Shown piece after piece: positions 1 to 54,410 of a stretch of DNA of 54,410 nt. The stretch covers positions 9,637 through 64,046 of the forward strand of contig LVBW01000055.1 in assembly GCA_001604585.1 (NCBI GenBank), read 5' to 3'. A program made the translations under genes and the position numbers. The stretch is from Puniceicoccales bacterium Verruco_02 (GTDB taxonomy: Bacteria > Verrucomicrobiota > Verrucomicrobiia > Opitutales > Oceanipulchritudinaceae). Each line of letters starts with the position of its first letter. Positions within the stretch are counted from its first letter, which is position 1. The notes under the pieces are model-generated. The model did not search any database. It saw nothing but the letters and a program-made list of their open reading frames with translations, and was not told the origin of the DNA.

Positions 1-67
1 ATTCTAGACAGATTCGGCCCCGCTTCAAGCTGTTCCGCAACAGTGATGCCGCTTAGGCACGTACAAT

Positions 68-688
68 TCACCTTGCTGCCGAGGATTGTTCCATTCTCAA
101 CAGCTTCGCCTTGAGCGGCATTCCCCAGCGGAAGCCTCCGCCTTTTCCGCCAGCGGGCAGCACACGGTGACAGGGCAAGAGCAGCGCCACCCTATTGCGC
201 GAGAGGGCGCTCCCCACTGCGCGGGCATAGGAGGGCTTTTCGCCCGCCAGTGCGGCAAGTTCTCCGTATGATACTCTGCAACCCCGCGCTAGCCCGTCCA
301 GAGCCTTCCAGAGGCGTATTTCAAAGGCGCTTGCCACTAGGTGCAGGGCGCAGCTGCGCCTTCCCGCCGCAAAGTCCTCCAGGATGCAAGCAGCGAATAT
401 GTCGTCTCGCAGCACCGGCAGGCCGGGAAGCCAGTTCTGAGCGGCGTCATTTCCTGCATCGAAGGCCGAGTGAGTGTCTGCAAAGCCCGGCTCCAGCGCG
501 AATATGCCAAGTGCATCCTCTGCGGCATAGGCATGGCCATCCGCAAATGGCGCAACGCCAACGCGGACAAAGGCCGCCTTGGCGCAAACGGCGGGCAAGG
601 GCAGGGCTGGGCACTCTTTGCCGCCGCCTGCGGGCAAGAGCCAGTGCGAGCGCGCTTTTGCACGGCCAACTTTTTGCTCCCTTGGCAT
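68..688 (-). CDS. ogt: Methylated-DNA--protein-cysteine S-methyltransferase
   Basis: Suicide DNA-repair enzyme that moves the alkyl group of O6-methylguanine (or O4-methylthymine) onto its own cysteine. The C-terminal domain is typical: a YGELAALAG helix near residue 141, ARAVGSALSRN near 155, and the acceptor site LPCHRV with Cys173. The N-terminal half is poorly conserved, as is usual. The frame extends upstream to a TTG, but I chose the ATG at 688. It gives 206 residues, and the terminator of the upstream gene lies in the extension. Seen: the PCHRV motif and its order with the DNA-binding helix. Inferred: Ogt rather than Ada, because no Ada zinc or AraC domain is present. Confidence 0.9.
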   Translation of the reverse strand: MPREQKVGRAKARSHWLLPAGGGKECPALPLPAVCAKAAFVRVGVAPFADGHAYAAEDALGIFALEPGFADTHSAFDAGNDAAQNWLPGLPVLRDDIFAACILEDFAAGRRSCALHLVASAFEIRLWKALDGLARGCRVSYGELAALAGEKPSYARAVGSALSRNRVALLLPCHRVLPAGGKGGGFRWGMPLKAKLLRMEQSSAAR

Positions 689-704
689 CGAAACTACCAA
701 GTAC

Positions 705-746
705 ACAAAAGCGCCCCCGCTGGCGAGCAAAGCCGCTTGCGGGGGC
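705..746 (-). terminator. Rho-independent terminator after the phosphofructokinase-like gene
   Basis: An eight-base stem (713-720 with 739-746, GCCCCCGC/GCGGGGGC) is followed on the minus strand by GCTTTTGTG. It lies 29 bases beyond the stop codon at 775 and separates that gene from ogt. This supports the downstream ATG as the ogt start. Confidence 0.75.
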
Positions 747-774
747 GTCTTGAAAGGACCTTTCCCGAGGCTTT

Positions 775-2025
775 CTAGCCCAGAATCTTTTGGACAGGGT
801 AGATGTCCAGCCTTGCGGCGAGAGGTACGCCGTTTTCGGTGGGCATCTCTGCCTCGCCCAATATCAGGGGTAGGGCGTACTTGTTGAACTGGAAGCTCAG
901 CGAGGTGCGGTCCTCATTTATCCATGCCACGGGCAGGGTCTTGGGACGGGCCACCGCTTCGGAGAGATCGCAGAGCGATGTCTCGCAGCTGTAAGAGTCG
1001 GTGTCGCCGCGCACGAGCATCAGCATCTTGCCGTTTGCACCGTTTTCGGCAATGGCCTCGACGGCGTCCTGACCGGCCCTGAAGGCTTCCTTTACGTCCG
1101 TTGCGCTTGCAAAGTGGCAGGCGCAGCGTTGGGCCATGTTCAGGCGGCAGGATGTGGCGCGCACTCCCTGAAGGTGCTGGCTGGCAAGATCGCGCAGATA
1201 GTCGGCCGAGCCGCCACGGGGCGAACCGTTGACAATCTCCGCCTCGCTGCCAAAGGAAATGTAGTTGCCGTTCTCGTCGAAGAGGCCTTGACTGACCACG
1301 ACCACGCAGTGATTGTGGTGCTTGAGAACGTTGCTCACATCGTCCAGATAGCTGTTTGGGTCGAAGGGGCACTCGGGCAGATACACTAGGTGGGGGGCGT
1401 CCTCGGGGTGATCCTTGCGCTTGGCAAGGGCAGAGCCTGCGGCAAGCCAGCCGCTCTGGCGGCCCATCACCTCGATGACGGTAACAAGGTCGTGGTTGCC
1501 TTCGCCAGCCGCGTCCAGAGCAATCTCGCGAACGGTGCTTGCGATGTACTTGACGGCGCTGCCGTAGCCGGGCGTGTGGTCTGTCATGCCGATGCTGTTG
1601 CCAGCACATACGGGCATACCGATGATGTTCATCTCCCAGCCTGCGCTCTTTGCAGCCTCTGTTATGGAGGCAGCCGTGGCCATTTCGTTAGCCCCGCCGA
1701 TTACCACTAGGAAGCGCACATCGTGCGCCTTGCATACGGAGATTACCCTCTCGTACTCGGGGCTGAGGTGCAGCTGGTACAGGGAGGTGCCCAAGGCCGC
1801 TCCGGGGGTGTGCCGCAGGGCGCGGATCGTCTGCTGGCTTTCTGCGGCAAGGTCTGTGAATTCCTCGCGCAGCAATCCATCGACGCCACCGAGGACACCG
1901 TAGATCTCCTCGATACATCCGTGGTTGAGGGCCTGTGTGATGACTCCGGCCAGAACGGCGTTGGACACCGCTGCCGCCGGACCTGATTGCACCACTAGAA
2001 AGTTTCCTTGAAGTTCTTCTGCCAT
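775..2025 (-). CDS. Phosphofructokinase-family protein lacking catalytic motifs (probable pseudoenzyme)
   Basis: Full-length (416 residues) homologue of the PPi/ATP phosphofructokinase group that carries TDHTPGYGSAxKYIA, here at residues 148-162. MGRQSGW (187-193) and the C-terminal half are recognisable. The catalytic positions are not. The phosphate/Mg loop, normally GGNDS or GGDGS, reads GGANE (110-114). The PKTIDND loop that carries the base and metal aspartates reads PVCAGNS (138-144), so both Asp are replaced, by Gly and Ser. The usual PGxxQR fructose-phosphate segment reads LNMAQR. The frame is intact and codon use is ordinary, so this is not a decaying pseudogene. A regulatory or sugar-phosphate-binding role is possible, but nothing here proves it. 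Start: ATG at 2025, preferred over an upstream TTG at 2058. A terminator follows the gene. Confidence 0.85.
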   Translation of the reverse strand: MAEELQGNFLVVQSGPAAAVSNAVLAGVITQALNHGCIEEIYGVLGGVDGLLREEFTDLAAESQQTIRALRHTPGAALGTSLYQLHLSPEYERVISVCKAHDVRFLVVIGGANEMATAASITEAAKSAGWEMNIIGMPVCAGNSIGMTDHTPGYGSAVKYIASTVREIALDAAGEGNHDLVTVIEVMGRQSGWLAAGSALAKRKDHPEDAPHLVYLPECPFDPNSYLDDVSNVLKHHNHCVVVVSQGLFDENGNYISFGSEAEIVNGSPRGGSADYLRDLASQHLQGVRATSCRLNMAQRCACHFASATDVKEAFRAGQDAVEAIAENGANGKMLMLVRGDTDSYSCETSLCDLSEAVARPKTLPVAWINEDRTSLSFQFNKYALPLILGEAEMPTENGVPLAARLDIYPVQKILG

Positions 2026-2183
2026 GACTGTCAAAGACGGGTTGTCAAACCTAGGCAATCTGCCTCATAGCGGCGCGGTGGCAATACCTTTTGCGCAGAG
2101 GCCCACATTCTTTGCCGCAAAGTGGGTGGTCGGGCCTAGTTTGGCGATGCATGTGCCCCTGTCCTTGAAGGGTCCCGCCCTTG

Positions 2184-2675
2184 TCACATCCCGCCTTCTT
2201 CCGCGCCTCCGGCATGGTGTTCGTTATGCAGGGCAATGCGTACTATCCATCCCTCCCTGCTCCTTGCCCAGCTTTGCAGGCCCTTGACCGGTTCGGCAAT
2301 AGGCCTTGTCTGCACAGTCCCGATGGCAGTTATGAGAAGGCCTAGGTCTTGCCTGCCGTCGTTGTCCAGATCCAGCAGCAGCTCGCCTTCCGGGGCCTTG
2401 GTGCCGATTATATCCACTTGCACAAAGCCCTCGTCGCGCTCGAAGAGCAAGCCGTCGAAGACGGGGCGGTGTATCCTCAAAAGCAGGCCGCCGGCCTCGT
2501 ATTCCCTTGTAACCTCTCCGCCAGAGTACAGCGGATGTATCTTCATGAAGGGAAGGCGCGCCGCGCTCCCGGAGAGTTGCCCAAGAAGGAAGAACAGGGC
2601 CGGGCAGGCCAGACAGGCGGCAAGCGCAAAGACATGGCCCGCGAGGGCGCCGCAGTGGGTGATTAGCTTTTTCAT
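2184..2675 (-). CDS. Hypothetical membrane-anchored protein of a redox cluster
   Basis: I do not recognise this 163-residue protein. It starts with MKKL and has one hydrophobic segment at about residues 9-33 that contains two cysteines (AACLAC). It is probably a signal anchor or an uncleaved signal, so most of the chain would lie outside the membrane. Residues 35-150 look beta-rich. They contain LDLDNDGRQD near residue 101, which resembles a calcium-binding Asp loop. The gene follows the NapH-like gene with a four-base gap, so it is probably the last gene of an operon SafE-like - NapH-like - this gene. It may be an extracytoplasmic partner of the iron-sulfur protein. Confidence 0.6.
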   Translation of the reverse strand: MKKLITHCGALAGHVFALAACLACPALFFLLGQLSGSAARLPFMKIHPLYSGGEVTREYEAGGLLLRIHRPVFDGLLFERDEGFVQVDIIGTKAPEGELLLDLDNDGRQDLGLLITAIGTVQTRPIAEPVKGLQSWARSREGWIVRIALHNEHHAGGAEEGGM

Positions 2676-2679
2676 AAAT

Positions 2680-3867
2680 TTAGAGGCTGATATGTGTCAG
2701 CGCGCCAAGAACCAGTAGTATGAACTGTTGCAGGGTGCCGCCGGAAAACACCGCCAGAAAGGTGAACCCGGCGTAAAGGAAGAGAATGCGCGACAGTCCG
2801 GGGCTTCGCCCGATGCCGCTCATGCGCACGTTGTATGAAATGCTCCCGCTCGGGCAGGCGTCCACACACTTGCCGCAGAGGCTGCACCCTATGCCTGTCC
2901 TGCCGCTTGTTAGCGAGTCTGCGTCCAGAGCGCCCATCGGGCAGGTGCGGGTGCATTTGCCGCATTTTAGGCAGGTTTCGGTGTCGATGCGTACTTGGTA
3001 CGGGCTTAGTACCTTGCCAGTGGCGCTGCACAGGGCGCCCATCGGGCAGAACCATGCGCATTGTGTGCGCTTCTTGCTAAGAAGCGGCAGCACGATGACA
3101 AGGGCTAGGAAAAGGCTGACAAATACCAGTGCCTTGAGTGCGGAGCGCGTGCTTTCCACCGCCTCGTATTCGGTGACGACCTTGAAGGGGCAGACCCAGT
3201 CGCAGTACGTTGGCAAGAGCAGGGCTGCCGAGCTTGTCGCCACAAGCAGGAGCACGGCAAAGCCTCCCCAGCGCAGGATTGGGGGTGGGTTTTTCCAGAA
3301 GGGGCGCTTGCGGATACGGGAAAAGGCATCGTCCCAGCCGCCGTAAAAGCAACCCCAGGAACAGAAGCCGCGGCCCAGTATGACAAGGGCTCCGGCAACG
3401 ATGACGAGCATGGATGAAATGTCCGCATAGCCGCCTTCTATCCTGCCGGGGAAAATGATGGATTCTGTCAGTATGGCCGGAATGATGATCATCGTCGTGA
3501 CTATGTGGCAGAACGGCACTTCGCATTGCAGAATGTCTGCGTTGTCGAACGCCATGCTGCCCCTGACCTCGATCATGCGCGTAATGAAGCTGACCGACAG
3601 GGCCACGGCGAAGGCTATGAAGAGAACGGCGCGGTAGCGGTCCGTCTTGCCGCTGCGCATCATTTTGAAGAACAGGACAATATCCAGTAGCCATACGCAG
3701 AGAAAGGCGAAGCGCCTGTCCGGCTGGACAAACGCCGCCGGGCCGCCGGATAACAGCAGTGCCAGAATCAGCGCCATTGGCAAAGTCAGCGCGAGAGATG
3801 CCAGCCAGCTCTTGGGCTGGAGTTTGTGACGGGTGGGTTTGCAGGGCATGTTCATAGTGCTTTCCAT
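2680..3867 (-). CDS. NapH/MauN-type membrane ferredoxin, 4Fe-4S
   Basis: Polytopic membrane iron-sulfur protein of 395 residues. Several membrane segments come first (residues about 21-40, 48-62, 72-92, 112-135, 150-168). Next come the cysteine motifs GFCSWGCFYGG, YCDWVCPFK and CAWFCPMGAL, which are typical of the NapH/CcoG/RdxA membrane family. Two classical 4Fe-4S ferredoxin clusters follow: CLKCGKCTRTCP and CSLCGKCVDACP. A final hydrophobic helix lies near the C-terminus. Such proteins pass electrons across or into the membrane, for example from quinol to periplasmic partners. No nitrate reductase or methylamine dehydrogenase genes are nearby, so the partner is unknown. The start (ATG 3867) overlaps the end of the SafE-like gene by 16 bases, which suggests translational coupling. 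Confidence 0.82.
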   Translation of the reverse strand: MESTMNMPCKPTRHKLQPKSWLASLALTLPMALILALLLSGGPAAFVQPDRRFAFLCVWLLDIVLFFKMMRSGKTDRYRAVLFIAFAVALSVSFITRMIEVRGSMAFDNADILQCEVPFCHIVTTMIIIPAILTESIIFPGRIEGGYADISSMLVIVAGALVILGRGFCSWGCFYGGWDDAFSRIRKRPFWKNPPPILRWGGFAVLLLVATSSAALLLPTYCDWVCPFKVVTEYEAVESTRSALKALVFVSLFLALVIVLPLLSKKRTQCAWFCPMGALCSATGKVLSPYQVRIDTETCLKCGKCTRTCPMGALDADSLTSGRTGIGCSLCGKCVDACPSGSISYNVRMSGIGRSPGLSRILFLYAGFTFLAVFSGGTLQQFILLVLGALTHISL

Positions 3868-4493
3868 ACAAGGTTCGCCCCCTGGGCCAGGTACACGAGT
3901 GCCGCTAGGGCGCAGAAAAGTTTGCCAACATCACGCGCAGCCTCGGAGCGGGCCGCCACGCCGAGCGCGAAAAGGGGCAGCAGCGCCACGTTTGTGCCAA
4001 GGAAAAAGCCCGTGACTGCAAGTGCTGCACCGGTGGGACTGTCTCCGCGCATGGATTCTACGGCGAAGGCGAACATGGGGGCGCAAAGCCCGCTCGCGCT
4101 CATCATCCCGGCGCGCAGGGCATAGCTGCGCGCTCCAAGGCGGAAGCGGCCAAAGGTCTTGCCTCCCTGCCCCTGCATGGAGCAGCCCTCATTGCACCCA
4201 TCTCTGCCAAGGCCCGCGCAGTAGCTGACAAGCATCAGGCCGAGAAGCAGATATACAAAGCCCCCAAAGAGCGGCGATTCCAGCATCCGCCCAAGTCCAC
4301 AGGCCCGGCCCACTGTGTGCAGCGTCAGCGCGATGAGTAGATATGTGCAAAGGCGCGCGCCCATGAATAGCAGGGCCAGCCGCCAGCGCCTTCTTTGTGC
4401 GCACAGCAATATGGGCAGCAGCGCCGGGCCGCAGTGCGCAAGGCAGCCTCCGCCAGCTCCGAGTCCTGCAAGGAATGTGTCTGCGAGAATCAC
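3852..4493 (-). CDS. SafE/UreH-like (DsbD-type) multi-pass membrane protein
   Basis: Six-helix membrane protein of 213 residues in the sulfite exporter TauE/SafE, UreH and DsbD transmembrane superfamily. The two repeated halves begin with AHCGPALLP (residues about 19-27) and SGLCAPMF (about 134-141), each with the Cys-Pro element typical of these families. A cysteine-rich cytoplasmic loop (about residues 98-105, DGCNEGCS) lies between the halves. Relatives export copper, nickel or sulfur compounds or carry thiol reducing power. Overlap with the NapH-like gene suggests redox coupling, but the substrate cannot be read from sequence. The start is GTG at 4493; the in-frame codon just upstream is a stop, so no longer product is possible. 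Confidence 0.72.
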   Translation of the reverse strand: MILADTFLAGLGAGGGCLAHCGPALLPILLCAQRRRWRLALLFMGARLCTYLLIALTLHTVGRACGLGRMLESPLFGGFVYLLLGLMLVSYCAGLGRDGCNEGCSMQGQGGKTFGRFRLGARSYALRAGMMSASGLCAPMFAFAVESMRGDSPTGAALAVTGFFLGTNVALLPLFALGVAARSEAARDVGKLFCALAALVYLAQGANLVWKAL

Positions 4494-4640
4494 AGATTAC
4501 ATTTTGCGCCCCCTTGCGCCGCATTCACAGCCTGCCGGTACAGGCCGCAAGGCAATGTTGCAGGATGCACGCCGGGGCTTCAGGCGGCGCCTGCCGAGGG
4601 ACAGATTGCAAGGCGTCCGGGACGGGCTGCAAAAGGGAGC

Positions 4641-5519
4641 CTACTTTCGGAACCCTGCCACGAAGGAGCGCGATACCGGCACAGTAAGGCAGGCCCGGTC
4701 CAGATGCAGGGTAAGCCCCTGCGCGTTGCCCTCGGCCCGCAGCACGCGGGCAGGGTTGACAAGGTATGAGCGGTGGCAGCGGGCCAGTTTCAGGCCCTGT
4801 GCTGCTAGGCTGCTTTCGACCTCCTTCAGGGGCAGGCGCAAGAGGCTCGTCAGCGGCCTTCCTCCCTCGGCGCACTGGACAAGTTCCACATAGTTGCCCT
4901 CGGCCTTTACGTAACAGAGCCGCTCGGGGCTTACGCCTAGGCTTTCGCTTCCGCTTTCAAGGACAAGTTCCGCAGCGGCTGGGCAGGGGCATTTCAGAGG
5001 CTCTCTTTCGGCCTGTTTGTCCATGACCATGTTCAAGTCCTTGGCCATACTGCGGTTGGCCCTTCCCTCACGCAGCAGTTCGACGCCAAGCATCAGGGCG
5101 CAGGGGAACACGCCCACAAGGAGCGTGTACGCCTGCATTTGCAGGAAATCATCGAAGCTGAGGTGCCAGTGGTTGAGCAGTGCTGTGTAAAGGCTGTTCA
5201 ATAGGCCCACCAGCATGAGCATCGGCAGCATCAGCAGCAGCTCTTGCCAGAGTTTCCACTTTCCGGCCATGTGGCAGTGCCTTACCAGCCATGTCCTGAC
5301 AAGCCCCAGCAACAGGGCCGGCAACATGCAGGGCAGGCCGTAAGCGGCTATCTTGAGAAGGCGGAACGGGCCCGAGAGACTACCCACCCCGAAGGGTTGG
5401 TAGACCAGCATGAACATGGCGACAATCAGGCCCACCTTGGCCGCGCTGCGGATGCTGTTGGCCACGCCGCCCTCGTGCGGGAACTGCGTCCCAAGTATGC
5501 CGCCAAGTGACTTGTTCAT
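4641..5519 (-). CDS. Membrane-anchored LytTR transcriptional regulator
   Basis: 292 residues. The N-terminal half has four hydrophobic segments (about residues 27-45, 55-75, 92-112, 125-147). The C-terminal third is a LytTR DNA-binding domain, with LCYVKAEGNYVEL near 205, LPLKEVESSL, and the hallmark RCHRSYLVNPARV near 250. There is no receiver or histidine kinase domain and no kinase gene beside it. It therefore resembles one-component regulators that sense at the membrane and bind DNA directly, as in the LytTR systems whose membrane parts inhibit them. The redox cluster lies 147 bases downstream on the same strand, so co-regulation is possible but not shown. The target is unknown. Confidence 0.85.
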   Translation of the reverse strand: MNKSLGGILGTQFPHEGGVANSIRSAAKVGLIVAMFMLVYQPFGVGSLSGPFRLLKIAAYGLPCMLPALLLGLVRTWLVRHCHMAGKWKLWQELLLMLPMLMLVGLLNSLYTALLNHWHLSFDDFLQMQAYTLLVGVFPCALMLGVELLREGRANRSMAKDLNMVMDKQAEREPLKCPCPAAAELVLESGSESLGVSPERLCYVKAEGNYVELVQCAEGGRPLTSLLRLPLKEVESSLAAQGLKLARCHRSYLVNPARVLRAEGNAQGLTLHLDRACLTVPVSRSFVAGFRK

Positions 5520-5581
5520 GCCTTGTGCCTAGCTGCGGGTGGGGCTTGTCTTGCCGCTGGAATGCCCGGATGGGCAATCCC

Positions 5582-7006
5582 TTACAGTATGGCCTCGGGG
5601 CGGTAGTCGAGCGATTCGGGGTGACGCTCGCCTATTTTGCGCGCCTCGCTCACAAACTGGTCCACCTGTTCCGGGGCCATGCCCACGAGGCGGCGGTTGC
5701 GGAATATCAGCTCGTCGATCTTTTCGCGCGGCAGCTTCAGGCGGGGGTCTGCGGCAAGGCGGGCAGGCAGGTCGTTCTCCTTTATCGCGCCAGAGCGAAG
5801 GCCCTCGGCAGCGGCCACGGAGTGTTCCTTTATAGCCTCGTGCGCGTCCTCGCGCCCGGCTCCGGCCTTGGTTGCCTCCATAAGGATGGTGGTCGTGGCA
5901 ATGAAGGGCAGGTAGCGGCGCGTTTCCTGCTCGATCATTGGCAGGTAGAACTGCATCTGGTCGAGCACGGTGATGAAGGTGTCCAAGAGGCCATCTATGG
6001 CGAAGAAGGTGTCTGGCAGCATCACGCGGCGCACGACAGAGCAGGACACATCGCCCTCGTTCCACTGGGTGCCAGCGAGTCCTGCGGCCATGGCCAAGTA
6101 GCCGTTGAGTATGATGCGCAGGCCGCAGATGCGCTCGCAACTGCGGGCGTTCATCTTGTGAGGCATTGCGCTGCTGCCCACCTGTCCCTTGGCAAAGCCT
6201 TCGCTGGCCAGCTCCTGTCCGGCCATGAGGCGGAGCGTGGTGGCAAAGCTGGCCGGTGCGGAGGATAGCTGCACCATTGCCTCGACCACTTCCATATCCA
6301 GGCTGCGGGGGTAAACCTGCCCAGTTTCCTTGAAGCTGTTCCAGATGTTGAGGTAGCTCAGCACCTTGCGTTCGAGGGCAATCACCTTCTCCTCGTCTCC
6401 GTCAAAGAGAGTGTACTGGTCAACGCGGGTGCCCACGGGGCCTTTGAGGCCGCGGGCGGGGTACTTGGCCATTATGGCCTCCACCTTCTCCATGTTGAAG
6501 CAGAGTTCCTCGCCAAACATCGCAAGACGGCGGCCAAGGGTGGTCGGCTGTGCGGCGACGTTGTGCGTGCGGGCCACCAGGAGCACGTCGCGATACTTGC
6601 GCGCAAGACTAGCAAGGCGCAGGACTGCCGCCCCGGCCTTGCGCACGATAAGATCCATCGAGCGGTACACCTGAAGCTGCTCCACGTTCTCTGTGAGGTC
6701 GCGGCTTGTCATGCCTCGGTGTATCTGCTGCTCTCCGGCAAGGGCGCAGAACTCGTCAATGCGCGCCTTCACGTCGTGGTGGCTCTCTTCCTCGCGGCGG
6801 CGTATGGAGGCTAGGTCCACCTGCTCGCGCACGGCCTCGTAGGCGGCGATGACCTTGTCTGATATGCCAAGGCCAAGGTCGCGCTGTCCCTTCATCACGG
6901 CTATCCAGAGGTCTCTTTCGATTATGATGCGGCCCTTGGCGGACCATATGTTTCTCATCTGGGCCGAGGCGTAGCGACTGGCCAATACGTTGGCGATTTC
7001 TTCCAT
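5582..7006 (-). CDS. purB: Adenylosuccinate lyase
   Basis: Cleaves adenylosuccinate to AMP and SAICAR to AICAR, releasing fumarate, in purine synthesis. The protein is a 474-residue member of the fumarase/aspartase superfamily. The catalytic loop signature GSSAMPHKMN lies near residue 283. Other conserved stretches are HRGMTSRDLTEN (near 96) and RTHNVAAQPTTLGRR (near 146). The length fits the eukaryote-like PurB form (about 430-480) and includes the C-terminal ADSL_C region. The ATG at 7006 has no strong ribosome-binding site. The gene is preceded by a 350-base non-coding stretch and is probably transcribed alone; the LytTR gene starts 62 bases downstream. Confidence 0.95.
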   Translation of the reverse strand: MEEIANVLASRYASAQMRNIWSAKGRIIIERDLWIAVMKGQRDLGLGISDKVIAAYEAVREQVDLASIRRREEESHHDVKARIDEFCALAGEQQIHRGMTSRDLTENVEQLQVYRSMDLIVRKAGAAVLRLASLARKYRDVLLVARTHNVAAQPTTLGRRLAMFGEELCFNMEKVEAIMAKYPARGLKGPVGTRVDQYTLFDGDEEKVIALERKVLSYLNIWNSFKETGQVYPRSLDMEVVEAMVQLSSAPASFATTLRLMAGQELASEGFAKGQVGSSAMPHKMNARSCERICGLRIILNGYLAMAAGLAGTQWNEGDVSCSVVRRVMLPDTFFAIDGLLDTFITVLDQMQFYLPMIEQETRRYLPFIATTTILMEATKAGAGREDAHEAIKEHSVAAAEGLRSGAIKENDLPARLAADPRLKLPREKIDELIFRNRRLVGMAPEQVDQFVSEARKIGERHPESLDYRPEAIL

Positions 7007-7357
7007 GTCGTGTCTTTAGTCTGGATTGTGGCGGTTGATTGTGTAACCGGCAGGGTATCGGGACTGCCGGAGCCTAGCTGCCCCGCAAGGAGCTGAATGT
7101 TATGTTTCTGGCGCGCAGTTTTGCCAGCGAAAAGCCGTCACATTTCCCGATTTCCGCGCTATCGAGCAAGGGAAGGCTCTGTGGCGGCCAAAGAGCAGGC
7201 ATCGGGGCTGGCTCTGAGGGAATATGAACAAAATCGCTTTCGACGTTAAATTGGTATGCCCCATGCAATACAGGTGCTGTTTCCTGACTCAAACCCGCAA
7301 TACGAAATCACCAACCAAACAACATGTAGTAACGTAGAAAGAGAAAGAGACAAGGTC
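7007..7357. other. Intergenic region upstream of purB
   Basis: No convincing gene lies here; the one longer minus-strand frame starts at TTG and has no recognisable content. A perfect seven-base hairpin (CCGGCAG, 7050-7056, with CTGCCGG, 7067-7073) sits 44 bases upstream of the purB start. The segment should hold divergent promoters for purB and for the small gene at 7358. I found no box good enough to call, and I see no purine riboswitch core. Confidence 0.5.
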
Positions 7358-7537
7358 ATGAAAAACCGTGTAGAAGAATACAACAGGTCAAGTTCCGTTC
7401 CACCAGCGCACCTGTTCAATTTTCTTCGGGCTGCCTACGGCTCGCGTAACGCCGAGAGCATTTTCCGCTCCTACGGCCTGAACCGCCCGGCAACTGTGGC
7501 GCACGGAGTCCAAAAATCGCGAATGGCGTGTTGCTAG
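7358..7537 (+). CDS. Hypothetical small protein, 59 residues
   Basis: An unrecognised short frame starting at ATG 7358 behind GAAAGAGACAAGGTC, which holds an AAGG at ribosome-binding distance. The product is basic. Its central stretch, AHLFNFLRAAYGSRNAESIF, could form an amphipathic helix, and it ends in two cysteines. It lies in the gap between two minus-strand genes and is followed by a hairpin-rich region and a strong terminator on the same strand. This supports a plus-strand transcript here. Whether the frame is translated or is merely part of an RNA gene cannot be decided from sequence alone. Confidence 0.4.
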   Translation: MKNRVEEYNRSSSVPPAHLFNFLRAAYGSRNAESIFRSYGLNRPATVAHGVQKSRMACC

Positions 7538-7798
7538 AGTGCTTTCCACATGGTTGGAACCTTCTCTAGCCTGGCCTAGGCCGGATGCTTGCGAATCTGC
7601 AAGCTGCCACGCGCTATTCAGCGCAAGGGCCTTTTCTCCTTGGGGTTGATGTAGTCAGATTACAGACGCATTTTCTTCACGGTTCGCATAGTTCGAGGTC
7701 TTTTTACACCGGGCGCCTGTCTCAGAGCAGCCCGGATGGACAAGGGGCACTCTCCATAGCACAAGGCGGCGGTTCCATTTGGGGGGAACCGCCGCCTT
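7532..7798 (+). ncRNA. Candidate structured RNA or structured 3' UTR
   Basis: This 267-base stretch has no plausible coding frame but dense complementarity. TGCTA...GAGTGC at 7532-7542 pairs with GCACTC...TAGCA at 7747-7761, closing about 200 bases. Inside are the perfect hairpins GCTTGC/GCAAGC (near 7587-7605), GCGCT/AGCGC (near 7610-7625) and CCGGGC/GCCCGG (near 7708-7735). The segment ends in the strong terminator at 7763-7798. The outline (closing stem, internal arms, terminator) recalls 6S-like RNAs, but I cannot match the conserved 6S, tmRNA, SRP or RNase P sequences. It may instead be the structured tail of the small mRNA. Confidence 0.4.
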
Positions 7799-7806
7799 CG
7801 TTGTTT
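7763..7806 (+). terminator. Strong Rho-independent terminator
   Basis: A 14-base perfect stem (7763-7776 with 7785-7798, AAGGCGGCGGTTCC) with an eight-base loop is followed by CGTTGTTT. The run of T lies on the plus side only, so it ends a plus-strand transcript coming from the 7358-7760 region. Confidence 0.85.
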
Positions 7807-7910
7807 CGGCTATAGAGTTTGGGCGTGCGATGATTCTGCCTTGTGTGTGGGGTTGCCCATCCTGTATCCATATGTTGAATGGGCCATAGGGGGGGGCAAT
7901 TTGCCCATTC

Positions 7911-10511
7911 TTACCGCCACTCGTGCCTTGGGTAGCGGCCCTTGAGCTGTTTTTTCACGTCTTCGTAGGCTCCTTTCCAGAATGCGGCAAGGTCTGCGGT
8001 TATCTGCACGGGGCGGCGGTTTGGGGCTAGAATCTCGTATAGCACTGGCACCCTGCCGCCGAGAAGCAACTGGCCGGGCGCGTCGTAGAGCTGCTGCACA
8101 GTGGCCGCCAGAAAGGCCCTGCCGTCGGCCTCGTAGCGCAGCATTGCCTTTATGCCCCTTGGCAACTCCAGCCTTTCCGGGGCGAATTTGTCCAGCATAG
8201 GCTCCTGCCCGGCACTTAGCCAGTTGCGCAGGTGCGGCATCACGGAGCGGTCCTTGATGTCTTTGTAACCTATTGCGCCGTAACATACTTCCTGCACTAT
8301 GAGCTTGCGCTCCTCCTCATCTATTGCACCAATGCCGTATTCTGGGAAATGCCTTGCAACGAAGTTGCAGCGCATTATCCAGCGTTCCACCTCGGCATCC
8401 CACTCCTTGAGGACAAGGCGGCCAGCCAGCACCTCGTCAGCGAGCAGCGGGGCGGCCTCGTCGGGCGTTGGCTCGCCGCTCTGCGAATCCTCCAGCACAA
8501 GGTCGCGGAAGAGCTTGCGCGAGCGGGCCAGCACCCGGCGCTGGACCTCGTCGAAGACCACTTCGCGGCGCTTTTCAAAGTCCTCCGGGAACATCTCGGC
8601 CAGCCATTCCTCTTCGACGGCGCTGTTGCGCGCGAGCAGGACGCCCACCTCGCCCCGGATGTTGCGCTCCTCAATCTCGGCAGAAACGAGCAGAGGGCTG
8701 TCCACCACGCTTTCGCGCCGCAGTTCGCCCCGGCGGCCGTGCACAAGGGCGCAGCGCAGAGTAGCCTTGTCGCAGCGCAGGGCCAGCTGGTCGCTGAAGC
8801 CCGCCAAAATGGCGCGGCGGATGTGTGCGGAGCTGGCATCGCGGTCTGTGGTGTCCATGCCAGCGGCTCGCGCCACAGCGCAAAGCTGCTCGAAGAGCCG
8901 GGCCGCCGTGCGTGCCCCCATCGCGCTGATCCCCCAGCGGCGGCAGAAGCCCATGTCGAAGCGTTCGTCCGCAGCGGCGGCAAAGGCAGCCATTTCGAGG
9001 AATATGTCCGACTCGTCCAGCTCGGGGAAGTACTGGCGCAGGTAGTCCTCCCGCGTCTCGCGCTCGCGCCCATTGTCGAGCGGCATGAGTATGGAGCGGT
9101 CCTGACTTAGCGCCGCCACTAGGGCCGCGCTGCGTAGGCAACCCAGCCTTTCGCCCTCCATGAGCATACGGGCAAAGCGCGGGTGCAGGGGGAAGGCCGC
9201 CATGCGCCGCCCGGTGCGCGTGATGCGTCCTTCGTGGTCCAGCGCGCCAAGGTCGGAGAGCAGGTTCAGGGCGCGGCGCAGGGACTTTTCCTCCGGGGCC
9301 TCGAACCAAGGGAAGGCCGCTATGTCCCCAATACCCGATGTTTTGAGGAACAGGACTATTTCCGAAAGGTCGATGCGGCGCACCTCGGCATCCTCGCGGG
9401 CCGGGCGGCCCTCGTGATCCTTTGCGCTCCAGAGGCGCACGCAGATGCCGGGGGCTGTACGTCCGGCGCGTCCAGCCCTCTGGTCCGCACTGGCGCGGGA
9501 TATTTTGCGAACCAGTATGGTGTCGATGCCACGGTTTGGGTCGTAGGCTGGCACCCGGGCTAGGCCGCTGTCCACCACCGTCGTCACGCCGTCGATAGTC
9601 AGCGATGTTTCCGCAAGATTCGTTGCTACAATGACCTTGCGGCGAGTGTCTGATTCCACGGCTGCGTCCTGTTCCTCGGGCGGCAGCTCGCCGTGCAGGG
9701 GCATTATTGCGCAGCCCTTTGCGCCGGGCTTTGCCTGAAGGGCCTCGATGGTACGGCGTATCTCGTAAGCGCCGGGCATGAATATGAGCATGTGCCCATC
9801 TTTCGCATCCTCGCGCAGGAGCTTCTCGGCCTCTTTCGCGGCGCGTTCCCAGACCGGCTCCTCCTCGCGCACATTCGTGGCCGGGCCACCAGCATAGCGG
9901 ATTTCCACGTGGAACATGCGCCCTTCGCAGCGTAGGTGAGAGCAGTTTGGCGGAAGGGGAGAGGGCGCGGAGGCACTGCCGATTGCAGCCCGCCCGAGGT
10001 AATCGCAAAGGGGTGCGCCGTCTAGGGTTGCGCTCATCGCTCCAATTATCAGGTCGAGGCGGCGCCGCTGGAGCAGGACAGCTTGCGCAAGCGTTACGTC
10101 GCTGTATATGTGGCGCTCGTGAAATTCGTCAAACAGTATCGCGCCTACCCCCGATAGCTCGGGATCGTCCAGCATACGGCGCAGCAGCACGCCTTCGGTA
10201 ACGAAAAGTATGCGCGTATCGCGCCCGCCGACCCGCTCGAAGCGGACCTGATAGCCGACCTCGCCGCCGGGTTTCTGCCCGCGTTCCCATGCCACGCGGC
10301 GCGCCAGCATTCGCGCGGCCACGCGCCGGGGCTGGAGTATCACTATCTGCCCAAGGGGCCGGGCGGGAGCGTCCATGTCAGCCAGCATTTGGGGCAGTTG
10401 GGTGGACTTGCCGGAGCCGGTCGGTGCTTCGAGCACGAAGCGTCGCCCTTGCGTCAGTGCGGCGGTCAGTTCCTCTTGTATGCTGTGGATGGGCAGGAGC
10501 TTCGGGTCCAT
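7911..10511 (-). CDS. hrpB: ATP-dependent helicase HrpB
   Basis: DEAH-box (DExH) RNA helicase-like ATPase of 866 residues. The N-terminus reads IHSIQEEL, then Walker A EAPTGSGKST (near residue 30), Walker B DEFHER (about 127-132), the SAT motif MSATLD, and the C-terminal helicase motif QRAGRAGRTAPG. After the helicase core come the winged-helix/HA2 region and the HrpB-specific C-terminal domain. The open frame continues 165 codons upstream, but this part overlaps the divergent peroxiredoxin gene and has no family similarity. I therefore place the start at ATG 10511 (MDPKLLPIHS), which matches the known HrpB N-terminus. The cellular role of HrpB is poorly defined in most bacteria. Confidence 0.93.
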   Translation of the reverse strand: MDPKLLPIHSIQEELTAALTQGRRFVLEAPTGSGKSTQLPQMLADMDAPARPLGQIVILQPRRVAARMLARRVAWERGQKPGGEVGYQVRFERVGGRDTRILFVTEGVLLRRMLDDPELSGVGAILFDEFHERHIYSDVTLAQAVLLQRRRLDLIIGAMSATLDGAPLCDYLGRAAIGSASAPSPLPPNCSHLRCEGRMFHVEIRYAGGPATNVREEEPVWERAAKEAEKLLREDAKDGHMLIFMPGAYEIRRTIEALQAKPGAKGCAIMPLHGELPPEEQDAAVESDTRRKVIVATNLAETSLTIDGVTTVVDSGLARVPAYDPNRGIDTILVRKISRASADQRAGRAGRTAPGICVRLWSAKDHEGRPAREDAEVRRIDLSEIVLFLKTSGIGDIAAFPWFEAPEEKSLRRALNLLSDLGALDHEGRITRTGRRMAAFPLHPRFARMLMEGERLGCLRSAALVAALSQDRSILMPLDNGRERETREDYLRQYFPELDESDIFLEMAAFAAAADERFDMGFCRRWGISAMGARTAARLFEQLCAVARAAGMDTTDRDASSAHIRRAILAGFSDQLALRCDKATLRCALVHGRRGELRRESVVDSPLLVSAEIEERNIRGEVGVLLARNSAVEEEWLAEMFPEDFEKRREVVFDEVQRRVLARSRKLFRDLVLEDSQSGEPTPDEAAPLLADEVLAGRLVLKEWDAEVERWIMRCNFVARHFPEYGIGAIDEEERKLIVQEVCYGAIGYKDIKDRSVMPHLRNWLSAGQEPMLDKFAPERLELPRGIKAMLRYEADGRAFLAATVQQLYDAPGQLLLGGRVPVLYEILAPNRRPVQITADLAAFWKGAYEDVKKQLKGRYPRHEWR

Positions 10512-10607
10512 CTGCGGGAACTTAGCGCGCTTGCGCCCGGCAATGCAAGTTCGAGGCAGGCCAAGGCGGCAAGGAATAGCAGCGTCCCGTGCGGCATCTA
10601 TATCTAT

Positions 10608-11201
10608 ATGATATGCACGCAGCCAAGGGGATTTGCCGGAGTGTCGCTTTTTGCTTTCTCTTTCTTCCTTCTTGCTGCGCAGCCAGCCCTTGCTCAAGAC
10701 GGGCAGGAGCAACCTTCCCAAGAGGATAGAACTATGGCAGAACTGGAAATCGGCGCTGCGGCGCCACTTGTTGTGGCCACTCTTGACGACGGCACAAGTA
10801 TTGAACTGGCAGAGCTTTATGCAAAAGGCCCGCTGCTTGTGTACTTCTACCCGAAGAGCAATACGCCCGGCTGCACCCGGCAGGCCTGCAATCTGAGGGA
10901 TAACTTTGAGCTGCTCGCCGAAAAGGGCCTTCAGGTGCTCGGAGTAAGTCGCGACAGCGTGGCCGCGCAGACAGGCTTTCGCAAAAAGCAAGAGCTGCCA
11001 TTCCATCTTGCTGCGGACAAGGAAGGGGTGCTTGGCACCGCTTTTGGCGTACCAACTCCGCTTGGCTTCGCTTACTCAAGGCAGAGCTTTTTGATCGTGG
11101 ACGGCAAGGTAGCGTGGATAGACCGCAAGGCCAAGCCCGACACTCAGGCACAGGACGCCCTCAAGGCGCTCGAAAGCCTGAAAGAGAAGAGCGCGGAGTA
11201 A
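10608..11201 (+). CDS. Peroxiredoxin, Bcp/PrxQ type, probably exported
   Basis: Thiol peroxidase that reduces hydroperoxides. The peroxidatic cysteine lies in NTPGCTRQAC, with a second cysteine five residues on, as in two-cysteine PrxQ/Bcp enzymes. GVSRDS and the C-terminal IDRKAK region are also typical. Starting at ATG 10608, the 197-residue product has a good signal peptide: a short N-region, a hydrophobic core of about 15 residues (GVSLFAFSFFLLAAQ), and a likely cut at ALA-QDG. This predicts a periplasmic location. A second possible start, ATG 10735 behind AGAGGATAG, would give a cytoplasmic 155-residue form typical of Bcp. Both products might be made. It is divergent from hrpB. Confidence 0.85.
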   Translation: MICTQPRGFAGVSLFAFSFFLLAAQPALAQDGQEQPSQEDRTMAELEIGAAAPLVVATLDDGTSIELAELYAKGPLLVYFYPKSNTPGCTRQACNLRDNFELLAEKGLQVLGVSRDSVAAQTGFRKKQELPFHLAADKEGVLGTAFGVPTPLGFAYSRQSFLIVDGKVAWIDRKAKPDTQAQDALKALESLKEKSAE

Positions 11202-11225
11202 GCCCCTGCCTCACGGTGAACGCAC

Positions 11226-11259
11226 TAGCCACGGCTGCGTCGTAGCGCAACGTGGCTTA
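11226..11259. terminator. Possible bidirectional terminator between peroxiredoxin and recA
   Basis: AGCCACG and CGTGGCT form a seven-base stem with a 17-base loop between two convergent genes. The flanks are only moderately T-rich, so this is a weak call. Confidence 0.35.
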
Positions 11260-11297
11260 TATGTATGTGTGAGTCGGGAAAATGCTAGGTCGGACTT

Positions 11298-12398
11298 CTA
11301 TTCGGAATCTGTCGGCATGGACTCGTCATCCCCCATCTTCTCGCCGCTTTCCGCAAGGGCCATGCCACCGGCTATGCCGCCGGAACTGGCTACCTTTTCA
11401 AAGATTAGGCGGGTAAGCTCCTGAGCAAGGGCGTCGTTCTCTGCCATGTGCTGCTTGGCGGCCTCGCGTCCCTGACCAATCAGGTTGCCGTTGTAGCTTA
11501 TCCAGCTTCCGCGCTTTTCCAGTATCTTGTGCTCAAGGCCGAGGTCTATGATGCTGCCCGTGCGGCTGATGCCCTCGTTATACATGATGTCGAACTCGCA
11601 CTCGTTGTATGGCGGGGCCACCTTGTTCTTAACCACTTTCACGCGGGTGCGGTTGCCCATCACCTTGCCGGCGCTGTCTTTGATCTGGCCGATGCGGCGG
11701 ATGTCGATGCGCACCGAGGCGAAGAACTTCAGGGCGCGGCCACCGGGCGTAGTCTCGGGGTTGCCGAACATCACGCCGATTTTCTCGCGTATCTGGTTAG
11801 TAAATATGCAAACGCAGTGCGTGCGGTTGATGGCGGCTGTGAGGCGGCGCATTGCGCTGCTCATCATGCGGGCCTGAAGGCCCACAGTTGAATCGCCGAA
11901 CTGTCCTTCCAGTTCGGCCTTGGAAACAAGGGCCGCAACCGAGTCCACCACGATGATGTCGATGGCGCCGGAGCGTATCAGAGCCTCGGCAATGTTCAGG
12001 GCGTCTTCGCCGCATTCGGGTTGGGACACCAGCAAATTGTCCACATCCACCCCCAGCACGCGGGCGTAGCGGGGGTCCAGCGCGTGCTCCACGTCGATGA
12101 ACACGGCGCGCCCGCCCTTCTTCTGGGCCTGTGCAATGAGGGAAAGGCAGAGCGTTGTCTTGCCGCTGGATTCGGGTCCGTAGATCTCCGCAATGCGCCC
12201 GCGTGGCAGGCCGCCTACGCCCAGCGCAAGGTCGATGGCCACCGAGCCGGTCGAGATAACGTCGATGTTCTTCTTGGAAGCATCGCCGATGCGCATGATG
12301 GCACCATCGCCAAACTGCTTGTTGATGGAGGAAAGGGCCTGATCGAGTTCGCGGCTGCCGCTGTCGGGTGCCGGTTCGCTGCTGCGGGTGCGTGCCAT
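11298..12398 (-). CDS. recA: Recombinase RecA
   Basis: RecA binds single-stranded DNA, drives strand exchange and activates LexA-type self-cleavage. 366 residues. Walker [10 protein letters not shown] (74-82), the DNA-binding loops, the RecA signature ALKFFASVR and the C-terminal acidic tail are all present. The ATG at 12398 agrees with family length. I looked for an SOS box in the 180 bases upstream and found no convincing palindrome, so damage induction cannot be claimed. The hemerythrin pair upstream on the same strand is separated by a terminator, so recA is probably its own transcript. Confidence 0.97.
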
Positions 12399-12580
12399 GG
12401 TGCGGGTGTGGGTATCGGGTTGCTAGAAACTGTGAGTGGAGGTGGATGCCGACGCAAAGAGGCTGAAGGCGATGTCGGGACTCTGCTAAATTTCCCCAAG
12501 TCTGGCAAGAGTAAATGTAATAATGTTCACTAGATTCGACCTCGTATGCAAGCTCCTGCAAGAGCTGGATTGTACAAGGC

Positions 12581-12611
12581 AAGGCCCCTTCCGCGATAGG
12601 GTAGGGGCCTT
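12581..12611 (-). terminator. Terminator after the hemerythrin pair
   Basis: AAGGCCCCT (12581-12589) pairs perfectly with AGGGGCCTT (12603-12611), 30 bases past the stop of the hemerythrin gene at 12642. The T-tract on the minus side is poor (GCCTTG). Confidence 0.55.
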
Positions 12612-12641
12612 TAACCTTGATGGCATTGCAGGCCGGAGGCT

Positions 12642-13052
12642 CTACTTCACGCCCTTGGCGGAGAGGAAGGGGACGTACTTCTGGTCGGTGCCCAGGATGT
12701 GGCCCTTTAGCCAGTCCTTGAGGAAGTTGGCCAGACTCAGGGTCATGCTGACCTTGCCGCTGGCGCAGTCCTTTTGCATGGCCATTATCTTGGCGGTGAA
12801 CTCCTCGTGAATCTTCTTGTGCGCGGCAAAGTCCGGGTAGGCATTGGCCTTGAGTATGCGCTCCTCGCTGGAAAAGTGAACGACGGTGTATTTGACCAGC
12901 TCTTCAAGGAGTTTGCCCATCACCTGATTGCCCTGCCCCTTGCTCATCGCGTCGTAGAGGGCGTTGATAATGTCAACGAGCTTCTTGTGCTGGGCATCCA
13001 CTTCGCGAATGCCGGTGTTGTAGGAATCGTTCCAGGTAAAGAATGCTGCCAT
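12642..13052 (-). CDS. Bacteriohemerythrin (copy 1 of tandem pair)
   Basis: Single-domain hemerythrin of 136 residues, a four-helix bundle that binds O2 (or NO) at a di-iron site. All expected ligands are visible: His22 (DAQHKK), His59 and Glu63 (VVHFSSEE), His78 and His82 (AAHKKIHEEF), and His118 and Asp123 (GHILGTD). It has the usual N-terminal WNDSYNTGIREVD. The next gene upstream is a paralogue of the same length 69 bases away, so the two came from a tandem duplication and are probably co-transcribed. Likely roles are oxygen storage or delivery, or iron and nitrosative stress handling. There is no fused chemotaxis or signalling domain. Confidence 0.92.
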   Translation of the reverse strand: MAAFFTWNDSYNTGIREVDAQHKKLVDIINALYDAMSKGQGNQVMGKLLEELVKYTVVHFSSEERILKANAYPDFAAHKKIHEEFTAKIMAMQKDCASGKVSMTLSLANFLKDWLKGHILGTDQKYVPFLSAKGVK

Positions 13053-13121
13053 AATTTGTGTCGCTGTATGCTGTTACAATCGTCCGCTTGCTACGCGGTA
13101 TGGAATATCTGTCAGCGGGTG

Positions 13122-13532
13122 CTATTTCACGCCCTTGGACGAGAGGAAGGGGGCATATTTCTTGTCTGCTCCCAGAATGTGGTTAGTCAGCCAGTTTTTA
13201 AGAAAGCTCGCCACCTGCATGGAGAGGCTTACCTTGCCTGCTGCGAAGTCCTTCTGTAGTTGGAGGACCTTTGAGGCAAGCTCGTCGTGTTCGCGCTTGT
13301 GCGCGAGGGTGTCCGGGTAGCCGTGCAGTTTGAACAGGCGCTCTTCGGTGGCGAAGTGAACGACGGTGTACTTGATAAGTTCGTCGAGCAGCTTGCCGAG
13401 GGCCTGATTGCCCTGTCCCTTACTCATAGCGTCGTAGAGGGCGTTAAGTATATCGACCAGCTTCTTGTGCTGGGCATCAATTTCGCGGATGCCCGTGCTG
13501 TAGGAATCGTTCCAGACAAATAGAGAGGCCAT
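13122..13532 (-). CDS. Bacteriohemerythrin (copy 2 of tandem pair)
   Basis: Second hemerythrin of 136 residues, clearly paralogous to the neighbour (WNDSYSTGIREIDAQHKK versus WNDSYNTGIREVDAQHKK). The same seven di-iron ligands are kept. The frame extends 18 codons further upstream, but the ATG at 13532 aligns exactly with the paralogue's start and gives the same length. It is probably first in a two-gene transcript that ends at the terminator near 12600. Differences concentrate in the third helix (KLHGYPDTLAHKREHDEL versus KANAYPDFAAHKKIHEEF), so the copies may differ in affinity. Confidence 0.92.
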   Translation of the reverse strand: MASLFVWNDSYSTGIREIDAQHKKLVDILNALYDAMSKGQGNQALGKLLDELIKYTVVHFATEERLFKLHGYPDTLAHKREHDELASKVLQLQKDFAAGKVSLSMQVASFLKNWLTNHILGADKKYAPFLSSKGVK

Positions 13533-13657
13533 GAACTTTGCAGGTGAGAGAGGAGGAAGGATTGGTGTGCGGACGGCTTTCCGCACATTGACTACCGAGA
13601 CGCGAACAACGGAATTATTCCCGCCTGATGTCGAAATATATGCGTCGCCGGCCCATG

Positions 13658-14743
13658 TTATTGAGCCCCAGCCTCGCGCCAGAGCCAGCGCACAGTGTCG
13701 GCATTCACATCGTCGCAGGTGCGCGAACGGCCCAGTGCGTCCATAATAACGTAGCGCAGCTTTCCGGCGCGCACCTTCTTGTCGTTGCCGGCGGCCTTTT
13801 CAAGGTCGTGCAGCGGTAGGGGTTTGCGCAGGGCCGTGGGCAGGGAGTAGCGTTCCAGCAAGGCTTTGACGCGCAGCACATCGCCCGCGCTCAAGAGGCC
13901 CATCTCTTCGGACAGCCTCGCCGCCATGTACAGGCCAAGGCCCACGGCCTCGCCATGCAGATAGGTGCCAAAGCCAGCCACCTTTTCCACGGCATGGCCG
14001 AAAGTGTGCCCAAGGTTAAGCAGGGCGCGTCCATTGTTCGTCGCTGTCTCGCGCTCGTCAGTTCCCACCACCTCGGCCTTGATGGAGCAGCAGCGGGCCA
14101 CGATGCCGGGCAGATCCGCAGAGGCGGCGTCCAAGAGCGGCAGGGCCTCCATTTGATCAAAGAGAGCCGCGTCGCCCAGCATACCGTACTTGATTACCTC
14201 GGCCATTCCGGCGGGGAACTCGCGCTCCGGCAAGCTGGCAAGGAGGGAGGTATCAGCAAATACCGCCCGCGGCTGCCAGAAAGCGCCCACGAGGTTCTTG
14301 CCAGCGCCTATGTTTATGCCCGTCTTGCCGCCCACGCTGCTGTCCACCATGGCGAGCAGCGTTGTAGGTACCTGCACAAAGCCGATGCCGCGCAGGTAGC
14401 TCGCTGCGGCAAACCCGGCTATGTCGCCCGTAACCCCGCCCCCGCAGGCAAAGAGAGTGCCGTCGCGGGCAACGCGCTTCTCCGCGAGGAATTCGCAGAG
14501 CTTTTCCAGCCAGTCGAAGCACTTGGTGCCCTCGCCGCTTGGCAGTACGATGCGGGGCATCTCGCCAAAGGCCGCGGCTACAAAGTCCGGTTGCGCGGCC
14601 AGCAGGGCCTCGTCGATGGCGAGGACGCAGCCGCCACGGCAAACCGCCGGGCTTTCCGCCATAGCGCGAAGCTGCGGGGCAAGCCCCTGCCCGATGTGGA
14701 TAAAGTAGCTGCGCTCGCCAAGGCCGACGGAAAGTTCCTGCAT
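13658..14743 (-). CDS. aroB: 3-dehydroquinate synthase
   Basis: Second step of the shikimate pathway: converts DAHP to 3-dehydroquinate using NAD and a divalent metal. 361 residues. It has SGEGTKCFDWLEKL (NAD-binding region), ACGGGVTGDIAGFAAASYLRG, TTLLAMVDSSVGGKTGIN, the metal-ligand segment LGHTFGHAVEK, and HGEAVGLGL. The frame continues upstream, but those residues are not family-like. ATG 14743 (MQELSVGLGE) gives the standard N-terminus and stays clear of the upstream HAD gene, which ends at 14800. No other aro gene is close by. Confidence 0.95.
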   Translation of the reverse strand: MQELSVGLGERSYFIHIGQGLAPQLRAMAESPAVCRGGCVLAIDEALLAAQPDFVAAAFGEMPRIVLPSGEGTKCFDWLEKLCEFLAEKRVARDGTLFACGGGVTGDIAGFAAASYLRGIGFVQVPTTLLAMVDSSVGGKTGINIGAGKNLVGAFWQPRAVFADTSLLASLPEREFPAGMAEVIKYGMLGDAALFDQMEALPLLDAASADLPGIVARCCSIKAEVVGTDERETATNNGRALLNLGHTFGHAVEKVAGFGTYLHGEAVGLGLYMAARLSEEMGLLSAGDVLRVKALLERYSLPTALRKPLPLHDLEKAAGNDKKVRAGKLRYVIMDALGRSRTCDDVNADTVRWLWREAGAQ

Positions 14744-14799
14744 GATGGGGGAGAGTTTACATGGCAAGAGCCGCCCATGTCCAGAGTCGGAATGCCGCA

Positions 14800-15846
14800 C
14801 TACTGCGCGAAGGGCAGCGAAGACTGGCCTTCCGCCCCTGCTAGGGGAGCGTCTGGCTGTTTCTCGGGCCTGTGCAGGTGCTGCGGAGGCTTGGACACCT
14901 TGCGCGAGAGCATTTCCTCCTCTTCGCGCACTATGCGTTCGCAGATTTTTGTGACTTGCAGCTTCAGCCACTTGTGCGTTGCGCTCTGGGGCCGGTAATC
15001 GGCCTCGCCGAAGTGGTCCACGCGGCCCTGCTGGCGCAGCTCGTCGTTCTGGGCGAAGGAGGCCTCGTTCTCGGGGTCGTAAACGGCAAAGGCCTTGCCC
15101 TTGTTGCCGCGCACGACGCTGAACACGGGCACATCGCTCGGCCCGTCGGCCACGTAGATCATGTTTTCGATGGGCACGCGGCGATCCTCGGGGGCCATTT
15201 TCGCGTTCACATCCACCTCGGGCCAGCGGTTGCTGCCCTTGTTGATTTCAAAGATGAAGCGGGTCTTGATGGTGTTGTCCACCATGACGCCTATCTGGCT
15301 GACCTCGTTCTGGCAGGGGTCGTCGGGGTCGGGAGAGATTAGCTCTTTCTGCTCGATGAATCCTGGCGCTGGCGGGTTTTCCACCAGTTCGCATCCGTAG
15401 ATGTCGGTCACTAGTGGGGCTATGGCGCTGCCGCGTATCATCTCGGCAAGTCCGGTGGATATTATGTAGTGCTCGACGACGATCTCGTGCCTTTTGAAGT
15501 CGGCCCGGCTCCTTGGCACTTCGCAAAGAGTGGCCAGAAATTCCGGCAGGCCGGGGAAAAACACCAGTTCCCTGCCCATCTCGCGCAGGAGCCTGTTGTT
15601 CATGCCCTTGAAGCGGCCCGTGCGCACGTAGCTCAAGAGGTGGTTGAGGTAGCAGGTCTCGGGCGATACGTGCTGGCCGCGCTCCTTGTAATAGGCGGGC
15701 AGGGCGTTGACCTCCTTCCAGAACTTTTTGGCGTCCATCTCGAAGCGGCGGAATATCGGCTCCTGCATGTAGCCGGGTATCAGCGTGTTGTCGAAGTCCC
15801 AAATGCAGGCGATGATGTTTTGTCTGTGGAGGCGTTCCTGATGCAT
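14800..15846 (-). CDS. HAD-superfamily phosphatase-like protein
   Basis: 348-residue cytoplasmic haloacid dehalogenase-fold protein of unknown substrate. Motif I is DFDNTL (about residues 17-22), with the nucleophile Asp and the general acid two residues later. Motif II is the Ser/Thr in YIISTGLAEM. Motif IV is VADGPSDVPVF. A large cap lies between motifs I and II. The C-terminal 35 residues are rich in Pro, Gln and charged residues and look disordered. The gene follows the Arg/Gly-rich gene by 35 bases on the same strand. Assignment to phosphatase rather than transferase is an inference from intact motifs. No substrate is suggested by the neighbours. Confidence 0.8.
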   Translation of the reverse strand: MHQERLHRQNIIACIWDFDNTLIPGYMQEPIFRRFEMDAKKFWKEVNALPAYYKERGQHVSPETCYLNHLLSYVRTGRFKGMNNRLLREMGRELVFFPGLPEFLATLCEVPRSRADFKRHEIVVEHYIISTGLAEMIRGSAIAPLVTDIYGCELVENPPAPGFIEQKELISPDPDDPCQNEVSQIGVMVDNTIKTRFIFEINKGSNRWPEVDVNAKMAPEDRRVPIENMIYVADGPSDVPVFSVVRGNKGKAFAVYDPENEASFAQNDELRQQGRVDHFGEADYRPQSATHKWLKLQVTKICERIVREEEEMLSRKVSKPPQHLHRPEKQPDAPLAGAEGQSSLPFAQ

Positions 15847-15881
15847 GGGCTTGTCTCTGAATAAGCGGGTGGAAGAGTGAC

Positions 15882-16358
15882 TTACGGAGCTTCGTCGCGG
15901 CCACGGTCGGGATGGCCACCGCCACCGCTTCGGCGGCCCCTTCGGCGGCGTCCGCCGCGATGGTTGCGTTGCTGATCGTTGCGGCTCTTGCGATTATTGG
16001 GCTGGGATGTTGTCTCGCCCAGAGTTTCTTCGGCGCTGTCCTCATCCCTGTCATCTCCAGCTCTGGAAAAGAGGCTGCGAAATATATCCGGCAGGCCGAA
16101 TATCACCCTGCGTATGGAGCTGATGAATTCCCTGAAGGCGAACATCCTCTCGTCCGGGCCGCGGCTCTGGCGGACGATCTCGCCAATGCGGGCGCTTATG
16201 CGGTCCTTCACCTCTGGCGGGATGCTGGGCGGGGTGAAGTTTTCCTCCTGAGCGCGCGGCTTTCGTCCGTCCCGTCTGCGGGGGCGGAATTCGCCGCCCT
16301 GTGCGCCGTTGTCGCCCTTGTTGGCGGGCTTGGGACTGTCTGTTTCAAAAGTGGGCAT
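15882..16358 (-). CDS. Hypothetical Arg/Gly-rich protein with disordered ends
   Basis: Unrecognised 158-residue protein in three parts. The first is a disordered, charged N-terminus (about residues 1-45, rich in Lys, Arg, Pro and Gly). The second is a predicted helical core (about 45-100: VKDRISARIGEIVRQSRG, then FAFREFISSIRRVIF). The third is a C-terminal tail with Asp/Glu followed by an RGG-like basic stretch (RGGRRRRGRRSGGGG). Such tails often bind RNA or ribosomes, but the family is unknown to me. It lies upstream of the HAD gene on the same strand and is divergent from the dUTPase-like gene. Confidence 0.65.
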   Translation of the reverse strand: MPTFETDSPKPANKGDNGAQGGEFRPRRRDGRKPRAQEENFTPPSIPPEVKDRISARIGEIVRQSRGPDERMFAFREFISSIRRVIFGLPDIFRSLFSRAGDDRDEDSAEETLGETTSQPNNRKSRNDQQRNHRGGRRRRGRRSGGGGHPDRGRDEAP

Positions 16359-16472
16359 CGGGGGGCGGGGCTTGCGGCTTGGAGAGCAGGGGCCTATTTA
16401 GCGCGGGTTGGGCGGACATAGTCAACTCAACATGCTTGCGCAAGGGCCTTGTCCGGGGCACAATTGCCAGTC

Positions 16473-16844
16473 ATGGACAGGCTGGAAGAGATATTCCGTA
16501 TGCAGGCGGCGCTAAACTCACGCATCGGCGTGGATACCTCGTCTCTCGACGACAAGGGCAAGACTGAGTGGGTGCTCAATTACACGCGTGCCATGCAGCA
16601 GGAGCTGGCCGAACTGGTGGACTCGGTGCCCTGGAAGTGGTGGGCGAAGTACCAGAAGTTCGACGAGCAGAACGCCCGCGTTGAAGTGGTGGACCTGTTC
16701 CACTTCCTCGTCTCTCTGGCGCAGGTGCTGGGCATGAGTCCCGACGATGTGTACCAGGCGTATCTAGCCAAGAACAAGGTCAATCACCAGCGTCAGGACA
16801 GCGGCTACGAGCAGAAGAACCACGAGGACAGCAGGCATATATAG
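16473..16844 (+). CDS. dUTP diphosphatase, dimeric all-alpha (MazG-like) type
   Basis: Small (123-residue) helical NTP-pyrophosphatase. The dimeric dUTPase pattern is visible: an ELAEL metal-binding helix followed by the family's WKWW (residues about 42-54), EVVDLFHF (about 73-80) with metal-binding Glu and Asp, and the C-terminal KNKVNHQRQDSGY, which matches the KNxxNxxRQxxGY signature. The enzyme removes dUTP and supplies dUMP for thymidylate synthesis. Start: ATG 16473 rather than an upstream in-frame codon, because MDRLEEIF fits the family N-terminus. The next gene, tyrS, begins 68 bases later on the same strand. Confidence 0.82.
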   Translation: MDRLEEIFRMQAALNSRIGVDTSSLDDKGKTEWVLNYTRAMQQELAELVDSVPWKWWAKYQKFDEQNARVEVVDLFHFLVSLAQVLGMSPDDVYQAYLAKNKVNHQRQDSGYEQKNHEDSRHI

Positions 16845-16912
16845 GCCCTTTCCCATTGCTTTGCTCTGCGCTTGCCGCCACTGACTTCGTTCGCTTAGGC
16901 TGCTCCTTAACA

Positions 16913-18106
16913 ATGTCACTTTCAGCCCTCTCATCCCTCACGCAGAACATCGAGACCCTCGTGGACCTCGACCAGCTCAAGGCGAAGCTCGCCCTTGGCA
17001 GGCCCCTGCGCGTGAAGCTCGGCGTGGACCCGACCCGGCCCGACCTTACCTTCGGCCACATGGTTGTGTTCAACAAACTGCGCCAGTTTCAGGACGCGGG
17101 CCATCAGGCAGTCCTCATAATCGGCGACTTTACAACCCTCATCGGCGACCCCTCCGGCCGCAGCAGCACCCGCCCCGTCCTTACGCCCGAGGAAATCAAG
17201 GCCAACGCCACCACATACGTCGAACAGGCCTTCCGTGTCCTCGATCCCGAAAAGACCGAAGTGCGCTACAACAGCGAATGGTTCGGCAAGATGGGCTTTT
17301 CGGACTGCCTCTCCCTGGCCCGCAAGATGACCGTGGCCCGAATGCTGGAGCGCGACGACTTTGCCAAGCGTTACGCCTCGAACACGCCCATATCCATTGT
17401 CGAATTCCTCTACCCCCTCCTCCAAGGCTACGACAGCATAATGCTCGATGCCGACGTGGAGCTGGGCGGCACGGACCAGACCTTCAACCTGCTCGTCGGG
17501 CGCCAGCTACAGAAGGAAGCGGGCAAGCCCGAGCAGATAGTGATGACCCTGCCGCTCCTTGTGGGCACCGACGGGGTGCGCAAGATGTCCAAGAGCTATG
17601 ACAACTACATTGCCTTCAACGACTCGCCCAAGGACATGTTCGGCAAGATAATGTCCATCGGCGACGAGGCCATGTGGACCTACTACCGCCTGCTGCTCTG
17701 CACGACCGAGGCCGAGATTGCGGCCAAGAAGGCAGAGCACCCGATGGAGATGAAAAAGCAGCTCGCAAGCCGCCTCGTGAACAAGATCTGCGGCGAGGGC
17801 AGGGGCGACTACGAGCGCGAACAGTTCGAGAAGGTCTTTTCCAAGGGCGACCGCCCCGACACGATGCCCGAGTTCGCATGGAGCGAGCTTGCCTCCGAAG
17901 CCGCACAGGCGCGCCTTACCGACCTTATGGCCGCCACGAAACTGCCCGCCTTCTCCTCCAAGAAGGAATGCCGCCGAATGATAGAGCAGGGCGCGGTGAA
18001 GCTGAACGACGAGAAGGTGGCGGACCTGAATGTCACGCTGCCAAGGCCCTCCGAGCCACTGGTGATTCAGGCCGGCAGGCGCAATTTCTTCCGGGTGAAC
18101 CCCTAG
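16913..18106 (+). CDS. tyrS: Tyrosine--tRNA ligase
   Basis: Class I aminoacyl-tRNA synthetase, 397 residues. The HIGH-equivalent lies in GVDPTRPDLTFGHMV, the KMSKS loop is intact (VRKMSKSYDNYI), the tyrosine pocket reads LGGTDQTFNLLVGR, and a C-terminal S4-like RNA-binding region (MIEQGAVKLNDEKV) is present. The sequence is of the TyrZ/longer bacterial type. Start ATG 16913 (MSLSALSSLTQNIE) gives the expected N-terminus. A strong hairpin follows the stop. I saw no T-box or other leader structure in the 68 bases upstream. Confidence 0.95.
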   Translation: MSLSALSSLTQNIETLVDLDQLKAKLALGRPLRVKLGVDPTRPDLTFGHMVVFNKLRQFQDAGHQAVLIIGDFTTLIGDPSGRSSTRPVLTPEEIKANATTYVEQAFRVLDPEKTEVRYNSEWFGKMGFSDCLSLARKMTVARMLERDDFAKRYASNTPISIVEFLYPLLQGYDSIMLDADVELGGTDQTFNLLVGRQLQKEAGKPEQIVMTLPLLVGTDGVRKMSKSYDNYIAFNDSPKDMFGKIMSIGDEAMWTYYRLLLCTTEAEIAAKKAEHPMEMKKQLASRLVNKICGEGRGDYEREQFEKVFSKGDRPDTMPEFAWSELASEAAQARLTDLMAATKLPAFSSKKECRRMIEQGAVKLNDEKVADLNVTLPRPSEPLVIQAGRRNFFRVNP

Positions 18107-18122
18107 GAAGTGCTTCCCTTTC

Positions 18123-18151
18123 GGGCAAGGCCCTCATTCGGGGCCTTGCCC
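18123..18151 (+). terminator. Terminator after tyrS
   Basis: A perfect 11-base stem GGGCAAGGCCC/GGGCCTTGCCC with a seven-base loop lies 17 bases after the tyrS stop. The trailing T-run is short (TGCGTT), but position and stem strength favour a terminator. Confidence 0.7.
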
Positions 18152-18188
18152 TGCGTTCCACGTTTCATCCCTGTAACGCATATGTGTT

Positions 18189-18345
18189 TAGAGCATTTTC
18201 CACGTTATCTTGCGCAGTCACGCAAGGTTCGCGGCGCGAACCTTGTTTCTGGAACGAGTTGCTAGAAAAGTTTCGTCTGCAAAACCTTGCCGTCTTCTTT
18301 CCCAGCAGCTCGCCTGACCGCGCCATTTAACTGAAAAATGCTCTA
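18189..18345. repeat. 157-bp inverted-repeat (MITE-like) element
   Basis: The segment is bounded by an 11-base perfect inverted repeat, TAGAGCATTTT at 18189-18199 and AAAATGCTCTA at 18335-18345, so both ends carry TA. This is the layout of miniature elements moved by IS630/Tc1-type transposases, which duplicate a TA. Inside the left part are two perfect hairpins, CTTGCG/CGCAAG and CAAGGTTCGC/GCGAACCTTG. No coding frame is present. The right end forms the stop codon of the beta-propeller gene at 18343. Only one full copy is in the window, so mobility is an inference; a structured regulatory element is the alternative. Confidence 0.5.
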
Positions 18346-19656
18346 GCGGAAGCAGAAGAAGCTGCCGTCGCCAGCGCCTACGTATATGCTTCCATTGCTT
18401 ATGCATGGAGAGGCCAGTATGGCCCCCGCCTCGTGGAATACGTTCATGCCGTGGTACATTTCTTCGAAGCTGTCGTTGCGGAATATGTTCTTTGTGTTCC
18501 AACTACCGTCCTCGTTGAAGAGTGTGCCACGATTGGCAATAGCCGCCGGGGAGCGGAATTCGGATATGACCTTGCCCTCTTTGAGATCCACGGCAAAGAG
18601 GCTGCCCTGAAAACAACCCACATAGGCCACCCCGTCGGCAATGGCGGCGGAGCTGAACACCATCATCGGCATGGGCATCTTCAGCACTTGCTCGCCCGTG
18701 GCTGCGTCGCGTCCGGAGAGGAAGGGAGGAATGGAGCTGCCGTAGTACACCTTGCCATCCCAGAGGGCTGGGGTGGCGTTGACCCATGTCAGGTTGCTCT
18801 TCCACTTCAACTCGCCCGTTGAGGCATCCAGTGCGTAAAAGTCGAAATCGCGGCAGCCAAAGTACACTGTCCCATTGTATATCATGGGCGAGGACTGGAT
18901 GCCGGTTCGGTTGTGATTCTCCTTGTCCTCGCCAGTCTTGAAGCGCCAGATTTCCGCCCCGCTCTTAGCGTCGAGGGCGTACATGTATGTGTCCCAACTG
19001 CCGACGTACACCTTGCCCTCCCACACCGCTGGCGAGCCGTGCACAACGTCCCCGGTCTTGAACTTCCACTTCAGCTCCCCGCTCTTGGCGCAGAGAGCGT
19101 ACAGATAGCCGTCGCCGCTGCCGATGAATACCGTGCCGCCCACCACACTGGGCGAGGATGCGTAACAGTCCCACACATCGGGTATAGTCTGGGTCGAAGG
19201 CTTGGCCCCATGCAGACCTTTGGCCTCGAAGTGGCGCTCGCCCCCTGTTTGGAACTTCCATTGCAGCTTTCCTGAGTCGGTGGATAGGCTGTAAACAAAG
19301 CCGTCGTAGCTACCGAAGACCACACTACCATCGGCCACTGCGGGCGTGGAGCGTATCTTGCCTTCGCTGGCGAATTTCCACCTAAGGTCTCCACTCGTCG
19401 CATCGAGGGCGTAGAGATAGCGGTCGTCGCTGCCGAAATATACGCTACCCCCGACGCACACGGCGCTGGAGATGATGGCGTCCTCGGCCTTGAAGGTCCA
19501 TGCGGGGCTGGAGATGTCTCTGGGCGCGCTGCCTTGGTAGCGCCCCTGATGCATGGAGCAGCCCTGAAAACTGTTGGCCTCGAGGGTGGGGGCGAATGCC
19601 AGTAGCGCGAGAGTAAATAAGGAGGCAGACCTGTATCGGTTGACAGAATGTTTCAT
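18343..19656 (-). CDS. Exported PQQ-type beta-propeller protein (BamB-like repeats)
   Basis: 437 residues with a signal peptide (hydrophobic stretch SLFTLALLAFAPTL, likely cut at LEA-NSF), so periplasmic or outer-membrane associated. The mature part consists of repeated propeller blades with the motif xGxVYFGSxDxxLYALDAxSGxLxWKF; I count at least seven blades. Similar proteins include BamB, quinoprotein dehydrogenases and many planctomycete and verrucomicrobial surface proteins. The Trp and Gly ladder is intact, but I see no quinoprotein active-site residues, so an enzyme function is not supported. Start ATG 19656 gives the clean signal peptide; the longer frame does not. The stop codon sits in the inverted-repeat element. 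Confidence 0.85.
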   Translation of the reverse strand: MKHSVNRYRSASLFTLALLAFAPTLEANSFQGCSMHQGRYQGSAPRDISSPAWTFKAEDAIISSAVCVGGSVYFGSDDRYLYALDATSGDLRWKFASEGKIRSTPAVADGSVVFGSYDGFVYSLSTDSGKLQWKFQTGGERHFEAKGLHGAKPSTQTIPDVWDCYASSPSVVGGTVFIGSGDGYLYALCAKSGELKWKFKTGDVVHGSPAVWEGKVYVGSWDTYMYALDAKSGAEIWRFKTGEDKENHNRTGIQSSPMIYNGTVYFGCRDFDFYALDASTGELKWKSNLTWVNATPALWDGKVYYGSSIPPFLSGRDAATGEQVLKMPMPMMVFSSAAIADGVAYVGCFQGSLFAVDLKEGKVISEFRSPAAIANRGTLFNEDGSWNTKNIFRNDSFEEMYHGMNVFHEAGAILASPCISNGSIYVGAGDGSFFCFR

Positions 19657-19843
19657 ATCGGTTGGGGTTGTGGGCCGGCATTGGCCCGTCATTCTGCCTA
19701 CACCCGACAAGGGCAGCCTACTTCAGCTTTGCCACGAATGGCGCGTCCGCCGTGTTGGACGGTACGGCTGGCATGACGGGCGGCGGGAACAAAAGCCCTC
19801 TTTAGAGTGTCTTACGCCAGAAATCAAAAAATAGGACCAAACC

Positions 19844-20515
19844 ATGTTTGCCATAGCCATAGTGACCATATTTGCGGCCCTTCTGCTTGGCATCTGGGCA
19901 CAGTCGCGCATCAGCAGCGCGTACGCCAAGTGGAGCCGTGTGCCCTCGCGCAGCGGCATCACCGGAGCCGAAGCTGCCCAATACGTATTGAGGGAGGCGG
20001 GCATAAGTGACGTGCGCATAGTGGCCATCAAAGGGCACCTGACAGACCATTACGACCCCGTTCGCAAGGTGCTGGCCCTCAGCGCGGAGAATTTCCACGG
20101 CCGCAGCCTTGCCGCCCTAGGCGTGGCTGCACACGAGGCCGGGCACGCTGTGCAGCACAAGGTGGGCTACGGAATGCTGAAGCTGCGCATGAGCCTAGTG
20201 CCGGTGACGCAACTGGCATCCGGCGCACTGCCCTTCATCATGTTCGGCGGCATATTCTTCGGCTTTCTGCCGCAGATGGCCATGCTCGGAGCAGCTGTGT
20301 ACGGCGTACTGACCGTGTTCCAGCTCGTCACCTTGCCGGTGGAGTTCGACGCCAGCGCCCGTGCAAAGCAGCGCCTTGTAGCCCTCGGAATACTGGGCGA
20401 GCGCGAGCTTGAGGGCGTGGGAGACACTCTCGACGCAGCCGCATGGACCTACGTCGCGGCCTTCATTAGCTCGCTCGGCTGGCTGCTCTACTTCCTTGCC
20501 GCAAGCAGGGACTAA
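19844..20515 (+). CDS. Membrane zinc metallopeptidase, YugP family
   Basis: 223-residue protein of the neutral zinc peptidase family represented by YugP. The zinc site HEAGH lies at residues 97-101 (AAHEAGHAVQH). An N-terminal membrane helix (about 3-20), two hydrophobic segments (about 125-160) and a C-terminal helix (about 200-218) place it in the membrane, with the active site probably cytoplasmic. The third ligand is probably the Glu of PVEFDAS. The substrate is unknown; a role in membrane protein quality control, as in HtpX-like enzymes, is an inference. It is divergent from the beta-propeller gene and followed by a terminator. Confidence 0.88.
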   Translation: MFAIAIVTIFAALLLGIWAQSRISSAYAKWSRVPSRSGITGAEAAQYVLREAGISDVRIVAIKGHLTDHYDPVRKVLALSAENFHGRSLAALGVAAHEAGHAVQHKVGYGMLKLRMSLVPVTQLASGALPFIMFGGIFFGFLPQMAMLGAAVYGVLTVFQLVTLPVEFDASARAKQRLVALGILGERELEGVGDTLDAAAWTYVAAFISSLGWLLYFLAASRD

Positions 20516-20543
20516 GCTCGGCCGCAAAGTGCCTCTTCTTTCG

Positions 20544-20572
20544 ACGGCTCCCGTAATCGGGGGCCGTTTTTG
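20544..20572 (+). terminator. Terminator after the zinc peptidase gene
   Basis: ACGGCTCCCG, a TAAT loop and CGGGGGCCGT (one G-T pair) are followed by TTTTTGTT, 28 bases after the stop codon. A typical Rho-independent terminator on the plus strand. Confidence 0.85.
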
Positions 20573-20649
20573 TTGATGCTTTCGCCGCGCAAGAGCATTT
20601 GCACTGGCCAGAACTGTCAGAGACTGTCCATATTCGGCTTAACAAACAC

Positions 20650-21378
20650 ATGTCAGCTCAGGAAAAACCAAGCCCGAAGGGGGAATCCGTCCTAGTCAAC
20701 ATCGTCTGCAACGTGGTCCTGCCATCGCTGCTGCTTATGAAGGGACAGGCATTGCTCGGCCTGCCGCCTTGGGCCGTGCTCTGTCTCGCGCTGGCCTTTC
20801 CGGTCACATACTTTTTCTACGACCTGCGCCGTCGGGGCAGGCGCAATATCATCTCCATCATAGGCTTTGTAAGCACCCTTATCACGGGCGGCGTGGGCCT
20901 GCTGAAGCTGCCAAGCGAACTTATCGCAGTGAAGGAGGCCGCGGTACCGGGCCTTTTCGGGCTGGCCATCCTGCTTTCAAGCGGTACGCGGCACCCGCTA
21001 ATAAGCGCCTTTCTGCTCAACCCGGACTTCTTCGACGTGGGGAAAATTGAAAGAGCCGTGGCAGAGCGCGGATCTGAAAAAGGTTTTGCCCGGGTAATGC
21101 GCCGCGGCACCTTGCTTCTGGCCCTGTCCTTTGCCCTCAGCTCCGTGCTCAACTACGTTCTGGCGCGCCTTATAGTCCATAGCCCCAGCGGGACCGAGGC
21201 CTTCAACGCCGAGCTTGGCCGTATGCAGCTACTCAGTTACCCGGTCATTGCCCTTCCGGCGACCATCGTCGGCATGGCCGCGCTCTGGATGGTGCTCAAG
21301 GGCATCAAGAAAGAGGCCGGGTTGGAAGTGGAGGAGATATTCATCGACGCAGCAAAGCAGAGTTCGCAGGATGGATAG
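20650..21378 (+). CDS. VC0807-family multi-pass membrane protein
   Basis: 242-residue inner-membrane protein with about six hydrophobic segments. The conserved pattern of the VC0807 family is visible: NVVLPSLLLMKGQ, LALAFPVTYFFYDLRRR, IGFVSTLITGGVGLLKL, AIKEAA-like VKEAAVPGLFGLAIL, LALSFALSSVLNYVLAR, and FNAELGRMQLLSYPVIALP. Molecular function is not known; annotations as transporters or septation proteins are guesses. Start: ATG 20650 (MSAQEKP), since upstream residues are not family-like. A predicted terminator separates it from the zinc peptidase, so it probably has its own promoter. Confidence 0.8.
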   Translation: MSAQEKPSPKGESVLVNIVCNVVLPSLLLMKGQALLGLPPWAVLCLALAFPVTYFFYDLRRRGRRNIISIIGFVSTLITGGVGLLKLPSELIAVKEAAVPGLFGLAILLSSGTRHPLISAFLLNPDFFDVGKIERAVAERGSEKGFARVMRRGTLLLALSFALSSVLNYVLARLIVHSPSGTEAFNAELGRMQLLSYPVIALPATIVGMAALWMVLKGIKKEAGLEVEEIFIDAAKQSSQDG

Positions 21379-21492
21379 AGCTGCTCCAGCATTCCCATTT
21401 TCTGGCAGATTGCGGAACATGCATTACTATGGATGACATCTTGCGTGGACGGGAATAAATGAGCGCCGGATTTTTTCTTTACTTACATACCT

Positions 21493-21519
21493 AATGGACC
21501 TAAGATACCTTGGTCCATT
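21493..21519 (+). promoter_or_regulatory. Palindrome upstream of cysK, candidate operator
   Basis: A perfect eight-base inverted repeat AATGGACC-N11-GGTCCATT lies 33 bases before the cysK start codon. It sits where a -10 region or an early transcript would be, so it could be a regulator site (for example an Rrf2/CymR-type sulfur regulator) or an mRNA hairpin. No T-run follows, so it is not a terminator. Which regulator, if any, binds is unknown. Confidence 0.5.
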
Positions 21520-21551
21520 CGAGAATAAGACATACAAACGAGGATAAGACA

Positions 21552-22520
21552 ATGCGTGCATTACTCGCACAGAACATAATCGAAACGGTAGGGGACACCC
21601 CCTTGATCAAGCTCAACCGCGCTGCGGCAGGGCTTAAAGCCGACGTGTATGTGAAGTGTGAGTTCTTCAACCCTCTGGCCAGTGTAAAGGACCGCATTGG
21701 CGTGGCCATGATAGAGGCGGCGGAAAAGGCGGGCAAGCTACACCCCGGCAGCGTCATAGTTGAGCCTACCTCGGGCAACACCGGCATTGCGCTCGCCTTT
21801 GTAGCCCGTGCCAAGGGTTACAGATGCGTGCTCACGATGCCGGAGACGATGTCTCTGGAGCGCCGCATACTCTTGCGCCTCCTTGGCGCGGAACTCGTCC
21901 TTACGCCCGGCAACAAGGGAATGCCCGGCGCCATCGAAAGGGCCGCAAGGCTCGTGCAGGAGTACGGCGAGGACGGCTATCAGCCACAACAATTCGAGAA
22001 CCCCGCCAATCCCGAAAAGCACCGTCAGACCACGGCCAAGGAAATCTGGAAGGCCACTGGCGGCCGCGTGGATGCATTCGTCGCTGGCGTGGGTACTGGT
22101 GGCACTATCACAGGCGTTGGCGAAGTGCTCAAGAGCCGCAACCGCGATGTGAAAATCGTGGCCGTGGAGCCTGCGGCAAGCCCCGTGCTATCCGGCGGCA
22201 AGCCCGGTCCGCACAAAATTCAGGGCATTGGCGCGGGCTTTGTGCCCAAGGTGCTAAACACATCAATTCTCGACGAGGTGATAAGTGTGGAGAACGACGA
22301 CGCGATCAACACCTCGCTCTCCGTGGCCCTTTCCGACGGCATATCGGGCGGCATATCCACGGGTGCAAACCTCTGGGCGGCCCTGCAATTGGCAAAGAGG
22401 GCGGAATTCGCTGGCAAAACCATCGTCACCCTTGCACCAAGCCCGAGCGAGCGTTACCTGAGCGCACCCTTGGCCGAGGCGGCAAGGGCAGAGGTGATAA
22501 GTCTGCAAGCACAGCCCTGA
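21552..22520 (+). CDS. cysK: Cysteine synthase (O-acetylserine sulfhydrylase)
   Basis: PLP enzyme that makes L-cysteine from O-acetylserine and sulfide. 322 residues. The PLP lysine lies in [11 protein letters not shown] (about residues 39-49), the substrate loop is [10 protein letters not shown], the phosphate-binding stretch is GTGGTITG, and the C-terminal part has [13 protein letters not shown]. Start ATG 21552 lies behind GAGGATAAGACA, a reasonable ribosome-binding site. The gene stands alone between its upstream palindrome and a strong terminator. No serine acetyltransferase (cysE) is adjacent. Confidence 0.95.
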
Positions 22521-22548
22521 TTACCAGGACGCTGGAATACCATTAGCG

Positions 22549-22580
22549 AAACGGGCGGCTGAAAAGGCCGCCCGTTTTAT
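22549..22580 (+). terminator. Terminator after cysK
   Basis: AAACGGGCGGC pairs with GCCGCCCGTTT around a small loop and is followed by TATTG, 30 bases after the cysK stop. A clear Rho-independent structure. Confidence 0.9.
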
Positions 22581-22673
22581 TGTTAGCACAGCCTGAAAGC
22601 TAGCGTGGAAGCCCTTACACCGGGGCTTGACGTGGAGGCCCGGCACGGTAATTGTGCTCTTTCTCTTTTTCAC

Positions 22674-22748
22674 TGGCCGATGGTGTAATTGGCAACACAG
22701 CGGATTTTGGTTCCGTTATTCCTGGTTCAAGTCCAGGTCGGCCAGCCA
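22674..22748 (+). tRNA. tRNA-Gln (TTG)
   Basis: 75 bases with CCA encoded. Acceptor stem TGGCCGA/TCGGCCA, seven-base anticodon loop TTTTGGT with anticodon TTG, T-arm CCTGG-TTCAAGT-CCAGG, discriminator G. All four stems pair. It lies 138 bases upstream of the peroxiredoxin gene on the same strand, and no terminator is obvious between them. Confidence 0.95.
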
Positions 22749-22885
22749 GAGAAGCAATAGCTATCGCTTGCTGATATGCATTGTTGCTGCACCGAGGAAT
22801 AATCCATGCGGATGCTTCATCAAGCAAGACGGGCAGTGAATCACTTTGCCCCCATTACAAGCTCCACAATATACTCTCAAAAACC

Positions 22886-23518
22886 ATGTCCGTGCTCGTA
22901 GGCCGCAAGGCTCCATCATTCAAGGCCACCGCCGTTGTAAACGGCGGGGAAATAGTAAAAGACTTTTCACTGGAACAATATCTGGGTAACAAATACGTGA
23001 TACTGTTCTTCTACCCGGCGGACTTCACCTTCGTCTGCCCGACGGAAATAGTCGCCTTTCAGGACAAACTGGCCCTTTTCGAGGCCCGAGACACCGCCGT
23101 TGTCGGCGTGTCCGTGGATTCGGAGTTTTCCCACTGGAAGTGGCTCCAGACCGATAGAAACGACGGTGGCATCAAGGGCGTGAGCTATCCGCTTGTCTCG
23201 GACTTTTCCAAGACCATTTCGGACAATTACGACGTGCTCGCAGGCAGCTACGGCTATGACGAGGACGGCGGTGCCACATTCGAGGGTGCACCTTTGGCCT
23301 ATCGCGGACTCTTCCTGATAGACAAGCAGGGCATTGTTCGCCATCAGGTGGTGAACGATCTGCCCATCGGTCGCAGCATTGACGAGGCTATCCGTGTCGT
23401 CGATGCGCTACAGTTCTTCGAAGAGAACGGCGAGGTCTGCCCTGCCAACTGGCACAAGGGCGACAAGGCCCTGAAGGCAACGCAGGAAGGCGTGGCTGCG
23501 TATCTGTCCAGCCACTAG
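22886..23518 (+). CDS. 2-Cys peroxiredoxin (AhpC/Prx1 type)
   Basis: Cytoplasmic peroxidase of 210 residues. The peroxidatic Cys51 lies in DFTFVCPTE, and the resolving Cys185 in GEVCPANW, as in typical two-cysteine AhpC/Prx1 enzymes. It also has GVSVDSEFSHWKW and GVSYPLVSDFS. Start ATG 22886 (MSVLVGRKAPSF) is the family N-terminus; the frame continues upstream into the tRNA spacer. The partner reductase (AhpF or thioredoxin) is not nearby. It may be partly read through from the tRNA-Gln promoter. It ends at a bidirectional terminator shared with leuC. Confidence 0.94.
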   Translation: MSVLVGRKAPSFKATAVVNGGEIVKDFSLEQYLGNKYVILFFYPADFTFVCPTEIVAFQDKLALFEARDTAVVGVSVDSEFSHWKWLQTDRNDGGIKGVSYPLVSDFSKTISDNYDVLAGSYGYDEDGGATFEGAPLAYRGLFLIDKQGIVRHQVVNDLPIGRSIDEAIRVVDALQFFEENGEVCPANWHKGDKALKATQEGVAAYLSSH

Positions 23519-23551
23519 GGTTTTCCGCAGTCAGTTTCGCACGAATTGAAT

Positions 23552-23582
23552 AAAACGGACGCCTCAGTGAGGCGTCCGTTTT
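23552..23582. terminator. Bidirectional terminator between peroxiredoxin and leuC
   Basis: A 15-base perfect stem AAAACGGACGCCTCA/TGAGGCGTCCGTTTT with a one-base centre, and A-runs and T-runs on both flanks, lies between convergent stops. It should serve both the plus-strand peroxiredoxin gene and the minus-strand ilv-leu operon. Confidence 0.92.
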
Positions 23583-23640
23583 GCGTCAACATGTTCAGGG
23601 AGGTATGTCTGGCAAGCCTCCTTGTCACAAAGAGAGCGTC

Positions 23641-25047
23641 CTAGCTGGCGAACACCTCGCGGCTGTCGCTCACCTTGCCGGTAATCGCCGCTGCGGCCAC
23701 CATCACGGGACTCATCAAGAGGGTGCGGCCCGTGGGGCTGCCCTGACGACCCTTGAAGTTGCGGTTGCTGGAGCTGGCGCAGATCTGGTCGCCTACGAGC
23801 TTGTCCGGGTTCATGGCAAGGCACATGGAGCAGCCAGCGCCGCGCCATTCAAAGCCAGCCTCCTCGAACACCTTGTCGAGGCCCTCCTGCTTGGCCAACA
23901 GGGCCACTATCTGCGAGCCGGGCACCACGATGCCCTTTACGCCAGCGGCCACCTTGCGCCCCTTGACGAACTTGGCCACCTCGCGCAGGTCGCTCAGGCG
24001 TCCGTTGGTGCAGGAGCCGATGAAGGCGACCTCGATCGGGATGCCCTTTACGGGAGTGCCGGCCTCGAACTTCATGAACTCCAGAGCCTCGATCACGCCT
24101 TCGCGCGCTTCTGGCTTCACCTCGTCGGGGTGGGGGATGCACTCGTTGATCGATACGCCCTGTCCGGGATTGATGCCCCAGGTGACGGTCGGTTCGATGT
24201 GCGAAGCGTCGATATTCACGATGTCGTCGAACTGTGCGTCGGCGTCGCTTGCGAAGCTCTTCCAACGCTCGACCGCTGCTTCCCATTCCGCGCCCTTGGG
24301 GGCATAGGGGCGTCCCTTTAGGTAGGCAAAGGTAGTTTCGTCCGGGTTCACATAGCCCACGCGCGCGCCGCCTTCGATGGACATGTTGCACACGGTCATG
24401 CGCTCTTCCATCGTCATGGCGTCGAACACGCTGCCCGCATACTCGTATGCGTAGCCCGTGCCGCCGTTGACGCCGAGGATGCGGATGATGTGCAGGATTA
24501 CGTCCTTGGCATAGACGCCGGGCTTGAGCTTGCCGTTCACGCTGATGCGGCGGGTCTTGAGCCTGCCCATGGCCATTGTCTGCGTGGCGAGAATGTCGCG
24601 CACCTGACTTGTACCGATGCCGAAGGCGATTGCGCCAAAGGCACCGTGGGTCGAGGTGTGGCTGTCGCCACAGGCAATCGTCGTGCCCGGCTGGGTGATG
24701 CCCTGTTCGGGGCCTACGATGTGGACGATGCCCTGTGCGCCGGTATTCGTATCGAAGAAGCGGATGCCGAACTGCTTACAGTTGTCGCGCAGGGCCACGA
24801 TCATCTCCTGCGCAAGTGGGTCGCTGTAAGGCTCTGCCGTTTCGTTCGTCGGCACAATGTGGTCCACCGTGGCGAATGTGCGGTGCGGATAGCGCACTGT
24901 GAGGCCCAGCTGGCGGAGCATTCCGAAAGCCTGCGGGCTTGTCACCTCGTGAATGAGGTGCGTGCCGATAAGGAGCTGCGTCTGCCCATTGGGCAGAGTG
25001 GCCACGGCGTGCGCGTCCCAAACCTTCTCGTAGAGCGTCTTTCCCAT
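23641..25047 (-). CDS. leuC: 3-isopropylmalate dehydratase large subunit
   Basis: Aconitase-family [4Fe-4S] enzyme that isomerises 2- to 3-isopropylmalate in leucine synthesis. 468 residues. Cluster cysteines lie in FIGSCTNGR (near residue 347) and [13 protein letters not shown] (near 408). The substrate and cluster segments [22 protein letters not shown] and [13 protein letters not shown] are conserved. It is the last gene of a minus-strand series ilvB-ilvB-leuC; the gap to the upstream gene is 71 bases and holds only a small hairpin (ATCCGC/GCGGAT). The small subunit leuD does not follow: the next thing downstream is the terminator. LeuD must be encoded elsewhere. Confidence 0.95.
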
Positions 25048-25118
25048 GATCTGTAGCGTAAGATGTAAAATATGAAGAGTTTCATCCGCAGATTACGCGG
25101 ATTACGAGCAACTTAGGT

Positions 25119-26900
25119 CTATTTTTCAGGCGTCTTTATCAGGATGTCCTTGGCTGACTTGCCCGCGGGGATGAAGGGCATGACGTGCTCGTCGTTGGGC
25201 ACGACCACTTCGAGAAGGAAGGGGCCTTCCGCTGCGAGCATCTCCGCGATGGCGTCGGCAAGCTCTTCCTTCTTAATCACTTGACGGCCCTTGACGCCGA
25301 AGCCCTTGGCTATTGTCAGCCAGTCCGGGTAGATGGCCGAGGGATTGTGCGGGCCGCCGAGGTTGTTCGGGTCGCAAAGGATGGTGTTGCCGCGAACGCC
25401 CTGATACAGGATGTCCTCCCACTGCATGACCATGCCAAGGTGCTGGTTGTTGAGCAGCATAATCTTGACGGGGATATTCTCGCGCACCGCCGTTGCCAGT
25501 TCCTGCACGTTCATCGTGAAGGAGCCGTCGCCGTCGATGTCCACGACCGTGCGGTCCGGGCAGGCGATTTTTGCACCCAAGGCGCTCGGAAGGCCAAAGC
25601 CCATCGTGCCAAGCCCGAGGCTGGAAATGAAGCTGCGCGGGCGGTGGAAGGTGCAGAACTGCGCGCTCCACATCTGGTGCTGGCCGACGCCCGTTGTGAT
25701 TATGGCCTCGCCCTTCACCTGCCGGTTCAGCTCGCTTATGGCGTGCTGGCTTTGGATGTAGGGGCTTGCCTCGTAGGTGAAGGGATACTCCTCGCGCCAG
25801 GCATAGACGCGCTTTGTCCAGTCGCCAATCAGCGGCTGTTCAAAGCCGTGCTCCTTGGCCAGTTCCATCATGCGGGTGAGGGCATACTTCACATCGCTGT
25901 GAATGGGCAGGCTGACCACCTTGTTCTTGTGGTGCTCGCTCTTGTCGAGGTCCACATGGATGATCTTGGCATTCGGGGCGAACTTGGAGACTACGCCCGT
26001 GATGCGGTCGTCGAAACGCGCGCCGAGGGCCACGAGCAGATCGCTCTCCTGCACGGCCCAGTTGCCAGCGACTCCGCCGTGCATGCCGAACCAGCGCAGG
26101 GCCTGCGGGTGGTTGTCCGGGAAGGCGCCAACGCCCATCAGCGTGTAGGCGACAGGGATGCCCGTCATTTCCGCAAATGCCTTCAGCTCCTCCGTGGCAC
26201 CGGCGCTAATGATGCCGCCGCCGATGTAGAGCACCGGGCGCTTTGCCGCCGAGATCATGTTCAAGGCCTCGATCAGCTCGCTGTCCGGTCCCTCGAAGTA
26301 GGGCTTGTAGCCGGGCAGGTTCATCTCGACGTTCTCGTAATCCACCGCGGCCACCTTCTGCTGCACGTCCTTTGGAATGTCGATTACGACGGGGCCGGGC
26401 CTGCCGCTCTTGGCCAGGTAAAAGGCTTCCTTTATGACGCGGGGCAGGTCTTCGTGCTTCAATACTAGATAGCTGTGCTTGCAGATGGGCAGGGTCATGC
26501 CGAAGACGTCCGTCTCCTGGAATGCCGCCTTGCCGATGAAGTGCTGTGCCACCTGTCCTGTGATTGCTACCATTGGGATGGAGTCCATCCACGCGTCCGC
26601 TATGCAGGTTACAAGGTTCGTCGCGCCGGGGCCGCTCGTCACCATGCAGACGCCGGGCTTGCCCGTCGTCCGGGCGTAGCCGTGCGCCATGAAGCCCGCG
26701 CCCTGCTCGTGACGGGGCAGGATGGTGCGGATTTTCTTCGAGCGGGTCAGCGACTGGTGGATCTCCATCGAGGCGCCGCCCGGATAGGCGAACACGTGGT
26801 CCACACCCTCGCGCTCAAGGCAGCGTACGATGAGGTCCGCGCCGCGAATGGGTTCGAGCGCCGAGCTGGCTTTGTTCTGTGTGGATGTGCTGCTTTGCAT
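25119..26900 (-). CDS. ilvB: Acetolactate synthase large subunit (second tandem copy)
   Basis: ThDP- and FAD-dependent enzyme that condenses pyruvate with pyruvate or 2-ketobutyrate, the first common step of valine, leucine and isoleucine synthesis. 593 residues. The catalytic Glu sits in [17 protein letters not shown], the ThDP motif is [12 protein letters not shown]...[13 protein letters not shown], and the C-terminal herbicide-site region is intact. It is closely related to the gene 97 bases upstream over its whole length, so the two arose by tandem duplication. No ilvN regulatory subunit is found on either side. Start ATG 26900. It shares the upstream leader and promoter unless the 97-base spacer has one of its own. 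Confidence 0.94.
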
Positions 26901-26997
26901 GGCTGTCGGAAGTTGTGTGGCTGATGGAGGTCGAAACGCTCAGGAAACCATATTTTCCGCGTCGGGACAATACCCGAGTGCGTGGGGAAGCACCTGT

Positions 26998-28800
26998 TTA
27001 CCTTGAGCTGATGATGATGTCCTTGGCGGATTTGCCTGCCGGGATGAAGGGCATGACGTGTTCTGTTTCCGGGCAGATGAGTTCGAGGATGTAGCTCTCT
27101 TCGCTTGCCAGCATCTCTGCGATGGCTTCAGCGACCTCTTCCTTGCGGATGACGCGGCGGCCCTTCCAGCCAAAGCCCTTCGCTATCGTCTGCCAGTCCG
27201 GGTACAGGGCGGCAGGGTTCTCCGGTCCGCCTAGGTTGTGCGTGTCGCAGAGGACGGTTTGCCCGCGATTGCGATTGTAGAATAGGTCCTCCCACTGCAT
27301 GACCATGCCCAGATGCTGGTTGTTGATCAGCATGACCTTGACGGGAATCTTCTCCATCATGGACGTGGCCATTTCCTGCAAGTTCATCAGCAGCGAGCCG
27401 TCGCCGTCTATGTCGATGACCTGCTTATCCGGGTGGGCGATCTTTGCGCCCAGCGCCGCTGGCAGGCCAAAGCCCATTGTGCCGAGGCCGAGGCTTGAAA
27501 TGAAGCTTCGCGGACGGTTGAAAGTGCAAAACTGTGCTGCCCACATCTGATGCTGGCCGACGCCCGTTGTTATGATGGCCTCGCCCTTGGTCTGCGCGTT
27601 CAGCTCCGCAATGGCCTGCTGGGCCTGGATGTATTGGCTCTCGCCAAAGCGGAATGGGTGCTCGCGCCGCCAGCCATAGACTTTCTTTTCCCATGTGGAA
27701 ATGTCGGGCCGGGCAAAGCCTTCGCTATGGCCGATTTCGCAGAGGCGGGAGAGTGCGTGCTTGGCGTCGCCGTGGATTGGCAGATGGGCGAACTTGTTCT
27801 TGTGGTGCTCGCCCTTGTCTATATCTATGTGGATGATCTTCGCGCCGGGGGCGAACTTGTCGATTGCGCCAGTTATGCGGTCGTCAAAGCGTGCGCCGAC
27901 AGCCATCAACAGGTCGCATTCGTAAACGGCCCAGTTACCCGCGACCCCGCCGTGCATTCCGAACCAGCGCAGGGCCTGCGGGTGATTGTCCGGGAAGGCA
28001 CCGACGCCCATCAGGGTCGTGGCGACGGGCATACCTGTCATTTCCGCAAATGCGAGCAGCTCCTCGTGTGCACCGGCGCTGATTATGCCCCCGCCTATGT
28101 AGAGAACGGGGCGCTCGGCCTTCTCGATCATCGACAGGGCGCTGCGCAGCTCTCCGTCCGAAGCCTCGATGAAGGGCTTGTAGCCGGGTAGATCCATCTC
28201 GACCTTGTCCCACTCTATGGCTGCGAAGCCAAGCTGGACATCCTTGGGCAGGTCTATGACGACGGGGCCGGGCCTGCCGCTGTTGGCCAGGTGAAAGGCT
28301 TCGCGAATGATGCGAGGCAGGTCTTCCGTCTTTTTGACAAGGTAGTTGTGCTTGCAGATGGGCATTGTGACGCCGATGACGTCCGTTTCCTGAAAAGCCG
28401 TCTTGCCGATCTTGTCTTGGGTGACCTGCCCGGTGAAGGCGACCAAGGGGATGGAGTCCATCCATGCGTCCGCGATGCAGGTGACAAGGTTCGTCGCGCC
28501 CGGTCCGCTCGTAACCATGCAGACGCCCGTCTTGCCCGTCGTCCGTGCGTAGCCGTGTGCCATGTAGCCGACGCCCTGCTCGTTGCGCGGCAGTATGGTG
28601 CGGATTTGCTTCGAGCGCAGGAGCGTGTGGTGAATCTCCATCGTGGCCGCGCCCGGATAGGCGAATATGTGGTCAACGCCCTCGCGCTCCAGCGCCTTGA
28701 CGATGATTTCCGCGCCCTTCATGGGCAGCGGGTCGCTCGTTGTGCGGGCGGCGGAGTTGCTTGAGATTGCGGAAGGCTGTGTTTTTGTCTGCGTGTTCAT
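26998..28800 (-). CDS. ilvB: Acetolactate synthase large subunit (first tandem copy)
   Basis: Paralogue of the following gene, 600 residues from ATG 28800 (MNTQTKTQ). The frame runs on upstream without family similarity. FAD and ThDP motifs are intact ([12 protein letters not shown], then [13 protein letters not shown]). One difference stands out: the catalytic Glu is preceded by Asn ([17 protein letters not shown]), where most family members, including the neighbouring copy, have His. The catalytic Glu itself is kept, so activity is likely. The gene is preceded by a leader peptide rich in Val and Leu codons, which suggests attenuation by branched-chain amino-acid supply. Confidence 0.94.
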
Positions 28801-28941
28801 GGTCGGTAAATTCCTGAATCTAATTCGGTGTGCTGTTGTGAAAGGCTTTGTGTGAGGTCTTGCTTGGTTTGAGCGCACAGGCAGTGGCTCCGCCCGGATT
28901 TGGTTCCGGTCGGTCTTTATGTGCGGTGAGAATGCGCGCAG
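28801..28941 (-). promoter_or_regulatory. Leader segment between the ilv leader peptide and ilvB
   Basis: 141 bases of untranslated leader. I can find pairings that could alternate (GCGCGCA near 28935 with TGTGCGC near 28875; GCCCG near 28952 with CGGGC near 28888), but no strong terminator with a T-run. The last 60 bases before ilvB are C-rich and G-poor on the mRNA strand. That would suit Rho loading or a ribosome-exposed control site better than an intrinsic attenuator. The mechanism is open. Confidence 0.4.
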
Positions 28942-29058
28942 CTAGAGACGGGCCGGATTAGGGCTTACTACGTCTACTACTACGAGTACAAGACCAGCGT
29001 TCCGCGAGCCGGACAATAAGGCGGCGGAATGCGTGCTGTGCTGGTCGATGCGATTCAT
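28942..29058 (-). CDS. ilv operon leader peptide (IvbL/IlvL-like), 38 residues
   Basis: Short frame from ATG 29058 to TAG 28942, upstream of the tandem ilvB genes. It reads ...SAALLSGSRNAG, then LVLVVVDVV encoded by CTT GTA CTC GTA GTA GTA GAC GTA GTA, then SPNPARL. Eight of nine consecutive codons are Val or Leu, and six Val codons are all GTA. The layout matches the E. coli ilvB leader IvbL (VVVVRVVVVVGNAP). The peptide should act as a sensor: ribosomes stall on it when charged tRNA-Val or tRNA-Leu is scarce and thereby raise expression of ilvB-ilvB-leuC. No Shine-Dalgarno sequence is evident. What is seen is the codon run and its position; the mechanism is inferred from enteric bacteria. 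Confidence 0.75.
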   Translation of the reverse strand: MNRIDQHSTHSAALLSGSRNAGLVLVVVDVVSPNPARL

Positions 29059-29090
29059 CAAGGTAAGTGAAACAACGGCTTGTTAGCGGG

Positions 29091-29119
29091 AATATCAAGC
29101 TAAATTTTCGAGGCGGCAA
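29091..29119 (-). promoter_or_regulatory. Predicted promoter of the ilvB-ilvB-leuC operon
   Basis: On the minus strand TTGCCG (29114-29119) and GATATT (29091-29096) are separated by 17 bases, a good vegetative spacing. Transcription would begin near 29084, about 26 bases before the leader peptide. The position supports the leader assignment. Consensus match is moderate. Confidence 0.5.
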
Positions 29120-29153
29120 CTTTCGCGAGCCTTGAGCGGACTGGTTCGCGCGC

Positions 29154-29182
29154 TTGACAGCCGGGCCGCCACTGGGCAAAGT
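29154..29182 (+). promoter_or_regulatory. Predicted promoter of tRNA-Lys
   Basis: A perfect TTGACA (29154-29159) is followed after 17 bases by CAAAGT (29177-29182), about 45 bases upstream of the tRNA. The -10 box is poor, so this is a moderate guess. Confidence 0.4.
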
Positions 29183-29227
29183 TGTCCTTTTCCCATCTCC
29201 ACAGGGGACTGGGTTCCTCAAACACGG

Positions 29228-29302
29228 GGGCGGATAGCTCAACGGTAGAGCAGTGGCCTTTTAAGCCATTGGTTCAGGGTTCGAATCCCTGTCCGCCTAC
29301 CA
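29228..29302 (+). tRNA. tRNA-Lys (TTT)
   Basis: 75 bases including encoded CCA. Acceptor GGGCGGA/TCCGCCT (one G-T pair), D-arm GCTC/GAGC, anticodon loop CTTTTAA with anticodon TTT, T-arm CAGGG-TTCGAAT-CCCTG, discriminator A. All stems pair. It stands between the divergently read ilv operon leader and a convergent outer-membrane protein gene. Confidence 0.95.
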
Positions 29303-29397
29303 GTGTGGACGAATGTCCGCGGATAGCGTACATAAAGAGGCGCGGACCGCCATTTCTGAACGAGTCCGCGCCGTAAAGCTGGAGCAACTTGTTTTCC

Positions 29398-30042
29398 CTA
29401 GAAGCGCAGGGACATGCCAGCAGAAATGTTGGTCGTATCCACGTGCTCGCTATTGCAGTAGGTAAGGGATGTGCTGGCGCCAAGGCGCTCTGTTATCCAG
29501 TAGTTAAGGCTCAGGCCAACTCTGGTAATGCTGCGTGCGTCATTGTCGCTGGCGCAGAGATATTCGACAAAGGGCGTGGCCGAAAAACCGGGCAGAAGAT
29601 GGACTTCCGCGCCGAATGTGGCGCCGTATAGGAAGCTGTCCCAAGATAGTTCTGCTCCGGTACTAAGCTCGACGGTCTCCTTCGCATAGCCGATGACGGG
29701 GCGGAAGAAGGGGGCCACCATGCCGTCGCGGTGGAAAGTAAGGCCGATGAAGCCGTCCTGCGAATCGAGCTGATATTGGTCGGTCTCGTTCTGGTTGGTC
29801 ATGTACGAGGTGGACATGTAGAGGTCCATTCCGATATTGCCAAAACTTGTCAGCTTGTGGTTGAACTTCACGCCAAAGCCAACGAAATCGAAGTCACCAT
29901 CGTCGTAGTAGCCATAGTCGCTGTTCTGGTACAATGCCTCGAAGGAGAAAAGGCTGGTGCCAAGCACGCCGTCCGGCTTTTGTGCTGCGGAGAGAAGGCA
30001 GGGTGCGGCGAGTGCGAGCGCAAGGGCGAAGAGCTTCTTCAT
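29398..30042 (-). CDS. Predicted outer-membrane beta-barrel protein
   Basis: 214-residue protein with a clear signal peptide (MKKLFALALALAAPCLLSA, cut before AQKPDG). The mature chain alternates polar and hydrophobic residues with many aromatics and Gly. It ends in GMSLRF, a terminal Phe as recognised by the BAM machinery. I estimate eight to ten strands. No ligand-specific motif is visible, so porin, adhesin or structural roles are all open. Start ATG 30042, chosen for the signal peptide over a longer frame. It is transcribed away from nadA's end and is probably alone. Confidence 0.75.
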   Translation of the reverse strand: MKKLFALALALAAPCLLSAAQKPDGVLGTSLFSFEALYQNSDYGYYDDGDFDFVGFGVKFNHKLTSFGNIGMDLYMSTSYMTNQNETDQYQLDSQDGFIGLTFHRDGMVAPFFRPVIGYAKETVELSTGAELSWDSFLYGATFGAEVHLLPGFSATPFVEYLCASDNDARSITRVGLSLNYWITERLGASTSLTYCNSEHVDTTNISAGMSLRF

Positions 30043-30170
30043 TGCTGTGTCGGTGTGTTTTGTTGTCAGTCCGGGGAGTCTAGTCATGCTCTTTCAAGCG
30101 AGTCGGGAATGTCAAGTCGATATGGGCTGAACACCTTATCGCGGGGTGAGATAATTGTTCACGGAGCTTC

Positions 30171-31151
30171 CTACCTCGACCACTCAAGCATACGCCTTAT
30201 CGGGGTTTCTGCCCTTGCCCGCATCTCTTCGGGCAGTTCTATTGCCGGGGACATATGCAGCAGGGCGTCGCGGACCTTTTCGAGGGTGTTCATCTTCATG
30301 TAGCGACACTCGTTGCAGGCGCAGTTGGCCGTGGGACCGGCGACGAACCTCTTGTCCGGCATCTCGCGGCGCAGGCGGTGTATCATGTTTGTCTCGGTGG
30401 CGATGATTATGGTCTGGGCAGCGGTTTCCTTGCAGAAAAGGACCATGCGCTCGGTGGAGCATACCTCGTCGGCCATGTCGCGGACGGCCTGTGTGCATTC
30501 CGGGTGGGCGACCACGGGCGCGCCGGGGAACTTGTCGCGAAGGGCGGTCAGCGTCTGCGCGGTGAATAGGACATGCGCATAGCAACTGCCCGGCCAGAGC
30601 CGCATTTTGCGCCCGCTCTTGTGCATCACCCACTGGCCTAGGTTCTGGTCGGGGACAAAGAGTATCTCGCGATCCTCGGGCACCTTGGCCACGATCTTGT
30701 GCGCATTTCCGCTTGTGCAGATTACGTCGCTTTCGGCCTTCACTGCGGCAGAGCAGTTGATGTAGGCCACAACGTACAGGCCGGGGTTTTTCTCCTTGTA
30801 GGCGCGCAGCTTGTCGGCGGGGCAACTGTCAGATAGCGAGCAGCCCGCCTCTGGGTCTGGCAGGAGTACCGTGCGCGAAGGATTCACAATCTTCGCCGTC
30901 TCGGCCATGAAGTGGACGCCGCAGAAAAGGATGGCGTCCGCCTTGGCCTCGGCAGCTGCGTAGGCAAGGCCCAGAGAATCCCCCAAGTGGTCGGCGATGC
31001 GCTGAATTGGCTCGATCTGGTAGTTGTGCGCAAGAATCACGGCGTTGCGCTGCCGCTTCAGGTCGAGGATTTCCTCCTGAAGCGCGCTCAGGGGCTGCCG
31101 GGCGGCGCCGGGTTCAAACACCAGAGGTTCGTTGCTGGATGCACTGGCCAT
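30171..31151 (-). CDS. nadA: Quinolinate synthase
   Basis: Makes quinolinate from iminoaspartate and dihydroxyacetone phosphate with a [4Fe-4S] cluster, in de novo NAD synthesis. 326 residues, the type without an N-terminal extension. Conserved parts are ILAHNYQIEPIQ, DSLGLAYAAAEAKADAILFCGVHFMAETAKI, YINCSAAVKAESDVICTSGNA, VVAHPECTQAV and the C-terminal GPTANCACNECRYMKMNTLEK. The three cluster cysteines lie in GVHF, EVC/ECT and CNEC regions. nadB and nadC are absent here. Start ATG 31151. kdsA lies upstream with a 77-base gap. Confidence 0.95.
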   Translation of the reverse strand: MASASSNEPLVFEPGAARQPLSALQEEILDLKRQRNAVILAHNYQIEPIQRIADHLGDSLGLAYAAAEAKADAILFCGVHFMAETAKIVNPSRTVLLPDPEAGCSLSDSCPADKLRAYKEKNPGLYVVAYINCSAAVKAESDVICTSGNAHKIVAKVPEDREILFVPDQNLGQWVMHKSGRKMRLWPGSCYAHVLFTAQTLTALRDKFPGAPVVAHPECTQAVRDMADEVCSTERMVLFCKETAAQTIIIATETNMIHRLRREMPDKRFVAGPTANCACNECRYMKMNTLEKVRDALLHMSPAIELPEEMRARAETPIRRMLEWSR

Positions 31152-31228
31152 TGCGGAAGCTGACTATGACACAAGTTCCGCGCCAAAGTCCACATCGCGC
31201 TTGCCCAATGTCTGGAGTATAGCAGGCT

Positions 31229-32047
31229 CTAGTCCAGACTCCGCATCGCCTTCCATATTGCAAGGCACTGCTTTACGAGCGCCTCCAGCCCGGCCAGCGG
31301 AATCTGGTTGGGGCCGTCGGATATCGCCTTTTCGGGGTCCGGGTGCGTCTCGAAGAACAGGCCATTGGCCCCTGCCGCCAGTGCAGCACGCGCCAACAGG
31401 GGCACGAACTCGCGCTTGCCGCCGCTCTTGCCCCCGGCCGCGCCGGGAAGCTGCACGCTGTGGGTGGCGTCCATGATCGTCGGGTGTCCGTAGGTGCCCA
31501 TGACGGCAAAGCTACGCATGTCCACGACGAGGTTCTGGTAGCCGAAAGTGGACCCGCGCTCTGTGAGCCATATCTCCGCTGCGTCGCTCTCCTCCAGCTT
31601 GTCCACGACAAAGCGCATCTCCTGCGGGGAGAGGAACTGGCCCTTTTTCACGTTCACGACCTTGCCCGTGCCGCTTGCTGCCACCAGTACGTCCGTCTGG
31701 CGGCAGAGGAAGGCCGGGATTTGCAGTATGTCGCACACTTCGCCCACGGGGCCAGCCTGATTGGTCTCATGGATGTCGGTAAGCACCGGCATGGCGTAAG
31801 TGTCCTTCACCCTTTCTAGAATGCGCAGGCCCTCCTTCAAGCCGGGGCCGCGGGGGCTGGACAGGGAGGTGCGGTTGGCCTTGTCGAAAGAGCCTTTGAA
31901 TACGAGGTTAAGCTCCGGGTAACGGCGGCGCAGCTCCAGCAGCTTTTCGGCAACGGCGAGGCTGACATCCTCGTTTTCGAGCGAGCAGGGGCCTGCTATG
32001 AGCAGGAGCCGTTGCGGATCATACAGGCTGGTGGATGACTCTGACAT
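31229..32047 (-). CDS. kdsA: 3-deoxy-8-phosphooctulonate (Kdo8P) synthase
   Basis: Condenses arabinose-5-phosphate and phosphoenolpyruvate to Kdo8P for the lipopolysaccharide core. 272 residues. Features: [92 protein letters not shown] and [16 protein letters not shown] [10 protein letters not shown]. The Cys of AFLCRQTD region and lack of some metal ligands need an alignment to assign metal dependence. Start ATG 32047 removes a long non-family N-terminal frame that overlaps the small gene upstream. The gene shows that this cell makes Kdo-type LPS. Confidence 0.95.
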
Positions 32048-32106
32048 GGTGCTTACGCTTATAGAATGCAAACAGCCGCGTGTTTCGCAAGCCTGTCGCG
32101 CTGGCA

Positions 32107-32292
32107 TCAGCCGCCCTTGAACATGCGCCAGCCCGCGTAGAGGGGAGCTGCTGCAAGGCCCAGCCCAAGGCAGAGCACGGCCAGCGACACAAGTACAAGC
32201 ACCGGCGCAATGATGACAAAGGCCAGCTTTTGCGCCCGGCTTAGTTCCTTCCACCTGGTAGCCGGGGTTGCACATTGTCGCTGGCTTTCCAT
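32107..32292 (-). CDS. Hypothetical 61-residue single-helix membrane protein
   Basis: Short unrecognised protein with a basic, polar N-terminus (about 22 residues) and one long hydrophobic stretch (about residues 24-54) that could span the membrane once or as a hairpin. It ends with WRMFKGG. It starts (ATG 32292) two bases after the thiE stop, and kdsA begins 59 bases beyond its end. The tight coupling and membrane-like composition favour a real gene. Its role is unknown. Confidence 0.6.
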
Positions 32293-32293
32293 G

Positions 32294-32953
32294 TCAGGAC
32301 AGGGCCGCCTTCAATTCTCGTACGGCGACGGCCGGTTCGTTGCAGTGCAGTACGTCCGATACGACGACTATGCGTTCGGCCCCGGCCTTGCACACGCTGC
32401 CCACGTTCTGCCGGTTGATGCCGCCGATGCAGAACAGGGGCAGGCAGTCCTTGTTCATGGCGCGGACTTTGCCCACCAGTTCCAGTCCAACAGGTATATA
32501 GTCGGGCTTGGTGCGGGTTGGGAATACCGGGCCGGTGCAAAAGTAAGATAGAAAGCCCGCCAGCTCCAGCGCCTGCGCGGCCTGCTCCACGCTGTGAGTC
32601 GATAGGCCAAGAATGCGCTCCGGCCCCAGCTCCGCCCTTGCGCGGGTGACGGGCATGTCCTCCTGCCCAATGTGCAGGCCACAGCGCGGGTAGTCTAGGG
32701 CGATGTCGAGGTGGTCGTTGACAATGAGCGGTATTTCGTTGCCCTCGAACTGTGGCAGAATGCTTTCCAGAAGGCCGCGAATCGTGGCCTTGTCGGCGTT
32801 CTTGGCGCGAAGCTGCACAATGTCGGCCCCGCCTTCGATGACGGCGCGGCACATGGGGGCGAACTGGGCAGGCACAAGGTAGGCCGCGTCCAGAATGGCG
32901 TAGAAGCGGGCCTTGCGGAGCCGCTCTGCGGTTTTATGGGCTTTGATTGGCAC
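32294..32953 (-). CDS. thiE: Thiamine-phosphate synthase
   Basis: Joins hydroxymethylpyrimidine diphosphate and thiazole phosphate. 219-residue TIM barrel. Typical segments are GGADIVQLRAKN (about residues 41-52), VNDHLDIA (98-105), GLHIGQEDMP (111-120), FCTGPVFPTRTKP and FCIGGIN. The start is GTG at 32953 (MPIKAHK); no ATG is in frame before the barrel. It lies at the head of the set thiE - small membrane gene - kdsA. No TPP riboswitch core (CTGAGA/ACCTGA) is visible in the 66 bases upstream, and no other thi gene is near. Confidence 0.9.
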   Translation of the reverse strand: MPIKAHKTAERLRKARFYAILDAAYLVPAQFAPMCRAVIEGGADIVQLRAKNADKATIRGLLESILPQFEGNEIPLIVNDHLDIALDYPRCGLHIGQEDMPVTRARAELGPERILGLSTHSVEQAAQALELAGFLSYFCTGPVFPTRTKPDYIPVGLELVGKVRAMNKDCLPLFCIGGINRQNVGSVCKAGAERIVVVSDVLHCNEPAVAVRELKAALS

Positions 32954-33019
32954 TGTGGGAGGTCCTCTTCAGGCTTGCAAACGCCCCTTGGGAGTGGAGG
33001 GGTAGATTAGGGAAACAAA

Positions 33020-33589
33020 CTATTGCCGCTCGTCCTCTTCTTCTTCTGTGATTAGCTTTCGCTCGACTGCGGAAAGGTCTTCGCGCGGGGGCAGGGTTAC
33101 GTCGCCCTCGTCCTCGCCGGGGCGAAGGCTGCGCAGGGCGCTCATTGAGCTGCCGCGCCTCTGTTCCGGCTCGCCGACAACGGCCACGACCGTCGTCACA
33201 AACTCGCCAAGCGAGGAGAAGCCGAGGTTGTACTTGAGCGAGTCCACGATCTGCGCTTCAAGGCGCTTTTGCACCTCGCGCAAGTCGCTGTCGGCCCGCA
33301 GGGATATGCGCAGGCGAAGCGACAGCTCGCCCCTTCGCTCGGCAAGGCGGCTGCGGCACTTTACTACGCCCGGAGTGCGAGAGGCCGCCTTCTGTATCAT
33401 GTCCGATATGGCCTTTCGGGCTATGAGGACGCGCCCCCGCTCGGTGCTGAAGGCGAGCAGCTCGCCCGGCTGGCGCAGGCGGCGCAAGAGGACGAGGGCG
33501 AGCAGCAGGACCAGAAGGGCGCCGATTATGTAATACATCCAGACTGGCTCATTGCGCAGGCAGTCCAGAAAGATTTTGGCTTCGTTCAT
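33020..33589 (-). CDS. amaP: AmaP-like membrane anchor protein with Asp23-type domain
   Basis: 189 residues. One membrane helix near the N-terminus (about residues 18-36) is followed by a cytoplasmic domain that resembles the alkaline shock protein Asp23/Gls24 fold (ISDMIQKAASRTPGVVKCRSRLAERRGELSLRLRISL). A charged tail rich in Glu follows. In Firmicutes AmaP anchors Asp23 at the membrane; here an Asp23 gene lies just upstream (142 bases), so the same partnership is likely. ATG 33589 is preferred over an in-frame TTG five codons earlier. Function in cell-envelope stress is an inference. Confidence 0.7.
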   Translation of the reverse strand: MNEAKIFLDCLRNEPVWMYYIIGALLVLLLALVLLRRLRQPGELLAFSTERGRVLIARKAISDMIQKAASRTPGVVKCRSRLAERRGELSLRLRISLRADSDLREVQKRLEAQIVDSLKYNLGFSSLGEFVTTVVAVVGEPEQRRGSSMSALRSLRPGEDEGDVTLPPREDLSAVERKLITEEEEDERQ

Positions 33590-33731
33590 GATTGGCGGGA
33601 GCAATTGGGCCTGTCAGCCCGGTTGGCGAGATGCCTCCGTTTGCAACAAGTCCTGTGGCGTTGGAAATAGTCGGCTGCAAGGGTGTGTGCTCATTGGCAG
33701 CGTTACCCTTGTGCCGTGTGGCGGGGGTAGG

Positions 33732-34202
33732 CTATTCCACGAAGGACTGCGGCTTTTCGTCCTTGTCGGGCATTCGCACGCCCTCGATTAGCACGTCCAC
33801 GCGAGCCACCCTCTTGTTGGTCATCTTGCTGACCTGATCTCTCACGGCTATCTGGATTTCCTCGCCCACCTTGGCCAGCTCTACGCCAAAGCGCAGCACG
33901 ACCTTGACGGTGATTTCGTAGCCGCCGCGCTCGTTTTCGGCCACTGTGATGCCGGGGGCAGAGTCGCGCTTGTTGAACAGGCCCACGATTTCCTCGCGAA
34001 AACCGCCAGCCCCACCCACCGACACCACGCCGGGGACGCTCATAACGGCAATGCGGACAATGTTGCCCACGACCTCGTGGCTCACCTTGATAAGGCCAGT
34101 GCTAGTCTCCTCGCTCATGGCGAGGACCATTTCCTCCACCTCTTGAGCGGCGCTGATGGTTGGCTTTGGGGGGATGTCTTTCTGGGGTCGTTGCGTGTCC
34201 AT
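33732..34202 (-). CDS. Asp23/Gls24-family envelope stress protein
   Basis: 156-residue cytoplasmic protein. The Asp23 domain is clear: GLIKVSHEVVGNIVRIAVMSVPGV, then YEITVKVVLRFGVELAKVGEEIQIAVRDQV and RVDVLIEGV. A flexible Pro-rich N-terminus of about 20 residues precedes it. It starts 11 bases after the accC stop, so it is transcribed with biotin carboxylase. In other bacteria the protein gathers under the membrane and responds to envelope stress. The steady pairing with acetyl-CoA carboxylase subunits suggests a link between fatty-acid precursor supply and the membrane, but this is an inference. Confidence 0.88.
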   Translation of the reverse strand: MDTQRPQKDIPPKPTISAAQEVEEMVLAMSEETSTGLIKVSHEVVGNIVRIAVMSVPGVVSVGGAGGFREEIVGLFNKRDSAPGITVAENERGGYEITVKVVLRFGVELAKVGEEIQIAVRDQVSKMTNKRVARVDVLIEGVRMPDKDEKPQSFVE

Positions 34203-34213
34203 GTCGATCCTTG

Positions 34214-35578
34214 CTATGCCTTGCGGCTGGTGGCGGCGCTGCGCGCCATGAATTCCTCGATGAAGTGTGTAGTGGCCCGGCCTTCGGCAAAAACGGGGTC
34301 TTGAAGCACCGAACGTATGAATGGAATATTACACTTGATCCCCCGGATCAAGTACTCCGAAAGGGCGCGTTGCATTCTATCGATGGCCTGCGCGCGGGTG
34401 GCCCCGCTGACGATGACCTTGCCGATCATGCTGTCGTAGTACTGGGGCACGGTATAGCCCCCGTAGGCGTGGCTGTCCACACGCACCCCTGGGCCGCCGG
34501 GTGTGTAGTAGAGGGAGATTTCTCCGGGGCAGGGGGCGAAGTTTCGCTCCGGGTCTTCGGCGCAGACGCGGCACTCCATCGCCCAGCCGCTCTGGCGCAC
34601 ATCCTCCTGAGTGAAGCCCAGCGGCTCACCGGCGGCAATGCGTAGCTGAGCGGCCACAAGGTCGATGCCCGTGACAGTCTCCGTCACCGGATGCTCCACC
34701 TGTATGCGGGCGTTCATCTCGATGAAGTAGAAGTTGCCATGCGCATCCACGAGGAACTCCACCGTGCCCGCGTTGCGGTAGCCGCAGTGCCTTGCGACGG
34801 CGATGGCCGCCTCGCCCATTTTCTCGCGCAGCTCCGGGCTTAGAAAGGGGGAGGGGCTTTCCTCGATGACCTTCTGGTGACGGCGCTGCACGGAACAGTC
34901 ACGCTCGCCAAGGTGGACGATGTTGCCGTGCTCGTCGGCAAGGATCTGGAACTCGATGTGGCGGGGCTTTTCGATGAATTTTTCGATGTACACCTCGCCG
35001 TTGCCAAAGGCCTTCAGGGCCTCGTTGCTCGCTGCGGCGAACTCGCGGGGCAGGGCAGCCGCGCTGTGGACTAGGCGCATCCCCTTGCCGCCGCCTCCGG
35101 ACACGGCCTTGATGATGACCGGGTAGCCCACGTTCTGGGCAAAGCGGGAGGCCTCCTCGGCGTCGGCCACTGGGCCGGGCGAACCGGGCACTGTGGGCGC
35201 ACCGGCCTCGGCGGCTATGCGCCGGGCCACGGCCTTGTCGCCCATCTTGCGGATTACCTCGCTATTGGGGCCGATGAACTTTATGCCGCAGCTTTCCACC
35301 TGTTCGGCAAAGTCCGGGTCTTCGGAGAGAAAGCCGTAGCCGGGGTGTATGCCGTCGGCGCCGGAGATTTCCGCCGCCGCGATGATGCGCTCGGCCTTCA
35401 GGTAGCTCTCGCTGGAGCGTCCGGGGCCTATGCATATGGCTCCGTCGGCCAGCTGGACGTGCAGGCTCTGCTCGTCGGCTTCGGAGTACACGGCAACGCT
35501 CTCGATGCCCAGCTCCTTGCAGGCGCGGACCACACGGAGGGCTATTTCACCCCTGTTTGCGATAAGGATTTTCTGCAT
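34214..35578 (-). CDS. accC: Biotin carboxylase subunit of acetyl-CoA carboxylase
   Basis: ATP-grasp enzyme that carboxylates biotin on AccB, the first step of fatty-acid synthesis. 454 residues. Features: [23 protein letters not shown] at the start, [25 protein letters not shown], the ATP loop [12 protein letters not shown], the [13 protein letters not shown] stretch, and [12 protein letters not shown]. Start ATG 35578, 14 bases after the accB stop. The gene order accB-accC-asp23-amaP on one strand suggests an operon. The carboxyltransferase genes accA and accD are not in this window. Confidence 0.97.
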
Positions 35579-35592
35579 CTATTGCGCTTGGC

Positions 35593-36048
35593 TTAGGCGG
35601 GTGTAAGGCGGAAAAGGGGCTGTCCGTATTCGACGCTCTGGCCGTTTTCCACCAGCATTTCGGCAATAGTGCCCGCCTGTTCGGCCTGAATCTCGTTCAT
35701 GACCTTCATCGCCTCGATGATGCAGACAACGGAGCTTGCGCTCACCTTGCTGCCCACCTGCACGAAGCTGGGGCTGTCCGGCGAGGGCGCTGTGTAAAAA
35801 GTGCCCACCATTGGGCTTTTGATGACCGGGCCTTCGGGCTTGGGGGTCGCTGCCGGGCTCGCCGGACTTGGCGTGGCAACAGGCGCAACTGCTGTAGGGG
35901 CGGCGGGGGCGGGAATGTACTGGGGGGCCGCCACAGAGGCAGAGCCGCGGGCTATGCGCAGGCGGAAGTTCTCCTCCTCGATCTCGAATTCCGTGAGATC
36001 GGCCTGCTTCATCATCTCGACAATCTGTTTGATGTCCTTGGTGTTCAA
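35593..36048 (-). CDS. accB: Biotin carboxyl carrier protein of acetyl-CoA carboxylase
   Basis: Carries biotin on the lysine of EAMKVMN, close to the C-terminus. About 151 residues. The N-terminus [24 protein letters not shown], followed by a Pro/Ala-rich linker (about residues 60-75), is typical of AccB. The start is uncertain. I propose TTG 36048 (just before NTKDIK), because the 74 codons from the ATG at 36270 have no AccB character and probably include the promoter. Together with accC the gene forms the biotin part of the carboxylase. Confidence 0.9.
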
Positions 36049-36303
36049 GAGTTGTCCGTGCTTATCTGAGGGTTGTTCTGTATGTGGGGGCTTCCCCGTG
36101 AGGCACCAAATGGACCGCAAAGGGATGGAAAGTGGGAAGGAAAGCTGCTTTGCCCGGCTTGTCAAATTGGGATTGTGCGGCGCTGCCCCGGCCGGGCCTC
36201 GCGAAGGGCGTACAGGCGGGGCCGCTGTTCGCCATGTGGGTATAGACTGCAAAGATGCCGGAACGCTCATTATTTTTTGAGGGCCGTTCCCAGAGTGGCG
36301 GAT

Positions 36304-39147
36304 TCACTTCCTGCCGCTGCGGCCCGCCTGTGGGATTGACGGGCTGCCTTCGCCCTCCGATGGGCTGCTGATGAAGAGGTTACGCGGGTCCAGTTTCAGC
36401 CTCCAAGAGGGGTCTTCGATAGTGCCTCGAAGGCGCAACTCCAGTATGTAGCCAACGGGGCTGATGATTGTGCCAAGAAGGTTCATCAGCGAGGGTTCGG
36501 GAGACTTTAGTAGGAACACCTTAGCGTCAAAGTCCAAGGTATTGGCAATGATGTCCATCGTGCCCTTTGTCTCGATGCGGGCCGCCGGGCCGTGGATTTT
36601 CGCATCGTTGAAGCTGGCCTTACCAGCGGATATGGCAAGTTCGCTTTCGAGACTGTCGAAGCGGAATACGCCAAGGCCCAGCCCCATGTTGTCCAGCAGG
36701 GTGGAGAGCAGCCAGAACACCTTAATTTTGCCTAGTTCCGCCTCGCGAACACTTAAGTGGCCCCTTCCTTCGAGGCTTTGGGCAAGATGGCCCGTGCTGG
36801 CGCTTCCTTTGAAGTACATGTTCAGTATGCCCTTGCGCGAGCTTACGTCCGGGCCGCTTTCCTTGGCACCCAGCGCGTTGAGCGCGACCTGGGCCGGGCC
36901 TAGGGAGGCTTCAAATAGGCTTAGGTCCAGATCCATGTGCCCCTCTGCTCCCTTGTCATAGCGCAGGGCCACTTTCCCCTTCAGCCCACCGCCCAGAGCA
37001 TCGGCCCAAGGTATGTCTATGTCGGCGGCTCCGTTGCGGTAGTCTACCCTTACCAGTAGCTTCTCGAAGGGTATGTTCTTCCAGCTTCCATTTCTTGCCA
37101 GAGCCTCGGCGTGGAGGCTGCTTTTCCAAGAGCCGTCGCGTAAGTGGCGCAGGGTGCCCCGCATGGCTAGGTCCGGGCTGTGTGGCAGATTCCAGTCGGG
37201 CAGCATGTCGTGCAGGGCGTTGCCGAAAATGTGGTTCAGGCTCTCGGCTGGCAGTGTGGAGCGCATGTCGAAGCCAAGGCTGAGCGGCTCGCCCGGTTCC
37301 AGTATCCAGTAGAGGCGTCCGCCAATTTCGCCATCGGCCCCCCTTGCCTCCACATTGCAGAGATCCACGAATTGCTCGCCCACGTAGATGTCCAGACGGC
37401 CCTTGTCGAGGCGTACCTTTTGGTAGAGCACATCGTCCATCTCCACGCTGCCCCAGATATTTACATGGCCCAGTCTCTTCCAGCTTCCGCCTAGGTCCAG
37501 ATCCGCCCTTACCGGGGGGCCGTCGAAGACAAAGTCCGTCCATATCTCGTCCCACCAGTGCCCCAACAGGCCGCCAAGTACCGGCGGCACAATATCTCCC
37601 TTGAGGCGCAGATGCCATTCGGCGCTGTGCAAGTTTTGGCGGAAGTTGCCCCTCTGTGTGCTCGGGCCGCCGCTAAGAAGCAGCTCTTCGCAGTATAGCT
37701 CGTCGCGGTCTGCCCTGCCTTTGGCGTATAAGTAGTCGATTGGCGTGCCACGGGAGTTCAAGTCCCAGCCTTCGAGAAGGAAGTCCGTGCTAATATCGCC
37801 TTTGTCAGGCAGATTTAGGCGGCCAAGGGCGTAGAGAGGCTTTGCTATGGTAAGCCGCTTGCCCACCTGTTCTTCGGGTACCCCTGCAAGGCGCAGCCAT
37901 ATGCCAAGGCGGGTCTCAAGCTCGTAGTCCACGCTCATTCCCCCATCGGCGAGCGGACGGATGTCCAGCGCGACTGGCAGGCCCTCTATGCGTGCGGCGG
38001 CAGAGAGCTTCCATTCGCCCCGTGATGTTTGCCCGGCAAGGTGGAGACCCTGCGCGCTTTCGCCCTTCCATGTCGTTTCGCCAATATACGCGCGCGAACT
38101 AGTGTGGACTAGCTTCAGGTTGGAAAGATCTGATGGCAGTTCCGCGTCCATATCCAGCCATATGCCCTTGGCCACGGTATCGTTGGCTCTTGCATCCCTG
38201 GCATAAACCTGTCCCTTCAGGGTGTAATCTGGAAGGTTCAGCAGCAGCTCCGTTTGTATGCCATTGGCCCTTGCCTGCGAATGAACGAGGGAATCGGTCT
38301 GGCCATGAATGGCAATCTGATGCCCGCCAATGCCTTCGATGCCAATGCTTGCCCCTGTCACATGGTCCAGATGCCTGCTCTTAGCCGAAAGGCTGCGAAT
38401 TAGCTCCATCAGTAGCTGCGCCGCCGTCGCCCTTTGTTCCTCCGGGGCCTCTTCTTGCACCTCTGGCAGTTCGCCGGGGAATATGCCCCATGCGTGTAAA
38501 GGCAGACGCCCGTCATAGACGAGCTGCGCGTGGGACACGAAGAGCAGCCCATCGTCCATCCACGCGCACAGGGAGGCCTCTTCAACCAGCTTTCGCTCCG
38601 TTCCGTCGGGCGAGAGATTGGGCGGCAAGTGCAGGCTTGCCTCGTCAATTTGCAGTATGTCCGGCTCGATTTCGCCCGCAAGGAGCGAGGGCACAGGTAC
38701 GCGAACGTAGATCTGAGCCGCCTTGAGCAGCAGATGCCCGTCCGGGCTTTCCAAGGCAAGATCCCTTATGCGGATGCCGCCCGTGAGGTCGAAACTGACG
38801 CTTCCGCCTGCAAGGCGCAGCCCCTCGGCCTGCACTCTTATGGCCAGTTTGTTCATGGCCCGTTCCGGGACCGGGATTTCCAGCCCCATCCAGATCATCC
38901 ACACGAGCAGGCCCTGAAGGCAGAGCAGCACGGTAAGGGCAAGGTTGATGGCGTGGTTGCAGCCCCGTGTGCCGTGGCGGCAGACGGTCTTTACGTGCCT
39001 GCCGAAGTGTTCCTGACGGTAATGGTTCAGCGCGGCGGCGGCTCGGTGGGCAATGAAGCGTAAGTACCTTGCCAGCACTGCCATGCGCTGGCCCAGCCTT
39101 GCCGCCCACCGGGCCGTGGCGGGGAATCTGCCGCTTAGCTTGCCCAT
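36304..39147 (-). CDS. AsmA-like giant envelope protein
   Basis: 947-residue protein. A basic N-terminal cytoplasmic part (1-65), one membrane helix (about 66-88), then a long periplasmic region of repeated beta-strands. The C-terminal part (about 740-920) resembles the AsmA/TamB-type region (GRGHLSVREAELGKIKVF, then VFRFDSLESELAISAGKASFNDAKI and LDFDAKVFLL). Such proteins are thought to form lipid-conducting channels between the two membranes. The gene starts eight bases after the DUF4340 gene stops, so it is the last member of an envelope operon of five genes. The substrate cannot be told from sequence. The frame is intact. Confidence 0.78.
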   Translation of the reverse strand: MGKLSGRFPATARWAARLGQRMAVLARYLRFIAHRAAAALNHYRQEHFGRHVKTVCRHGTRGCNHAINLALTVLLCLQGLLVWMIWMGLEIPVPERAMNKLAIRVQAEGLRLAGGSVSFDLTGGIRIRDLALESPDGHLLLKAAQIYVRVPVPSLLAGEIEPDILQIDEASLHLPPNLSPDGTERKLVEEASLCAWMDDGLLFVSHAQLVYDGRLPLHAWGIFPGELPEVQEEAPEEQRATAAQLLMELIRSLSAKSRHLDHVTGASIGIEGIGGHQIAIHGQTDSLVHSQARANGIQTELLLNLPDYTLKGQVYARDARANDTVAKGIWLDMDAELPSDLSNLKLVHTSSRAYIGETTWKGESAQGLHLAGQTSRGEWKLSAAARIEGLPVALDIRPLADGGMSVDYELETRLGIWLRLAGVPEEQVGKRLTIAKPLYALGRLNLPDKGDISTDFLLEGWDLNSRGTPIDYLYAKGRADRDELYCEELLLSGGPSTQRGNFRQNLHSAEWHLRLKGDIVPPVLGGLLGHWWDEIWTDFVFDGPPVRADLDLGGSWKRLGHVNIWGSVEMDDVLYQKVRLDKGRLDIYVGEQFVDLCNVEARGADGEIGGRLYWILEPGEPLSLGFDMRSTLPAESLNHIFGNALHDMLPDWNLPHSPDLAMRGTLRHLRDGSWKSSLHAEALARNGSWKNIPFEKLLVRVDYRNGAADIDIPWADALGGGLKGKVALRYDKGAEGHMDLDLSLFEASLGPAQVALNALGAKESGPDVSSRKGILNMYFKGSASTGHLAQSLEGRGHLSVREAELGKIKVFWLLSTLLDNMGLGLGVFRFDSLESELAISAGKASFNDAKIHGPAARIETKGTMDIIANTLDFDAKVFLLKSPEPSLMNLLGTIISPVGYILELRLRGTIEDPSWRLKLDPRNLFISSPSEGEGSPSIPQAGRSGRK

Positions 39148-39155
39148 TAGTTCGA

Positions 39156-41054
39156 CTATGGTGCCTTGCCCGCTGCTTCCTCTGCCTGCGGAGCTGGCGA
39201 AGGCTCTGCTTCGTCCTCATCGGGCAACGCGGGAGGCACATGGCGGGACTCCAGCCTGTGCAAGGCCAACATCAGTTCGTCAGGCAGGGTGAAGACCAGT
39301 TCCAGACTTTCCGAAGCGCCAAACTGCGTAGTGCCGCCAATGGCCTTGGTGAAAAGGTATTCCATGCGGCGCGTCTGTGCCTGCCCCGTTCCAGAGGGCA
39401 GCTCAAGGTCCGTTTCCAACCTCAGCGCCCAAGTCTCTGCCTTGCCATCGCCCAAGGGAAGATCCGGGCTGAAGCGGTCCGAAACAAAGTTCTTTGCCTC
39501 TCCGGCTCGGATGAAGTTGAGAAGCACCCCAAGCGCCGCGCCTTCATCTCCGGGGCGGGAGTCCAACAGCCCTGCCCAGTCCTGCCCTGCCGCCGGGGCA
39601 AGGTCCAGCACGGTTTCCCCTTCCGCCACGCGCACAAGGCGCATCCTAAGCAGGCGTGCCGCGGGGGGCAGGCTTTCGAGCAGGCGGCTGCGGTAATGCA
39701 GGGGCACGGGGCGCAGCTGGTCGATGATGGCCGCGCTGCTTTCATAGACAAAGGGTTCTCCCTGCACCATCACATACACTCCGCGCAGTTTTGGCTCCAG
39801 ATCTCCAAACAGCAGAGTGCGCGTGCCTGCCGCGCTGCGGATTGTCGCCTTGCGCTGTGGGTCTGCAAAGCCCCAGTCGCGAAGGTCCGCCTCCGATGGA
39901 GCATCGCTTACAAAGCGCAGGGCGCGCTGTGCCGACAGGGCGCTTATAAGCGAGCCTACTATGCGACCGTCCGCCTTCCATGTGCGCACGCCCCCCTCGT
40001 CCGTCGGGCGCAGCACCTGCCATTCGCCCGTTTCCAGTTTCTGGAGCGTTGCAGACTGGTTGCCCATGTCCACGCGCAGCTCGCTTACGGAGGCGCTGTC
40101 GAAGCGGTTGAAGCGGCGCTCTCTAAGCACTTCCTGCACCTGCCCGAGCCGGTCGATCAGGGCGGCGTCGATGCGGAAAACTTCGGGCGAGTCCTCCAGC
40201 TTGGCAAATACCCGCCCTTCGCTGTCTGCCGAGCCTATGAGAAGGCCCTGTCTCTGGTCGGCAGCTTCCAGCCCGAGCCGCATCCGGGGCGTCAGCAGGC
40301 CCTGTTCGGCAGGGTCTTGCGGGGCAAATGAGAGCACCTTCAGGTCGGCTAGTTCGGCAAGGAGCGAGTCCACGGCGGCGGAATCGGCGCCAACGCGGAT
40401 TGGCGACTCAAATTCCCAGCCTCCGGCCCTCTTCCCAAGGCGTACGCGCACCCCGTCGCTTCTTTGCACGGAGATGGAGCTTATCGTGTAGGGGGGCAGG
40501 TTGAACACGTGGGTGTTGCGCAGCTTGTCCATGTCCAGCATAAGCGCCTGCACAAGCTCGCTGCCTATCACGTAAACCTGGTCCCCTTCGGGAGATAGCA
40601 GGTAGAAGCGCCCGCCGACCTTTGTCGATGCCCCGATGCGCAGGACGCTCGTCTGCGAGCCGCTGTCCACTGTCAGAACGAGCGAAGGCTTGTCCAACCC
40701 GTAGTCTTCGAGCGTTGCCCCGTAGCGTTCGATTTCGTCGATGCTGAAGGCCGTGCCCTTGCGCAGGAAGCGGAGCTGATCGAGCATGTTTTCCACCGCA
40801 AAGCTGTTCAGGGGCCACTGCTGGGGCTTTTCCATGCGCCAGCTCCGGCCCGTGCGGCGCAGTTCCCATGCCACTGCCGCGCCGGGGCCTTCGAGCTTCA
40901 GGCTTCGCGCCTGCTCTATGCTGCCCGAGGGTAGGACAAGGCTGCTCTGTTTCTGGAACTCGCGCTCGCTGTCTGCATGTTTGTCCATGTAGAACAGGGT
41001 GGAGAACAGCGCGGCGTTGAGCACCAGTAGCAGCAGGGTGAGCTTGAAGCGCAT
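39156..41054 (-). CDS. DUF4340-containing protein
   Basis: 632-residue protein with an N-terminal membrane anchor (residues about 3-22), then a periplasmic chain with repeated DUF4340-like units (WxxxxPxxxxAxxxxVxxLLxxLxxL and xYGLxxPxxxV patterns, for example ERYGATLEDYGLDKPSLVLTV-type segments) and a Glu/Pro/Ala-rich C-terminus. DUF4340 genes commonly follow an ABC ATPase, permease and a GldG-like gene, and so does this one: gap of 32 bases to the upstream GldG-like gene and eight to the AsmA-like gene. Function unknown, presumably part of the same envelope transport complex. Confidence 0.85.
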   Translation of the reverse strand: MRFKLTLLLLVLNAALFSTLFYMDKHADSEREFQKQSSLVLPSGSIEQARSLKLEGPGAAVAWELRRTGRSWRMEKPQQWPLNSFAVENMLDQLRFLRKGTAFSIDEIERYGATLEDYGLDKPSLVLTVDSGSQTSVLRIGASTKVGGRFYLLSPEGDQVYVIGSELVQALMLDMDKLRNTHVFNLPPYTISSISVQRSDGVRVRLGKRAGGWEFESPIRVGADSAAVDSLLAELADLKVLSFAPQDPAEQGLLTPRMRLGLEAADQRQGLLIGSADSEGRVFAKLEDSPEVFRIDAALIDRLGQVQEVLRERRFNRFDSASVSELRVDMGNQSATLQKLETGEWQVLRPTDEGGVRTWKADGRIVGSLISALSAQRALRFVSDAPSEADLRDWGFADPQRKATIRSAAGTRTLLFGDLEPKLRGVYVMVQGEPFVYESSAAIIDQLRPVPLHYRSRLLESLPPAARLLRMRLVRVAEGETVLDLAPAAGQDWAGLLDSRPGDEGAALGVLLNFIRAGEAKNFVSDRFSPDLPLGDGKAETWALRLETDLELPSGTGQAQTRRMEYLFTKAIGGTTQFGASESLELVFTLPDELMLALHRLESRHVPPALPDEDEAEPSPAPQAEEAAGKAP

Positions 41055-41086
41055 GGTCGATAAAGGGGTTTGTGTGGTGGGTTCGA

Positions 41087-42562
41087 TCAGTATCTGCGAA
41101 GCAGGGCGGTAATTAGGCCCATAAGGGCCAGCACCCCGGCCGGGACGCAGAGAAGCAGGGCAAGACGCCCCAGTTCCTCACGGCTTAGCGATAGCTGGTA
41201 CTGCTCTATGACGCGCGGCTCTATGGCGATTAGCTGTTCGCGGTCGCTCATCCAGCTTGTTATCGAAAAGAACAGCGCCTGGTTGCCAAAGCTGCCCATG
41301 TATCTGTTGGAAAACACGTCGCCTAGGCCGATGGCCAGTATTCGCGCCCCCGGCAGGGATATGCCTGTCCCGGAGCGTGCGCCCGTCTGTGCAAGAACAG
41401 CCAGCGGGACCGGGCCTGCCTGATCTATGCCGGGGTTAAAGAGCGGCTCGGTCTCGTTTCTCCAGCCAGCGTCGGCCCAGCTCTTGGCGGAACTGGCCAT
41501 CAGCACGCTTAGGCGCGTGCCCGGCTCGCTGGCCATCTGTCCGGCGCTTATCGGGCGGGCCTGCCCGGCGAGAAGGGGGGCCTTGTTGCGCCGCAGAATG
41601 TCCGTAACCGGGCTTTCGGCAAAGGAGCGTACTATTATAGCCCCGCCCGAGTCCACGTTGTCTGCCGCCCTTTCCTGCACCAGCATGTTGTCCGCGCTTA
41701 TGCCCCAGCGCAAAAGGAAGCGTTCAAGGCCCGTTTCCCGCCCCGCGCCAAGGAGCAGGACGAGGCGTCCGCTGCGCTCGTCTAGGTAGCTTCGCAGGCG
41801 CACCACTTCCTCCGGCAGGAAGCTGCCCACAGGGTCCGCCACTATGACAAGGGCGGCGTCGCCGGGTACCTCGCCGCGGCTTAGGTCCAATAGGCGAGGC
41901 TCCATGTTGCGCGCACGCAGCTCTGCGGCCACAACGCTCAGGCCACGTCCGGGACTGACATCCTCAGGGGACATTTCGCCGTGTCCGCTTGTAAAGTAGA
42001 TTACCGGGGTGCTCTCCGAGGCAGTCTCCAGTATTGCGGAGGTGAAGGCCTGCTCTCCTTTGTAGGCCACGGGTTTGAGGTTTTCAAATTCGAGTATCTC
42101 CGCAGGACCAACGACTCTTTGCCTGTTTGCGCTGCTGAATATGACCGCGTTGACCTGCTCGACCTTGTACTGGCGGGCCAGCTCTGCGGCGCGACGGGGG
42201 TTGCGGTAGGGATCCACGTACTCGACGCTCAGCATCTCTTTGCCGCCTCGGCGCGAAGCCTCGCGGTACTCTTCGAGCAGGTTCTTGACGTAGCGTCGCA
42301 GTAGCTTTTGCCCGCTGTCGGCAGAGTCTCCCTGCTCTGGAATTGTCACTACAACATGCACGGGTGCTTTAAGCTCGCGCAAGTACGCCATGCTCTCGGG
42401 GCTGAGGGCATACACTCCCTGCCGGGCAAGGTCCGCCCGGAAGTAGTGCCGCGACGCCAGCGCGTTGACCCCCGCTATAAGACACAGAGCCAGCAGTAGC
42501 TGTACCAGCTTGTTCAGCCGTCGCAGCGGTGTGGCGTAGCGGAAATCGTCCAGACGTGACAT
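41087..42562 (-). CDS. GldG-like ABC transporter accessory protein
   Basis: 491 residues with membrane helices near both ends (about 14-34 and 465-488) and an extracytoplasmic core between. The core belongs to the GldG/DUF7088 type (LKAPVHVVVTIPEQGDSADSGQKLLRRYVKNLLEEY, then SVEYVDPYRNPRRAAELARQY, and YFTSGHGE). In Bacteroidetes GldG acts with GldF and GldA in gliding; in other phyla, including PVC bacteria, the homologues form a general envelope ABC system. With no gld machinery here, gliding should not be assumed. Lies between the permease (20 bases) and the DUF4340 gene. Confidence 0.85.
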   Translation of the reverse strand: MSRLDDFRYATPLRRLNKLVQLLLALCLIAGVNALASRHYFRADLARQGVYALSPESMAYLRELKAPVHVVVTIPEQGDSADSGQKLLRRYVKNLLEEYREASRRGGKEMLSVEYVDPYRNPRRAAELARQYKVEQVNAVIFSSANRQRVVGPAEILEFENLKPVAYKGEQAFTSAILETASESTPVIYFTSGHGEMSPEDVSPGRGLSVVAAELRARNMEPRLLDLSRGEVPGDAALVIVADPVGSFLPEEVVRLRSYLDERSGRLVLLLGAGRETGLERFLLRWGISADNMLVQERAADNVDSGGAIIVRSFAESPVTDILRRNKAPLLAGQARPISAGQMASEPGTRLSVLMASSAKSWADAGWRNETEPLFNPGIDQAGPVPLAVLAQTGARSGTGISLPGARILAIGLGDVFSNRYMGSFGNQALFFSITSWMSDREQLIAIEPRVIEQYQLSLSREELGRLALLLCVPAGVLALMGLITALLRRY

Positions 42563-42582
42563 CGGGAATAAGTGGAGGAAAA

Positions 42583-43338
42583 TCAGGATTTGGACTCCAC
42601 AACCAGCGCCGCAATCATCAGCACCAGTGAGGAATTACTCAGGTAATAAAGGAAGGGGCGGGTGTCGAGGACTCCGCGGGTGAAGCTGTCGCGATGCGCG
42701 GAGCTGTCGAAATAGTGCAGAGGTTCTTTCAGCCATTCGGACCAGGGGCCTAGTTCCTGCGTTCCGATGAGTCTTGGCCCAAGGAGCAGGATGAATAGAA
42801 CGCCAAAGCACAGTATCCCGGCAACGAGCTGCGAGCGCGTCAGAGTGGAAGAAAGTATGCCCGCAGCAATGTATAGTAGCCCGCTTATGCAAACAAAGGC
42901 GTAGCCGCCAAGGAGCACGGGCATGTGCATCAATAGCCGTGCATCCGCCCCGCTTGTGCCGTAAACGGTGATGACGGGGAAGATCATGACCCCCAGCCAG
43001 AGCAGGCAGTAGAGCACCCAGGAGGCTACGAACTTGGACAATATCACCTCGGTAGTTGTCACCGGGGCGCTCAGGAGCGTTTCGAGCGTGTGCATGCGCC
43101 TTTCCTCGGCCAGAGAGCGCATGGTAAGGAGGGGCACCATGAAGAGCACCGGCAGCCAGAATGCCTGAAAGAACATCTCCCCGGGCGGCACGCTGAACTG
43201 TTCGGCCGCGTACTGGGAAAGGAGCAGGTAATAGATGGCCGCCATCAGCAGCAGGAAGAGCACCCCTGCCACATAGGTGGAGGGGGCGTGCGCGAGGCTG
43301 CGTAGTTCGTGCCTCAAAAGGGCGGGAAAGTGTCTCAT
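42583..43338 (-). CDS. ABC-2 type permease (GldF/NosY-like)
   Basis: 251 residues with about six membrane segments. The start ATG 43338 overlaps the ATPase stop in an ATGA arrangement, so translation is probably coupled; a longer upstream frame is spurious. The RSLAEERRMHTLETLLSAPVTTTEVILSKF motif after the second membrane segment is characteristic of ABC-2 permeases of the NosY/GldF group. It should form the membrane channel of a transporter with the ATPase upstream and the GldG-like protein downstream. The substrate is unknown. Confidence 0.88.
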   Translation of the reverse strand: MRHFPALLRHELRSLAHAPSTYVAGVLFLLLMAAIYYLLLSQYAAEQFSVPPGEMFFQAFWLPVLFMVPLLTMRSLAEERRMHTLETLLSAPVTTTEVILSKFVASWVLYCLLWLGVMIFPVITVYGTSGADARLLMHMPVLLGGYAFVCISGLLYIAAGILSSTLTRSQLVAGILCFGVLFILLLGPRLIGTQELGPWSEWLKEPLHYFDSSAHRDSFTRGVLDTRPFLYYLSNSSLVLMIAALVVESKS

Positions 43339-44351
43339 CGTTTCTGTCCTCCCCTTGCCTCGGGGGCGGCCTCCCAGTTGCGCACCGTGGCGGCAAGGAA
43401 AACATCCTCCAAGGTTGGCTCGCGCCGGTAGAGGCTGTGCAGGCGCACTCCGGGTAGGGCGGCGGCCATTGCGAGCAGTTCGCCGGACATGTCCGCTCCA
43501 TCGCTGCTTATGGCCTCGATGTGGCGGTGTTCCACGCCATCGCCGCACGGCTCGCCCTCAGATAATCTTAGTTGCGGGAAGCGGGTGGTCAGTTCCGTTT
43601 TAAGCTTTTCGATGTCGCCTGCGGCTTCCAGCCGGTAGGCGCGCTCGCGGACAAACTCCGCCCTAAGTTGGGAGGGAGTGCCGATGGCCACCACGCGTCC
43701 GTTGTTCATTATTATCACCCGGTCGCAGGATAGCTCGATTTCCGGCAGTATGTGGGAGGAGATGACGATTGTCATCTTGCCGCGCAGCTCTGCCAGCAGG
43801 CGGCGTATGGTGAGCACCTGATGCGGGTCCAGCCCGATCGTCGGCTCGTCGAGTATGGCCACTTCGGGCCGGGCCAGAATGGCGTCTGCGATGCCCACGC
43901 GCTGGCGGTAGCCCTTGGAGAGGGTGCCAATCAATTTGCGCCGGGCCTTGCGCTTAAGGTCGCACAGCTCCATCACTTCGTCCACGCGGCGGCGAAGCTC
44001 TCTGCCGGGGATGTTCTTGAGCCGTCCGCGCAGGCGCAGGTATTCGACCACGCGCATCTCCTCGGGCAGGGGGTTGCTCTCGGGCATGTAGCCGATGTGC
44101 CGCCTTGCGCCTAGGGGGTCCCGCGCCAGCGACACCCCGCAGACCCTCGCCACGCCGCTTGTTGCAGGCATCAGGCCGCAGAGGATGCGCAGGGTGCTCG
44201 TCTTGCCCGCGCCGTTGGGGCCAAGGAACCCGACGACCTCGCCCTTTTCTATGCGGAACGAGACATCGCGCAGTGCGGTCACGGGGCCGTACTGCTTGCA
44301 AAGGCCCTCCACTTCGATGCTGGGGGCCGGGTTGTCTTGCTTATCTTCCAA
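43335..44351 (-). CDS. ABC transporter ATPase (GldA/CcmA-like)
   Basis: 338 residues. Walker A GFLGPNGAGKTST (Lys50), signature LSKGYRQRV, Walker B VAILDEPTIGLDP and the switch His in VISSHILPE are all present. The C-terminal 100 residues form the domain typical of the DrrA/GldA group. The start appears to be TTG 44351; no ATG precedes the conserved IEVEGLCKQYG. First gene of the operon ATPase-permease-GldG-DUF4340-AsmA. It is divergent from the PfkB kinase at 44478, so promoters of both lie in the 126-base gap. Confidence 0.93.
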   Translation of the reverse strand: MEDKQDNPAPSIEVEGLCKQYGPVTALRDVSFRIEKGEVVGFLGPNGAGKTSTLRILCGLMPATSGVARVCGVSLARDPLGARRHIGYMPESNPLPEEMRVVEYLRLRGRLKNIPGRELRRRVDEVMELCDLKRKARRKLIGTLSKGYRQRVGIADAILARPEVAILDEPTIGLDPHQVLTIRRLLAELRGKMTIVISSHILPEIELSCDRVIIMNNGRVVAIGTPSQLRAEFVRERAYRLEAAGDIEKLKTELTTRFPQLRLSEGEPCGDGVEHRHIEAISSDGADMSGELLAMAAALPGVRLHSLYRREPTLEDVFLAATVRNWEAAPEARGGQKR

Positions 44352-44477
44352 TATCTGCCGGGGAACAGTTATTGGGGTAGTTTATCCATGCTTTGCCTCG
44401 CCTGTAAAGACCCATGAAGAGCGCCGCAAGCGCCGCGGCTCGACTTTGGGCCGCCAATCTGCGAAAGATTCCCCAAC

Positions 44478-45464
44478 ATGAGCAAACTTGACTGTCTGGG
44501 CGTTGGCAGCCCCATTGTGGACACGCTGGCAAATGTATCGGAAGAATTCATCGCGGCCAGCGGCGCGGCGCGGGGCAGCATGACCTTGGTGGACAGTGCC
44601 CGAATGGCAGAGACCATCGCCCGCATCCCCGGCACTCTTACGCAGGCCGCGGGCGGCTCGGCGGGCAACACCGTCCTTGCGCTCGCCCGGCTGGGCAGCA
44701 GCGCGGCCCTGCTGGGCAGGCTGGGCGAGGACGACACGGGCCGCTTCTACAGGGCCTGCCACAGCGGAGCTGGGGCGCAGACAGATCGCATGAAGAGCGG
44801 CCCCGGAGCCAGTGCCCGCTGCCTATCGCTAATTACGCCCGACGCGCAGAGAACGATGATGACTGACCTTGGCGCGGCGGCAGGCATAGGAGCGGCGGAC
44901 ATTTCCGAGGCGGACTTTGACGCGAGGCTCGTGTACAGCGAAGGCTACGTGATGTACAATCGTCCGTATCTGGACGCCGTGCTGGAGCTGGCTCGCGCAG
45001 CCGGGGCGGATATCGGCTTCGACCTAGGCTCGTACAGCGTCGTGGAGTCGATGAAGGCGGACCTGATCGGCATCCTGCGCAAGTACGTCCGCATTGTGAT
45101 TGCAAACGAGGACGAGGCCCGCGCCATGTTTGGCGAGATTCCAGCGCGCGAGCAGGCCCTGCGCTTTGGCGAACTTTGCCCGGTGGTGCTGCTTAACCGC
45201 GGCGCGGCTGGCTCTATTGTAAACGCCGAGGGACGCATATACGAGATTCCCGCCCGGCGCGTGGATCGCGTCGTGGACACAACGGGCGCGGGAGACCTCT
45301 GCATCGCGGGCTTTCTCCACGCGTGGCTTCGCGGGGCGGGTCCGGAAAAGTGCGGCCACTGCGGCGCTCTCCTTGGGGCGGAGGTGGTGCAGCAAACCGG
45401 CGCTAACCTGTCCGAAGAGGCGTGGGGCAGGATACGCGGGGAAATTTCCCGCATCCTTGCCTGA
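44478..45464 (+). CDS. PfkB-family carbohydrate or nucleoside kinase
   Basis: 328-residue kinase of the ribokinase/PfkB superfamily. N-terminal GVGSPIVDTLANV, the glycine pair region GGSAGNTVLALARLG (residues about 58-72), and the anion hole/catalytic base DTTGAGDLCIAGF with catalytic Asp about residue 275. The pattern is closest to adenosine-kinase-like members, but specificity cannot be settled by motif. Start ATG 44478. The CCA-adding gene starts 62 bases downstream on the same strand. Confidence 0.82.
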   Translation: MSKLDCLGVGSPIVDTLANVSEEFIAASGAARGSMTLVDSARMAETIARIPGTLTQAAGGSAGNTVLALARLGSSAALLGRLGEDDTGRFYRACHSGAGAQTDRMKSGPGASARCLSLITPDAQRTMMTDLGAAAGIGAADISEADFDARLVYSEGYVMYNRPYLDAVLELARAAGADIGFDLGSYSVVESMKADLIGILRKYVRIVIANEDEARAMFGEIPAREQALRFGELCPVVLLNRGAAGSIVNAEGRIYEIPARRVDRVVDTTGAGDLCIAGFLHAWLRGAGPEKCGHCGALLGAEVVQQTGANLSEEAWGRIRGEISRILA

Positions 45465-45526
45465 GCGCCGCCTGCCCCCAAGAGCAGGCTGGCAAAGGGC
45501 GCCCAGCCCATGCAGAATGTTGGACG

Positions 45527-46909
45527 ATGGAGGCCACATCCAAGCTGTCCGACCAACTGCGCGACGCCCTTGCCCTGATCGCCGCCGACGCCGCTCGTGC
45601 CGGCGGTCGTGCAATGATGGTGGGCGGAGCCGTGCGCGATCAGCTCCTCGGCCTGCCCTTGAAGGATGCCGATGTGGAGGTGTTCGGCCTTCCTGTGGAG
45701 CGGCTTCGCAGTATGCTCCGCAGTCGCTTCGAGCTTGTCGAAGTGGGGGCCAGTTTTGGCGTTTTCAAGCTGCGCGGGCTGGATGTGGATGTTTCCTTGC
45801 CTCGGCGCGAGTCCAAGCAGGGCAGCGGACACAGGGGCTTCAAGGTCGAGGGCGACCCTTTCATGGACATTCGCGAGGCGGCCCTGCGGCGAGACTTCAG
45901 CATCAATGCCCTGTACCGGGACCTCGCGAGCGGAGAGCTGTTCGACCCCCTTGGCGGACTGGCCGACTTGGAAGGCCGCACTCTGCGCCACTGTGGGCCG
46001 CGTTTTGTTGAAGACCCCTTGCGCGTCTTGCGCGCCATGCAGTTCATAGCTCGTTTTGGCCTGCGCCCAGCGCCGGAGACCGTCTCCATTTGCAGCACGA
46101 TGACGATGGAGGAGCTGCCGCCCGAGCGCGTGTTCGAGGAGTGGCGCAAGCTCCTGCTCAAGGGGCGGGACATCTTCGCCGGGCTGGAGTTCTTGCGCGA
46201 ATGCGGCTGGCTAAGCTACTTCCCGGAGCTGGAGCGGCTCGTCGGATGCGAGCAGTGGCCCCAGTGGCACCCCGAGGGCGACGCTTGGAGGCATACCCTG
46301 CACTGTCTGGATGCCTTTGTGGGCCTGCGCAGCGGGGACGATGCCGAGGACATTATTGTTGGGCTTGCCGTTCTCTGCCACGACCTTGGCAAGCCATCCA
46401 CGACATTCACGGACGATACCGGCCGCATCCGTGCCTTCGGGCACGACGCCGCAGGCGAGGCCCCCACGCGCAGCCTTCTTGCGCGAATGACAAGGGAGAA
46501 GCGTCTTGTGGAGGATGTTGTGGCCCTTGTCCGGACGCACATGCAGCCTGCCGCCCTGTACAAGTCCGGGGCAGGGTTTGAGGCCGTGCGCCGCCTGGCC
46601 ACCAAGGTGCGTATCGACCGTCTGGTGCGCCTTGCTAGGGCGGACATGCGGGGCACTCCGCCACGCCTTCACGACGAGGCCCCCTGCGACTGGCTCCTCG
46701 AACAGGCGGCCATACTCAACCTGAAGGACAGCGCCCCGAAGCCAATCGTGCAGGGCCGTCACCTAATACAGCTTGGAATGAAACCGGGGCGGGAGTTCAA
46801 GGCGCTGCTGGACAACCTCTTCGAGGCACAGCTAAGGGGGGAGTTCACCCGCGAGGAGGAGGGCGTTGAGGCCGCCCGCAGACTTGTTGCAGGGACAAAA
46901 GGCACCTGA
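45527..46909 (+). CDS. cca: CCA tRNA nucleotidyltransferase / poly(A) polymerase-family protein with HD domain
   Basis: 460 residues. The polymerase head has MVGGAVRDQLLGLPLKDADVEV (GG-x-V-R-D and the metal pair DxE), then FMDIREAALRRDFSINALY and the neck motif EDPLRVLRAMQFIARF. A C-terminal HD-type domain follows (LAVLCHDLGKPSTT). It repairs or adds the CCA end of tRNA. The two tRNAs seen in this window already encode CCA, so repair may be the main role. Start ATG 45527 is chosen because upstream codons lie inside the preceding gene. Confidence 0.9.
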   Translation: MEATSKLSDQLRDALALIAADAARAGGRAMMVGGAVRDQLLGLPLKDADVEVFGLPVERLRSMLRSRFELVEVGASFGVFKLRGLDVDVSLPRRESKQGSGHRGFKVEGDPFMDIREAALRRDFSINALYRDLASGELFDPLGGLADLEGRTLRHCGPRFVEDPLRVLRAMQFIARFGLRPAPETVSICSTMTMEELPPERVFEEWRKLLLKGRDIFAGLEFLRECGWLSYFPELERLVGCEQWPQWHPEGDAWRHTLHCLDAFVGLRSGDDAEDIIVGLAVLCHDLGKPSTTFTDDTGRIRAFGHDAAGEAPTRSLLARMTREKRLVEDVVALVRTHMQPAALYKSGAGFEAVRRLATKVRIDRLVRLARADMRGTPPRLHDEAPCDWLLEQAAILNLKDSAPKPIVQGRHLIQLGMKPGREFKALLDNLFEAQLRGEFTREEEGVEAARRLVAGTKGT

Positions 46910-47028
46910 TGTTCGTTTTCGCAAGCTTCCAGCTGCCACAGCTTTGCACAGTGTGAACGCAGTCTTTCGCCAAGAAGCTGCCCGCAAAGTGTTGCACGGG
47001 CGCTTCATCGCTGGAAAAGTGTCCCACC

Positions 47029-47904
47029 GTGCGTTTCTGTATCCTTGGCTCATCAAGCGCGGGCAACTGCGCCCTGCTTCAGACCCCCGGCTCCCGCGTG
47101 CTTATCGACGCTGGCTTTTCAGCCCGCCGTACAAGGCAGCTATTGGCGGACATCGGGCAGAGTCTGGACGATATCGACGCAGTGTTCATTACGCACGATC
47201 ACAGCGACCACTGCTCGGGGCTGAAGGGCCTTTGCAAGCTGGAGGGGCTGAAGGTATTCGCCAGCTATCAGACAAGTTGTGCCGCGCAGGCCATGATGCC
47301 CGAGAGCAAGATACCGTGGCAGATTGTGCAGGCGGGCAGCTCCTTTCAGTTCAACGACTTGCGCGTAAGCACCTTCACCGTGCCCCACGACGCGTACGAG
47401 ACTGTCGGCTACCTTGTTAGCACTGGCGATGGCAGCCCCGGCAACCCTGTGCGCAGCGTGGCATGGATGACGGATCTTGGCCATGTGCCGCCCCGCGCCG
47501 CCGCTCAGGCAGCCAAGGCCGACATACTCGTTATCGAGGCCAATCACGACCTGCGGATGCTGGAAAATTCCGCCCGGCCCTTCCACACCAAGCAGCGCAT
47601 TCGCGGTCAGCACGGGCACCTTTCAAACGAGCAGACTCTTGCCTATCTTCGCGCAACGGAGGGGGCTAACTGGAAGCATATCTACCTTGCCCACATATCC
47701 AACGAGTGCAACGACACCGAGCTTGTAAGGAAGCTGTTCGGCAGCTCGCTCCGCCCCGATGGCACTTGCCCCATAAGCGTCGTGCATCCGCGCCTTGGCT
47801 GTCCGGACATAGTGGAGCTAGGCCCTTGGAAGCGCGAGAATCCCGACCCTGTGCGAAGCGCAGTGGCCGTTCAGGGGCAGTTGTTCCCGGACATCACAAG
47901 GTAG
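47029..47904 (+). CDS. MBL-fold metallohydrolase, YycJ/WalJ-like
   Basis: 291 residues. The metal motif is ITHDHSDHCSG (HxHxDH), with further ligands in TDLGHVPP and the HISNECND segment. N-terminal LGSSSAGNCALLQTPGSRVLIDAGFSAR is typical of YycJ. Related proteins act near WalKR and as 5'-3' exonuclease-like nucleases. Start GTG 47029 is the codon that gives MRFCILGSSSAGN; no ATG is available. It is 119 bases past cca on the same strand and converges with tmk. Confidence 0.88.
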   Translation: MRFCILGSSSAGNCALLQTPGSRVLIDAGFSARRTRQLLADIGQSLDDIDAVFITHDHSDHCSGLKGLCKLEGLKVFASYQTSCAAQAMMPESKIPWQIVQAGSSFQFNDLRVSTFTVPHDAYETVGYLVSTGDGSPGNPVRSVAWMTDLGHVPPRAAAQAAKADILVIEANHDLRMLENSARPFHTKQRIRGQHGHLSNEQTLAYLRATEGANWKHIYLAHISNECNDTELVRKLFGSSLRPDGTCPISVVHPRLGCPDIVELGPWKRENPDPVRSAVAVQGQLFPDITR

Positions 47905-47933
47905 CTTGGACGACGCGGCGCTTGAGGCGTTCC

Positions 47934-48581
47934 CTAGACGACGCGGGTGCGGAGCTGTTCCCAAATCTGCTTTTCCACTTCGTCGATCGACTTGCTGCCG
48001 TCGGCAATTATGAAGCGGCCGGGAAGTGCCTTGGCCAGCATCAGGTAGCCCTCGCGCACCTTGCGGTAGAATTCGATATTTTCCTGTTCCATGCGGTCGG
48101 GCATCTCGCGCGCGCGGAAGCGTGTGCGATCAAGCCCAAGTTCCGCAGGCAGGTCTATGACCACGGTAAGATCGGGCATCAAGTCTCCCACGGCAAAGCG
48201 GTTGATCATGCTGACTGGTTCGCTCGCGATGCGCCTGCCCACGCCCTGATACACGGTGGTGCTGTCCAGAAAGCGGTCGCAGAGGACCACCTTGCCCGCG
48301 TCGATGGCGGGGCGTATCACCTCGCGCACAAGCTGGGCGCGGCTGGCGGCAAACAGGAGTAGCTCCGCCTCCGGGGTCATGGCGCTGCCGCAGGAAGAGT
48401 GCATCAGGATGCGGCGGATTTCCTCGCCAATGGGCGTGCCGCCCGGCTCGCGGGTGACGAGCACCTCGTGGTTGTGCGCCTCGAAACGCTTGGCGATGCG
48501 TTCGACCTGGGTGGTCTTGCCGGCTCCCTCGGAGCCTTCAAAGGTTATTAGGTAGCCGCGTGTATCGTCGTTCGCTCTCAT
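47934..48581 (-). CDS. tmk: Thymidylate kinase
   Basis: Phosphorylates dTMP to dTDP. 215 residues. P-loop FEGSEGAGKTTQ (near 15-25), DR-type motif LCDRFLDSTTVYQG, and LID-type stretch LDRTRFR. Start ATG 48581 (MRANDDTRGYLITFEG) is preferred; the frame continues upstream into the neighbouring kinase gene in another frame. It follows the PfkB kinase by 38 bases, so both may be in one transcript. The stop lies 29 bases from the convergent MBL hydrolase. Confidence 0.95.
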   Translation of the reverse strand: MRANDDTRGYLITFEGSEGAGKTTQVERIAKRFEAHNHEVLVTREPGGTPIGEEIRRILMHSSCGSAMTPEAELLLFAASRAQLVREVIRPAIDAGKVVLCDRFLDSTTVYQGVGRRIASEPVSMINRFAVGDLMPDLTVVIDLPAELGLDRTRFRAREMPDRMEQENIEFYRKVREGYLMLAKALPGRFIIADGSKSIDEVEKQIWEQLRTRVV

Positions 48582-48619
48582 GTCTCGGGGGGTGTTCAAG
48601 GGGTGTATATGTTGGGTTT

Positions 48620-49738
48620 TCAGGCCGTCTGTCTCCAGTTGCGGAGGAATTGGTCCGTCTGTGCGAGGCTGGGGCCTTGGCCCGTACGCACATACTGGCC
48701 GCTGAATGCGACGGCAAGTGTCAGGCAGGCATCGGGCGAAAGGCCTAGGAGCTGCCCGGTGGCAAATCCGGCGTTGAAATGGTCTCCCGCTCCCGTGGAA
48801 ACGAGGGGCTGGGCGCAGAGGGGGCCTTTTGTGAAGTGGCTGCCATCGCGCGTTGCACAGGCGGCACAGTCGCGCGGATGTAAGGCCACGCAGTGCATTT
48901 CCAGCCTTCGGCGGATGGCGCTGGCCGCAGCGCGCAGGGCCTCTTCGCCATCGCACACTTCGCCAAGGTCCAGCGCGGCAGCCACCTGCCGGGCCTCGGA
49001 AAGGTTCAGGCCCAGAGTAACCCGCCCGTGGCTGCGGAAGCGGCCCATAAGCTCCAGCGCGGCCCGAAGTTCCCCAAGGGAGCGTTTCCGCGGGTCTGCA
49101 AGGTCGAAGAAGAAGAGCCTGCCTCCGTCCTTTGGCGGCAGCATCGGCAGGGCCCTTTCCAGCAGGGCTTCGAGCAGCTCGCTCATGCGTGGCACCATCG
49201 TCCAGTTGGTCATTGCCACTAGATCACAGCGCGACAGTTCGTCGAGGAACATGCCCTCGCCCATTGCCGAGATTATGCCCTCGTAGCATATTTCGCCGAG
49301 CGATTCCATCTCGCCAAGCTGCACCTTGCCGTCGGCAAACTCCAGTGCGTTGGTAAGGCCCGGAGCGCAGAGGCTGACGGCCTTTGTACGGGCGGCGAAT
49401 TCCTTGAAAAGTGGGTGTATTTCGCCCTTGCCCAGTGCGCCGATGTAGCGGACCTTCATTCCGCAGTTGAGCAGGGCGTTGGCCATTATGGGGCCGTTGC
49501 CGCCGAGCTTTTCCATGCGAGGGTGCAGTTCGATATTGCAGCTATTGCCTGCGGCCTCGATTACGCGCTGCCCCAGCTCCGCCATCGCAGCCATTGGTAC
49601 AAAGTCCCTCCCGCTGCGTACAGAGATCGGGGTCAGTATCCTGTCCACAAAGCCGTCCAGCCCCACAAGCGCTTGCTTTGCAGAGACTTGAGGTGCCTTG
49701 CGACCTAGCTGCTCAAGGGTGTCCTGTATGTGCTGCAT
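48620..49738 (-). CDS. PfkB-family sugar kinase
   Basis: 372-residue ribokinase-superfamily protein. The ATP/catalytic motif is VSTGAGDHFNAGFATG near the C-terminus, with the catalytic Asp at about residue 315. The substrate side has GLDGFVDRI at the N-terminus and EKLGGNGPIMANALLNCG (residues about 75-92). The long insertion DLADPRKRSLGEL suggests a subgroup different from the kinase at 44478. Substrate unknown. It stands between rodZ-like (105-base gap) and tmk. Confidence 0.8.
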   Translation of the reverse strand: MQHIQDTLEQLGRKAPQVSAKQALVGLDGFVDRILTPISVRSGRDFVPMAAMAELGQRVIEAAGNSCNIELHPRMEKLGGNGPIMANALLNCGMKVRYIGALGKGEIHPLFKEFAARTKAVSLCAPGLTNALEFADGKVQLGEMESLGEICYEGIISAMGEGMFLDELSRCDLVAMTNWTMVPRMSELLEALLERALPMLPPKDGGRLFFFDLADPRKRSLGELRAALELMGRFRSHGRVTLGLNLSEARQVAAALDLGEVCDGEEALRAAASAIRRRLEMHCVALHPRDCAACATRDGSHFTKGPLCAQPLVSTGAGDHFNAGFATGQLLGLSPDACLTLAVAFSGQYVRTGQGPSLAQTDQFLRNWRQTA

Positions 49739-49843
49739 CGTTGCTCTTCTTGTTCGGAGTGGGGGAAGCGTGAACAGGTTCCGGCGCTTGGGGGGAGGGA
49801 GACCGGGTTATGCCTTGTTCAGCGTGTAGCCTGCGCTGGCCTT

Positions 49844-50665
49844 CTAGGGGATTATGCTCTTGCCGCCGCCGCTCTTGTTGGTGCTTTGGAGCTGACCGTC
49901 GCGCTGTATTTTCAGGTTTTCGCCCTTGTTGTAGCGCACTTCGGCGGGTCCGTCCACTTCCACTATGCGGGTCTCGCCGGGGGTGAGTGTGCCCTCGAAT
50001 ACACGGGCATTGTCGCTTTTGCGTATCACCCAGACTAGCACAGCGTCGCTTGCTATGAGCGTCACCGGGCGTGAAGAGGCCGGGGTGGTCATTGACGGGT
50101 TGTTGCGCGCCAGCTCGGGGTTAATCTCCGGCTTTTTGCCGCCATAGATGGAGGAAACAAGCAGGCCCACCAGCACTATGCCGAGAACTACGGCGCTGAT
50201 TATGATGGCCGGGCGCAGGTAGCCCACCATGCCGTCAAGGGGGCTTCGCGGCTCAAGGACTGGGCCGGGGGATTCGTTCAGGGCCGGGCCTTCGCCCATG
50301 TCCATTCTACCAAAGGATACGCGGGAGGACTGCACCTGCATTTCGGGCTGCTGGGGCTGTGCCGCACCTTCTTTGCCGCGCTGTCCGGGTGCGCCCAGCC
50401 TGTGCTGTCCCTTGCGCCCGCCAAGGCGCATGGCGTCGTAGTCGGCCATCATGCGTTCAAGGTCCAGGCGCAGGAAATTGATGTAGATTTTCAGGAATCC
50501 GCGCACGTACACCTCCGGCAGATTGATGTCGAAGGTGTTGCTCTCCATGGCGATTAGGAAGTCGCCACGGACCTTGGTCGCCTCTGCGGCCTCGCGTATG
50601 GATATGCCCTTGCGCTTGCGTGCCTCTTCCAGCCGCTCCCCGATAGTTGTAACCGTGTCCGCCAT
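49844..50665 (-). CDS. rodZ: RodZ-like HTH membrane protein
   Basis: 273 residues. The N-terminal helix-turn-helix (ERLEEARKRKGISIREAAEATKVRGDFLIAMESN) is followed by a Gln/Arg-rich linker, one membrane helix (about residues 160-180), and a short C-terminal periplasmic part with the RodZ-type beta domain (VTLIASDAVLVWVIRKSDNARVFEGTLTPGE). RodZ links the MreB cytoskeleton to the membrane. Start ATG 50665 (MADTVTTIGERL); longer frames start in leader sequence. Function is inferred from architecture; mreB is not present here. Confidence 0.78.
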   Translation of the reverse strand: MADTVTTIGERLEEARKRKGISIREAAEATKVRGDFLIAMESNTFDINLPEVYVRGFLKIYINFLRLDLERMMADYDAMRLGGRKGQHRLGAPGQRGKEGAAQPQQPEMQVQSSRVSFGRMDMGEGPALNESPGPVLEPRSPLDGMVGYLRPAIIISAVVLGIVLVGLLVSSIYGGKKPEINPELARNNPSMTTPASSRPVTLIASDAVLVWVIRKSDNARVFEGTLTPGETRIVEVDGPAEVRYNKGENLKIQRDGQLQSTNKSGGGKSIIP

Positions 50666-50907
50666 ATTGTTTTCCTGAAAGCAGTGCCTTGAGCAGACGC
50701 TCTGCATGTCATTCAAAGTGAATTATGCCCTCTTGTTAAGCTGGAAAGGCACAATCTTTCCTCCGAGTGTGTTTTTTGTTCGTTGAAGGTCATATTGTCC
50801 GATCGTACTGTGTTGACTCGGCACGGGGTGGCGGCGCTAGTAACAATTGTGCGACATCCGCTCATTGCGGTGCCGTAACTGGAAGCAAAGCGCAGGGAGA
50901 GGCAGGA

Positions 50908-51393
50908 ATGGGGCTGGCAATATACGCAGGGACTTTCGACCCACTCACAAACGGGCATCTGGACGTGCTCTATCGCGCCACGCGCATTTTCGACACCGTG
51001 GTCATGGCCGTTGCGCCGAGCCACACCAAGGGGCCGCTCTTCAGCGTGCAGGAGCGCATGGAGTTCATCCGCGAGGTGTGCGTTGGCAACGAGCAGATAC
51101 TGGTGGAGACTTTCGACGGCCTATTGGTCGATTACGCAAAGGAGCGCGGGGCCACGGCCCTTATCCGCGGGCTTAGGGCTGTGTCGGACTTTGAGTACGA
51201 GTTCCAGATGACGCAGATGAACCGCGAGCTTCAGCCGGAGATGGAGACGATCTTCTTCATGCCCAGTCAGGAATACACATTCACAAGTTCCTCGCTTGTG
51301 AAGCAGGTAGCCCGCTTCGATCCCGAAAGAATGGCCAAGTATGTGCCCTTGAACGTGGCTGCGGCGCTTAAAAAACGCTTCGGGCACAGCTAG
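50908..51393 (+). CDS. coaD: Phosphopantetheine adenylyltransferase
   Basis: Fourth step of coenzyme A synthesis, ATP plus 4'-phosphopantetheine to dephospho-CoA. 161 residues. The nucleotidyltransferase motif is GTFDPLTNGHLDVL (TxGH), and the C-terminal loop is YTFTSSSLVKQVARF. Start ATG 50908 lies behind GAGAGGCAGGA, a good ribosome-binding site. It is divergent from the rodZ-like gene across a 242-base gap that should hold both promoters; I see no riboswitch in it. Confidence 0.95.
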   Translation: MGLAIYAGTFDPLTNGHLDVLYRATRIFDTVVMAVAPSHTKGPLFSVQERMEFIREVCVGNEQILVETFDGLLVDYAKERGATALIRGLRAVSDFEYEFQMTQMNRELQPEMETIFFMPSQEYTFTSSSLVKQVARFDPERMAKYVPLNVAAALKKRFGHS

Positions 51394-51573
51394 TGAATTC
51401 ATAAGCCCGCCCCGTGTGATGGCTCTGCCCCCCCTCTGGAGGGCGTACAGCTGCTGGTAGCCATGTGCCGGGCCGCTCGTGAAAGCCTGCTTGCATGTGG
51501 TCTGTTGTGCCGTATCTTTGTATCCATGTTCCGCGTAGAATCTCCCCGATACATGGTTTTGTCGTCCGCTTCC

Positions 51574-52629
51574 ATGCGAAGCATCACTTCGGCGCTGCTG
51601 CTTCTTGCCGCTTGCGCAGGTCCCCTTGCCGGGGCACAGGCGTCGCAGGTTATTGAGCGCGAGAAAAACAAACACTGGACTTTCTCCGCGCAGTGGGAGA
51701 ACGACATCTGGGCCAACACCGACTGCGACTACACCAACGGGGCAAAACTGTCCTGGATTTCGCCAGATCTGACCGATTACCGCGACGCTGGCACCATCCC
51801 CGGTATCATCTACCGCATAAGCGACTACCTGCCCTTCATCCACGACAAGTCAACCCAGCGGAATCTGGCCATCAACATAGGCCAGAACATGTACACCCCG
51901 GCGGACATATCCACGTCCACACCAGACCCGCTTGACCGGCCTTACGCAGGCTGGCTCTACATCGGCATAGGCTTCCACAACATGACCGAGCGCTGGCTCG
52001 ACATTATCGAGCTTAACCTAGGCGTGGTTGGTCCGCTCTCCTTTGCCGAACAGACACAGAAGTTTGTTCATCGCAACCTGCCCGACAACATCATCCCGCA
52101 GGGCTGGGATCACCAGATAGGCAACGAGCCAGCGATAAACTTGGTCTGGGAGCGCAAGCTTCGCTTCTGGCGTCTTGGCGAGCCGAAGGGGCCGGCGGCG
52201 GACGCCTTCATACACTTCGGCGGCAGCCTCGGCACTCTCTACACATTCGGCAACTGCGGCTTTACCGTGCGAACGGGTTGGAATGTGCCTACGGACTTTG
52301 GTGCCTCGCCAATACGTATCGCGGGCGACGTTAACGCCCCCGCTGCCAGCGACGACCCGCGCATTTACGGCGCTGGCTGGGGCATCAGCTTTTTCGCCTC
52401 GGTGGACCAGCGCGCGGTGCTGCGCGACGGCACCTTGGATGGCAACCTTTTCAGCGACTCTGTGAGCGTGGACAAGATGCCCTTCGTAACGGATGCATCC
52501 TTTGGCGCCAGTCTGATACTTGGGAGCTGGAAGCTCTCCTACGCGCAGGTGGCCCGCTCCAAAGAGTTCCACACCCAGACGGACGAGTGGCACGTGTTCG
52601 GCTCCGTGTCCGCGTCGTACACCTACTAG
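51574..52629 (+). CDS. Lipid A 3-O-deacylase, LpxR/DUF2219 family
   Basis: Outer-membrane beta-barrel enzyme expected to remove the 3'-acyloxyacyl chain of lipid A. 351 residues, starting at ATG 51574 with a signal peptide (SITSALLLLAACAGPLAGAQA). Conserved LpxR segment: SAQWENDIWANTDCDYTNGAKLSWIS, with the Asn-Asp pair expected at the active site. A candidate active-site histidine lies in GWDHQIGNEPAINLVWE. Two other in-frame ATGs lie upstream (51526, 51553). The product ends in an aromatic (YTY). The stop codon overlaps the end of the convergent mpl gene by four bases. Activity on this cell's lipid A is inferred. Confidence 0.85.
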   Translation: MRSITSALLLLAACAGPLAGAQASQVIEREKNKHWTFSAQWENDIWANTDCDYTNGAKLSWISPDLTDYRDAGTIPGIIYRISDYLPFIHDKSTQRNLAINIGQNMYTPADISTSTPDPLDRPYAGWLYIGIGFHNMTERWLDIIELNLGVVGPLSFAEQTQKFVHRNLPDNIIPQGWDHQIGNEPAINLVWERKLRFWRLGEPKGPAADAFIHFGGSLGTLYTFGNCGFTVRTGWNVPTDFGASPIRIAGDVNAPAASDDPRIYGAGWGISFFASVDQRAVLRDGTLDGNLFSDSVSVDKMPFVTDASFGASLILGSWKLSYAQVARSKEFHTQTDEWHVFGSVSASYTY

Positions 52630-54083
52630 GCGCAGGGGGCGGCCATGCCTTGGCACTGCGCTCTTGCGAAGGCTTGGATAATGCCTCCGAAGGAGCCGTT
52701 GCTGAAAAAGCATACAAGCAGGGGCTGGCGCTCCGCCTCTTTGGCCATGACATTCAGCTCGTGAAGTATTTCGGCGCTGTCTTTCGCAGCCAATGCCTGA
52801 ATGCCCATTTCGCGCAGCTCTTTGGCCATTGCGGCGGTGTCCAGGCGGCGGGTGGCGTCCATGCGCTCGGCCCTGTGCACGGGGGAGAGAAGCACGGCGT
52901 CGGCAAGGGTGAGCGCTTCGGTGAACTCTTTCTGGAATATGTTGGTGGCCGCGGTGTTGCTGCGAGGCTCGAAGGCCGCCGCGATGCGGTGCCCGGGGAA
53001 GCGCGCCCTGAGAGCTTCGAGGGTGGCCGCAACGGCTGTCGGGTGGTGGCCGAAGTCCTCGACCGCTTTCAGGTCCACCCTGTCAACGAGTAGTTGCTGC
53101 CGCCTCTGCACGCCCTGAAAGGTAGCCAGCGCAGGGACAAGGCTCTCCAGCGGCAGGGCGGAAAGTTCCAGCTCCGGCCATGCGCCCAATGCCGCCGCCA
53201 GCAGGGCCATTGCGGCGTTGCGGGCGTTGAATAGACCGCTCATCCCAAGGGCCACGGGGAAGGAGCGCTCCTGCCACTCCAGGCGGAAGCGTGCCCCTTC
53301 CGGGCCGTCGGCAAAGTCCGCAATGCGAAGATCGCAGCCCTCGGCGCAGCCCACGCGCAGGACGCGGGTCCAGCTTATGGGGAGCAGCTTTGCCACGTTG
53401 GCATCGTCACCATTGGCCAGTACCCAGCCCTTGCGCGGCACGATACGGCAGATGTGGCGGAACGTGCGCAAGACATCGTCCAGATCGCGGAATATGTCCG
53501 CGTGATCCATCTCGATGTTGTTGATTGCCAGTATCCTTGGCGCGTAGTGTATGAACTTGCTCCGCTTGTCGAAAAAGGCGCTGTCGTACTCGTCCCCCTC
53601 AATTGCGAAGGGTTCGCCCTCGGCCCCGGCCCTTGCTCCAGAGGGCAGGTCGCGCGGCACTCCGCCTACGAGCCAGCCCGCCTTGTCCCGCCCCGCCGCC
53701 CGCAATAGGCAGGCCGTCATGGCCGTCGTCGTCGTCTTGCCGTGTGTGCCGCTTATAACGATGCTGCGGCGCTTGCCTAGTATCTCCCGGCCAAGCAGCT
53801 CCGGCAGCGAGCAGTAGGGCAGTGCCCGTTCGTCGAGCAGCCATTCCAGCTCCGGGTTCCCCCGGCTCTGCGCATTGCCAATTACGACAAGGTCCGGTGC
53901 CAGCGCGGCGAGGCGCTCCGCGTCGTAGCCATCCATTATGGAAATGCCAGCCGCTTCGAGCGTTGTGGACATTGGCGGATACACGCCGCTGTCCGCGCCC
54001 GACACATCGTGTCCGCATTCGCGAAGTAGCAGGGCGGCGTTGCCCATGGCAGTGCCGCATATTCCCATGAAGTAGATTCGCAT
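52626..54083 (-). CDS. mpl: UDP-N-acetylmuramate:L-Ala-gamma-D-Glu-meso-DAP ligase
   Basis: Mur-ligase family enzyme that attaches recycled murein tripeptide to UDP-MurNAc. 485 residues. N-terminal Rossmann part IYFMGICGTAMGNAA, ATP loop ISGTHGKTTTTAMTACLL, central EGDEYDSAFFDKRSKFIHY (Mpl-like), INNIEMDHADIF and the C-terminal FGHHPTAVAATL with the DAP-specific context. EYDSAFFDKRSKF favours Mpl over MurC. Murein recycling implies meso-diaminopimelate peptidoglycan. Start ATG 54083. The end overlaps the convergent lpxR-like gene. Confidence 0.92.
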   Translation of the reverse strand: MRIYFMGICGTAMGNAALLLRECGHDVSGADSGVYPPMSTTLEAAGISIMDGYDAERLAALAPDLVVIGNAQSRGNPELEWLLDERALPYCSLPELLGREILGKRRSIVISGTHGKTTTTAMTACLLRAAGRDKAGWLVGGVPRDLPSGARAGAEGEPFAIEGDEYDSAFFDKRSKFIHYAPRILAINNIEMDHADIFRDLDDVLRTFRHICRIVPRKGWVLANGDDANVAKLLPISWTRVLRVGCAEGCDLRIADFADGPEGARFRLEWQERSFPVALGMSGLFNARNAAMALLAAALGAWPELELSALPLESLVPALATFQGVQRRQQLLVDRVDLKAVEDFGHHPTAVAATLEALRARFPGHRIAAAFEPRSNTAATNIFQKEFTEALTLADAVLLSPVHRAERMDATRRLDTAAMAKELREMGIQALAAKDSAEILHELNVMAKEAERQPLLVCFFSNGSFGGIIQAFARAQCQGMAAPCA

Positions 54084-54155
54084 CAGTGATGTCCGAAGAG
54101 AGAGTGTTTCGCAGACTACGAAATGTGAGTTCGATTGCCCCGGTGTCTTTGTTAG

Positions 54156-54410
54156 TCAGGCGTTTGTGTGGCCGGGGGAGTCTTGTGCAAAAACAGGTAG
54201 CGAGGTGACGAGCAGACTCTCCCCGTCTATATCCACCGATATCGCATACTGGCCGGGCAGTTGGAAGGCCAGTCCCTGCATGTCGTTTATAAGGCTTACG
54301 CGCTGGAGCGGGCCAGAGGAATCGAAGTCGTTGTCAACCAGTGTTTTCATCTCCTCCATCGGCAGGCCCATCGAGATAGTCAGTCTGTGCTTGCCTTCGC
54401 GAAGGCCTGC
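54156..54410 (-). CDS. Partial gene, DUF6941-like protein (truncated by the window edge)
   Basis: 85 codons of a minus-strand frame that is still open at the last base, so its start lies beyond the window. The visible C-terminal part has EGKHRLTISM, then QLPGQYAISVDIDGESLLVTSLPVF, a beta-rich pattern like the end of DUF6941 proteins, in which a GxYxFxVxVDGxxL stretch closes the domain. The resemblance is tentative. The stop is 73 bases upstream of the mpl start, on the same strand. Confidence 0.5.
   Translation of the reverse strand, partial: AGLREGKHRLTISMGLPMEEMKTLVDNDFDSSGPLQRVSLINDMQGLAFQLPGQYAISVDIDGESLLVTSLPVFAQDSPGHTNA

Follow-up and report, generated by a model that had tools for sequence, protein, structure and literature searches.

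A phosphofructokinase orthologue of Opitutales that lost its active site in place and may be kept for a non-catalytic role

The PPi-phosphofructokinases of the PRK14072/NF010675 family include 3hno from Nitrosospira and 3k2q from Marinobacter, the nearest solved relatives of the protein considered here, which is encoded by Puniceicoccales bacterium Verruco_02. The protein resembles these enzymes in descent, length, fold and profile score, and the active orthologues of its order share a conserved location next to purB; it differs from them in lacking the phosphate loop, Arg72, the metal loop, the catalytic base, the PPi lysine, Glu222 and Arg243 (E. coli PfkA numbering here and below for these residues). 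In plants, the alpha subunit of PFP is thought to regulate the catalytic beta subunit, which makes it an example of a phosphofructokinase (PFK)-family protein with a described regulatory role next to a catalytic relative. The alpha subunit, however, is a paralogue whose beta partner is active, whereas in Verruco_02 the orthologue itself has died and has no partner of the same subfamily, and some Opitutales genomes with a dead copy have no PFK at all. The Bacillus subtilis PfkA has been placed in a degradosome-like network (PMC8152036, PMC5030255), and thus binds other proteins in addition to being an enzyme. It offers a precedent for a non-catalytic role in a bacterial PFK, although it is catalytic and belongs to another subfamily, and no evidence ties the Verruco_02 protein to RNA decay. 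No description of bacterial PFK pseudoenzymes was found in the literature searched, which is not proof of novelty.

The window, i.e., the whole stretch of DNA that was analyzed, comprises 54,410 nt, and its main features are collected in Table 1. The pseudo-PFK gene runs on the minus strand from an ATG at 2025 to a stop codon ending at 775, with 416 codons free of interruption, as the open reading frame and its translation show and as a preceding sequence-only reading had noted.

Table 1. Positions in the window of the pseudo-PFK gene, its replaced and retained motifs, and purB
Feature	Position	Strand	Basis or remark
Pseudo-PPi-phosphofructokinase gene (PRK14072/NF010675 family)	775..2025	-	416 aa, active site lost
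GPAAAVSN, residues 15-22, in place of the glycine-rich phosphate loop GGPTAVIN	1960..1983	-	alignment
Order-specific block ALNHGCIEEIYG ... DLAAESQQTIRAL, residues 29-70, kept in dead lineages	1816..1941	-	candidate functional face
Leu82 in place of the catalytic arginine (E. coli Arg72)	1780..1782	-	alignment
GGANE, residues 110-114, in place of the GGNDS metal/phosphate loop	1684..1698	-	alignment
PVCAGNS, residues 138-144, in place of PKT(I/V)DND	1594..1614	-	alignment
TDHTPGYGS, residues 148-156, retained structural motif	1558..1584	-	alignment
MGR, residues 187-189, kept here, lost in most other degenerate lineages	1459..1467	-	alignment
Gln246 in place of the F6P ligand Glu (E. coli Glu222)	1288..1290	-	alignment
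Thr291 in place of the F6P ligand Arg (E. coli Arg243)	1153..1155	-	alignment
purB-like adenylosuccinate lyase	5582..7006	-	upstream of PFK on the same strand, about four genes between (2184-5519)

In an alignment with 73 relatives the replacements are ungapped, and the catalytic loops expected of a PRK14072-type enzyme (GGPT, GGNDS, and PKTxDND) are absent. The sequence-only reading had named two replaced loops, GGANE and PVCAGNS; both are borne out, and a third loop, in which SGGPTAVIN has become SGPAAAVSN, as well as further residues have been lost with them. That reading also had the base and metal aspartates gone. This is right for the catalytic base Asp127, removed by the PVCAGNS replacement together with the PPi lysine and Asp129, but needs correction for the metal/PPi-loop position, which is N-D in the PRK14072 subfamily and retains its D in a sister species (GGSDE). 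The set of residues binding fructose-6-phosphate (F6P) is incomplete, the equivalents of Glu222, Arg243, and His249 (the latter now Met) being changed and those of Met169, Arg171, and Arg252 kept, whereas an equivalent of Arg162 is absent from the whole subfamily. The roles of the E. coli PfkA residues at the aligned positions are presumed from general knowledge of PfkA structures. Changes are concentrated in the active site: in the three species of the genus, 10 of the 14 conserved columns of the active site have changed, as against 18 of the 105 conserved columns elsewhere (Fisher p = 6e-5). The protein is therefore predicted to be without catalysis, weak residual or other-substrate activity being possible.

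TDHTPGYGS and MGR are retained in the alignment, as previously noted, as are Gln299-Arg300 (numbering of the Verruco_02 protein), and the genus also keeps the equivalent of Gly170 (E. coli numbering). The NCBIfam NF010675 profile matches with 386 bits against a cut-off of 273, and the cut-off of Pfam PFK (PF00365) is also exceeded. The AlphaFold model (pLDDT 90.8, pTM 0.90) superimposes on the solved PPi-PFK 3hno with a Z of 54.9 and an rmsd of 1.6 over 390 residues at 34% identity, which shows, at the level of the predicted structure, that the PFK fold is retained over the whole length. By profile, fold, tree, and locus, the Verruco_02 protein is a PRK14072-type PPi-phosphofructokinase by descent.

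All other sampled members of the Verruco_02 GTDB family that carry the gene have normal loops. When the other long-branch dead sequences are left out of the tree, the genus groups with these active orthologues of its own family (97/95), and in a tree including the dead sequences of family f21 it can be held there (lnL +16.8, p-AU 0.91). Two other placements, beside the other long-branch dead sequences when all degenerate rows are included, and joined to the f21 dead rows (91/99, unstarred) when only these are added, were rejected as long-branch attraction, since the taxonomic position is restored once the dead rows are omitted or the genus is constrained to its family. In many families of Opitutales purB lies directly upstream of the PFK gene in the same direction, and dead copies of f21 (L044, L220) and f10 (L222) are also downstream of purB. 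The family grouping and the ancestral purB synteny thus indicate that the ancestral gene itself lost its active site; on these sequence comparisons, the Verruco_02 gene is a vertical orthologue and not a duplicate. The insertion that separates it from purB includes genes for a NapH/NosR-like polyferredoxin and a LytTR-like protein and is present in Verruco_02 and G002, the gene pair being conserved otherwise.

The loss of the active site is common to two further species of the genus, Puniceicoccales bacterium Verruco_01 (G001, 80% identity) and Opitutales bacterium Zod_Metabat.372 (G002, 86% identity). Orthologues with normal loops, which the sequence-only reading had regarded as a sign of local mutation, do occur in sister genera, but a local mutation is excluded: the loss is fixed in three species and is therefore a lineage trait.

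The same course was observed elsewhere in the order. A PFK match at E <= 1e-30 was found in 341 of 373 sampled genomes, most of them metagenome assemblies, and among the sequences read, 25 are strongly degenerate, having lost 7-12 of 12 core residues. They fall into 10 lineages (the Verruco_02 genus, f21 g29, f10, f25, two in f27, f13, f26, f6, and f7), and a fragment from f16 looks degenerate as well. Active members of f21 surround the dead f21 group in the tree (starred branch), and therefore at least two losses were independent; long branches limit the count of loss events for the remaining families, so that at least two is the overall figure. These two losses also differ in what remains: in f21, Arg72, the lysine, and for the most part Asp129 and Glu222 are still present and Met169 and Arg171 are lost, whereas the Verruco_02 genus shows the opposite. 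Strong degeneration was found in none of the 34 sampled members of the phylum outside the order (14 of f29 and 20 others), which keep the core loops, one of them (L260) deviating at two positions outside these loops. Repeated active-site loss thus looks specific to Opitutales within Verrucomicrobiota.

The reading that we prefer, with a probability of about 0.6, is that the protein is a pseudoenzyme and that it is retained because of a role in binding or scaffolding which it had before catalysis was lost. Selection for a non-catalytic function, as proposed in the sequence-only reading, remains the best account of an intact gene that forms a conserved clade, evolves under purifying selection, and is accompanied by canonical PFKs in the same genome. 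The two roles suggested there, regulation of a true PFK as a heteromer and sugar-phosphate sensing, fare worse as general mechanisms.

The strongest of the alternatives, although unlikely, is a regulatory subunit, i.e., a dead protein that assembles with the canonical PFK of the same cell into a putative heteromer and modulates it. The predicted fold is intact, and the genus members encode two or three canonical PFKs beside the clade-conserved replacements, an arrangement that the sequence-only reading had anticipated. In the Verruco_02 genome there are two further PFKs with normal loops, PRK06830- and PRK06555-like, and the other PFKs in genomes with dead copies likewise have canonical loops. 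These PFKs, however, belong to different subfamilies, those of Verruco_02 sharing only 24-27% identity with the pseudo-PFK over part of its length, and no active partner of the same subfamily is found in that genome, whereas the partners in plant PFP are paralogues of one family. Moreover, six reduced genomes (G044, G057, G058, G087, G099, and G116; 0.8-1.0 Mb, 90-95% complete) contain a degenerate copy only and no other PF00365 gene, and it is unlikely that a second PFK was missed through incompleteness in all six. Heteromeric regulation of a true PFK is therefore unlikely to be the general role. Glycolysis in these six genomes may skip the phosphofructokinase reaction, even where an enzyme for it is assigned by automatic annotation.

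A sensor of sugar phosphates or nucleotides, whose old active site would bind F6P or fructose-1,6-bisphosphate without turnover, is quite improbable. The genus does keep the equivalents of Met169, Gly170, Arg171, and Arg252 as well as TDHTPGYG, but the F6P-site columns Thr125, Asp127, Glu222, and Arg243 are among those lost, as is the phosphate loop, and Met169 and Arg171 have gone too in most other dead lineages. The former active-site columns drift in every dead lineage: across six dead lineages, variation at former catalytic columns was seen in 51 of 84 cases, compared with 0 of 28 in two active control sets, a contrast that rests on the zero variability of the active sets, the Fisher test being not significant in any single lineage. 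The old site is thus under no constraint to stay as it is, an argument against both a conserved sensor of F6P and a site rebuilt for another reaction. The latter explanation, a new enzyme, seems just as poorly favored: the loops are partly conserved within each lineage and a change from GG to GD recurs in several of them, but the replacements differ among lineages without a common new motif, and the former catalytic columns vary no less than the remaining protein. A heteromer or sensor role could still apply within the Verruco_02 genus alone, which keeps MGR and Arg252.

A decaying gene, a pseudogene, or an assembly error is very improbable. Relaxed selection would strike the active site first, and the most divergent copies are found in reduced genomes; the frames, however, are intact in nearly all copies, including the 416 codons of Verruco_02, the gene is retained in most of the reduced genomes sampled, and the loss is common to three separately assembled species. 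Nor is selection relaxed. Pairwise Nei-Gojobori dN/dS of the pseudo-PFK is 0.10-0.17 within the genus, compared with 0.07-0.21 for dnaN and 0.13-0.24 for pssA, purB of the same stretch being similar, and reaches 0.06-0.30 in four other degenerate lineages (only pairs with unsaturated dS), i.e., is well below 1 in five lineages. Both the loss of the active site and purifying selection on the gene are strongly supported at the sequence level. A still active PFK with an unusual site is the least credible explanation, since ten or more of the conserved positions for substrate, metal, and catalysis have been lost together, even though the NCBIfam and Pfam cut-offs are passed.

Among the subfamily-conserved columns, 52 are kept in the dead lineages (in at least 80% of them) and 36 are lost, including the active site. 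Active Opitutales copies conserve 46 columns at which the outgroups differ; 17 of them are kept in dead lineages, and these cluster at residues 29-68 (scan permutation p = 0.0012; an interval of 31-68 was picked after inspection, and the test was then repeated as a scan over positions). The kept block consists of an ALNHxCIEEIYG strand and a DLAxESQQxIRxL loop-helix. All lineages compared, whether active or dead, have Gln64, and none of the outgroup sequences does. In the alignment it adjoins the E. coli PfkA effector residues Arg21/Arg25/Arg54/Tyr55/Asp59. The assignment of a binding or contact function to this block is the weakest step of the argument, and retention of the block may reflect a need for folding or self-assembly rather than contact with a partner. 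Neighboring genes shared among the degenerate lineages amount to one chance pair, with no common partner.

According to the pseudoenzyme reading, the single PRK14072-type orthologue of this Opitutales genus lost its phosphate-loop, metal, base, and F6P residues in place, the gene and the fold were kept by purifying selection, and other lineages of the order followed the same course separately. Before catalysis was lost, the protein would already have had a second, non-catalytic binding or scaffolding role in this order. Helix 1, strand 2, and the loop-helix of residues 58-70 would provide the face for this role, where bacterial PfkA has its effector/subunit-contact region. Flux would have been taken over by another PFK (PRK06555-type, PRK06830-type, or PfkA), or the step dropped in reduced genomes; the active site would then have decayed, with the protein retained by its second role. 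The extension to the whole order, by which the Opitutales PPi-phosphofructokinase would have a conserved second function on an order-specific N-terminal face, kept after catalysis was lost in several lineages, even in genomes of 0.8-1 Mb without another phosphofructokinase, is put forward tentatively, at somewhat below even odds.

Repeated loss of the site with retention of the gene amounts to a natural experiment that separates a catalytic from a non-catalytic role of phosphofructokinase and indicates which surface may serve the non-catalytic one. Annotation faces a trap as well, because dead copies score as PPi-PFK: the NCBIfam cut-off is passed by the Verruco_02 protein and by several other dead copies, and published pathway reconstructions of reduced Opitutales use such annotations. 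For example, reversible glycolysis in the family UBA9783 was inferred from an annotated PPi-PFK (PMC12306168), a copy that may be dead.

Milder deviations were observed in other families. The metal loop is partly changed (GD..S, GAGEC, GGSEA) in f14 g54 (L094, L130, L168, L172, L174, and L177), which also has Asp127 changed to Glu, and in f24 (L108, L198). Such changes are possibly early stages of loss; those of f14 g54 show no enrichment at the active site (p 0.62) and were not counted as losses. In four copies of f28 (L119, L184, L185, and L186) GGNDS is replaced by GGNGS with the rest of the site intact, and the glycine, which takes the place of the PPi-determining aspartate, may reflect a switch of the phosphate donor towards ATP. 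In the window itself, the PFK gene is followed by an Ogt-like DNA methyltransferase gene (68-730), which shows 38-43% identity within the genus and is far more divergent than its neighbors.
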